Shown piece by piece: positions 1 through 39,839 of a stretch of 39,839 nucleotides of DNA. The stretch covers positions 1 to 39,839 of the forward strand of contig DRLM01000135.1 of NCBI GenBank assembly GCA_011375345.1. The letters are read 5' to 3'. The number at the start of each line of letters is the position of its first letter. Positions within the stretch are counted from its first letter, which is position 1. The notes below the pieces were generated by a model. It was not told the origin of the DNA. It saw nothing but the letters and a program-made list of their open reading frames with translations, and ran no database searches. Source of the stretch: Gammaproteobacteria bacterium. Its GTDB lineage: Bacteria; Pseudomonadota; Gammaproteobacteria; DRLM01. Made by a program: the position numbers and the translations under genes.

Positions 1-208
1 GGCCGCCTCCTATGCGATTCCTGTTCGTCGGGCCAGTGCTTTGCCTTCAGCTTCCTTCAGATCCCACCTCGCGATGGGCACCTTTGCCGTTCGGCTAACC
101 GTTCCCCTTGCCGGGCCGGTAGGGGACTTCCACCCCCAAGTCATCCCCTCGCCACCACAGCTCGGGAAATAGCGCCAGTCACGGCGCTACGCGCCATGCC
201 TGGCGCAC
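1..208 (-). mobile_element. Group II intron, 5' end (domain I), truncated by window edge
   Basis: Read on the minus strand, the stretch begins at 208 with GTGCGCC, the group II intron 5' consensus (GUGYG). It continues with domain I features I recognise from bacterial group II introns: a GC-rich first hairpin, a block containing GGTGGAAGTCCCCTACCGG, then GCGAGGTGGGATCTGAAGGA and GACGAACAGGAATCGCATA. The rest of the ribozyme and any intron-encoded reverse transcriptase would lie outside the window, before position 1. The intron starts two bases after the T-tract of the terminator at 211-243. Insertion just behind an intrinsic terminator is typical of class IIC introns. The class is inferred, because domains V and VI are not visible. 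Confidence 0.8.
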
Positions 209-210
209 CG

Positions 211-243
211 AAAAAAAAGCCATGCCGGCGATGCCGGCATGGC
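211..243 (-). terminator. Intrinsic terminator of the PEP-CTERM gene
   Basis: A perfect 11-bp stem (arms 219-229 and 233-243, three-base loop) is followed on the minus strand by eight T residues (211-218). It lies 24 bases past the stop codon of the PEP-CTERM gene at 268. The group II intron begins directly behind the T-tract. Confidence 0.9.
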
Positions 244-267
244 CCTATGGTCGCACAAACCGCGCGC

Positions 268-1788
268 TCAGCAAACGCGCCGGCGGCGGGCGTAGCCCCA
301 GCCCAGCAAACCACCCATGAGCAGCAAGGCGGTGCCCGGTTCAGGGACGGTGCTGCTGCTGACGATGGGCGTCTGGGTGACACCGAAGGTCCCACCACTG
401 ACAAAGGTCACGCCGGTAATGAAGGCCAAAGGATCGCTGGGATCCAGCCCCGGGGGCTCGATCCCGGTGACTTTGAACTTGCTCACCCCCGAGGCGTAGC
501 TCGCCAGGAAATCGTAGGTGACCCCGGCGGCGACGACGCCCAGCGAATCATAGCTGCTGCCGTTCCAGGCAAAGAGATTATACTTGTTGTCATCACCGGT
601 TTTGGGGGGATAGAGCGTGGGCAGCACCACCGTCGCGAAGTTCGGCCCGGCGGTTTCATAAATATAGCCGGTGGCCACGGGCGGGTCGATGAAAATGGGC
701 TGGGTGGGGTCGATACCCACGCCGGTGTCACCCACGGTGACCACAAAATCAAAACCGTCACTGGGATCATCACCGGGGATGGGCAACAAAGGATCGTCCG
801 AGGTGAAACCGGCGCCCCCGGGACCGCCCAGGACCAGCCCCTCCAGGTTGGCGGCGAACAGGCCGCTGTCGAGCACCCGATCACCGGTGTCGGAGATGGC
901 CAGCTTGATGGAGTGCACATCCAGATCGGGATCCAGCATACCGATCAGACGCAGGCGGCGGCTCATGCCGTCGTATTCGATGGCCAAGGGCGCGGTGCCG
1001 TCCTGGAGGTTGTTGTCGAAGAAATTGCCACCACCGACAGAGGCGCTGGTGACGGTGAGCAGATTGCCGTCAGCGAAACCGGCATAATTGACCTCGTCCA
1101 CGAACACGGCAGCGATATCCGGAAAGGCATCCACGAATTCCGGATACTCCTCGGAGCCGAACATGAAATCCAGCCCCACGGCGTTGATGGCGGGGTTGTC
1201 AGTGATGAAGTCAAAGGCCAGAACCGTGGCATCCCGGGTGGTCTCGGAAATGTCGCGGGCGGCCAGCAGCTCATCCAAGCCCGCATCACCCGTCCCGCTG
1301 GCCAGGCCGGAAAAGCCGGTTTCCGTGTTCGCCAGGGGCGGGGCGGCAAAGCCGGAGGTCAGCAGGATACCGCCCGGAAGGGAAAAGTCAGCGCCATCAA
1401 TGGTGCCGAAATCCACGCCACCGTCCGGCAGAAGCGCGGCCGAACCGTAGCTCGAACCACCAAGCGGATTGATAGAAAATCCCTCGACAAAAAAGCCCCC
1501 ATCGTCGTCGAAATTCGGAAATACCGTGCCGTCAAAATTCCCCTGATACTGGGCACTGCCCGGCACCACCGACAGGCCACCCCCAGGGGTGACCAGGGCA
1601 TCGGCCAGTTCCGCCCCCGTGCCGCTGAAGCCGTTAAAATCGGTGTAGAGTCCAAACGGCCCCGGCCCTGGTGCAGGACCCTCCCCGCCAATCACGGCGA
1701 TGGCCTGGGCCGGACCGGCCGCCACAGCGCCCGCCACGGCGGCGGCGCACAGGGCTAGGTGAATCCTGCTGCACATTTTTGTTTTCAT
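268..1788 (-). CDS. PEP-CTERM sorted secreted protein with choice-of-anchor L domain
   Basis: A 506-residue exported protein. Residues 1-29 form a Sec signal peptide ending at an Ala-X-Ala type site (GPAQA). The middle of the protein carries the choice-of-anchor L pattern: a PGGILLTSG segment, then FGSEEYPEF at about 210-218 with flanking Asp/Asn-rich loops. The last 26 residues are a PEP-CTERM tail: VPEPG, a hydrophobic helix, then the basic cluster RRRR. Such tails are recognised by exosortase in exopolysaccharide-linked sorting systems; no exosortase is present here. The ATG at 1788 was chosen because the signal peptide starts there. The longer frame to 1917 adds residues that do not look secretory and would run past the promoter at 1829-1844. 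The ligand or matrix role is unknown. Confidence 0.88.
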
Positions 1789-1828
1789 GATCGTGTACCA
1801 CGTTCTCTGATAAACCTGGAAATTTATC

Positions 1829-1844
1829 GGCAAAATACGAACCA
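1829..1844 (-). promoter_or_regulatory. Sigma-54 (-24/-12) promoter of the PEP-CTERM gene
   Basis: The minus strand reads TGGTTCG, four bases, TTGC. This is GG-N10-GC with good agreement to the RpoN consensus TGGCACG-N4-TTGC. The expected transcription start is near 1818, giving a leader of about 30 nt. A second site of the same type precedes the other PEP-CTERM gene of the window. RpoN with the PrsK/PrsR pair has been linked to PEP-CTERM gene expression in other bacteria. Confidence 0.65.
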
Positions 1845-1845
1845 G

Positions 1846-1864
1846 ATTCAATAACACATTGAAT
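1846..1864. repeat. Perfect 7-bp inverted repeat next to the -24 element
   Basis: ATTCAAT and ATTGAAT are separated by AACAC. The repeat sits immediately upstream of the -24 box of the sigma-54-type promoter, at about -28 to -46. That is closer than most enhancer sites, so it could be an operator or an architectural site. No binding protein can be named. Confidence 0.5.
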
Positions 1865-2008
1865 TTACTTGGATCGCCCCCCCCTCGCTCAGCAGGCCTT
1901 GTAAAGGACGTCGACACCTGCCCCCCATCGCCCCGGCGGCTTGCCTCCCACCCCCAAAGCGCTTACCCTGTGCCCCGGTTGGCTATGTGGTGAAAAGAGG
2001 GACAAACC

Positions 2009-2671
2009 GTGACGGCAATGAACATGGCTGTGGCTCGCCATAACATGATTGAACAGCAAATCCGCCCCTGGGAAGTGCTGGACGAACGGGTGCTGAACCT
2101 TATCGAACAAACCCCGCGGGAGGACTTCGTGCCGGAGGGTTTCACGGGCCTGGCCTATGCCGATGTGGAAATCCCCCTGGGGGAAGGCCAGGCCATGATG
2201 GCGCCCAGGGTGGAGGCGCGCCTGCTCCAGGCGCTGGCCGTCAAACCCACCGACACCGTGCTGGAAGTGGGCACCGGCAGCGGCTATGTGACAGCCCTGC
2301 TGGCCAAGTCCGCCGCCCGGGTCCACAGCGTGGATATCATTCCCGGATTTACCGCACTGGCAAAAACCCGTCTGGCTGCGGTGGGCCTGGGCAATGTCAC
2401 CCTGGAAACCGGCGACGCGGCGGCGGGCTGGCCGGAGCACGGCCCCTACGACGTGATCGCGGTCACCGGCTCCCTGCCCATGGGCGATAAAAATTTCCGC
2501 AAGCTGCTGAAATCCGGCGGCCGCCTGTTTGCCGTCACGGGAACGGCGCCGGTCATGGAGGCCTCCCTGGTCACCCGGCTGGGTGAGAACCAATTCGTGG
2601 AAGAAGCCCTGTTTGAAACGGTGCTCGCGCCGCTCATCAATGCGCCCGCGCCCAGACGCTTTGATTTTTGA
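2009..2671 (+). CDS. Protein-L-isoaspartate O-methyltransferase family protein
   Basis: A 220-residue class I SAM-dependent methyltransferase of the Pcm family. SAM motif I (VLEVGTGSGYV) is at 84-94. The N-terminal RHNMIEQQIRPW and the REDFVPE segment are typical of the family. Pcm enzymes methylate isoaspartyl residues in damaged proteins. In classical Pcm the segment before motif I reads roughly GQTISQP; here it is GQAMMAPR, so the conserved Ser/Thr is absent and repair activity is uncertain. The GTG start is supported by AGAGGG seven bases upstream; the next ATG (2018) is too far from it. The pairing with a rhodanese gene and tolC is common in related gammaproteobacteria. Confidence 0.85.
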   Translation: MTAMNMAVARHNMIEQQIRPWEVLDERVLNLIEQTPREDFVPEGFTGLAYADVEIPLGEGQAMMAPRVEARLLQALAVKPTDTVLEVGTGSGYVTALLAKSAARVHSVDIIPGFTALAKTRLAAVGLGNVTLETGDAAAGWPEHGPYDVIAVTGSLPMGDKNFRKLLKSGGRLFAVTGTAPVMEASLVTRLGENQFVEEALFETVLAPLINAPAPRRFDF

Positions 2672-2681
2672 ACATTCATGC

Positions 2682-2704
2682 AAACGCCGGCGACGGGCGT
2701 TTTT
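2682..2704 (+). terminator. Terminator-like hairpin between pcm-like and rhodanese genes
   Basis: AAACGCC (2682-2688) pairs with GGCGTTT (2696-2702) over a 7-base loop and runs into five T residues. It lies 10 bases past the methyltransferase stop and just before the rhodanese ATG at 2708. It probably ends or attenuates the upstream transcript. Confidence 0.55.
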
Positions 2705-2707
2705 ACG

Positions 2708-3028
2708 ATGCTGGAAATCACCCCGACCGAACTCAAAGAATACCTGGACATCGCGCCATCCCCGCCCTTGCTGCTGGACGTGCGGGAACCCCGGGAGTGG
2801 GACATCTGCCACATCGAAGGGTCTGAACACATTCCCATGGGCCGCATTCCCGAGGCCTGGCCCGGCCTGGACCCGGAGCGGGAGACCGTGGTGATCTGCC
2901 ACCACGGCCTGCGCAGCGCCCAGGTGGCGGCCTATTTGCAGCAAATGGGTTTCAAAAAAGTGCTCAACCTGAGCGGCGGGGTGGATGCCTGGGCGCGGGA
3001 GGTCGATCCTGCCATGGCCACCTACTAA
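2708..3028 (+). CDS. Rhodanese-like domain protein
   Basis: A single-domain rhodanese of 106 residues. LLLDVREPREWDICHIEG is the CH2A-type motif. The active-site loop CHHGLRS begins at Cys64, the expected persulfide-carrying residue, and NLSGGVDAWA closes the fold. Such small rhodaneses move sulfane sulfur or sense persulfide; the partner is unknown. An in-frame ATG at 2678 would add ten residues, but the reading would then cross the terminator-like hairpin and has no ribosome site, so 2708 is preferred. The stop lies 11 bases before the ATG chosen for tolC, so these two genes are probably co-transcribed. Confidence 0.88.
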   Translation: MLEITPTELKEYLDIAPSPPLLLDVREPREWDICHIEGSEHIPMGRIPEAWPGLDPERETVVICHHGLRSAQVAAYLQQMGFKKVLNLSGGVDAWAREVDPAMATY

Positions 3029-3039
3029 ACTTGAAAGCG

Positions 3040-4377
3040 ATGCGTTACTTCAGCCCTATCGCCGGCGCGGCCCTGCTGCTGCTTGGCAGCGCCGGCCAGG
3101 CCGATGACCTGCTTCACGCCTACCGCCTGGCAGTGGACAGTGACCCGCAACTGCACCAGGCCCTGGAAGCCGCCCGCGCGGTGAGTGAAAGCAGCCGCCA
3201 GGCGCGGGCCCGGCTCCTGCCCCAGGCCGGCTTTGACGCCAGCATCAACCGCACGCGCTCTCAGACCCTGTCCAGCGGCACGCCGTTTTTTTCTGAAAGC
3301 ACGTATTATTTCACCACCCGCAACTACTCCCTGAGCCTGAGCCAGGCCGTGTACCGGCGCGATTATTTCACCTTGCGCGACCAGGCCGACGCCCAGGCGG
3401 CCCAGGCCGAGGCGGAGCTGGATGCCGCCCGCCAGGCGCTGATCGTACGGGTGGCCGAACGGTATTTCAGCGTCCTGGGCGCCCGCGACAATCTGGAATT
3501 CGCCCGCACCGACAAAGACGCCATCGCCCGTCAATTGGACCAGACCCGCAGCCGCTTTGAGGTGGGCCTGATCGCCATCACCGACGTGCACGAGGCCCAG
3601 GCCGCTTACGACCTGGCCGTGGCCCAGGAAATCGCCGCGGAAAACCAGCTGGCGGTGGCACGGGAGGCCTTGCGGGAAGTCACCGGCGAGCCGGTCACCG
3701 ACCTGAAGGCCCCGGGTCCCGCCATGGCCCTGCCCTCCCCGGACCCCCTGGACGTGGCAGCCTGGATTGCCGATGCCCTGGAACACAATCCCCAACTGGC
3801 GGCCAGCCGTTTTGCCGTGGAAGCCGCGCGGGAAGCCATGGAAGTGAGCCGGTCCGCGCGCTTTCCCCAAGTGGATGCCGTGGCCAGCATGGGCTACACC
3901 GATTCCGGCGGCAGCCGCTTCGGCGGCGGCAGCGAGTCCACCGATGCCGTTATCGGCCTGCAGCTCAGCGTACCCCTGTACCGGGGCGGGGGGATCCAGT
4001 CCGCCGTGCGCGAGGCCGGTCACCGGCTGAACCAGGCCAAAGAGGCCGCCGAACAACAACGCCGCGCCACCGAACGCCAGACCCGCGACGCCTACCTCTC
4101 CGTGCTCTCCAGCATCAGCCGGGTAAAGGCGCTGAAACAAGCCACCGTATCCGGAAGAAGCGCCCTGGCCGCCACCGAGGCCGGCTTTGAAGTGGGCACC
4201 CGCACCATCGTCGATGTCCTTCAGGCCCAGCGTAAGCTTTACGGCGCCCAGCGCGACTACGCCCGCGCCCGTTACGATTTCCTGCTCAACACCCTGCGCC
4301 TGAAACAGGCCACCGGCCTGCTCGCTGAAAACGACGTCGCCCAGATCAACGCCATGCTGGAAGCGCCGCCGGACTAG
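3040..4377 (+). CDS. tolC: TolC family outer-membrane channel protein
   Basis: A 445-residue TolC-type protein with an N-terminal signal peptide (to about QA-DDLL). It has two repeats of the outer-membrane efflux protein domain: DLLHAYRLAVDSDPQL at the start and IADALEHNPQLAASR in the middle. Long Ala/Gln/Arg-rich helical segments correspond to the alpha-barrel, and FEVGTRTIVDVLQAQRKL is the characteristic C-terminal block. TolC trimers are the outer-membrane duct for type I secretion and RND or MFS efflux. The ATG at 3040 gives the shorter signal peptide; a TTG at 3031 is an alternative. The gene overlaps the convergent ELM1-like gene by four bases. Confidence 0.93.
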   Translation: MRYFSPIAGAALLLLGSAGQADDLLHAYRLAVDSDPQLHQALEAARAVSESSRQARARLLPQAGFDASINRTRSQTLSSGTPFFSESTYYFTTRNYSLSLSQAVYRRDYFTLRDQADAQAAQAEAELDAARQALIVRVAERYFSVLGARDNLEFARTDKDAIARQLDQTRSRFEVGLIAITDVHEAQAAYDLAVAQEIAAENQLAVAREALREVTGEPVTDLKAPGPAMALPSPDPLDVAAWIADALEHNPQLAASRFAVEAAREAMEVSRSARFPQVDAVASMGYTDSGGSRFGGGSESTDAVIGLQLSVPLYRGGGIQSAVREAGHRLNQAKEAAEQQRRATERQTRDAYLSVLSSISRVKALKQATVSGRSALAATEAGFEVGTRTIVDVLQAQRKLYGAQRDYARARYDFLLNTLRLKQATGLLAENDVAQINAMLEAPPD

Positions 4378-5351
4378 GGCAGCACCATCGCCCGCACCCG
4401 TGCTGCGATCTCCTCCGCTGCATTCAAAGGCGGACAAGTCCAATCCTCAAATGCCCCCCTCAAGGGCCTGGCGTAGCCGCCCGCATAGAGGGCCTGGTGC
4501 AAGCGCTGATGCTTGGGCGCCGTCTTTGCCGGCGGCGCGAAGATGTACACCGGCCGGCCGGTGGCGCAGGCTTCGGAACACATGGAGGTGGAATCACCGG
4601 TGACGATCACCCCATCGCACAAGCCGAGAAAAGCGAAATACGGGTTATCCCCTTCCCGCGACCAGATGTGCAAATAGGCGGGCGCATCAATCGCCCCGAG
4701 CAGCGCGTTGCGGGCCACCACCCCGGTGCGGCGGCTGGTGGTGATGAGCAGACTCCCGCCGGCGCTGCGGGCCAGTTCGGAAGCCCGCCGTCCCAAGTCT
4801 CCCGCCACCGAGGCATCAAAGCCTTTGTCCCTGGCCGCGCCACCCACCAACATGGCGATGCGCGGCCGGGGCAGATCGGCGAAACAGTCGCGCCACTTCT
4901 CCCCCTCCGCACTGATCCGTGCCCGCGTCACCCGGTGGGGCGCTCCCAGTGTGCGCATCACATTGACCTGCGCCGGCACCTCATCGTGCTCCGGCACCGC
5001 CACCAGATCCAAATCCCCCAGCGGCGGCCCCGGCCACATGATCTGCACGAGAAAGGTCCGAGCGCCGCTTTGCTTCTTGATGTAACGCGCCACCGGCACC
5101 GTGCGCCGCCCCGCCGCGATCACCACCCGCGGCCAGGGCGGTGCCAGGGCGGCGCGGCTGTCCCCCGCCACCCCCAGCAAGGACGCCCCCCGCACCAGAT
5201 TGGGCCACCCCCCGCAGCGGTCATAGGCCAGCGGCTTGATCGCGAAAGGAGCCCCCAAGGCCTCCGCCACCCCCACCGCCTGGTTCACATTGCCGGTACG
5301 GTCGTCAGCCAGGACCCACACGGCACCAACATCTTGTTCAGCATCATCCAT
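4374..5351 (-). CDS. ELM1/GtrOC1 family protein (putative nucleotide-sugar glycosyltransferase-like)
   Basis: A 325-residue cytosolic protein of the bacterial family related to plant mitochondrial fission protein ELM1. Recognisable segments are WVLADDRTGNVNQAVGVAEAL at the N-terminus (a variant of the D-x-R-x-G-N-x-x-Q motif), RVVIAAGRRTVPVARYIK, a central IAMLVGG, and VTGDSTSMCSEACATGRPVYIF near the C-terminus, which looks like a GT-B nucleotide-sugar site. Its biochemical role is not established. Its position behind waaA, hldD and hldE suggests an envelope-glycan job. The ATG at 5351 has GGAAG eight bases upstream; the longer frame to 5390 has no such site. Confidence 0.75.
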   Translation of the reverse strand: MDDAEQDVGAVWVLADDRTGNVNQAVGVAEALGAPFAIKPLAYDRCGGWPNLVRGASLLGVAGDSRAALAPPWPRVVIAAGRRTVPVARYIKKQSGARTFLVQIMWPGPPLGDLDLVAVPEHDEVPAQVNVMRTLGAPHRVTRARISAEGEKWRDCFADLPRPRIAMLVGGAARDKGFDASVAGDLGRRASELARSAGGSLLITTSRRTGVVARNALLGAIDAPAYLHIWSREGDNPYFAFLGLCDGVIVTGDSTSMCSEACATGRPVYIFAPPAKTAPKHQRLHQALYAGGYARPLRGAFEDWTCPPLNAAEEIAARVRAMVLP

Positions 5352-5388
5352 CGTCAGCTTCCAAGTAAGTAAGGGACGAAACAGCTCC

Positions 5389-5408
5389 AAAAAGGGGTCA
5401 GACCCCTT
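5389..5408 (-). terminator. Palindrome with T-tract downstream of waaA
   Basis: AAGGGGTC (5392-5399), one base, GACCCCTT (5401-5408). On the minus strand it is followed by five T residues, so it can act as an intrinsic terminator between waaA and the ELM1-like gene. The same GGGGTCAGACCCC core is known as a dispersed palindrome in many proteobacteria, so it could instead be a REP-type element. Confidence 0.5.
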
Positions 5409-5511
5409 AAACGCAACGCTTGCGCTTGAATTCCAAAATGGAAATCCCTCTCGTCTCCCTTTTCAACAGAAGAAGGATGTAGCGGTACGGCATCACCAGA
5501 CCAATAGCCCC

Positions 5512-6780
5512 TTACCCCCGCCAAGCCCCCACCAAAAACGCTTCCACAATATCCTGCACCCGTCTCAAGGCCCCGCGGTTGTTGGCCACCCATGCCGCCC
5601 CCCTGGCACCGGCGCTGCGACGGGCATCGGGATCAACGAGGAAGGTGTGCACGGCCCCGGCAAGTTCCCCGGCATCCATCACCCGCACGGCCGCGCCGGC
5701 CGCAATCAGGGCGTCGCTGATGGCGGCGAAGTTGAAAATGTGGGGCCCGACGACGACGGGCACGCCCAGGGCTGCGGGTTCGAGCACGTTGTGGCCGCCG
5801 GTGGGGACGAGGCTGCCGCCGACGAAGGCGACATCGGAAGCCGCGTACATCATGGGCAGTTCGCCCATGGTATCGCCCAGAAAAACCTGGGTGCCCCGCT
5901 CGCAGGCGCGCCATTCGGTGCGGCGCACGACGGGGCAGCCGCGCCGGGCACAAAGTTCGGCAACGGCATCGAAACGTTCGGGGTGACGGGGGACGAGCAC
6001 CAGCAGGGCCTCGGGAAGACGCCGGCGCACCCGGGCGTGGGCCTCCAATATTGGTTCATCTTCGCCCGCGTGGGTGCTGGCGGCAATCCACACGGGCCGC
6101 GCTTCGCCCCACATGCGGCGCAGGATGCCGGCTTGGGTTTTGGTGCCGGGCTGAAAAGATAAATCGTATTTGATGTTGCCGCTGACCCGCACCCGCTCGG
6201 GCTCGGCGCCCAAAGACAAAAAGCGCCCGGCATCGGCCTGACCTTGGGCGATGATAACGGAAAGATCCCGCACCACCTCCCGCGCCAAGCCGCCCAGACG
6301 GCGATAGCCTGCGGCGGAGCGCTCGGACAGGCGGCCGTTGGCCAGCACCAGCGGCACCTCGGCACGGCGGCAGGCGCGAAACAGATTGGGCCACAGCTCT
6401 GTTTCCATGATAACGCCCAGGCGCGGCCGGATCCTTTTCAGAAAACGGGCCACTGCGCCGGGCAAATCATAGGGAAGATAACAATGGGCCACCCGCCCGC
6501 CGAACAGGGACCGCACCCGCTCGGAGCCGGTGGGCGTGGTGGTGGTGACCAATACCGCTTCGCCGCGCGCCAACAGCCATTCAATTAAAGGCGCGGCGGC
6601 CTGCACTTCACCCACGGATACGGCGTGCAGCCAGACGCACGGCTGGTCCCGCACCGGCACCCACCCGAAACGTTCGCCCCAACGCCGCCGGTAATCCGGG
6701 GCGCGGCGGCTGCGCCACAGCAGGCGCAGGACAACGCAGGGGGTGATGAGATACAAAAGGCCGGAATAGAGGTGGCGCAT
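5512..6780 (-). CDS. waaA: 3-deoxy-D-manno-octulosonic acid (Kdo) transferase
   Basis: A 422-residue GT30 enzyme that adds Kdo from CMP-Kdo to lipid IVA at the inner face of the inner membrane. An N-terminal membrane anchor (HLYSGLLYLITPCVVLRLLW) precedes the RWGERFG block. WLHAVSVGEVQAA contains the catalytic Glu of the family, and TTTTPTGSERV follows. METELWPN and the C-terminal GGSLVPTGGHNVLEPAA form the nucleotide-sugar part of the GT-B fold. Length matches the family. The ATG at 6780 overlaps the hldD stop (TGATG), indicating translational coupling. A GTG one codon earlier is possible. Confidence 0.95.
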   Translation of the reverse strand: MRHLYSGLLYLITPCVVLRLLWRSRRAPDYRRRWGERFGWVPVRDQPCVWLHAVSVGEVQAAAPLIEWLLARGEAVLVTTTTPTGSERVRSLFGGRVAHCYLPYDLPGAVARFLKRIRPRLGVIMETELWPNLFRACRRAEVPLVLANGRLSERSAAGYRRLGGLAREVVRDLSVIIAQGQADAGRFLSLGAEPERVRVSGNIKYDLSFQPGTKTQAGILRRMWGEARPVWIAASTHAGEDEPILEAHARVRRRLPEALLVLVPRHPERFDAVAELCARRGCPVVRRTEWRACERGTQVFLGDTMGELPMMYAASDVAFVGGSLVPTGGHNVLEPAALGVPVVVGPHIFNFAAISDALIAAGAAVRVMDAGELAGAVHTFLVDPDARRSAGARGAAWVANNRGALRRVQDIVEAFLVGAWRG

Positions 6781-7730
6781 CACCGCGCGGCGCCGCTCAG
6801 CCAGTCCAGATAGCGCCGCACGCCCTCTTCCACGGTGGCAAAGCCGCCATCAAAACCAATGTCCCTGAGCGCGCTCATGTCGGCCTGAGTGTAGCTCTGA
6901 TAGCACCCCCGCAAATGCCCGGGAAAGGGGATGTATTCGATCCTGCCACGGCCGTGCCAGCGGATGACGGCGTGGGCCACGTCGTTGAAGGCCTGGGCGG
7001 CGCCGGTACCAAGGTTGAAAATGCCGGATTTGCCGCCGTGTTCCAAGAACCACAGGTTCACCGCCACCACGTCGTCCACATAAATGAAATCCCGCCGCTG
7101 CTCGCCGTCGGCGTAGCCGTCGCAGCCTTCGAACAGTTTCACGGTATCCCCTTGCAACAGTTGTTGATGAAGATGATAGGCCACGCTGGCCATGCTGCCT
7201 TTGTGTTGTTCGCGGGGGCCGTAGACGTTGAAATACCGCAGGCCGACGATTTGGCTGGCGGCGCCCGACCACAGGCGGCGCACGTATTCGTCGAACAGGA
7301 ACTTTGAATAACCGTAAACGTTCAGCGGCACCTCAAAGCGGCGCTCTTCTTTGAAGACAGGGCCGGCGCCATAGACCGCGGCGGAGGAGGCGTAAATAAA
7401 CGGCACCCCCCGTGCCAGGCAATAGTGCAGCAGTTGCTTGGAGTAGTCGTAATTGTTGCGCATCATGTAGCGCCCATCCCACTCGGTGGTGGTGGAACAC
7501 GCGCCCTGGTGGAACACGGCCTCCACCTCGCCAAAGCGGCGGCCACCTGCAATGGCCTGGTGGAAATCTTCCTTGTCCAGGTAATCGGCGATGTCGCAGT
7601 CGGCCAGGTTGTTAAACTTCTCGCCCCGGCTCAGATTGTCCACCACCAGAATGTCGCGCCGGCCGCGCCCGTTCAGCGCTTTGACCAGATTGGACCCGAT
7701 AAACCCGGCGCCACCGGTGATGATGATCAT
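6780..7730 (-). CDS. hldD: ADP-L-glycero-D-manno-heptose 6-epimerase
   Basis: A 316-residue extended short-chain dehydrogenase. The Rossmann motif GGAGFIGSN is at 6-14, the catalytic YGYSK follows the [11 protein letters not shown] segment, and the family block [21 protein letters not shown] is present. The enzyme converts ADP-D-glycero- to ADP-L-glycero-beta-D-manno-heptose, the donor for the LPS inner core. Its start overlaps the hldE stop as ATGA and its stop overlaps the waaA start, so the three genes form a tight operon. Confidence 0.97.
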
Positions 7731-9154
7731 GCCTGCTCCTTGATTTTTTCAATGATGCGGCTGGTGGAATGGCCGTCCACATAATCTAAGACAATCACTT
7801 TGCCACCGCGGCCGGTGACGCAGCCGTAGCCGGCAATGGCCTCCGGCCGGTAGTCACCGCCTTTCACCAGGTAATCCGGGCCAACGGCGCAGATCAGACG
7901 TTCCGGCGTGTCTTCGGAAAAGGGCACGACCCAGTCCACACTCTTGAGTGAGGCCAACATGGCCAGACGGTAATCCAGCGGATTGATGGGGCGGGACGGG
8001 CCTTTCAAACGGCGCACGGATGCGTCATCGTTTACCGCCACAATCAAACGGTCGCCCAGTTTGCGGGCCTGGTCCAGATAGGCCACGTGGCCGGGATGCA
8101 AAATGTCAAAACAGCCGTTGGTCATCACCACCGCGTCCCCGTGGGCACGGGCCTGGGCCGCGGCGGCGAGCAATTGGGCCTCGCTCAGCACGCCGCTTTC
8201 GCTCACGTGGCTGTCCCGCTGGGCGCGGCGCAGTTCAGGCACGCTCACCGTGGCCGTGCCCAGCTTGGCCACCACCACCCCGGCGGCCAGATTGGCCAGG
8301 GCCGTGGCCTGCTCCAGGGATTCGCCGCTGGCCAAAGCGGCGGCCAGGGTGGAGATGACCGTGTCACCGGCGCCGGTGACGTCGTACACCTCCTGGGCGC
8401 GGGTGGGCAGATGCAAGGGCGGGCGGCCCCCCTGCATCAAACTCATGCCCTGCTCGCCGCGGGTGACCAGCACGGCCCCCAAATTGTGGGCCTCCAGCAG
8501 GGCGCGGGCTTTGACCACCATGTCCTCTTCGCTGGGGCATTCGCCCGCCACGGCTTCGAACTCGGCCCAGTTGGGGGTGACCACGGTGGCACCGCGATAG
8601 CGGCTGAAATCCCGGCCCTTGGGGTCCACCAGCACGGGACGGCCCGCCCGGCGGGCGGCGGCAATCAACTCCGGTGCCGCAGCCAGCGTCCCTTTGCCGT
8701 AGTCGGACAAGAGCACCACTTGGCACTGGGGCAAACAGGCGCGGGCGTGCGCCAGCACCGCGGCGGCCGCCGCGGCGGGCAAGGCTTGTTCAAAATCCAA
8801 ACGAATGAGCTGTTGGTGACGGCTGATAACGCGCAGCTTGGTGATGGTGGGCGCGCCGCCCATCTTTTCAAAGCGGCAGTCCACCCCGGCGGCGGCCAAC
8901 TGGGCCTCCACCAAGGCGGCGGATTCATCGGCGCCGGTGACACCCACCAGCGTCACCCCGCCACCCAGGGCGGCCAGGTTCAACGCCACATTGCCCGCGC
9001 CGCCGGGCCGGTCTTCAGTTTCCCCCACCCGCACCACCGGCACCGGCGCCTCGGGCGATATGCGCGAGGCGCCGCCATGCCAATAGCGGTCCAGCATCAC
9101 GTCACCCACCACCAGCACGCGGGCGGCTTGGAAATCGGGGATGTGGATAGTCAT
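7727..9154 (-). CDS. hldE: Bifunctional heptose-7-phosphate kinase / heptose-1-phosphate adenylyltransferase
   Basis: A 475-residue fusion. The N-terminal PfkB-type kinase has [29 protein letters not shown] and the anion-hole motif [11 protein letters not shown]. The C-terminal cytidylyltransferase-like domain has [16 protein letters not shown] with the HxGH nucleotide site, and ends in [13 protein letters not shown]. It makes ADP-D-glycero-beta-D-manno-heptose from heptose 7-phosphate together with a GmhB phosphatase not seen here. The ATG at 9154 fits the usual start (MTIHIPDF). The upstream frame to 9220 adds an atypical Cys-rich extension. Confidence 0.96.
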
Positions 9155-9239
9155 ATGGAACCGTTCAATCAGGCCAGTGCAGACAAAGCAAAATACAAAT
9201 GCCACGCGCAAGCCACACACTCACGCGCTCCGCGACCTC

Positions 9240-9279
9240 TTACCCCCCTGTTACAGGGGGAGGGTCAGGGTGGGGGTGG
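9240..9279. repeat. Dispersed C/G-rich palindromic repeat, copy 1
   Basis: CCCCCTG and CAGGGGG (9244-9250 and 9254-9260) flank TTA and are followed by AGGGTCAGGGTGGGGG. A similar unit (CCCTCCCCCTT, AGGG, CAGGGAGGGGGC) lies at 36342-36378. It resembles REP/MITE-like sequences common between proteobacterial genes. The rest of the hldE-lpxL gap (9155-9411) holds only a possible -10 box TAGAAT at 9383-9388 for the acyltransferase gene. Confidence 0.5.
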
Positions 9280-9411
9280 AACGGATAGCACCAGCACCAG
9301 ATTTCAGCACTGCACTCAAACAACCCCGATACGGCGCGCTAGTTTATCACGCCGCGGGGCGGCCGAATTCACCCGGATCGAGTAGAATGTGAGGCTTTTA
9401 CGAAGGTTTCG

Positions 9412-10356
9412 ATGCCCGACACCGCCCCACCCCTGGAACCACGCTTCTTTGCGCCCCGCTACTGGCCCACCTGGGCGGGCATCGGCCTGATGAAACTCAT
9501 CGCCCGACTGCCCCCTGGTTTTCGCATCCGGCTGGGCCGTTTTATTGGAAACACCTTCGGCCGCATAAGCCGCCGCCGGCGCCACATCGCCGCGGTGAAT
9601 CTCGTCCTGTGCCTGCCCGGGCTGGACGATCAGGCCCGCGCAACCCTGCTCGGCGAACACATGGAATCGCTGGGGCTTTCCCTGGTGGAAACGGCAGTGG
9701 CATGGTGGGCCAAAGACAGCACACTCTGGCCCTGCATTCAAGTCGAAGGCATGGAACATTTAACCCGCTTGCTGGAGCAGGGCCGCGGCGTGATCGTGAT
9801 GCCCGCGCATTTCACGACCATGGAAGTCTGCGGCCGTCTGCTCAGCATGCATGCGCCGGTGCACTTCACTTACCGCTTACACAAAAACCCCCTGTTTGAA
9901 GCCTGTCAGCGGCGCGCCCGCATCGCCCACAGGAAAACGGGCATTTCCCACGCGGCGGGCTTGGTGCTGCACGATGACATGCGCACCATGGTGCGCCTGC
10001 TCAAAGGCGGCAACGCGCTGTGGTATTCGCCGGATCAAAACTACGCCGGCAAACAAAGCGCCTTCGTGCCCTTCTTCGGCGTGCCCGCCTCCACCATCAC
10101 CGCCACCTCGCGCCTGGCGAAAATCACCGGCGCCGCCCTCGTGCCCGTGGTAACCTACCGCGTGGCGGAGGGACGGGCGTATCGCCTGGTGGTCTCCCCA
10201 CCGTTGGACGGTTTTCCCAGTGACGACGCCGTGGCCGACACCGCGCGTTTGAATCAAATCTTCGAAGCGCAAATACAAAAGGCACCGGCCCAATACCTTT
10301 GGGTGCACCGGCGTTTTAAAACGCGCCCGGCGGGAGAGGCCGATGTCTACCGTTAA
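9412..10356 (+). CDS. Lysophospholipid acyltransferase, LpxL/HtrB type (lipid A late acyltransferase)
   Basis: A 314-residue membrane-associated acyltransferase. The catalytic H-x4-E motif is AHFTTMEV (His133, Glu138). YRLHKNPLFE and ALWYSPDQNYAGKQSAFVPFFGVPA are the second and third blocks of the LpxL family, and YLWVHRRFKTRP is the usual C-terminus. These enzymes add the secondary acyl chain to Kdo2-lipid IVA, so a place beside waaA and the heptose genes fits. Which acyl position and chain it uses cannot be read from sequence. The ribosome site GAAGG lies seven bases before the ATG. The gene overlaps the next one by 14 bases. Confidence 0.93.
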   Translation: MPDTAPPLEPRFFAPRYWPTWAGIGLMKLIARLPPGFRIRLGRFIGNTFGRISRRRRHIAAVNLVLCLPGLDDQARATLLGEHMESLGLSLVETAVAWWAKDSTLWPCIQVEGMEHLTRLLEQGRGVIVMPAHFTTMEVCGRLLSMHAPVHFTYRLHKNPLFEACQRRARIAHRKTGISHAAGLVLHDDMRTMVRLLKGGNALWYSPDQNYAGKQSAFVPFFGVPASTITATSRLAKITGAALVPVVTYRVAEGRAYRLVVSPPLDGFPSDDAVADTARLNQIFEAQIQKAPAQYLWVHRRFKTRPAGEADVYR

Positions 10357-11395
10357 CCAGGCAACACCCCTGCCGGCGCGGGACCACATCCGCCGCATCC
10401 TGATCATGAAGTGGAGCGCCCTGGGGGATGTGGTGATCAGCACCGCGGCCATGGAAGACGTACGCCGCGCCTTTCCCGACGCCACCTTGCACATCAACAC
10501 TTTTCCCGCCTGGACGCCCCTGTTTCGGGCCGACCCGCGCTTTAGCAAAGTGATCGACATCCCCGTGCGCAATGGCGCCAGTGCCATGCTGGCGTGGCTC
10601 AAGACCGTACGGGCGGGGCGCTATGACTTGGTGGTGGACTTACAATCCAACGACCGCGCCCGCATTCTGCAAAGCCTTTTGTTGCTGAGCGGCGCCCGCA
10701 TCCCCTGCCGTCTGGGCACGCACCGGCGCCTCCCCTACAACATCGCACCGCCACCGCAAGCGCCCACGGTACACGCCTTCGACCACTTGCGAGCCGCTTT
10801 GCAGGCGGGGGGCATTCCCACCGTCACACCACGGCCGGTATTGCATATCCCCGAACAACACCGCGTCCGCGCAGAGCAACTATTAAAGGAACAGGGCGTG
10901 GCCGGCTCACGCTACGCGGTATTTTTGCCCGGCTGCCAGGCCGCAGGTTATCTCAAACGCTGGGGTGCACCACGGTACAGCGCCTTGGGCTTGTATTTGA
11001 GAGAAGCGGGCTACGACCGCATAGTGCTCTTGGGCGCGCGGGACGAAATGGCGGAATGCCAGACCATCCAACAACACTGCGGCGATTGGGTGATCAACCT
11101 GTGCGGCCAGACCGAACTGCTGGATATTCCACCGCTATGCGAGAATGCCGGCTGCATCGTCGCCAACGACACCGGCACCGCCCACATCGCCTCCGCCACC
11201 ACCACCCCCATGGCCGTCATCTGCGGCCCCACCGACCCGCGCCGGGTCAAGCCCGTGGGTGAGCAGATCAAAGCCTTGCAGGCGAAGATACATTGCATCA
11301 ATTGTTACAACAAACATTGCAGCCATCACAGTTGTATGATGCTGGTGAGCCCGGAGGCGGTGTTTGAGACATTGCAGGGCTTGGGGGCGGTGTGA
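10343..11395 (+). CDS. Glycosyltransferase family 9, LPS heptosyltransferase-like
   Basis: A 350-residue GT-B enzyme. ILIMKWSALGDVVISTAAMEDVRRAFP is the GT9 N-terminal signature with the acceptor-loop Asp. DLVVDLQSNDRARIL, VFLPGCQAA and VANDTGTAHIASATTTPMAVICGPTDPRRVKP form the donor-binding half. It probably transfers L-glycero-D-manno-heptose onto Kdo or the first heptose. It reads more like a WaaC/WaaF-related paralogue than either classical enzyme, so no symbol is given. A Cys/His cluster near the C-terminus (CINCYNKHCSHHSC) is frequent in such paralogues. A strong GGAGAGG ribosome site sits inside the preceding gene. Confidence 0.9.
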   Translation: MSTVNQATPLPARDHIRRILIMKWSALGDVVISTAAMEDVRRAFPDATLHINTFPAWTPLFRADPRFSKVIDIPVRNGASAMLAWLKTVRAGRYDLVVDLQSNDRARILQSLLLLSGARIPCRLGTHRRLPYNIAPPPQAPTVHAFDHLRAALQAGGIPTVTPRPVLHIPEQHRVRAEQLLKEQGVAGSRYAVFLPGCQAAGYLKRWGAPRYSALGLYLREAGYDRIVLLGARDEMAECQTIQQHCGDWVINLCGQTELLDIPPLCENAGCIVANDTGTAHIASATTTPMAVICGPTDPRRVKPVGEQIKALQAKIHCINCYNKHCSHHSCMMLVSPEAVFETLQGLGAV

Positions 11396-11447
11396 TACCC
11401 ACCTCGCGCTGCGGGCTGCACGCCGCGCCTCATATCCATTTTGACCA

Positions 11448-12254
11448 TCAGGCGTCCTTCGACAGGAACGATGACGGCGCCCCCTTCGGCAGCAAGCTGT
11501 CCCCGTGCGCCTGCCGCTGCTGGTGTTCGTAGAGCTTGGCGTATTTGAGGAACACATAGAACGCACTGACCACGGACGCCATAAACCCCGGCCAGCCGTT
11601 TAAATAGTTCCGTTTGAACACGTACGTCCGCACAAAGTACACCGGCGGATACACCACCATTATCCACGGGCCTGGCCGCTTTTCTTTGGCCACTTTATCC
11701 GCCACCAAACCGGTGGAATAGGCGTTGATCTTGGCGACTTTTTCATCCACGCTCACTTCACCGTAGTGGTAGAACGCACCCTTTAAGCGTTCAGTGCGTC
11801 CCTCCACTTTGGGTGCGGCGTGGACGGGCATGTCGCAAATGCGGCCTTTGCTTTTATCGAACAGGCGCAGGTAATAATTCATGCGCGCGCGGGGGTTGGC
11901 CATGCGCCAGAACATTTGCTCCTGGCGGGCCAGCTCGTAGCCGTCGGCCTGGGGGCCGGCTTGCATCAGGGCTTGGATTTCTTGTTGCAGTTCGGGAGAG
12001 AGGGCCTCGTCGGCGTCCAGGAGCAACACCCAGCGATAAGTGGTTTTTTCCAGGGCCATTTGCTTTTGCGGACCATAACCCATGAACTCGTGCTGATGGA
12101 AACGGCAGTGGTACCGCGCCGCTATGGCGGGGGTGTCGTCGCTGCTGTAGGAATCGAGCACCACGCACTCATCGGCCCATTTCACGCTTTCCAGACACGC
12201 CGCCAGGGTGCGGGCGTTATTGTAGGTGGTGATGAAAGCTGATAATTTTTCCAT
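11448..12254 (-). CDS. Glycosyltransferase family 2, LPS core glucosyltransferase-like (WaaE/KdtX type)
   Basis: A 268-residue GT-A protein. The N-terminal SAFITTYNNARTLAACLESV starts the Rossmann-like fold, DECVVLDSYSSDDT follows, and the metal-binding motif is LLLDADEAL. The C-terminal part has YFVRTYVFKRNYLNGWPGF, a membrane-associating helix seen in the WaaE/KdtX group that adds glucose to heptose I. The ATG at 12254 matches the family start. The open frame continues far upstream to 13034, but that part overlaps the divergent GT4 gene and is a shadow. Only 30 bases separate its start from the GT4 gene, so its promoter must overlap coding sequence. Confidence 0.9.
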   Translation of the reverse strand: MEKLSAFITTYNNARTLAACLESVKWADECVVLDSYSSDDTPAIAARYHCRFHQHEFMGYGPQKQMALEKTTYRWVLLLDADEALSPELQQEIQALMQAGPQADGYELARQEQMFWRMANPRARMNYYLRLFDKSKGRICDMPVHAAPKVEGRTERLKGAFYHYGEVSVDEKVAKINAYSTGLVADKVAKEKRPGPWIMVVYPPVYFVRTYVFKRNYLNGWPGFMASVVSAFYVFLKYAKLYEHQQRQAHGDSLLPKGAPSSFLSKDA

Positions 12255-12284
12255 TGGCCGGTTCACTTCTCCGATTCGACGCTT

Positions 12285-13370
12285 ATGTCTGACACGCCGC
12301 GCGACCCCACCGTGTTGTGGTGGGGCCGTTTCGATCCCGATTATTCCCGTAACCGCATTGTACGCCAATGTTTCACAGAACTCGGCTGGGAAGTGGCGGA
12401 TTTTCGTCCCCGCGTTTCCGCGCTGGGCCGGTGGGAGGCGCGCTGGCAAAAAACGCGCGCCTCCGATTTGCTGTGGGTACCCTGTTTCCGGCAGCGCGAT
12501 ATGGCGGCGGCGCACCAGTGGGCGCACCGGCACGGTGTCCCACTGGTGTTTGATCCCTTGATCAGCGCCTACGACAAACAGGTGTTCGAACGACGCAAGT
12601 TCACGGCCGCATCGGGCGCGGCACAGCGGCTGCTCCGTTGGGAGCAGTTGTTGTTTGGCCAGGCGGATTTGGTGGTTGCGGACACCGCCTCCCACGCCGC
12701 GTTTTTCCGCGATACCCTGGGCGTGCCCGACTCCCGCCTGGCGGTAATTCCGGTGGGCGCCGAAGAGACCCTGTTCCAGCCCCAGCCGCTCTCCCTCCCT
12801 GCCCGGGGCACGCCCCTGGAGGTGTTGTTCTTCGGCAGCTTCATCGCCCTGCAAGGGGTAGAAACCATCGTGGCAGCCGCCCGGCGGTACGCCGGACCGC
12901 CAGTGCGCTGGATATTGGTGGGCAACGGGCCGCTGCGCGCTTCCTGCCAGAGAGCCGCTGCGGGACTGACCTGTGTGCACTTCGAAGATTGGCTGCCCTA
13001 CGCACGATTGCCCCCGCGCATCCACCGGGCTCATCTTTGTTTGGGCGTGTTCGGCACCTCAGACAAAGCCGCCCGGGTGATTCCCAACAAGGTCTATCAG
13101 GCCCTGGCCGGCGGTCGCCCGGTCATCACCCGGCGCGGCCCGGCTTACCCGGAATCCTTGAGTGCGGACGGGGGCAGCGGGCTGTTCCAGGTGCCACCGG
13201 GCGATCCCGCTGCCCTGGCCGCGGCCGTCGCCACGCTCGCCGCTCAGCCGGAACAGCTCGTAGAAGCCGGGGTGCAGGCCCGCCTCACCTACGAACGTTT
13301 TTTTTCCCACACCGCAGTGCGCGCTGCCGTGGCGGCCGCCCTGGCACGCCTCACTCCGGCACACGGATAG
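12285..13370 (+). CDS. Glycosyltransferase family 4 protein
   Basis: A 361-residue GT-B glycosyltransferase. The N-terminal half has VLWWGRFDPDYSRNRIVRQCF and PLVFDPLISAYDKQVFERR. The donor half has LEVLFFGSFIALQGVETIV, WILVGNGPL, and the loop RVIPNKVYQALAGGRPVITR, where GT4 enzymes carry the EX7E motif; here the first acidic residue is not in the usual place. The acceptor and sugar are unknown. The surrounding LPS genes suggest a role in outer core or O-antigen. Its 3' end overlaps the methyltransferase remnant on the other strand by 20 bases. Confidence 0.85.
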   Translation: MSDTPRDPTVLWWGRFDPDYSRNRIVRQCFTELGWEVADFRPRVSALGRWEARWQKTRASDLLWVPCFRQRDMAAAHQWAHRHGVPLVFDPLISAYDKQVFERRKFTAASGAAQRLLRWEQLLFGQADLVVADTASHAAFFRDTLGVPDSRLAVIPVGAEETLFQPQPLSLPARGTPLEVLFFGSFIALQGVETIVAAARRYAGPPVRWILVGNGPLRASCQRAAAGLTCVHFEDWLPYARLPPRIHRAHLCLGVFGTSDKAARVIPNKVYQALAGGRPVITRRGPAYPESLSADGGSGLFQVPPGDPAALAAAVATLAAQPEQLVEAGVQARLTYERFFSHTAVRAAVAAALARLTPAHG

Positions 13371-13867
13371 TGCCAATACCGAATCCGCATAGCCCAGAAT
13401 CGGCAACAAACTCTTCCGTTTCGGCCTCGGCCCTGAGCCGTTGCCGAAACGACCGGACCTGGTTGCCGGAAAGCGGTTGGTGCTCGACGATGTCGTGAAA
13501 GGCGATGATGCCGCCCGGGCGCACCAGATGGCGGTAATCCTGCTCCACGCCCGCTTCACTGTGGTTACCGTCGATGAACAGCAGCTCCCACTTGACGGGC
13601 AGCGTCTTGATGAGGTCGTAGCCACCGCCAAGGCTCATGGCCCATTCAGCGGTCTCGTCCAGCGTGCGCGGCACGGCTCAGCGTTTTCATGGCCGCCGAC
13701 AGAGCTGCTCCTGTGCTTGATACATTGTAAATTGCCGGGCCGTCCCGCACGAATTGCGACAGGGCCGGCTGAGGCAAGGGGAGGCAGCCGAAACGCGAGC
13801 CAAGGCCGTACCTGCCACGCCGTTCAGCACCGCCCTCAAAGCGGGCGGGAATACGCAGACTGATCAC
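13351..13867 (-). pseudogene. Remnant of a class I SAM-dependent methyltransferase (frameshift and internal deletion)
   Basis: Two pieces in different frames make up a broken gene. The upstream piece starts with GTG at 13867, overlapping the ligase stop by one base, and reads toward QFVRDGPAIYNVSSTGAALS then MKTLSR, ending at 13646. The downstream piece (13674-13351) begins VPRTLDETAEWAMSL, then jumps to GGGYDLIKTLPVKWELLFIDGN and RPGGIIAFHDIVEH. In intact members of this cephalosporin-hydroxylase/Methyltransf_24-like family a LEIG-type SAM site, a GGTL block and a DLP segment lie between those parts. They are absent here, so the SAM site is lost. One extra base (CTGAGC-C-GTGCCG) explains the frame change. 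Sequencing error could explain the frameshift but not the deletion. Confidence 0.75.
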
Positions 13868-15183
13868 TACACTTGTTTTGCCTCCCCGCATTCCCCGCCG
13901 AGACAAGCAACAGCCCCTTCTGTACCACTGGCAACGAAAAGCGCCGTGGCCCACCACAACAACACCGACAAGAGCTGAGAATACGCCGGCACGTGGGTAT
14001 TCAAAGGAAACAGCAGGGCCAGCAACATCAAGCCCCAGGGCAACAGGGCCGGACGTGCCGCCGGCGGCGCCCGCAACCCCAGGCGCAGCACCAGAAACAA
14101 CGCGATGATGAAACCCACCAGGCCGAAGCTGCCCGTCTCCGCTGCAATTTCCAAAATGAGCTGGTGGGCGTGCAGGGCGCCGGTGCCCGTTTTTGGATTG
14201 ACAAAGGGATCGTCGGGCTGGGCGTAGTTCACGTAGGCATAACGGAAACCGTGCATGCCAATGCCGTTCACGGGGTGGTCGGCATAGATGGCGATGGCCA
14301 CAGTCCAGATGGGCAGGCGATGGGAGATCGCCGTATCCACCGAGGCTTTATCACCCTGCAAAACGAGCAAGGATTTGTCCAGGCGCTGGTGGAAGGGCTC
14401 ATGCAAGGTATATGCGGCCGCAAGAATCAGGGCCACACCCAGGACAAAGCCCCCCAGCGCGCGCCAAGGCACGGCGCCCCGGGCGCGCGCATGCAACACC
14501 AGATAGGCGACGCCAATGACGAACAAGGTGATCCAGGCGGCGCGGCTGCCCGCCAGCAACACCACCGCCACCGTCACCAGCACCACCACGGCCTGCACGC
14601 TGCGCGGCCAGTGACGGCGGGCGTATTCAAACAACAGCGGCACCAAAATCACCAGCACATAGCCGAAGCGCTTGGACTCTTCGCCAAACAGGGCGTTGAG
14701 CCGGCCCGGCACGTACTCATAGCCCAGGATATCGCGCCCCACTACAAACTGGAGCACGGCATCCGCCAGCCACACCAGCACCAGGCAAGCGCTCAGCCAC
14801 AACAGGCGCCGGCGCAGCGCCGGCCGGGCTGCCACGTGCAGAATGAACAGGCCGGCCAAATAGAAACGCGGATAGGCCAGGGTTCCGATCAGGGATTTCT
14901 GCCCATGCACGGCATCGGGCAGCGCCAGCAGGGCCGGCACCCAAAACAAGAAAAAGACCACGGAGAACAGCCGCGCCGGGCCCTGCCATACCAGTGTCCG
15001 GCCATGCTTGAACAGCAACCGCAGCCCCAAACCCGCCATGATAACGACGGGCACTTCCACCGACCGCGCAAAGGGCAGCAGCGCGAGACAGGACCAGATC
15101 AGCAAGACCGGCCACCACTCCCGCCACAGGAAACGCCAGCGCGCCTGCTCTCCGCCCAATAGCACCGCCCGGCCCTCACTCAT
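13867..15183 (-). CDS. O-antigen ligase / polymerase family membrane protein
   Basis: A 438-residue integral membrane protein with about ten to twelve hydrophobic helices. The Wzy_C (O-antigen ligase) region shows VVLLAGSRAAWITLFVIGVAYLV, then a large periplasmic loop with IWTVAIAIYADHPVNGIGMHGF and the conserved ALHAHQLILEIAAETGSFGLVGF. It probably joins undecaprenyl-linked O-antigen to the lipid A core (WaaL), but Wzy-type polymerases share this fold. Its ATG at 15183 overlaps the preceding glycosyltransferase stop, so the two are translationally coupled. Confidence 0.88.
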   Translation of the reverse strand: MSEGRAVLLGGEQARWRFLWREWWPVLLIWSCLALLPFARSVEVPVVIMAGLGLRLLFKHGRTLVWQGPARLFSVVFFLFWVPALLALPDAVHGQKSLIGTLAYPRFYLAGLFILHVAARPALRRRLLWLSACLVLVWLADAVLQFVVGRDILGYEYVPGRLNALFGEESKRFGYVLVILVPLLFEYARRHWPRSVQAVVVLVTVAVVLLAGSRAAWITLFVIGVAYLVLHARARGAVPWRALGGFVLGVALILAAAYTLHEPFHQRLDKSLLVLQGDKASVDTAISHRLPIWTVAIAIYADHPVNGIGMHGFRYAYVNYAQPDDPFVNPKTGTGALHAHQLILEIAAETGSFGLVGFIIALFLVLRLGLRAPPAARPALLPWGLMLLALLFPLNTHVPAYSQLLSVLLWWATALFVASGTEGAVACLGGECGEAKQV

Positions 15184-16301
15184 ATGCCCACCCGGCCCCC
15201 CACGTCCGTGTATACCTGCAGGGTGCGGTCCAGCATCTCCGCCAAGGTGTAGCCCTGCGGCGGCGCCAGCACAGGGCGCTGCCCCAACCACCCGCGCACC
15301 CGCTCAAACAGGGCCTCCTCGTCACCCGGGGCAATGGCGCCCTCAGGCCAGAGCCGGCCCAGCACTTCCCCCACGCCACCGTGGGCATACGCTGCCACCG
15401 GCACCCCCAGATTCAAGGCTTCCAGCACCGTGCGGCCGAAGGATTCGGGCTGGCGGGACAGGGACAGCACCACATCGGACACGGCGTAAATCTCCCGCAC
15501 ATCGTCGCGGTGACCGGTGAACACGATACGCCCCTCGCCCTCCCGCTCCGCCAGACGCCGGATCTCCGCTGCATAAGCGCGGCGCCGGGGGTCCACGCCA
15601 CCCACCACCACACCACGGACGTCAAGGCCAGCGGCGTTCAGACGGGCAACGAGCCGGATGAAATCGTGATGCCCTTTGAGGCGGGTGAGGCGGCCGGGCA
15701 GGGTCAGCAGACGCCCCCCCCGGGTTTGCGGAAACTCCGCCCACCACCGCTCCCGCCACGGCGGCGGCGCCTGATAACCGAAAGGATACTGCGCCGGATC
15801 CACGCCCCGGGGGATAACCACAATGCGCTGGGGAGAGACCTGCGGGTAAGTCTTCAAAATGTAATCACGGACCGTGGCGGAGATGGCGATAAGGGCTTGC
15901 CCAAAGGTCATCACGGCGCTGTAGCGGCCCGGCCGGTAGAAACCGTGGAAGGTGGTCACCAAGGCGGGACGGGCCGCCGGCGGCAAGCCGCGCCAGGCCA
16001 GATAACCAATCCAGGCCGGCAGCCGGGAACGCAGGTGCAGGATGTCGGGGCGCTCTTCGGCGAGCAGGCGCCGCACCCGGTGAACCCAGCGCAACGTGGC
16101 CAGGCGCTTGGCGCCCACGGGCCAGGGCAGGTGCTCGCTGCCTTCGGCCACCAGTTGCGGCGCCAGCCTCCCGCCCGCCGCGATGACGATGGAGCGGTGG
16201 CCCCGCGCTACCAAGTGGCGCCCCACTTCCAGCGTCCCTTTCTCCACCCCGCCGGATTCCAGCGCGGGAAGCATTTGTACCACCGTCAACCGCCGGGGCA
16301 C
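15180..16301 (-). CDS. Glycosyltransferase family 4 protein
   Basis: A 373-residue GT-B enzyme. VVQMLPALESGGVEKGTLEV is the classic N-terminal glycine loop, ILHLRSRLPAW and TTFHGFY follow. The donor half has LLTLPGRLTRLKGHHDFI and the EX7E motif in QPESFGRTVLEALNLGVPV. It probably adds a sugar to the LPS core or lipid-linked oligosaccharide. The GTG at 16301 is chosen because upstream residues in the same frame overlap the zinc-finger gene and are not family-like. The gene lies 20 bases behind that gene and overlaps the ligase start. Confidence 0.88.
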   Translation of the reverse strand: MPRRLTVVQMLPALESGGVEKGTLEVGRHLVARGHRSIVIAAGGRLAPQLVAEGSEHLPWPVGAKRLATLRWVHRVRRLLAEERPDILHLRSRLPAWIGYLAWRGLPPAARPALVTTFHGFYRPGRYSAVMTFGQALIAISATVRDYILKTYPQVSPQRIVVIPRGVDPAQYPFGYQAPPPWRERWWAEFPQTRGGRLLTLPGRLTRLKGHHDFIRLVARLNAAGLDVRGVVVGGVDPRRRAYAAEIRRLAEREGEGRIVFTGHRDDVREIYAVSDVVLSLSRQPESFGRTVLEALNLGVPVAAYAHGGVGEVLGRLWPEGAIAPGDEEALFERVRGWLGQRPVLAPPQGYTLAEMLDRTLQVYTDVGGRVGI

Positions 16302-16321
16302 CCCAGAGGAAACACCGGCAC

Positions 16322-16540
16322 TCAGGATGCGTCGTCCTCGCTGAGCGTGTATTCCGCCCCGCAATAGGGGCACTGGACCTTGCCGCCGTTTTCCTCGATG
16401 GGCAGGAACACCCGCGGATGGGAATTCCACAAACTCATGCCGTCCAGCGGGCAATGCAAGGGCAGATCGGCCCGGGTGACGGTGTAGCGGTGTTGTGCGT
16501 TGGGTTCGATGGCTTGAGCGCCTCCTGCGGTTCCGGCCAC
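16322..16540 (-). CDS. Small CHCC zinc-finger domain protein
   Basis: A 72-residue protein with the zf-CHCC pattern: Cys in LPLHCPLDG, His in WNSHPRVFLPI, then CPYCGAEY. The family is related to the complex I accessory zinc subunit, but the bacterial protein's role is unknown. A gene of this type commonly follows ilvE in gammaproteobacteria, as here. The GTG start at 16540 has the strong site GGAGGAG about eight bases upstream. Confidence 0.85.
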   Translation of the reverse strand: MAGTAGGAQAIEPNAQHRYTVTRADLPLHCPLDGMSLWNSHPRVFLPIEENGGKVQCPYCGAEYTLSEDDAS

Positions 16541-16604
16541 GCCTCTCTCCTCCAGTATCAGAATATTCTTGAATCAAACAACAATGCGGCACTCACCCCG
16601 CGAC

Positions 16605-17528
16605 TCACACCAAGGTCAGCCACTCGGCATTTTCGCTGCGACGGCCGTGCACCTGATCAAAGTATAAGGTCTGCAATTGCTCGGTGACGGGCCCGCGCTC
16701 CCCCGTGCCGATGCGCCGCCCGTCCAGCTCGCGAATGGGGGTGACCTCCGCGGCGGTGCCGGTGAAGAAGGCCTCGTCGGCCACGTACACCTCGTCGCGG
16801 GTGATGCGTTTTTCCCGCACCGTGTAGCCCAGCTCCACCGCCAGCCTGATGAGGGTGTCGCGGGTGATGCCGTCCAGGGCGGAGGTGAGTTCGGGGGTGA
16901 AGAGCACACCGTCGCGGACGATGAACACGTTCTCGCCGCTGCCCTCGGCCACATAACCCTCGGCGTCCAGCAACAAAGCCTCGTCGCAGCCGCATTCCAA
17001 GGCTTCCTGCAAGGCCAGCATGGAGTTGATGTAGTGGCCGTTGGCCTTGGCCTTGCACATGCTGATGTTGACATGATGGCGGGTGTAGGAGGAGGTGCGC
17101 ACCTTGATGCCGCGACGCAGGTTTTCCTCCCCCATGTAGGCACCCCAGGACCAGGCGGCGATCATCACGTGCACGTTGAGGTTGTCGGCCCGAAGCCCCA
17201 TACCCTCGGACCCGTAAAAGCACATGGGGCGGATGTAACAGGCATCCAGGCCGTTGTCGCGCACCACCTGCCGGGTGGCCGCGTTGACGGTGGCTTTGTC
17301 AAAGGGCAGGGCCATGCGCATGATGTGGGCGGAACGGAACAGGCGGTCGGTGTGCTCCGCAAGACGGAAAATCGCCGTACCGCGCGGGGTGTGATAGGCA
17401 CGCACTCCTTCAAACACGCCCATGCCGTAGTGCAGGGTGTGGGTCAGCACATGGACCCTGGCCTCGCGCCAAGGCACCAGCTCACCGTCCAGCCAGATGA
17501 CCCCGTCGCGCTCCGCCATGTTCTTCAC
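16605..17528 (-). CDS. ilvE: Branched-chain amino acid aminotransferase
   Basis: A 307-residue PLP class IV aminotransferase that makes Leu, Ile and Val from their 2-oxo acids. HTLHYGMGVFEGVRAY is the N-terminal block. The PLP lysine is Lys161 in KAKANGHYINSM, and EGYVAEGSGENVFIV and FFTGTAAEVTPI form the cofactor phosphate site. Length agrees with E. coli IlvE. The GTG at 17528 is chosen because TGAGGAG lies six bases upstream. A GTG at 17546 in the same frame would place that ribosome site inside the gene. Confidence 0.95.
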   Translation of the reverse strand: MKNMAERDGVIWLDGELVPWREARVHVLTHTLHYGMGVFEGVRAYHTPRGTAIFRLAEHTDRLFRSAHIMRMALPFDKATVNAATRQVVRDNGLDACYIRPMCFYGSEGMGLRADNLNVHVMIAAWSWGAYMGEENLRRGIKVRTSSYTRHHVNISMCKAKANGHYINSMLALQEALECGCDEALLLDAEGYVAEGSGENVFIVRDGVLFTPELTSALDGITRDTLIRLAVELGYTVREKRITRDEVYVADEAFFTGTAAEVTPIRELDGRRIGTGERGPVTEQLQTLYFDQVHGRRSENAEWLTLV

Positions 17529-17574
17529 GTTGTTCTCCTCAGTCACAAAACAGCACTCACTGCCTGTCCCCCAT

Positions 17575-17602
17575 TTTGTAGCGGGGATGCAGGCCGGATC
17601 AA
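17575..17602 (-). promoter_or_regulatory. Possible sigma-70 promoter of ilvE
   Basis: On the minus strand, TTGATC (17597-17602), a 16-base spacer, then TACAAA (17575-17580). It would start transcription near 17568, about 40 bases before the ilvE start. The rest of the ilvE-glnE gap (17529-17824) shows no gene; a GC hairpin with T residues near 17743-17760 points the wrong way to end glnE. Confidence 0.35.
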
Positions 17603-17824
17603 TTCTTTAACAGCTTGTCAAAAACTCCGTGTTCAGCAAGCTGTGTGCGGTGTACGGTGACACCGTCATTTCCAATGACAATAACTCATTGAAAATACGA
17701 GAAAACCGAAAACCGCGTCAGCGGCTGCCGGCGTTGCAAATGGCCGGGAGGGCCTTTTTCAACATCCTGTTCTGAAGTGGCAGCCCCGCCGCGCGGCGAG
17801 CCCGGCCCACCCCGGGCAGGATGT

Positions 17825-20725
17825 TCAGGCGTGCGCGGCGTCCTCGCCGAACACGGACCGCCAGATGCGGCGCACGGCCTCGCGCTCGCTGACGAATTCC
17901 GCGGCAGCGACCACGGCCGGCTCTTCCTGCAGGGTGAGTTGATGAACCCTTGCGCGGTAGGCGCGGTAGGCCTCGCCCAACTGCGCCGCGTCCTCCGCAG
18001 CCAGCAAGCCCGCTTGTGCAAACGCGTCCAGCAGACGGATATTGTCGGTGTAGCGCAGCAACTGCGGGTGACCCCGGGCCCACGCCAGGACGCCGTATTG
18101 AACCATAAATTCGATATCGGCGATACCGCCGGCATCCTGCTTGAGATCGAAGCGCTCAGCGCTGCCGCGGCCCAGCTCCCGCCGCATGCGCCGGCGCATG
18201 TCGCAGACCTCCCGGCGCAGCGCCGCCAGGTCGCGCGGCCGGCCCAGAACCTCCGCCCGCACCACTTCAAAGCGCCGCGCCAGCGCCGCATCGCCCGCCA
18301 CCACCCGGGCCCTGACCAGCGCCTGGTGCTCCCAGGTCCAGGCGCTGTCCCGCTGGTACCGGGCAAAGGCGCCCAGACCCGAGACCAGCAACCCGGCGCT
18401 GCCGCTGGGGCGCAGGCGCATGTCCACCTCGTACAGCACACCACCGGCGGTGTGAGCGGTGCACCAATGAATGATGCGCTGACCCAGGCGGGCGAAATAC
18501 ATGGCATTATCCAAGGGCCGCGCACCGCCGCTGCCCAGGGGCCGCCCCTCGTCATCGTACAAAAACACCAGATCAAGATCGGAGCCGTAACCCAGCTCAA
18601 TGCCCCCCAGCTTGCCGTAGCCCACCACCGCGAAACCGGCCTCCGCCGGGCCGCCGCCCCGGTCCAGCAGCGGCCAGCCGTGACGCGGTTCCAAGCCGGC
18701 CCGGGCCTGGCGCACCACGGTCTCCAGCACCGCCTCGGCGATCCAGGTAAGGTGGTCACTGACCGCCATCAGCGGATAGCGGCCCATGACGTCGGCGGCG
18801 GCCACCCGCAGGACATTGCTTTGTTTGAACTGGCGCAAGGCGTCCATGCGCCCCTCCAGATCCTCCGGCGCCAAACCGGCCAGCAGGCGCTGCAATTCTT
18901 CTCCCAGGGCCTCCCGGCTGCGGGGCGCGTAGAGAGTGCGGGCATCGAGCAACTCGTCCAGCAGAATGGGATGGCGGGCCAGGTGGCGGCTGATCCAGGG
19001 GCTGGCAGCGCACAGCCGGACCAACTGGGACAGGGCGGTGGGGTTTTCCGCCAGCAGGGCGATGTAGGTACTGCGGCGAACAATGGCCGCCAGCAAATCC
19101 AGCAGGCGGTTCAAGGTGGCGCCGGGCCGGGGCGCCGCCGCCACCGCCCCCAAAAGCAGGGGCATGAGCTGATCCAGGCGGTCGCGGCCACGGGCGCTGA
19201 GGGCGCGGCAGACGGCGGAATGTTTGAACCGGAGCAGGCGGCGCGCCACCTCGTCGGCGTCTTCGAATCCCTGGCGGCGCAGGTGGGCAGCCAGTTCTGC
19301 CGGCGCCGATTCAGCCCCCCACAGCGCCGCCCAACCCCCGGCCTCCCGCGCCCCCCCGTCTTCCCGTTGGGGGGCGCTGAATACTTGCTCGAAATGCTCC
19401 TGCACCCGCCGGCGATGCCCGGCCAATACGGCGGCAAACGCGTCCCAGTGGGCAAAGCCCATGGCGTGGGCCAGGCGCAGGCGGGCGGTGGCCCCGGTGG
19501 GCAGGGCGTGGGTCTGCTCATCGGCGTATTCCTGCAAGCGGTTCTCCGCAAGGCGCAAAAACACGTAGGCCTCCTTGAGCTGGCGGCAGACGTAACCGGG
19601 CAAATGCCCCCCCGCCGCCAGTTCCTCCAGCACCCGCAGCAGCGCACGCTGGCGCAAGCGGGCATCCCGCCCGCCGCGGATGAGCTGAAAGGCCTGAGCG
19701 ATGAACTCGATTTCGCGGATGCCGCCGGCCCCCAGCTTGATGTTGTCCTCCAGACCCTTGCGCCGCACCTGGGACTGGAGCAGGGCTTTCATTTCCCGCA
19801 GGGACTCAAAGGCGCTGTAGTCCAGATAACGGCGGTAAACAAAGGGCTTAAGCAGAGCCATGAGGCGGGCGCCGGCCGCAGCGTCCCCCGCCACGGGGGC
19901 GGCCTTGATCCAGGCGTAGCGTTCCCATTCGCGGCCATGGGTCTGGTAGTAGGCCTCCAGGGCGTCGAAGTGGGCCACCAACGGACCGGCGTCGCCAAAG
20001 GGCCGCAGGCGCATATCCACCCGGAACACGAAGCCGTCAGCGGTACGGGCATCCAGCACCCGGATCAGGCGCCGGCCCAGCTCGGTGAAATAGTCCTGGT
20101 TGCTGCGCGCCACGGCGCCGCCCTGGGTCTGGCCCGGTTCAGGATAGGCGAAGATGAGGTCAATGTCGGAGGAAAAATTCAGCTCCCCCGCCCCCAGCTT
20201 GCCCATGCCCACCACCACCATCCGCTGGCGCGCGCCACTGCGGCCGCGGGGCTCGCCCCACTGGGCGGCGAGGGCCGTGTCCAGGTGCCGGAGGGCAAGA
20301 TCAACACAGGCGGCGGCCAGGGCGGACACATCCCCCAGCGTCTCCTCCAGGGGGGCCCGGCCGGCCAGATCACGCCAGGCGATGCGGACCATCTCCCGCC
20401 GCCGGAAGCGCCGCAGAACACGGCTCAAGGCCGCCTCACCGGCCACCGCGGCAAGCTCAGCGCCAAGGGCGCGCCGGTATTCGCCCGCCCCATACGTACG
20501 GCTGAGATCACCACTGTCCAGCAAACTGTTCAGCAACGCCCCGTCCTGGCAGCATGCCCGGGCCACGAAATCGCTGCAGGCCCACACCCGCACCAGCTCG
20601 CCCCGCCAGCCGCCGTCGGCCAGGGCGGCGGCGGGCTCGCCGGTGGCCAGATAATGTTCCCAGTGGCCCCGGGCGGCCTGACCGAGCGGCGCCGGCAATG
20701 CATTCAGTTCAGCGCTGATGTCCAC
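17825..20725 (-). CDS. glnE: Bifunctional glutamine synthetase adenylyltransferase / adenylyl-removing enzyme
   Basis: A 966-residue protein that adds AMP to and removes AMP from glutamine synthetase under control of PII and nitrogen status. It has two nucleotidyltransferase domains. The first (removal) has GMGKLGAGELNFSSDIDLIF at about 173-192. The second (attachment) has GYGKLGGIELGYGSDLDLVF in the C-terminal half. Each is followed by a helical PII-uridylyl-like domain. Length matches the family (E. coli 946). The start is a GTG at 20725, about 100 bases from the divergent pilU gene. Confidence 0.96.
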   Translation of the reverse strand: MDISAELNALPAPLGQAARGHWEHYLATGEPAAALADGGWRGELVRVWACSDFVARACCQDGALLNSLLDSGDLSRTYGAGEYRRALGAELAAVAGEAALSRVLRRFRRREMVRIAWRDLAGRAPLEETLGDVSALAAACVDLALRHLDTALAAQWGEPRGRSGARQRMVVVGMGKLGAGELNFSSDIDLIFAYPEPGQTQGGAVARSNQDYFTELGRRLIRVLDARTADGFVFRVDMRLRPFGDAGPLVAHFDALEAYYQTHGREWERYAWIKAAPVAGDAAAGARLMALLKPFVYRRYLDYSAFESLREMKALLQSQVRRKGLEDNIKLGAGGIREIEFIAQAFQLIRGGRDARLRQRALLRVLEELAAGGHLPGYVCRQLKEAYVFLRLAENRLQEYADEQTHALPTGATARLRLAHAMGFAHWDAFAAVLAGHRRRVQEHFEQVFSAPQREDGGAREAGGWAALWGAESAPAELAAHLRRQGFEDADEVARRLLRFKHSAVCRALSARGRDRLDQLMPLLLGAVAAAPRPGATLNRLLDLLAAIVRRSTYIALLAENPTALSQLVRLCAASPWISRHLARHPILLDELLDARTLYAPRSREALGEELQRLLAGLAPEDLEGRMDALRQFKQSNVLRVAAADVMGRYPLMAVSDHLTWIAEAVLETVVRQARAGLEPRHGWPLLDRGGGPAEAGFAVVGYGKLGGIELGYGSDLDLVFLYDDEGRPLGSGGARPLDNAMYFARLGQRIIHWCTAHTAGGVLYEVDMRLRPSGSAGLLVSGLGAFARYQRDSAWTWEHQALVRARVVAGDAALARRFEVVRAEVLGRPRDLAALRREVCDMRRRMRRELGRGSAERFDLKQDAGGIADIEFMVQYGVLAWARGHPQLLRYTDNIRLLDAFAQAGLLAAEDAAQLGEAYRAYRARVHQLTLQEEPAVVAAAEFVSEREAVRRIWRSVFGEDAAHA

Positions 20726-20825
20726 GTCTTCGCCCCAAATGCTTCATGATACACGGCTCAAGCCCCTTCCCCGCCCGCCGATACGCCGAAATAGAACTTC
20801 ACCTCATCAACCCCGTGAGCGAGCC

Positions 20826-22049
20826 ATGGACTTTCACGACTACCTGCGCATCATGAATGTCAAAGAGGCCTCCGATCTCTACCTCACCACCGGCGCCCCC
20901 CCCATCGCCCGCATCCACGGCATGATGGTGCCGCTGGAAGAAGAAAAACTGCGCCCCGAGCGGGTGCGCGAAATCGCCGAAGGCATTATGGATGCACAAC
21001 AAAAGAGGGAGTTCGAGAAAAACCCGGAGATGAACCTGGCCATCTCCGAATCCGGCGTGGGCCGTTTTCGGGTGAATATTTTTCAGCAGCGGGGGCAGGT
21101 GGGCCTGGTTATCCGCTCCATCAAAACCGAAATCCCCGACTGGAAGCACCTGGGACTGCCCCCGATCCTGACCAAGCTGGTGATGCAAAAGCGGGGGCTG
21201 GTGCTGTTCGTGGGAGGAACGGGATCGGGCAAATCCACCTCCCTCGCTTCCCTGATGGACTTTCGCAACAAACGTTCGGCGGGGCACATCATCACCATCG
21301 AAGACCCCATCGAATTCATTCACAAGCACAAAAAATCCATTGTCAACCAACGGGAAGTGGGGGTGGACACCGTCAGCTACGAAGAGGCCCTGAAAAACAC
21401 CCTGCGGCAGGCGCCGGACGTGATCCTCATCGGCGAGATCCGCGCCCGCGAAACCATGGAACACGCCATCGCCTTCGCCGAAACCGGCCATTTGTGCCTG
21501 TCCACCCTGCACGCCAACAACGCCAACCAGGCGCTGGACCGGATCATCAACTTCTTCCCCGAAGACAAACGCCGGCAGTTGCTGATGGATTTGTCGCTCA
21601 ACGTGCGCGGCATCGTCTCCCAGCGGCTCATCCCCACCGTGGACAACAAACGGGCCGTGGCCGTGGAAGTGTTGTTGGGCACCCCTTTGGTGTGCGATCT
21701 CATCCTGAAAGGCGAGGTGCACAAAATCAAAGAAGTGATGAACAAATCGGAAAACATCGGCATGCAAACCTTCGATGCGGCCCTCTACAAGCTCTACCAG
21801 CAAGGCCGCATCACCATCGAAGAAGCCCTGCGCAACGCCGACTCCCAAAACAACCTGCGCCTTCGAATCAGCCTGGAAGAAAAAGGCAGCAGCCTCATCG
21901 ACATGCCACCGGAACCGGAAGCCGAGCCCAGCGCCGCACCGCCGCCGCCCCCGCCCGCACCCCGCCCACAACCCCAAGCGCAGACCCCGGTGAGCAGCAG
22001 CGGACTGAGCCTGGTGGATATGGATGACAAATCGGGGTTTGCGCGGTAG
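20826..22049 (+). CDS. pilU: PilT/PilU family type IV pilus retraction ATPase
   Basis: A 407-residue hexameric ATPase. Walker A is GGTGSGKST at 130-138, an Asp-box-like IEDPIEF follows, Walker B is VILIGEIRARE, and the His box is HLCLSTLHANNANQALDR. The N-terminal MDFHDYLRIMNVKEASDLYLT and the length are more like PilU than PilT. PilU works with PilT to retract type IV pili. The C-terminus carries an added low-complexity tail (after about residue 355) rich in Pro and Glu. The usual neighbour pilT is not next to it here. ATG 20826 follows a GAGCGAG site; the longer frame from 20718 runs into the glnE start region. Confidence 0.92.
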   Translation: MDFHDYLRIMNVKEASDLYLTTGAPPIARIHGMMVPLEEEKLRPERVREIAEGIMDAQQKREFEKNPEMNLAISESGVGRFRVNIFQQRGQVGLVIRSIKTEIPDWKHLGLPPILTKLVMQKRGLVLFVGGTGSGKSTSLASLMDFRNKRSAGHIITIEDPIEFIHKHKKSIVNQREVGVDTVSYEEALKNTLRQAPDVILIGEIRARETMEHAIAFAETGHLCLSTLHANNANQALDRIINFFPEDKRRQLLMDLSLNVRGIVSQRLIPTVDNKRAVAVEVLLGTPLVCDLILKGEVHKIKEVMNKSENIGMQTFDAALYKLYQQGRITIEEALRNADSQNNLRLRISLEEKGSSLIDMPPEPEAEPSAAPPPPPPAPRPQPQAQTPVSSSGLSLVDMDDKSGFAR

Positions 22050-22119
22050 AGCGCCTGAGCCGACGGAAAAAATCCACCACGAACCGGCCGGCAGGGACAA
22101 AAGCAAGACCCGGCCCAGC

Positions 22120-22195
22120 GCTTGACGCTGCCGGGATGGCTCCGGCAACGGGGCAGGGCGGTCTTTCTGCCGCCCCTACCTTTTTGCCCCCCCCG
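22120..22195 (+). terminator. Possible pilU terminator
   Basis: GGGCGG and CCGCCC (about 22155-22176) flank TCTTTCTG and are followed by CTACC and five T residues. An upstream GC-rich hairpin lies in the same stretch. Base pairing is good but the T-run is offset from the stem, so this is tentative. The remaining gap to the lectin gene holds the promoter and leader listed next. Confidence 0.4.
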
Positions 22196-22318
22196 GGACG
22201 CAGTGCCATGGAAATTGTCAGAATTCTTTACACCATTATCGAGGGGCATGCCGGAGGCAATGGTCGTAGCCTCTAACTAAACCTGCAACTCAATAAGTTA
22301 CCGGGATAGTCGTCTATG

Positions 22319-22335
22319 CCGGCATGAAATTTGCG
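22319..22335 (+). promoter_or_regulatory. Sigma-54 (-24/-12) promoter of the PEP-CTERM lectin gene
   Basis: GGCATG, four bases, TTGC (GG at 22321-22322, GC at 22333-22334). This is GG-N10-GC and matches the RpoN consensus except for one base of CACG. The predicted start is near 22346, leaving a leader of about 120 nt. It is the second PEP-CTERM gene in this window with such a promoter. Confidence 0.65.
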
Positions 22336-22358
22336 ATTCTTGCACGAATGAGGGGGGG

Positions 22359-22399
22359 GAATCTGATTCACACCATTCGACCCCTCAGAAATCAGATTC
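22359..22399 (+). promoter_or_regulatory. 10-bp inverted repeat in the lectin gene leader
   Basis: GAATCTGATT (22359-22368) and AATCAGATTC (22390-22399) are perfect complements with a 21-base loop. The repeat lies downstream of the predicted sigma-54 start, so the mRNA can form a stem-loop about 65 bases before the start codon. Extra GATTC units follow at 22401 and 22425. It could also be a DNA operator. Confidence 0.6.
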
Positions 22400-22464
22400 T
22401 AGATTCAGTTTTAGAATTGTTTCAAGATTCAGGATCGTAAAGATAACAAACAGGAGCGACAAGC

Positions 22465-23313
22465 ATGAAACGGATGATGATCTTGTCGGGCCTCGTGCTG
22501 GCGTTCTCCAGCGCCACCAGTTTTGCGGTGCCCGTCATCAACTACAGTGATTTTTCGGACACAAGCGGTCTGACGCTGAACGGCGATGCCGCCCAGGTGG
22601 GGAACGTGCTGCGGGTAACGCCGGCCATCGACGGCAAGGCCGGCAGTGCGTTCTCCACCAACACGGTTTCGCTGAGCGCCGGAACCTCCTTCAGCACCTA
22701 CTTCCAGTTCCAGTTCACAGACCCGGATATCGACGTCTGTGACAGTACAGGCGATTGCGGAGCGGATGGTCTGGTGTTTGTCGTGCAGACCCAATCCAAC
22801 AATGTTGGTGGCGGGGGAGGAGACATCGGGTACCAAGGGATCGCGAACAGCCTGGGCATCGAATTTGACACCTGGGAAAACGGTTCGGTCGACGATTTCA
22901 GCAGCAACCACATCGGCATCGATCTCAATGGCGATATCGACTCCGTCGTGCTCGCCGAAGTGACCGAGGCCGACATGAATGATGGCGATATCTGGAACGC
23001 CTGGGTCGATTACAACAGCGTCACCCAGTTGCTGGAAGCGCGACTGACCCGTTCCGCCACCCGCCCGCTCAATGCCCTGGTCTCCTATTCGGTGGACCTG
23101 GCCTCTGTCCTGGGCTCTACGGACGCCTTTGTGGGCTTCACCTCGGCCACCGGCGCCTCCCATGCCAACCACGATGTACTTTCCTGGCAACTCGAGAACA
23201 AGTTTGCCCCCATCGGCAGTACGGTACCAGAGCCTGCCAGCATTGCGCTGCTTGGTGCCGGCCTCGCCCTGCTTGGCGGCCAGCGCAGGAGGCAAAACCC
23301 GAAGAAGAGGTGA
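22465..23313 (+). CDS. PEP-CTERM protein with L-type-lectin-like domain
   Basis: A 282-residue secreted protein. A signal peptide spans residues 1-21 (ends SFA). The body follows the bacterial legume-lectin pattern: GKAGSAFSTNTVSLSAGTSF, FQFQFTDPD, then ADGLVFVVQTQ, SLGIEFDTWENG and HIGIDLNG, the usual core of the beta-sandwich with Ca-binding acidic residues. The tail is VPEPASIALLGAGLALLGGQRRR, a PEP-CTERM signal followed by ten further residues. It probably binds carbohydrate in the extracellular matrix after exosortase processing; the ligand is unknown. Expression is likely RpoN-dependent. Confidence 0.88.
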   Translation: MKRMMILSGLVLAFSSATSFAVPVINYSDFSDTSGLTLNGDAAQVGNVLRVTPAIDGKAGSAFSTNTVSLSAGTSFSTYFQFQFTDPDIDVCDSTGDCGADGLVFVVQTQSNNVGGGGGDIGYQGIANSLGIEFDTWENGSVDDFSSNHIGIDLNGDIDSVVLAEVTEADMNDGDIWNAWVDYNSVTQLLEARLTRSATRPLNALVSYSVDLASVLGSTDAFVGFTSATGASHANHDVLSWQLENKFAPIGSTVPEPASIALLGAGLALLGGQRRRQNPKKR

Positions 23314-23356
23314 CAGGCCGTCAAACCGGCCTCCGCCTGCCATGCGCCCGTGAACG

Positions 23357-23383
23357 CGCCCGCGCTGCAGCGGGCGTTTTTTT
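23357..23383 (+). terminator. Intrinsic terminator of the lectin gene
   Basis: CGCCCGC (23357-23363) pairs perfectly with GCGGGCG (23370-23376) and is followed by seven T residues. It lies 44 bases past the stop codon. Confidence 0.88.
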
Positions 23384-23787
23384 GCCGGGGCCGAAAAGCG
23401 CAACGGGGTCAGTTCTTGCCATTTGCCAACTGCTTGCACCGAACGGCCTGGCTGGCCCGGGCGCAGCGAAAACCACTTGGCTGATATCCTTCAACCTACC
23501 CCAGCACGAAAAACGTGGTAGCGCTCAGATCGCGACCCTCACTATCAGGATAGATATTATTCCCCTGCCCATCTCCACGCGAGGTGACCTGGCTATCAGG
23601 GCCCCGGCCAATTCCATTCGAACTGCTCTTGCCATGGACGCCGCGCGCAGGAGGCAGGAGAAAAATGGCAGGACCCGGCCCCCGCCTCCCTACCTTGAAT
23701 TGAAGTCCGTCAAGGGTGAATGCGGGCCGCCCACCCCTTGACGCGACCGGATATCCTCCGGCAAGAAAATCATCCCTCATTCCGGAC
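23384..23787. other. Gene-free stretch between lectin gene and the next promoter
   Basis: I see no supported gene. A 94-codon minus-strand frame (23496-23780) has no ribosome site or recognisable family, although its C-terminal part (NIYPDSEGRDLSATTFFVLG) is not obviously a GC shadow and could be a gene relic. The bases GGGGTCAG at 23405 recall the palindrome behind waaA. Confidence 0.4.
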
Positions 23788-23816
23788 TTGTATGGGCCAA
23801 AACACCGTGTTATAAA
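23788..23816 (+). promoter_or_regulatory. Sigma-70 promoter of the secreted-protein gene
   Basis: TTGTAT (23788-23793), a 17-base spacer, TATAAA (23811-23816). Both boxes fit the consensus well. Transcription would start near 23823 and give a leader of about 160 nt. Confidence 0.6.
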
Positions 23817-23859
23817 GAACGCCCTAGTAGTCAGATTAAGAATTTCAAGCTGGGAGAAT

Positions 23860-23950
23860 TCGGGCAGGAGCCCAAAAACCCCTCGTCAGAAGGGGAGGCG
23901 GGAAGGGTGGCACCTCCGCATAAGGCTGTGATCAGCGGCCGACTTTAATC
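23860..23950 (+). promoter_or_regulatory. Structured 5' leader, possible cis-regulatory RNA
   Basis: The leader of the secreted-protein gene holds consecutive short stems: GGGC-AGGA-GCCC, CCCCT-N7-AGGGG, GGAGG-N14-CCTCC and GCTG-TGAT-CAGC, then a plain stretch to the ribosome site AAGGAGG. I do not recognise a known riboswitch. The compact series of stems is the only support. Confidence 0.35.
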
Positions 23951-23983
23951 CGAACTCTTGAAGAAATATAAGGAGGCGCGTCA

Positions 23984-24961
23984 ATGCGTAGGGCGAACTA
24001 TCTATTGTTATCCATGGGGTCGGCTGCCCTGATCTGTGCCGGTGCTGCCGTTGCAGGGCCGCCTTCGGGGTTTACCTTCAACGACTGGACTGTGAGCAAC
24101 GGTGATATCGCGCTGAAGGCAACGACTTGCCCCACCGGTTACACCTGCGGCAGCCCCATCCTGGGCAAGGGCTTTTTGCAACGGCAGCTCAAGGAAAATG
24201 CCAGCGGGATCATCTATTTCCAAACCATCGTCACCAATCAGGATGCGACCTTTGACGCCGGCACGGCCACTACCCGGCCGTTTTCCGATGAAAACTTCGT
24301 GCGCACGGGCGTGACGGGCATCTCCAGCCGGCAATCCATCCAGGACACCACGATTGACCCCATCACCAGCGTGGCCACGGATTTCGCCACCTCCCTGGTG
24401 CTGGACACGGGCTGGGCCTCAACCCTGGCCGGCAAGGAAGCCCAGATGGAAATCACCCAGTCGCTGACCCAGGCGACCACCGGTTTCACCAACGACTTTA
24501 TCCTGCAACAGGAAGGTTCGGGTGACACTGTCCTGGGCCGCTGGATGAGTATTGATCAAGGCGTTGATCTGACACCGGAAAGCACAACAACCACCGACTT
24601 GCAGGAGTTCGTGCTGGTTCAGGTCAAGGGCAACAAGCAAACCACCACCCGGGATGCCGCCTCGACCGCAAACGATCCCGTGGACCTGTTGCCGACCGGT
24701 GCCACCTCCAGCGATGGGGCCGCCCCCAGCAACGACCTGAGCTGGACCGCGGGGCAGGAGATCAAAGTGGTCTGGATTGGCCAGGACATGGCTTCCGCCG
24801 GGCAAAAATACGGTTTTCAAGCCTACACCAACGTAGCGGATGCCAACCGCACCATCAGCTACTTTGAAATCGGGGGCGGAACCGGACCTTTTGAGGCCCC
24901 CGGTACGCCGGCGCCCTATGCGTGGCTGACCGATCCCTTCGGTACCAAACCTACCTTTTAA
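23984..24961 (+). CDS. Secreted protein of unknown function
   Basis: A 325-residue protein with a clear signal peptide (cleavage near AAVAG-PP). I do not recognise the family. A Cys pair lies near the N-terminus (TTCPTGYTCGSP), suggesting a disulfide. The body is rich in Thr, Asp, Gly and Gln and contains likely beta-strands (GIIYFQTIVTNQD, LVLDTGWASTLAG, LQEFVLVQVKGNKQ, YGFQAYTNVAD). There is no PEP-CTERM tail, lipobox or membrane helix, so it is probably periplasmic or released. It has its own promoter, a 160-nt leader, a perfect AAGGAGG ribosome site and a strong terminator. It is therefore a single, probably well expressed transcription unit. Confidence 0.82.
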   Translation: MRRANYLLLSMGSAALICAGAAVAGPPSGFTFNDWTVSNGDIALKATTCPTGYTCGSPILGKGFLQRQLKENASGIIYFQTIVTNQDATFDAGTATTRPFSDENFVRTGVTGISSRQSIQDTTIDPITSVATDFATSLVLDTGWASTLAGKEAQMEITQSLTQATTGFTNDFILQQEGSGDTVLGRWMSIDQGVDLTPESTTTTDLQEFVLVQVKGNKQTTTRDAASTANDPVDLLPTGATSSDGAAPSNDLSWTAGQEIKVVWIGQDMASAGQKYGFQAYTNVADANRTISYFEIGGGTGPFEAPGTPAPYAWLTDPFGTKPTF

Positions 24962-24983
24962 AGCGCGGCCTTGCCGCTGCCGG

Positions 24984-25013
24984 AGAGAGGGGGCACGTGT
25001 CCCCTCTCTTTTT
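24984..25013 (+). terminator. Strong intrinsic terminator
   Basis: AGAGAGGGG (24984-24992) pairs with CCCCTCTCT (25001-25009), extended by a G-U and a C-G pair around a 4-base loop, followed by T residues to 25013. It ends the secreted-protein transcript. Confidence 0.92.
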
Positions 25014-25191
25014 GTCCAGAATTCCTCATCCCAGCCAGACAAAACAAAATGCCGCACTGGACGATAACGTCCACAGGCGCCAGGCTGCCCCCGCATCACT
25101 GCAAGGATGCCAGGAACGAAACACCGCTTGCCCAAGGCAAACACATTCGCTGTGAACGGTGAAACCGGGGAGCGTTAAAACCCCGCTCTTT

Positions 25192-25199
25192 GTTAGAAT
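25192..25199 (+). promoter_or_regulatory. Possible extended -10 promoter
   Basis: TG-T-TAGAAT lies 34 bases before the methyltransferase-like gene. No good -35 box is seen; an inverted repeat GAGCG/CGCTC (about 25169-25187) lies in its place and could be an operator. Confidence 0.35.
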
Positions 25200-25232
25200 G
25201 TTTATTTTGACTGCACAACAAGGGTGAACCCA

Positions 25233-26243
25233 GTGACGAGCGAACAACAATGGAATGGTCCCGATCCCATGGCGGTAATGCGCATTGCCTCCGCCTATTG
25301 GGAATCCAGCGTACTGCATGTGGCACACAGCCTGGATGTGTTCTCGAAATTGGCTGAAAAACCGGCCACGGCGGAAGAACTGGCCGCTCAGTGCCAGGCG
25401 GACGCCCGGGGGCTGGAGATGATCTTGATCGGCTGCGTGGGCTTGGGGCTGCTGGAGAAAAAAGACGGCCGCTACGCCAACAGTCCGGTGGCGGAGACGT
25501 TTTTGGTGAAAGGCGGGCCCCGCTATCAGGGCGGCATCGTGTCCATGTTTGCCGACTGGGTGGAGCCCTGGTCCAAACTGGGGGACGCTGTGAAAACCGG
25601 CGCACCCGTGGTGGTGAAACAGCACGACAAAGGCGACGAGGCCACCCGCACATACATTATGGGCATGCTGTACCGTGGCATTCCCCAAGCCGAGCTGCTG
25701 GCGGATGAAGTACCCCTCAGCAACAAAAAGAAAATGCTGGATGTCGGTGGCGGCCCCGGCATTTTCTCCATCAAGATGGCGCAGAAAAACCCCGGCTTGC
25801 GGGCCGAGGTCATGGACCTGCCCCAGACCCTGCGGGTCACCCGCGACATCATCCGGGATTTCAGCGCCGAGGACGTGGTCTCCACCAAGGAAGGCAATTA
25901 TCTGGAAGATACGTTCGGTGAGGGTTACGACGTGGTGCTGCTGTCTTCCATGATCAGTCAGGAAGGTCCCGGGGTGATCAAAAACATCATCCAAAAATCC
26001 TTCGACGCCATGGTGCCCGGCGGGGTGATTTTGATCCAGGAGCAGTTTTTGAACACCGAAAAATCGGGCCCACTGCTGCCAGCACTGATCGGCCTCAATC
26101 AGTTGATTCACACTCCGGCCGGGCGCGCCTATTCGGCCAGGGAAGTGGCGGACTGGGCCGCCGACATCGGTTTTACCGATCTCAGCTTTCGCCCTCTGCC
26201 CGACCCCAGCCCGTTCACGCTGATTCAAGGCATAAAAGCATAA
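25233..26243 (+). CDS. O-methyltransferase-fold protein with dimerisation domain (catalytic His replaced)
   Basis: A 336-residue protein of the plant-type/BchU/acetylserotonin O-methyltransferase superfamily. Residues 1-100 form the winged-helix dimerisation domain (ESSVLHVAHSLDVFSKLAEKPATAEELA). SAM motif I is LDVGGGPGIFSIKMA near 169-183, with the acidic EVMDLP after it. In this family the segment after VVLLS usually reads N-x-L-H-D-W with the catalytic His. Here it is SMISQE (about 239-244), so the base is missing. It may act without general base, do other SAM-dependent chemistry, or bind only. The GTG at 25233 is preferred for its AAGGGTGA site; a GTG at 25224 is in frame. It is followed by the LolA-like gene after 12 bases. 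Confidence 0.85.
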   Translation: MTSEQQWNGPDPMAVMRIASAYWESSVLHVAHSLDVFSKLAEKPATAEELAAQCQADARGLEMILIGCVGLGLLEKKDGRYANSPVAETFLVKGGPRYQGGIVSMFADWVEPWSKLGDAVKTGAPVVVKQHDKGDEATRTYIMGMLYRGIPQAELLADEVPLSNKKKMLDVGGGPGIFSIKMAQKNPGLRAEVMDLPQTLRVTRDIIRDFSAEDVVSTKEGNYLEDTFGEGYDVVLLSSMISQEGPGVIKNIIQKSFDAMVPGGVILIQEQFLNTEKSGPLLPALIGLNQLIHTPAGRAYSAREVADWAADIGFTDLSFRPLPDPSPFTLIQGIKA

Positions 26244-26255
26244 GCGGTTGATTCT

Positions 26256-27095
26256 ATGAAGCTATTAAATAAGGGATTTGTTCTCGGCATGGCCATGGTG
26301 TGGAGCCTGGCACCGGCCGCAAGCCACGCCGCGGCCGAGCCGACGGGAGCAGAAGTCTACGAACACTGCAACGTCAAGTATCCGGGAGAGGACCAGCGCT
26401 CGCGCCTCAGCATCATCTTGCGCGACAAGGACAACAACGAGAAAAAAAACGTCTACCGCCGCTTCTGGAAGGGCTACAAGGGCAAGGACGGGGTGTTCGA
26501 CAAAATGGTGTTGTTCACCGAATTCCCGCCGGACGCCCGCGGTGCCGCCTTCATGCGCTGGGCCTACACTGACCAGACGGACAAAAACGCGGATCAATGG
26601 ATCTATCTGCCCGTGTTGAAAAAAATCCGCCGGGTGTCGGTACGCGACCCGGGTGACAGCTTCCTGGGCTCGGACCTGACCTATGCCGATATCAGCGACA
26701 ACCCCATCAACCCCGGCCGGCACAAGTTGCTGCGGCGGATGGAGAAAGGAGACATGGAGGTGTTCGGGGTGGAGACCGTGCCCACCAATCCTGACAAAGC
26801 CCTGTACAGCCGGGTGATCACTTGGTTTACCCGCAACGGCGCGTCCTGGGACAGCTGCCACAAACGCCAGGTGGACTATTACGACAAACGGGGCGAGCCG
26901 CTGAAACAACAATTCATCAAGTGGCAGCGTGTAGGCAAAGCCTGGGTGTGGGATGAAGTCCTGGTGCGCAACGTTCAAACCGGGCATTCTTCGGTGTTTC
27001 AAGTGAGCGATGTGGAAATCAACGTAGATCTGGACGAGGAAGTGTTCACGGAAAGAGCCCTGCGTCTGGGCGCCCGCAGGGCGGAAAGCCGCTGA
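26256..27095 (+). CDS. Periplasmic LolA-like (outer-membrane lipoprotein-sorting family) protein
   Basis: A 279-residue exported protein with signal peptide MKLLNKGFVLGMAMVWSLAP to ASHA. The mature part matches the LolA-like family found beside RND transporters. Recognisable blocks are FWKGYKGKDGVFDKMVLFTEFPPDARGAAFMRWAY, then DQWIYLPVLKKIRRVS, GSDLTYADIS and a closing FQVSDVEINVDLDEEVFTERAL. The fold is an open half-barrel that holds acyl chains, so it may carry a lipid across the periplasm. Two Cys residues (EHC, DSC) could pair. It is placed between the methyltransferase-like gene and the regulator and RND unit. Substrate is unknown. Confidence 0.85.
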   Translation: MKLLNKGFVLGMAMVWSLAPAASHAAAEPTGAEVYEHCNVKYPGEDQRSRLSIILRDKDNNEKKNVYRRFWKGYKGKDGVFDKMVLFTEFPPDARGAAFMRWAYTDQTDKNADQWIYLPVLKKIRRVSVRDPGDSFLGSDLTYADISDNPINPGRHKLLRRMEKGDMEVFGVETVPTNPDKALYSRVITWFTRNGASWDSCHKRQVDYYDKRGEPLKQQFIKWQRVGKAWVWDEVLVRNVQTGHSSVFQVSDVEINVDLDEEVFTERALRLGARRAESR

Positions 27096-27152
27096 AGAAA
27101 CGCCCCGGCACGACTCACCGTCCTAGATGGCCTGGGCCGCCGGAAGGCCGTG

Positions 27153-27181
27153 TTGACCTGATGTTATACAACGTATAACAT
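27153..27181 (+). promoter_or_regulatory. 21-bp palindromic operator overlapping a promoter
   Basis: ATGTTATAC (27161-27169), AAC, GTATAACAT (27173-27181) is a perfect 9-bp inverted repeat. TTGACC (27153-27158) could be a -35 box, with TATAAC or TAACAT inside the right arm as -10. The palindrome therefore covers the core promoter. It lies 58 bases before the ribbon-helix-helix regulator gene, so autoregulation is likely. The base composition stands out from the GC-rich surroundings. Confidence 0.65.
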
Positions 27182-27239
27182 ACGTCGCACACTTTCCCGG
27201 CGGCCATCGCCGTTTGCTCAGACAGTGAGGTAACACAGC

Positions 27240-27680
27240 ATGCAAAAATCACATAAAAACAGCCGCATGCGGGACGCTGCCATGCGTCGCGAACAGGCCC
27301 TGAACATGGCCATGAAACGCAAAGAAGAATACTTGGGCGCCCGGGTGCCGCGCGAGTTGAAAGACCGTGTCATCGCCCGGGCCAAAGAGCAGGGAATCCC
27401 GGTCTCCATATTGATTCGAAATGTCCTCGAAGACGCTTTCGGTATCGCCCCGGGCCGGCAGCAAAGCGGTTCCCCGTCAACGTCCCAAACGGCGCCGAGC
27501 ACCGAAAGACAAGCCCGCTTTCCTTCGGTGCTCGGCTGGGAAACCATCACCCTGAACAGACCCATCCCTTGCTCCGCCTGCGGCGTGCAACAAGCGGTGG
27601 GCAGCAAGGCCACCTTGGGCGTGGCCTTGCCGGGTGAACAGCACGTGGTGTTGTGTAATCAATGCAAGGAGCGTTTTTGA
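27240..27680 (+). CDS. Ribbon-helix-helix / zinc-ribbon protein, probable regulator
   Basis: A 146-residue protein of unusual make-up. The basic N-terminus leads into YLGARVPRELKDRVIARAKE then VSILIRNVLEDAF (31-67), which fits the beta-strand, helix, helix of Arc/MetJ-type DNA-binding proteins. A Ser/Thr/Gln-rich linker (70-95) follows, and the C-terminus has two CxxC pairs (Cys111, Cys114, Cys139, Cys142), a zinc ribbon or redox sensor. I know of no named family with this combination. GAGGT about eight bases upstream supports the ATG. It sits behind the palindrome and overlaps the beta-barrel gene by 19 bases, so it is probably the operon's regulator. DNA binding is inferred. Confidence 0.75.
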   Translation: MQKSHKNSRMRDAAMRREQALNMAMKRKEEYLGARVPRELKDRVIARAKEQGIPVSILIRNVLEDAFGIAPGRQQSGSPSTSQTAPSTERQARFPSVLGWETITLNRPIPCSACGVQQAVGSKATLGVALPGEQHVVLCNQCKERF

Positions 27681-29170
27681 CGCCGCCTGACCGGGCGCTT
27701 CAGCGTCTCGTCATCGCTGCGTTGTTGTTGATTTTCGCCAGCCGGTTCGCCCACGGTCAGGACGCTGACGCTGTGGGGGAACCGGCCTTTCTGTTTGGCG
27801 ATGAAGCGGAACAGACCACGCCGCCGGCAGACCCACCGTGGTGGAAGGATATCCGCACCTCAGGATACCTGAAGAACGAAACGGCCTACCGCTACCGGGA
27901 ACCCCGTTCCATCACCAAGATTCGCAACGTCGTCTATCTCAACGCCACCTACCCCTACAGCCCCAGGCTGCGCTTCAATTTTGCCGGCTGGGCCTACTAT
28001 GATCTGGCCTACGACCTGTTCGATTATGAAACCATCGCCGCCCGGCTGGAGCGGGAGGAAGGCGAGCCGCTGGCCTTCGTGGTCAACCTGCCGCAGGAAA
28101 AAGACTCGCCGGTGGCAGAGGCCCGCGAACTCTATCTGGACTGGTTCGGGGGCGATGTCGACGTCCGCTTGGGCAAGCAGTTCATCGTCTGGGGCGTACT
28201 GGAAGGGGTGCGCATCGTGGACGAAGTCAACCCGCTGGATTTCCGCGAGCTGGTGATGCCGGAGCTGCTGGACTACCGCATTCCGCTGTGGAGCCTCAAG
28301 GCCGACTGGTACCGGGACAAGGCCAGCTATGAGCTGATCTGGATTCCCGACGTCCGCTTTCACAAACCGGCGCCACGGGGCTCGGAATGGGAGTTCCTGC
28401 AGGAAGTGCCGGGCACCCGCTACCCTGATCGCTTCGACCCGAAAAATTCCGAAATCGGCTATAAAGTCAGCACCAACTTATGGGACACAGAGCTGTCTTT
28501 CAGCTATTTCTACACCTGGGACGATTACCCCGTCATCTTCCGGCACGTGCAGCTCAACTCTGCGGCGCCGCCGGAATTCCTGCCCACCTACACCCGTATT
28601 TCCATGTACGGCGCCACCTTCATCAAGCAGCTGTGGAACATTATTCTCAAAGGCGAGCTGGCCTTTGTCACGGGCAAGTATTTCGCCATCGACAACCTGG
28701 ATGAAAACGGCGACGGCTTTTTGGACTCCAACGGTGAATTCAAGCGCAACCACATCCGCTGGGGCCTGGGGGTGGACTTCAACTGGCTGGGTGCCGATAT
28801 TTCTCCCAGTATCACCCAATGGATCATCCTGAATTACCACGACGCCATGATTCAGGACAAATACGATACCGGTGTCAATCTGTTCATCCGCAAGGACATG
28901 CCGGAGAAATCCATTGTGTTTCAGTTCCTGGCAATGTACCTGGTCAACATGGAAGAGCTGTACATGAACCCGCAATGGACCTTCCGCGTCACCGACCGTT
29001 TCAGCCTCACCGCGGGCCTGGACCTATTCTATGGCAGAAAAGCCTCCTTCGGCGTGGGCAGCAACGCCAGCGCGGTGGGCGGTGTGGAAGTCATCGAGCA
29101 ACGGGCGCAGTTTTTCGGTGAATTTCACGACAACGACCGGGTGTTCATGGAATTCAAATACGCCTTCTGA
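27662..29170 (+). CDS. Outer-membrane beta-barrel protein, DUF1302-like
   Basis: A 502-residue protein with a signal peptide (ASRFAHG-QD) and a predicted beta-barrel. YLKNETAYRYREPRSITKIRN begins the barrel. VDVRLGKQFIVWG, then DEVNPLDFRELV and IPLWSLKADWY are the blocks I associate with DUF1302-type proteins found with MMPL/RND transporters. The protein ends VFMEFKYAF, with the terminal Phe and alternating aromatics expected for BAM recognition. It could be the outer-membrane exit or acceptor for the RND substrate. The ATG at 27662 lies inside the regulator gene. A TTG at 27677 has AAGGAG five bases upstream and may be the real start, which would shorten the signal peptide by five residues. 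Confidence 0.82.
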   Translation: MQGAFLTPPDRALQRLVIAALLLIFASRFAHGQDADAVGEPAFLFGDEAEQTTPPADPPWWKDIRTSGYLKNETAYRYREPRSITKIRNVVYLNATYPYSPRLRFNFAGWAYYDLAYDLFDYETIAARLEREEGEPLAFVVNLPQEKDSPVAEARELYLDWFGGDVDVRLGKQFIVWGVLEGVRIVDEVNPLDFRELVMPELLDYRIPLWSLKADWYRDKASYELIWIPDVRFHKPAPRGSEWEFLQEVPGTRYPDRFDPKNSEIGYKVSTNLWDTELSFSYFYTWDDYPVIFRHVQLNSAAPPEFLPTYTRISMYGATFIKQLWNIILKGELAFVTGKYFAIDNLDENGDGFLDSNGEFKRNHIRWGLGVDFNWLGADISPSITQWIILNYHDAMIQDKYDTGVNLFIRKDMPEKSIVFQFLAMYLVNMEELYMNPQWTFRVTDRFSLTAGLDLFYGRKASFGVGSNASAVGGVEVIEQRAQFFGEFHDNDRVFMEFKYAF

Positions 29171-29221
29171 CACGCCGGCACGAGCACCGCTTACCCTGAC
29201 CCGAACAAGCAGATCACCGTC

Positions 29222-31822
29222 ATGCTGAACAAACTTTACGCCACCGTCAGCCGCCATCCCAAGACCATCATCATCGCCGTGCTGGCCATCACTCTCTACT
29301 TCGCGCTGCAACTGCCTCACTTGCGCTGGGAGACCGATGCCCGGGTCTACCTGCCCAAGGGGCACAAGGCCATTTTGTACGACGAACGGGTGGACGAGTG
29401 GTTCGGGGTGAAAGACGCCGTCATCATCGGTATCGTCAATGACGAGAAAAGCATTTTCAATCCTGAGACCCTGGCGCGCATCGACCGCATCACCCGGCAA
29501 ATCGCCGCTCTGCCCGGCGTGGTGGCCCAGCGCCCCATCGACATCGCCTCCCTGTCCACCGCCACGGTCTTCGTCGGCACCGACGACGAGCTGGTGGCCC
29601 AGCCCCTGATGCCCCGTGTGCCGCAAGGCGACGAGGCCATACAACAACTGAAGCAGCGGATTTACGACCACCCGGAGCTGTTTGTTGGCAATCTGGTCTC
29701 GGCAGACGGCTCGGCCGCCATGATCCGGGCCAAGCTCAAAGAAGGTCAGGCCAACCGCTACATGACCTACTGGCAGATCAAAACCTTGCTGGACAAGGAA
29801 AGGGGCGTCACCCCGGCCTGGTCCGGGGGCGGCGGCGACTGGGCGCAGCAACAATGGCCGGACGAAAGCACGACCACGGCCGCGGCTGATCTCGCAGCGC
29901 CGGAAGGGTGGACGGGCGAGGTCTTCACTCTTGATGAGGCTGCTACCGCGGCGGCCACCCCGGCCGCCCCCGCCCCGGATGCGGCAGCGTCAGGGCAGTG
30001 GTCAGAAGCCGACCGCCAGTCCTGGTGGCAGGGGCAGGCGGCCGCTGCCGGCGACGACAACGGCGACCGCTTCTATCTGGCGGGACGCCCGGTCATCGAG
30101 GTCACCGCCGGCCAGCACGCCATGGCGGACATGCAGGTCATGATCCCCCTGCTGGTGTTGGCCATCGCGGCCACCCTGTTTGCGCTGTTTCGCACCTGGC
30201 GCGGCGTGCTGCTGCCCCTGTTCGTCATGGGCGCCGCCATCATCTGGACCTTCGGCGCCATGGCGGTCCTGAACGTGCCTCTCTATACCATCTCCACCAT
30301 GCTGCCGGTGATTCTGGTGGCGGTGGGCATAGGCGACGCCGTGCACCTCATGAGCCATTACTACGACCACGTCCTGCACGAACCCGGGCGGCCGGCGCCG
30401 GAACTGGTACAGGACGTCATGGGCCGCCTGGGTGCGCCGCTGGTCACCACCTCGCTCACCACCGCGGCGGGGTTCATGTCCTTGTATTTCGCCGAAATGC
30501 CGCCCTTCGTGGTATTTGGCGTGTTCACCGTCGTGGGCATCGCCGTGAGCTGGCTGTTGTCGGTTACCTTCCTGCCCGCCGTGCTGGGCCTGCTCCGCCC
30601 CAAAGTGGGCGGCTACCTGGCCAAGCGCCGCGCCCTGCGCGTGTATTCCGAACAAAACCGGCTGAGCCGCTTTCTGGTGGCGGCTGCCGCGGCGCTGCAC
30701 CAGCGCCGCACCCTCGCCACAACGGGCCTGGCCGCCCTGGTGCTGCTGGGGGCGCTGGGCAGCAGCAAACTCTATGTGGATTCCAGCTGGATGAACGACT
30801 TCCGGCCGGACAGCGATCTGGTCAAGGCCAACACTCTTCTCAACGAACGCTTCGACGGCACCATCTTTCTCAACGTGGTAATCGAGGGCCAGCGGCCGGA
30901 CACCTTCAAATCGCCGGCCCTGCTGCGGCGCATCGCCGCCATGCAGGAAAACATCGCAGACCTGCCCTATGTGGGCAATTCCCGCTCCATCGTGGATTAC
31001 ATCAAAAGCCTCAACCGCAGCCTGCACGCGGACGACCCGGCCTACAGCGTGCTGCCCGAGAGCAAAGGGGAAATCGCCGAAATACTGTTCCTGCTCTCGG
31101 TCTCGGGCCGGCCCGATCAGTTGGACGAGATGATCGACTACGACTACCGCCGCGCCCTGGTCACTTTTTCCATCAAAACCGACCACACCCAGGATCTCAA
31201 GCGTATCATCGACGCCACGCGGGACTTCTCCCAGCACAATTTCGCAGACTTCGACGTGGACGTGAATCTGGCCGGCTCGGCCAATAACTCCTATGTGTGG
31301 GCGGATTTGCTCATCGACAGCCAGACTCTGGCCATCGTGCTGTCCAAGGTGGGCATCTTCCTGCTGGCGCTGCTGCTGTTCCGCTCTGCCAAAATCGCCC
31401 TGTTCACCATCGTGCCGGTCACCCTGACCACACTGTTGATCGCCGGCTTTGCGGGCCTGGCCGGCATCGCCCTGGACGTGTCCACCGCCCTGGCGGCGGG
31501 GGTGGCCATCGGCGTGGGGGTGGACTACGCGGTGCACTACATTTTCCGCTACCGCGCCGAAAAACGGCGCGGGCTGGACGACCTGGCCGCCACCCAGGCC
31601 ACCTTGCGCAGTGTCGGCAAGACCATCGTGTTCAACGCCGCCGTGGTCACCATCGGCTTCGCCGTGCTGTGGCTGTCGCAGTTCCCGCCCCACGTCAAGC
31701 TGGGCTATTTCGTCGTGGCCTACATGGTGCTCAGCTGCGTGATCGCGCTGCTGACCCTGCCCGTGCTGTTTCAATATCACCGCCGGCGCGCCATGACCGA
31801 GGTCGCGGTAAGTGCGACTTAG
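29222..31822 (+). CDS. MMPL/RND family transporter with Trp-rich insertion
   Basis: An 866-residue inner-membrane transporter with two MMPL repeats. TM1 is at about 13-32. The first periplasmic loop starts WETDARVYLPKGHKAILYDERVDEWFG. TM2-6 begin at about 303 (MQVMIPLLVLAIAATLFALF) and include AVGIGDAVHLMSHYYDH. The second half repeats this: LYVDSSWMNDFRPDSD, a second large loop, then GVAIGVGVDYAVHYIFRYR near the end. The family includes HpnN (hopanoids), MmpL3 and aryl-polyene exporters, all moving lipids outward. Residues 197-282 are an inserted Gly/Trp/Ala-rich stretch not expected in the family. The gene is followed by an outer-membrane protein gene that starts inside its stop region. Confidence 0.92.
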   Translation: MLNKLYATVSRHPKTIIIAVLAITLYFALQLPHLRWETDARVYLPKGHKAILYDERVDEWFGVKDAVIIGIVNDEKSIFNPETLARIDRITRQIAALPGVVAQRPIDIASLSTATVFVGTDDELVAQPLMPRVPQGDEAIQQLKQRIYDHPELFVGNLVSADGSAAMIRAKLKEGQANRYMTYWQIKTLLDKERGVTPAWSGGGGDWAQQQWPDESTTTAAADLAAPEGWTGEVFTLDEAATAAATPAAPAPDAAASGQWSEADRQSWWQGQAAAAGDDNGDRFYLAGRPVIEVTAGQHAMADMQVMIPLLVLAIAATLFALFRTWRGVLLPLFVMGAAIIWTFGAMAVLNVPLYTISTMLPVILVAVGIGDAVHLMSHYYDHVLHEPGRPAPELVQDVMGRLGAPLVTTSLTTAAGFMSLYFAEMPPFVVFGVFTVVGIAVSWLLSVTFLPAVLGLLRPKVGGYLAKRRALRVYSEQNRLSRFLVAAAAALHQRRTLATTGLAALVLLGALGSSKLYVDSSWMNDFRPDSDLVKANTLLNERFDGTIFLNVVIEGQRPDTFKSPALLRRIAAMQENIADLPYVGNSRSIVDYIKSLNRSLHADDPAYSVLPESKGEIAEILFLLSVSGRPDQLDEMIDYDYRRALVTFSIKTDHTQDLKRIIDATRDFSQHNFADFDVDVNLAGSANNSYVWADLLIDSQTLAIVLSKVGIFLLALLLFRSAKIALFTIVPVTLTTLLIAGFAGLAGIALDVSTALAAGVAIGVGVDYAVHYIFRYRAEKRRGLDDLAATQATLRSVGKTIVFNAAVVTIGFAVLWLSQFPPHVKLGYFVVAYMVLSCVIALLTLPVLFQYHRRRAMTEVAVSAT

Positions 31823-32768
31823 CGCGCCATCTCCTGATCCTGGCCGGCCGGGCGCCCCCGTTCTCGCTTCCCTGCTCGGACTGGCGGCCTTGTTCGGCGC
31901 CGGACCGCTGGCCGCCGACGCGCCCAAGCGGGACTGGTCCGTGGCACCGGTGCTGGGCCTGTACCAGCCGTCCTTGTCCGACCTCAACCAGGGCGAGTTC
32001 CTTGCCACCATTTCGGGGGACGCCGAACTCATCGACCAAAGCAGTGTAAACGTCAGCGACTCCGGCATCCCCAGCCCTACCGAGCCCTTCACCTATCCCA
32101 TCCCCCTGGATCCCCTGCCCGCCGGCACCACGGCGGCACTGGAATTTCAGTGGCGCTTCGATGACCGCCACACGCTCCTGATCGGGGGCTCGACCTGGGA
32201 GGCCAGCTCCCAGACCCTGATCCGCCGGCCTTTTCCCATGCAGGGTTTTTTTGTTGAAACCGAGGCCACCCGCAAACACAAGGTGTCGTTCACCGAATTG
32301 TTCTTCGGCTGGCGCTATGACCTCCAGCAGCGCCGCGACCGGCATGTTTACTTGCGTCTCAGCCTGCACGACATGTTCGACATCGACCAGCGGGAGGACT
32401 TTTCCTTTTTCTTTCTTGAGGGCCGGCCCAAGGGGGTGCGCAAATCCATCATCATCCAGTCCCAGGCCACTGGCGCCTTGTTGTTGCAAACGGGGCTGGG
32501 GGGCGAATGGTTCGTCACCAACTGGCTGTCGCTGAGCCTGGAGGCCAACTACGCCTACGGGCTCAACGAAGTGGTGTTGCGGGACGGCAGCGTCAACGTG
32601 GACTTCCGGGACTCCGACAACGTCGCCCTCAAATCCCCCCTGAAACCGGAGAACCCGCCGGAGGGCCGATTCGACATGCAATACAAGCTGCCGGACGACA
32701 GTTACAAAACCCTGCGCCTGGACTTCAGCGGCTGGAAAGCGCTGGCCAAAGTCTCCATCCATTACTAG
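31812..32768 (+). CDS. Outer-membrane beta-barrel protein of unknown function
   Basis: A 318-residue protein with a signal peptide (LASLLGLAALFGAGPLAA-DA). The remainder alternates polar and aromatic residues in strands typical of an outer-membrane barrel: WSVAPVLGLYQPSLSDLN, AALEFQWRFDDRHTLLIGGSTWE, SFTELFFGWRYDL, HVYLRLSLHDMFDI, LLLQTGLGGEWFVTNWLSLSLEANYAYG. It ends LAKVSIHY, with Tyr last, as in many outer-membrane proteins. I do not recognise a named family. The GTG start overlaps the RND stop by 11 bases, so it is translationally tied to the transporter and probably works with it. Only 14 bases separate it from the TPR gene. Confidence 0.78.
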   Translation: MRLSAPSPDPGRPGAPVLASLLGLAALFGAGPLAADAPKRDWSVAPVLGLYQPSLSDLNQGEFLATISGDAELIDQSSVNVSDSGIPSPTEPFTYPIPLDPLPAGTTAALEFQWRFDDRHTLLIGGSTWEASSQTLIRRPFPMQGFFVETEATRKHKVSFTELFFGWRYDLQQRRDRHVYLRLSLHDMFDIDQREDFSFFFLEGRPKGVRKSIIIQSQATGALLLQTGLGGEWFVTNWLSLSLEANYAYGLNEVVLRDGSVNVDFRDSDNVALKSPLKPENPPEGRFDMQYKLPDDSYKTLRLDFSGWKALAKVSIHY

Positions 32769-32782
32769 GCGGCCCCCGGCGC

Positions 32783-35485
32783 ATGCTCCCCGCCCGCTTC
32801 CTCACCATCGCCCTGCTCCTGGCCGCCCTCCTCGCCACCGGCCCGACCGGGGCCGCCGAATTTACCCTGGACCAGCTCATTCAGGGGGGGCGCCAGGCGC
32901 TGTCAGTGGGGGATTTCCAAAGCGCCCGGGAAGCTTTCGAGGCGGCGCTGCGCCTCGATCCGGACAACGCCGAAGCCAACTATCACCTGGGGTCCATCTT
33001 CATGCGCCTGGGCCAGCAGAAAAAAGGTACCGAATACATCGCCCGCAGCGCCCGGGCCGCACCGGACAATTATCAGCTCCAGTTCGTGCTGGCCCAGGCC
33101 CTGGAGCGCACCCGGCAGATCGAGGGCGCCATCGCCGCCTACCGCAAAGTCATTGCCCTGGCCCCCGCAAGCCCCGAGGCCAAAATCTCCGAGCGCCGCA
33201 GCCGCCTGCTCACGGGCAAGCAACTGGGGGAGGAAGGCAAGCTGGAACGGGCCCGGGAGGTGTTTGCCGACCTGCTGAAAAGCTATCCCGACGACGCGGA
33301 GATTCTTACCGATGCCGGCCTGACGCTGATTTTGCTCCAGCGCTACGACGAGGCCCGCGATGTGCTGGAAAAAGCCGCGACGATCACCCCCGACCACCCT
33401 AATGTGCAGCGCTACCTGGGCGATGTATACGAGCAGCTGGGTGAGCTGCGTAAAGCGGAAGACGCCTACCACAAAGCCTTGCCAAAATTCCCGCGCGATT
33501 CCCCCCCCACGCGGCAAATCAAGCTCAAGCTGGCCTTGATCCAGGCCCAACTGGTGTTGGCGGAAGAGCGCTGGCAGGACGCCGAACACCTGCTGAACCA
33601 GGCCCTGGCACTTGATCCCGGCAATCCCGCGGCGCGCTTCCACCTGGCGGCCGCCCTGCGCGGCCAGGGGCGCTTCGAAGAAGCTGAAGCGGTCTTGCTC
33701 GATCTGCTGAAGGACTTTCCCGACGACTTCGACGCCCGTCTGCGCCTGGGGGCCCTCTATCTGGAACTCAAGCGTCCCGGGGACGCCGCGCGGGAACTGG
33801 AGGAAGTGACCCTGCGGGCTAGCGGCAGCCCCCAGGCAGAACAAGCCTCCCGCCTCCTGTCCACCCTCTATGCCACGACCGCGGGCCGGAAAATCCGCCG
33901 CCAGGTGCTGGAAGAACGGCGCACCTTCTACGAAGGCGCCCTGGCCCTGGAACCCGACAAGCTGGACGCCTGGCGGGGACTGGTCCCGGTCTATCTCAAC
34001 CTGGATCTCAAAGACCAGGCCGTGGAGGCCTTCGAAAACATCATCCGCCTCGATCCGGACGACCACGAGGCCTACCTGGCCCTGGGCTCGCTGAAATACG
34101 ACCAGGGCCGCTATGGGGAAGCGGCCGGCATCTACGAACAACTGCTGGAGCGCCTGGACGAAAACGACGCGCTGCGGCCCCTGGCCGAACAGCGCGCCCA
34201 CCTGGCCCGGGCCCAGTATGATTTCACAGAAAAGAAGTACGAAGACGCGCAAGCCGCGCTGCTGGACTACACCGCCACCTACCCTGAGGATTTCATCGGT
34301 CACTTTTATCTGGCGCTCAGCTACGCCGCCCAAGGGAAACTCGAAGAAGCGGAGCTGGCATACAAACAGGTGCTCATTGCCGCCCCCAATCATCCCGGCG
34401 CCCATTTGAACCTGGGCATGCTGTATGAACAAATGGGCCGGGAAGAAGACGCCATGCTGGAATACCGCCGGGCGGCCCGCGTTGCCGGCCCCGCGGGGGA
34501 CGAAGCCCACAGGCGGGCGGAGAACCTGCAAAAACGCATTGGCGGTTTCGACTACAGCATGGGTTATTCGGCGGATTTCGACAACAACAGCAATTTGAGC
34601 CAGAACGACCCCAAGGAAGAGATCCGCACAGACTTAAGCGCCAACGCCACCTACCAGTACAAGCTGCCGGGACGGCCCGTCACTACCGGCTTGCGGGGCA
34701 GCATGGTTTATTCTGTGTTTCACTCAGGACAGTTCGATTATGTGCGCACCACCGGCACGCCCTTTGTCCGCGCCCGCTGGAAAGACCACGATTTTTACCT
34801 GGACTTCGCCCGCTCAGAGTTGAGCGGACTGCTCAACGAACGCCTGGTCAGCACCACCACCAGCGCCAGCGCCGAGGTCTCACACCGTTTCCAGATGCCC
34901 GCCGTGCTGCCCTTCCTCGCCGGCGAGGCTGAGCGGGAATCCGCCGGCAGCCAGTGGCGCTTCAGCCTCCGGCGGCAGCGTTTTGTCTCCCCCTCCTCCC
35001 CGGCCTTCGACGCCAATGCCACATCGCTGGGCCTGTCCTTCAACCAGGCCCTGAGCCCGGCCACGGAATGGACCCTGGGATACAACTACACTGACAACCA
35101 GAACAAAAACCCATCGGGCAGCGATTTCGCCTTCCGCGGCCACGGGGTGTTTATTCAGGCCAGCCGGCGCATGGGACCGGGCTGGATCGTCAGCGGCTCG
35201 TACAACTACACCTACAGCCGCTATAAAAACCCGGACCGGGTGACCTTTTTCTCCCGCCGCCGCACCAACCAGTTCCACGCCCTGTCCCTCAACGCGAACT
35301 ATTTCGTAAACGACAAACTGCGCCTGTTCGGCGCCTACCGCTATCAGCTCAATGAATCCAACCTGCCCACGGAGTTCCGCCTCAGCATTGCCGACGCCAA
35401 CGTCAACGCCGTGCTGGGCACCAGCCCCTCTCTGGGCGACTACCAGCGTCACGGACTCACCCTGGGATTTTCGCTGGGATTTTGA
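32783..35485 (+). CDS. TPR-repeat protein with C-terminal outer-membrane beta-barrel
   Basis: A 900-residue protein. A signal peptide (RFLTIALLLAALLATG to GAA-EF) is followed by about a dozen or more tetratricopeptide repeats to about residue 585 (for example ALRLDPDNAEANYHLGSIF, ALALDPGNPAARFHLAAAL, ANHPGAHLNLGMLYEQMG-like units). From about 587 (GGFDYSMGYSADFDNNSNLS) to the end the sequence becomes a beta-barrel and finishes GLTLGFSLGF with C-terminal Phe. Periplasmic TPRs plus a barrel is the plan of Slam lipoprotein translocators, PgaA, BcsC and PelB. It probably makes or guides an outer-membrane export channel. It is the last gene of the RND unit. Other roles, such as polysaccharide export, are possible. 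Confidence 0.87.
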   Translation: MLPARFLTIALLLAALLATGPTGAAEFTLDQLIQGGRQALSVGDFQSAREAFEAALRLDPDNAEANYHLGSIFMRLGQQKKGTEYIARSARAAPDNYQLQFVLAQALERTRQIEGAIAAYRKVIALAPASPEAKISERRSRLLTGKQLGEEGKLERAREVFADLLKSYPDDAEILTDAGLTLILLQRYDEARDVLEKAATITPDHPNVQRYLGDVYEQLGELRKAEDAYHKALPKFPRDSPPTRQIKLKLALIQAQLVLAEERWQDAEHLLNQALALDPGNPAARFHLAAALRGQGRFEEAEAVLLDLLKDFPDDFDARLRLGALYLELKRPGDAARELEEVTLRASGSPQAEQASRLLSTLYATTAGRKIRRQVLEERRTFYEGALALEPDKLDAWRGLVPVYLNLDLKDQAVEAFENIIRLDPDDHEAYLALGSLKYDQGRYGEAAGIYEQLLERLDENDALRPLAEQRAHLARAQYDFTEKKYEDAQAALLDYTATYPEDFIGHFYLALSYAAQGKLEEAELAYKQVLIAAPNHPGAHLNLGMLYEQMGREEDAMLEYRRAARVAGPAGDEAHRRAENLQKRIGGFDYSMGYSADFDNNSNLSQNDPKEEIRTDLSANATYQYKLPGRPVTTGLRGSMVYSVFHSGQFDYVRTTGTPFVRARWKDHDFYLDFARSELSGLLNERLVSTTTSASAEVSHRFQMPAVLPFLAGEAERESAGSQWRFSLRRQRFVSPSSPAFDANATSLGLSFNQALSPATEWTLGYNYTDNQNKNPSGSDFAFRGHGVFIQASRRMGPGWIVSGSYNYTYSRYKNPDRVTFFSRRRTNQFHALSLNANYFVNDKLRLFGAYRYQLNESNLPTEFRLSIADANVNAVLGTSPSLGDYQRHGLTLGFSLGF

Positions 35486-35507
35486 TGCCCCGCCAGGAAA
35501 GGCCGGC

Positions 35508-36269
35508 TCAATCCCGCAGGGCGTTGAAGGCACTCACGGCCCAAAACACGGCCACTGCCGTCACCACCAGCAACACCAGAAACGGGGTGGCGAAGGCGCC
35601 CACATCCGGGGTGCCCACCAGCACCGCCCGCACCGCTTCCACGGCGTAGTTGATGGGATTGATGGTGGCCACGTACTGGATCCAGGCGGGCATGAATTCT
35701 TTGGGCACCAGGGCGGTGGAGAAAAACATCAAAGGCAGGGTCATGAGATTGCCGATCATCACCAAGGGCTCTTCCCGCTGCAGCATGATGGCAAAGCCGT
35801 TTGAAATGGCGGCGAAACACAGCCCCAGCAACAGCACCACAGCCATGGCCAGCAGCAGATAGACGGGATTCCAGTTAAGCTTCGCACCCACAAGCGCCGC
35901 CACCAGCAACATCACCGCCACTTGTGCCAGCACCTGCGCGGTGGAATGCAGCACCCGACTGAGCACGATGGCCACGCGGGAGACCGGCGAGACCAGCATC
36001 TTGTCCACCGTGCCCGATTGAATTTCCCTGAGCAGGCTCACCCCGCTCCAGGACGAACCAAACAACACCGTCATAATCAACACCCCCGGGACAAAGAAAT
36101 CCATGTAGCTGCCCGCGGGCCAGCCGGGAAGCTGCACCATGTTTTTGAACAACTGCCCGAAGATGATCAACCAGATCAGCGGCTGCACCAGGGTAAACAA
36201 GGTCCACATGGGCATGCGGACGGTGATCTTCATGTATTTGTTAAAAAGATGCCAGGTATCGGCAAACAT
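35508..36269 (-). CDS. ABC-2 type transporter permease
   Basis: A 253-residue membrane protein with six hydrophobic helices. MWTLFTLVQPLIWLIIFGQLF opens the first helix, and FVPGVLIMTVLFGSSWSGVSLLREIQSGTVDKMLVSPVSR is the coupling helix region typical of DrrB/NodJ-like permeases. MTLPLMFFSTALVPKEFMPAWIQYVATINPINYAVEAVR is the conserved C-terminal block. It pairs with the ATPase encoded upstream (36457-37815) to make an exporter of a small hydrophobic compound, drug or lipid. It converges on the TPR gene with a 22-base gap. Confidence 0.92.
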   Translation of the reverse strand: MFADTWHLFNKYMKITVRMPMWTLFTLVQPLIWLIIFGQLFKNMVQLPGWPAGSYMDFFVPGVLIMTVLFGSSWSGVSLLREIQSGTVDKMLVSPVSRVAIVLSRVLHSTAQVLAQVAVMLLVAALVGAKLNWNPVYLLLAMAVVLLLGLCFAAISNGFAIMLQREEPLVMIGNLMTLPLMFFSTALVPKEFMPAWIQYVATINPINYAVEAVRAVLVGTPDVGAFATPFLVLLVVTAVAVFWAVSAFNALRD

Positions 36270-36341
36270 GCTTTTCGTCCTCTAAACGTTCTCTTCAGGT
36301 CACAGCCTGTGAAAAATGATTCGGAACAACACCTTCCCTCC

Positions 36342-36420
36342 CCCTTCCAGGGAAAGGGCCAGGGAGGGGGCAAGCCGGGCGGTGTATGGAGGCACCGCCC
36401 CCTCCTCAAGAGGGAGGGGA
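36342..36420. repeat. Dispersed C/G-rich palindromic repeats, copies 2 and 3
   Basis: CCCTCCCCCTT with AGGG and CAGGGAGGGGGC at 36342-36378, then CCCCTCCTC-AAGAGGGAGGGG at about 36400-36420. Both resemble the unit at 9240-9279. They fill most of the 187-base gap between the ABC permease and ATPase genes, which otherwise holds no gene. Confidence 0.45.
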
Positions 36421-36456
36421 CTTGAAATGACTACCGCGAGCTGAAAAGCCCTTCAC

Positions 36457-37815
<1,359 letters not shown>

Positions 37816-38134
37816 TGTGCCTGAGAGAAGAAGTAATATAGATGCGGAATGACTGAGAGATGATGCTGACGCGCGCCGGCGCTCCCCCCCTGGCCGCTCC
37901 TCCCTGAACATGAGGGCCTAAGTATAGGGTTTTGAACCGCGCTGAGAAACACCGGGCGAGGGAATTTCACCACAAAGAAGGCACGCAGACCAAAACAAGG
38001 CGGCCCAGCATTCACCGAAATCACTGACCGCTGTCTGTGTCCGGCGGGTGATTTACCCAGCGAGTAGAATTGTCCAATCCCGCAGCACCGGGAGGTGCCG
38101 CCATTGGCGCCAGCCAACAGGAGCCTGCGAGACA

Positions 38135-38211
38135 CCCGCCATGTCGCAAAATGGCGGGCGGATTTCGCGGGTGGTCATCAAACAGCTCAGGACGCGACCT
38201 GTTTGATGGCC
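38135..38211 (+). repeat. Two strong inverted repeats in the tsaD leader
   Basis: CCCGCCAT (38135-38142) pairs with ATGGCGGG (38151-38158). Then CATCAAACAG (38176-38185) pairs with CTGTTTGATG (38199-38208), and flanking bases extend this to 13 pairs with one G-U. Both lie 40 to 115 bases before the tsaD start. They could be RNA hairpins or operator sites. The rest of the 434-base gap between the ABC ATPase and tsaD shows no gene. Confidence 0.55.
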
Positions 38212-38249
38212 GGGTTTGCAACACCCCTCAACTAGAGAACCTCAAAACC

Positions 38250-39263
38250 ATGATCGTCCTCGGCCTGGAAACCTCCTGCGACGAAACCGGCCTTGCCCTC
38301 TATGACAGTGAGCGCGGCCTGCTGGCCCACGCCCTGCACAGCCAAGTGGAGGTGCACCAGGACTACGGCGGCGTCGTCCCCGAGCTGGCCTCCCGCGACC
38401 ACGTGCGCCGCGCCCTGCCCCTGCTGCAACAAGTGCTGGCCAAAGCAGACCTGCAACGCAGCGACATAGACGGCGTGGCCTACACTGCCGGCCCCGGCCT
38501 CATCGGCGCCCTGCTGGTGGGTGCGGCCATCGGCCGCAGTCTGGCCTGGGCACTGGACGTCCCCGCCGTAGCGGTACACCACATGGAAGGTCATTTGCTC
38601 GCCCCCATGCTGGAAACCGCACCGCCCGCCTTTCCTTTCGTTGCCCTGCTGGTCTCCGGCGGCCACACCCAACTGATACGCGTGGACGGCATCGGCCGCT
38701 ACCGCATGCTCGGCGACACCGTGGACGACGCCGCCGGCGAAGCCTTCGACAAAACCGCCAAACTGCTGGGCCTCGGCTACCCCGGCGGCCCCGCCCTGGC
38801 GCGCCTGGCGCAGCAGGGCAACCCCGCGCGCTTTGACTTCCCCCGCCCCATGGTCAACCGGCCGGGGCTGGACTTCTCCTTCAGCGGGCTCAAAACCTAC
38901 GCCCTCAACACCCTGCGAAACCAACCGGACGACGAGCAGACCCGCGCCGATATCGCCTGCGCGTTTGAACTGGCCGTGGCCGACACCCTGGCCATCAAAT
39001 GCCGCCGCGCGCTGGAACACACCGGCCTGACGCGCCTGGTAGTCGCCGGCGGGGTGAGCGCCAACCGGCGCCTGCGCGAACGCTTGAACAAGCTGGACGC
39101 CCGACTCTTTTATCCCCGGCTGGAATTTTGCACGGACAACGGCGCAATGATCGCCTATGCTGGCTGCCAACGCCTGCAAGCCGGCCAACATCAGCCCCTG
39201 GCTTTCGACACCTCACCACGCTGGTCGCTGCAGGAACTCACGCCCCCAAGGCACAACCCCTGA
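38250..39263 (+). CDS. tsaD: tRNA N6-adenosine threonylcarbamoyltransferase
   Basis: A 337-residue ASKHA-fold enzyme that transfers threonylcarbamoyl to A37 of ANN-decoding tRNAs with TsaB, TsaC and Tsa[15 protein letters not shown] opens the protein, and VPELASRDH and the metal site HHMEGH (His111, His115) follow. [33 protein letters not shown] and FSFSGLKT are the conserved family blocks, and [13 protein letters not shown] closes. Length matches the family. The ATG at 38250 is where family similarity starts; the longer frame from 38070 crosses the inverted repeats and is not family-like. Confidence 0.97.
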
Positions 39264-39284
39264 CCAGCACCACCGCCCACACCG

Positions 39285-39675
39285 CCCCCTTTGACAGCAA
39301 ACTGACCGTCCTGGCCGTGGGCCGGAAAATCAAAGGCATACTGTCACACCACGGCCTCTTCGACCGCTGGTGCTACCGGTTTTTTAGGGTGCGGGCGCCG
39401 GCAGCAGAGCCTCGACACCACCTTTCTTGACGGCTTTTGGCAACGGTGGAACATGTCCCCTGACAGGCCCATGACCTTGCAGGCCCGAGGAACATTGCCC
39501 GGTCCCCCGGCCAAATTCAACAGGCCAGGCTTGTGCTTGATGACGCGTTCACTACTATGCGGCATGAAGCTTACCTCCTGCCGTGTTTTTATGGGTTGGT
39601 GTCGCACTCCGGTCAAAAGCGGTAACCCTCTCTTTTTCAACTGCTGCGTGTCAGATCTGCTCTGAACTACTACAA
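39285..39675 (-). mobile_element. Decayed IS481-family insertion element, 5' part
   Basis: The remnant holds the N-terminal part of an IS481 transposase gene with its ribosome site CAGGAGG (39571-39577). A possible element end lies upstream (GTGTCAGATCTGCTCTGAACT read on the plus strand at about 39648-39668), recalled as like IS481 terminal repeats. The catalytic DDE part and the other end are missing toward tsaD. Boundaries are approximate. Confidence 0.6.
39291..39565 (-). pseudogene. IS481-family transposase fragment with frameshifts
   Basis: From the ATG at 39565 the protein reads MPHSSERVIKHKPGLLNLAG, then RACKVMGLSGDMFHR, the helix-turn-helix start of IS481 transposases (usual form VIKHKLGLLNLAEELGNVS, then RACKVMG and S-x-DTFYR). 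After that the frame shifts: KAVKKGGVEALLPAP is in a second frame and KKPVAPAVEEAVV in the first, followed by a stop within what should be V-x-YAxxxPAHGQ. At least two frameshifts and a stop make it inactive. Confidence 0.75.
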
Positions 39676-39818
39676 ATCAGCAAGCCGATGATACGAATAC
39701 CAGTAATATTTCCAAAAGTATCTGGCCATACTCGCCATATGCCAAACCCTATGACGACGATTTCGCCAACTGGCCCGCCGTGCATCATGCACAACTGAAG
39801 TACCCGGGCAAAGCATGA
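39666..39818 (+). pseudogene. Possible C-terminal fragment of a gene cut by the IS element
   Basis: An open stretch behind the IS end reads IWPYSPYAKPYDDDFANWPA then VHHAQLKYPGKA and stops at 39818. It has no start codon or ribosome site and an in-frame stop lies just upstream in the IS end. The Tyr/Pro/Asp/Trp-rich composition looks protein-like, but it is short and I do not recognise it. It may be chance. Confidence 0.3.
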
Positions 39819-39839
39819 CGGGCCGGCCACGCTGGTGCA

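Follow-up and report, generated by a model that had tools for sequence, protein, structure and literature searches.

We found that the window, by which we mean the whole stretch of 39,839 nucleotides that was analysed, carries a conserved locus that we read, with a probability of about 0.5, as a dedicated cell-envelope export system for a hydrophobic cargo and probably also a protein cargo. Such a system would be a Gram-negative analogue of the mycobacterial Drr/MmpL7/LppX pathway, built around an AmeABCD-like RND core and supplemented with a Slam-like translocator. The original prediction had described a co-directional run of envelope genes with a regulator in its midst, and every gene that it named is present at 25224-35485 in the same direction, in the order methyltransferase, LolA-like carrier, regulator, DUF1302 barrel, RND pump, B2 barrel and TPR-barrel. 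Its borders (25233-35485) were too narrow, as the U325 gene upstream and the convergent ABC-2 exporter downstream are conserved components that it had missed. The genes are the following:

23984-24961, + strand: U325, candidate cargo; exported, from a multi-copy family without a Pfam match
25224-26243, + strand: O-methyltransferase (Pfam Dimerisation and Methyltransf_2), a lineage-specific add-on
26256-27095, + strand: LolA-like periplasmic carrier (PF17131, 134 bits; DUF1329, 38 bits against a cut-off of 23)
27240-27680, + strand: putative regulator with an RHH-like N-terminus and a zinc-ribbon-like part with two CxxC (CopG-like Pfam match weak, below cut-off)
27662-29170, + strand: DUF1302 outer-membrane barrel (PF06980, 57 bits against a cut-off of 23)
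29222-31822, + strand: MMPL/HAE3-like RND pump (PF03176, 117 bits; best NCBIfam match TIGR00921 (HAE3), 224 bits against a cut-off of 352)
31812-32768, + strand: B2, small outer-membrane beta-barrel (AF2 model of a small barrel, pLDDT 90.6; general OmpT/OmpA/OmpW class by Foldseek, at low TM-scores)
32783-35485, + strand: TPR-barrel of 900 aa, with N-terminal TPRs and a SlipAM-like C-terminal barrel (TPR, TPR_Slam, hhalign)
35508-36269, - strand: ABC-2 type permease, DrrB-like, convergent to the run (PF01061)
36457-37911, - strand: DrrA-class ABC ATPase (TIGR01188, 323 bits against a cut-off of 312) with a Trp-rich C-terminal tail (WWxxWAGKGG)

The overlaps between genes that had been claimed hold for the regulator and DUF1302 (19 bp) and for the RND and B2 (11 bp), and not for B2 and the TPR-barrel, which are separated by a gap of 14 bp. 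A scan of promoters and terminators gave a result near the level of shuffled sequence.

By scanning named genomes with an alignment of the RND pump we found 49 loci, all of them in uncultured gammaproteobacteria or proteobacteria according to the record titles, and distributed over many lineages. The counts take in only those loci with sufficient flanking sequence and, the RND having been the query, they measure linkage to the RND. We observe that B2 lies directly after the RND and DUF1302 directly before it, each in 44/45 loci, that the TPR-barrel lies downstream in 34/40 and that the regulator is linked in 32/41, with the LolA-like gene linked in 27/38, the ABC permease present in 27/36 and U325 preceding the core in 25/36. 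The methyltransferase is present in only 6/38 loci, which rules it out as a core part; it is a dispensable, lineage-specific add-on. The expectation that all seven genes of the run would be syntenic is thus borne out for six of them, the LolA-like gene being unlinked in one large clade. In the clade where the locus stands behind ccm genes (L062, L064, L066, L075, L080, L100, L101), both the LolA-like gene and U325 are found outside the locus. In the closest genomes the entire set recurs in order, the ABC pair included, and the recurrence of the gene order in loci of several families puts the arrangement far beyond chance. Co-conservation therefore assigns the RND, DUF1302, B2, TPR-barrel and regulator, and less strictly the LolA-like gene, to one dedicated locus.

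Among 274 gammaproteobacterial genomes, B2 was found in 18, U325 in 17 and the TPR-barrel strongly in 17. All three occur together in the same 17 genomes, B2 alone in one more, and neither B2 nor U325 in 256. The association of B2 with U325 has a Fisher p of 4e-26 by genome, a value that ignores kinship, and of 6e-13 by family, with the presence and absence of the components coinciding over about 171 families. In a set of near relatives, one genome (G004) has U325 without B2. The Trp-rich tail of the ATPase follows the same pattern. Its WWxxWAGKG core is nearly invariant (36/37 orthologues). Of the 17 genomes with B2, U325 and the TPR-barrel, 16 contain a single copy of the corresponding DNA pattern, which is found nowhere else among the 274, and the reversed control had no match. 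Since the motif lies away from the core in G080, G183 and G207, its association with the other components is independent of linkage. The co-occurrence could be partly due to shared ancestry of the host lineages.

When we examined the inner-membrane components, we observed a Trp/Gly/Gln-rich insert in the RND whose make-up resembles that of the ATPase tail, and which presumably lies in the first periplasmic domain, as it falls between the first and second hydrophobic segments. HpnN (hopanoid) and BstA (sterol) are likewise RND-superfamily lipid transporters of Gram-negatives, but the RND of the locus scores far below both curated cut-offs (103 versus 752 bits for HpnN, 20 versus 1400 bits for BstA) and has other partners. 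The regulator retains its two CxxC motifs in 45/45 orthologues. The LolA-like carrier matches PF17131 and DUF1329 only, with no Pfam match to the LppX family; LppX itself has a LolA fold. The locus resembles the mycobacterial system in which DrrABC, MmpL7 and LppX export the lipid PDIM (PMC11539658) in uniting a DrrA-class ATPase and an ABC-2 permease, an MMPL pump and a LolA-fold carrier, whereas it is Gram-negative, has one permease, includes outer-membrane barrels, uses a PF17131 carrier instead of LppX and has no polyketide synthases in its conserved set.

The locus shares its DUF1302 barrel and its LolA-superfamily periplasmic protein, and with its HAE3-like pump probably also the type of RND, with AmeABCD of Castellaniella defragrans, in which a DUF1302 barrel, a LolA-superfamily protein and an HAE3-type RND are encoded together and which exports apolar compounds and mediates monoterpene efflux (PMC6394551). 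The same kinds of protein are found in the P. putida set PP_0765/0766/2018/2019 (PMC10866462), and P. putida homologues are required for growth on Tween 20. As a core trio of this kind would by itself suffice for the export of hydrophobic compounds, the locus could serve the efflux of apolar toxic compounds as an AmeABCD-type pump, the other genes being neighbours with separate roles. We regard this as unlikely, though a serious contender, because B2 is linked to the RND as tightly as DUF1302 is, because B2, U325, the TPR-barrel and the ABC tail motif have a common phyletic pattern, and because AmeC (COG4447) is absent from the cluster genes by Pfam and unseen among the recurrent neighbours. 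Relative to AmeABCD, the locus adds the regulator, B2, the SlipAM-like TPR-barrel, the ABC-2 exporter and U325.

The original prediction had placed the TPR-barrel in a lipid export system; profile comparisons suggest that it is kin to protein translocators of the SlipAM type and no generic lipid barrel. The protein has many TPR matches in Pfam, among them TPR_Slam (PF24575) at 37.8 bits against a cut-off of 35.2. Over most of its length, its C-terminal barrel aligns by hhalign with SlipAM proteins, at 99.0% when some TPR columns are included and at 97.9% (E 3e-13) for the barrel only, while B2, DUF1302 and BcsC barrels give no such alignment and the negative controls reach 0.2-9%. A PDB sequence search with the TPR-barrel returned no match. 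The direct scan of the window's own TPR-barrel with PF04575 gave no match and the same profile is just over its cut-off on a paralogue (G000:C121), so that the protein appears to be a remote relative of the SlipAM/Slam barrels, and any membership of the T11SS family would be a remote one. Secretion of both surface and soluble proteins is the role of DUF560/SlipAM proteins (PMC8406197, PMC12282271), and the T11SS/Slam family (DUF560, PF04575) shares with the locus the N-terminal TPRs and a candidate cargo that is encoded nearby and has a signal peptide. In contrast to that family, the TPR-barrel measures about 900 aa rather than about 480, its SlipAM-like barrel is only remotely similar, the candidate cargo has no TbpBBD domain of the kind that known T11SS cargo have, and the recurrent partners are B2, the RND and the ABC exporter. 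For B2, no Pfam family covers the protein, with weak generic barrel matches only, and the PDB sequence search gave only chance-level matches.

U325 is likely the cargo of this Slam-like TPR-barrel translocator. It begins with a signal-like segment, is predicted to be beta-rich and contains two nearly invariant cysteines, with no lipobox detected by eye. A single genome has up to eight matches to U325, which is sometimes apparently doubled within one protein. The Pfam search for a TbpBBD-type domain found none in 29 U325 members. The AF2 model is poor (pLDDT 63), and a fold search with this weak model returned no meaningful match. Two PDB sequence matches to BurrH (E 2e-4) were set aside, because BurrH is a helical-repeat protein and U325 is predicted to be beta-rich. 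The N17 proteins near variant loci were considered as distant relatives of U325, and their similarity to it is no more than suggestive (hhalign 74%, 41 columns).

B2 and TPR-barrel pairs without the RND adjoin U325 paralogues (L038, L047, L049), an arrangement which suggests that B2, the TPR-barrel and U325 form a separable sub-module. The same pairs, the relation of the TPR-barrel to SlipAM and the genome-wide co-occurrence of U325 with B2 and the TPR-barrel would also fit a locus for protein secretion only, in which the TPR-barrel and B2 export U325 and the RND, LolA-like protein and ABC exporter energise, chaperone or modify it, without moving lipid. We find this rather improbable, as the RND, LolA-like, DUF1302 and ABC parts have homologues that handle lipids or small hydrophobic molecules, and as the pairs without the RND suggest that the RND half is unneeded for moving U325.

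It is very unlikely that slow rearrangement in related lineages has passively held unrelated envelope genes together. Passive synteny would fit with carrier lineages that are all gammaproteobacterial and with the conservation of certain flanking genes, TsaD among them, but the core persists in clades with different flanks, one having TsaD and another cytochrome c and ccm genes, the components co-occur even when unlinked, as with the ATPase tail motif and with U325, which is located elsewhere in the genome in G057 and G195, and presence and absence coincide across the families surveyed. The pairwise divergences of the components, the ATPase excluded, correlate with r of 0.67 to 0.88; because common descent gives such values too, and they are equally expected under passive synteny, they are consistent with co-inheritance and weak evidence for it. 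The ATPase reaches 0.33-0.46 with every partner but the permease, a low correlation that may reflect the variable tail of the ATPase and the existence of paralogues. The least probable alternative is a polysaccharide export locus in which the TPR-barrel is a PgaA/BcsC-like porin: the TPR plus barrel architecture fits, as does the assignment of PF04575 in the literature to some PgaA homologues too, but neither a polysaccharide synthase nor any other glycosyltransferase was found among the conserved locus genes (by Pfam and recurrent neighbours), none of the system's TPR-barrels was matched in the genome scan with PF05420 (BCSC_C), and the barrel aligns by hhalign with BcsC barrels at 2.5%, far from its value with SlipAM barrels.

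Under the preferred reading of a dedicated export system for hydrophobic and protein cargo, the DrrAB-like ABC-2 exporter and the HAE3/MMPL-like RND would deliver a compound of hydrophobic or lipidic nature to the periplasmic face of the inner membrane, from where the LolA-like protein would carry it through the periplasm to the DUF1302 barrel in the outer membrane. The TPR and SlipAM-like barrel, together with B2, would take secreted proteins of the U325 family to the cell surface; once there, these may bind or display the hydrophobic compound. The RHH/zinc-ribbon-like protein would regulate the operon. Gene content, conservation of the order, phyletic co-occurrence, the assignments to families and the predicted barrel of B2 are what the data show; we infer the lipid substrate, U325 as cargo, the direct contacts and the regulation, with the export of lipid specifically being suggested by analogy with the homologues. 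Shared inheritance is what suggests that the lipid half and the protein half act together. The claim that this is a dedicated machine, as yet undescribed in its entirety, stands in outline, as a literature search of partial coverage found no description of the whole assembly, and is revised in its borders, in the weight given to the methyltransferase and in its claim of a substrate. More tentatively, and with considerable doubt on our part, the locus may represent a new class of trans-envelope machine, in which lipid export (ABC, MMPL, LolA-like and DUF1302 components) is coupled to Slam-like secretion (TPR-SlipAM barrel, B2 and U325) so as to yield a lipid-loaded surface protein coat, with the Trp tail of the ATPase and the RND insert that resembles it as private coupling or substrate-handling elements.

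Two processes that are usually investigated separately, lipid export by RND/MMPL pumps and protein secretion of the Slam type, would be tied by the locus to one inherited unit. Its partner set is phyletically clean and includes two families that Pfam does not cover (B2 and U325) as well as the unusual Trp-rich ABC tail, so that the passage of hydrophobic molecules through the periplasm and the outer membrane becomes open to direct testing. The trait marks uncultured gammaproteobacterial lineages, several of which are titled Chromatiaceae, Ectothiorhodospiraceae or Thiotrichaceae. The record titles of the carrier lineages also include groundwater and biocathode samples.

We observed that second pairs of B2, the small predicted outer-membrane beta-barrel, and the TPR-barrel occur with no RND gene nearby at three loci, L038 (G000:C121), L047 and L049, and that a paralogue of U325, the exported family and candidate cargo, adjoins each of these pairs. 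Long U325 proteins of about 680 aa were found at L143 (11322-13373) and L146 (7565-9583), and they appear to contain two U325 domains in tandem. Near the variant loci L067, L069, L083, L084 and L097 there are proteins, N17, that look exported and are about 325-410 aa long; hhalign matches them to U325 at 74% over 41 columns, and they are perhaps distant U325 relatives.

The core also occurs without a LolA-like or U325 gene nearby, in a clade comprising L062, L064, L066, L075, L080, L100 and L101, with cytochrome c maturation-like genes preceding it at several of these loci and a cytochrome c-like protein following it at several. A separate set in L050 (G000:C145, 10393-14658) combines an RND, a LolA-like and a third exported-looking protein without B2 or TPR-barrel, and is preceded by a small protein resembling a TetR-type regulator.

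The window also carries the following features:
1-78, minus strand: group II intron RNA, partial match to RF02001, at the window edge
22465-23313, plus strand: PEP-CTERM-type protein that lies upstream of the locus and was not observed as a conserved neighbour
24989-25005, plus strand: terminator-like hairpin directly after U325 and before the methyltransferase, such matches being near chance level in the scan

Finally, Trp-rich low-complexity segments were observed in two different proteins of the one locus, the ABC ATPase (36457-37911, minus strand) and the RND (29222-31822, plus strand). The ATPase tail carries a near-invariant WWxxWAGKGG, with W[ST]xEEMxxWW in tandem in some lineages, and the RND insert is similar to this tail in composition.
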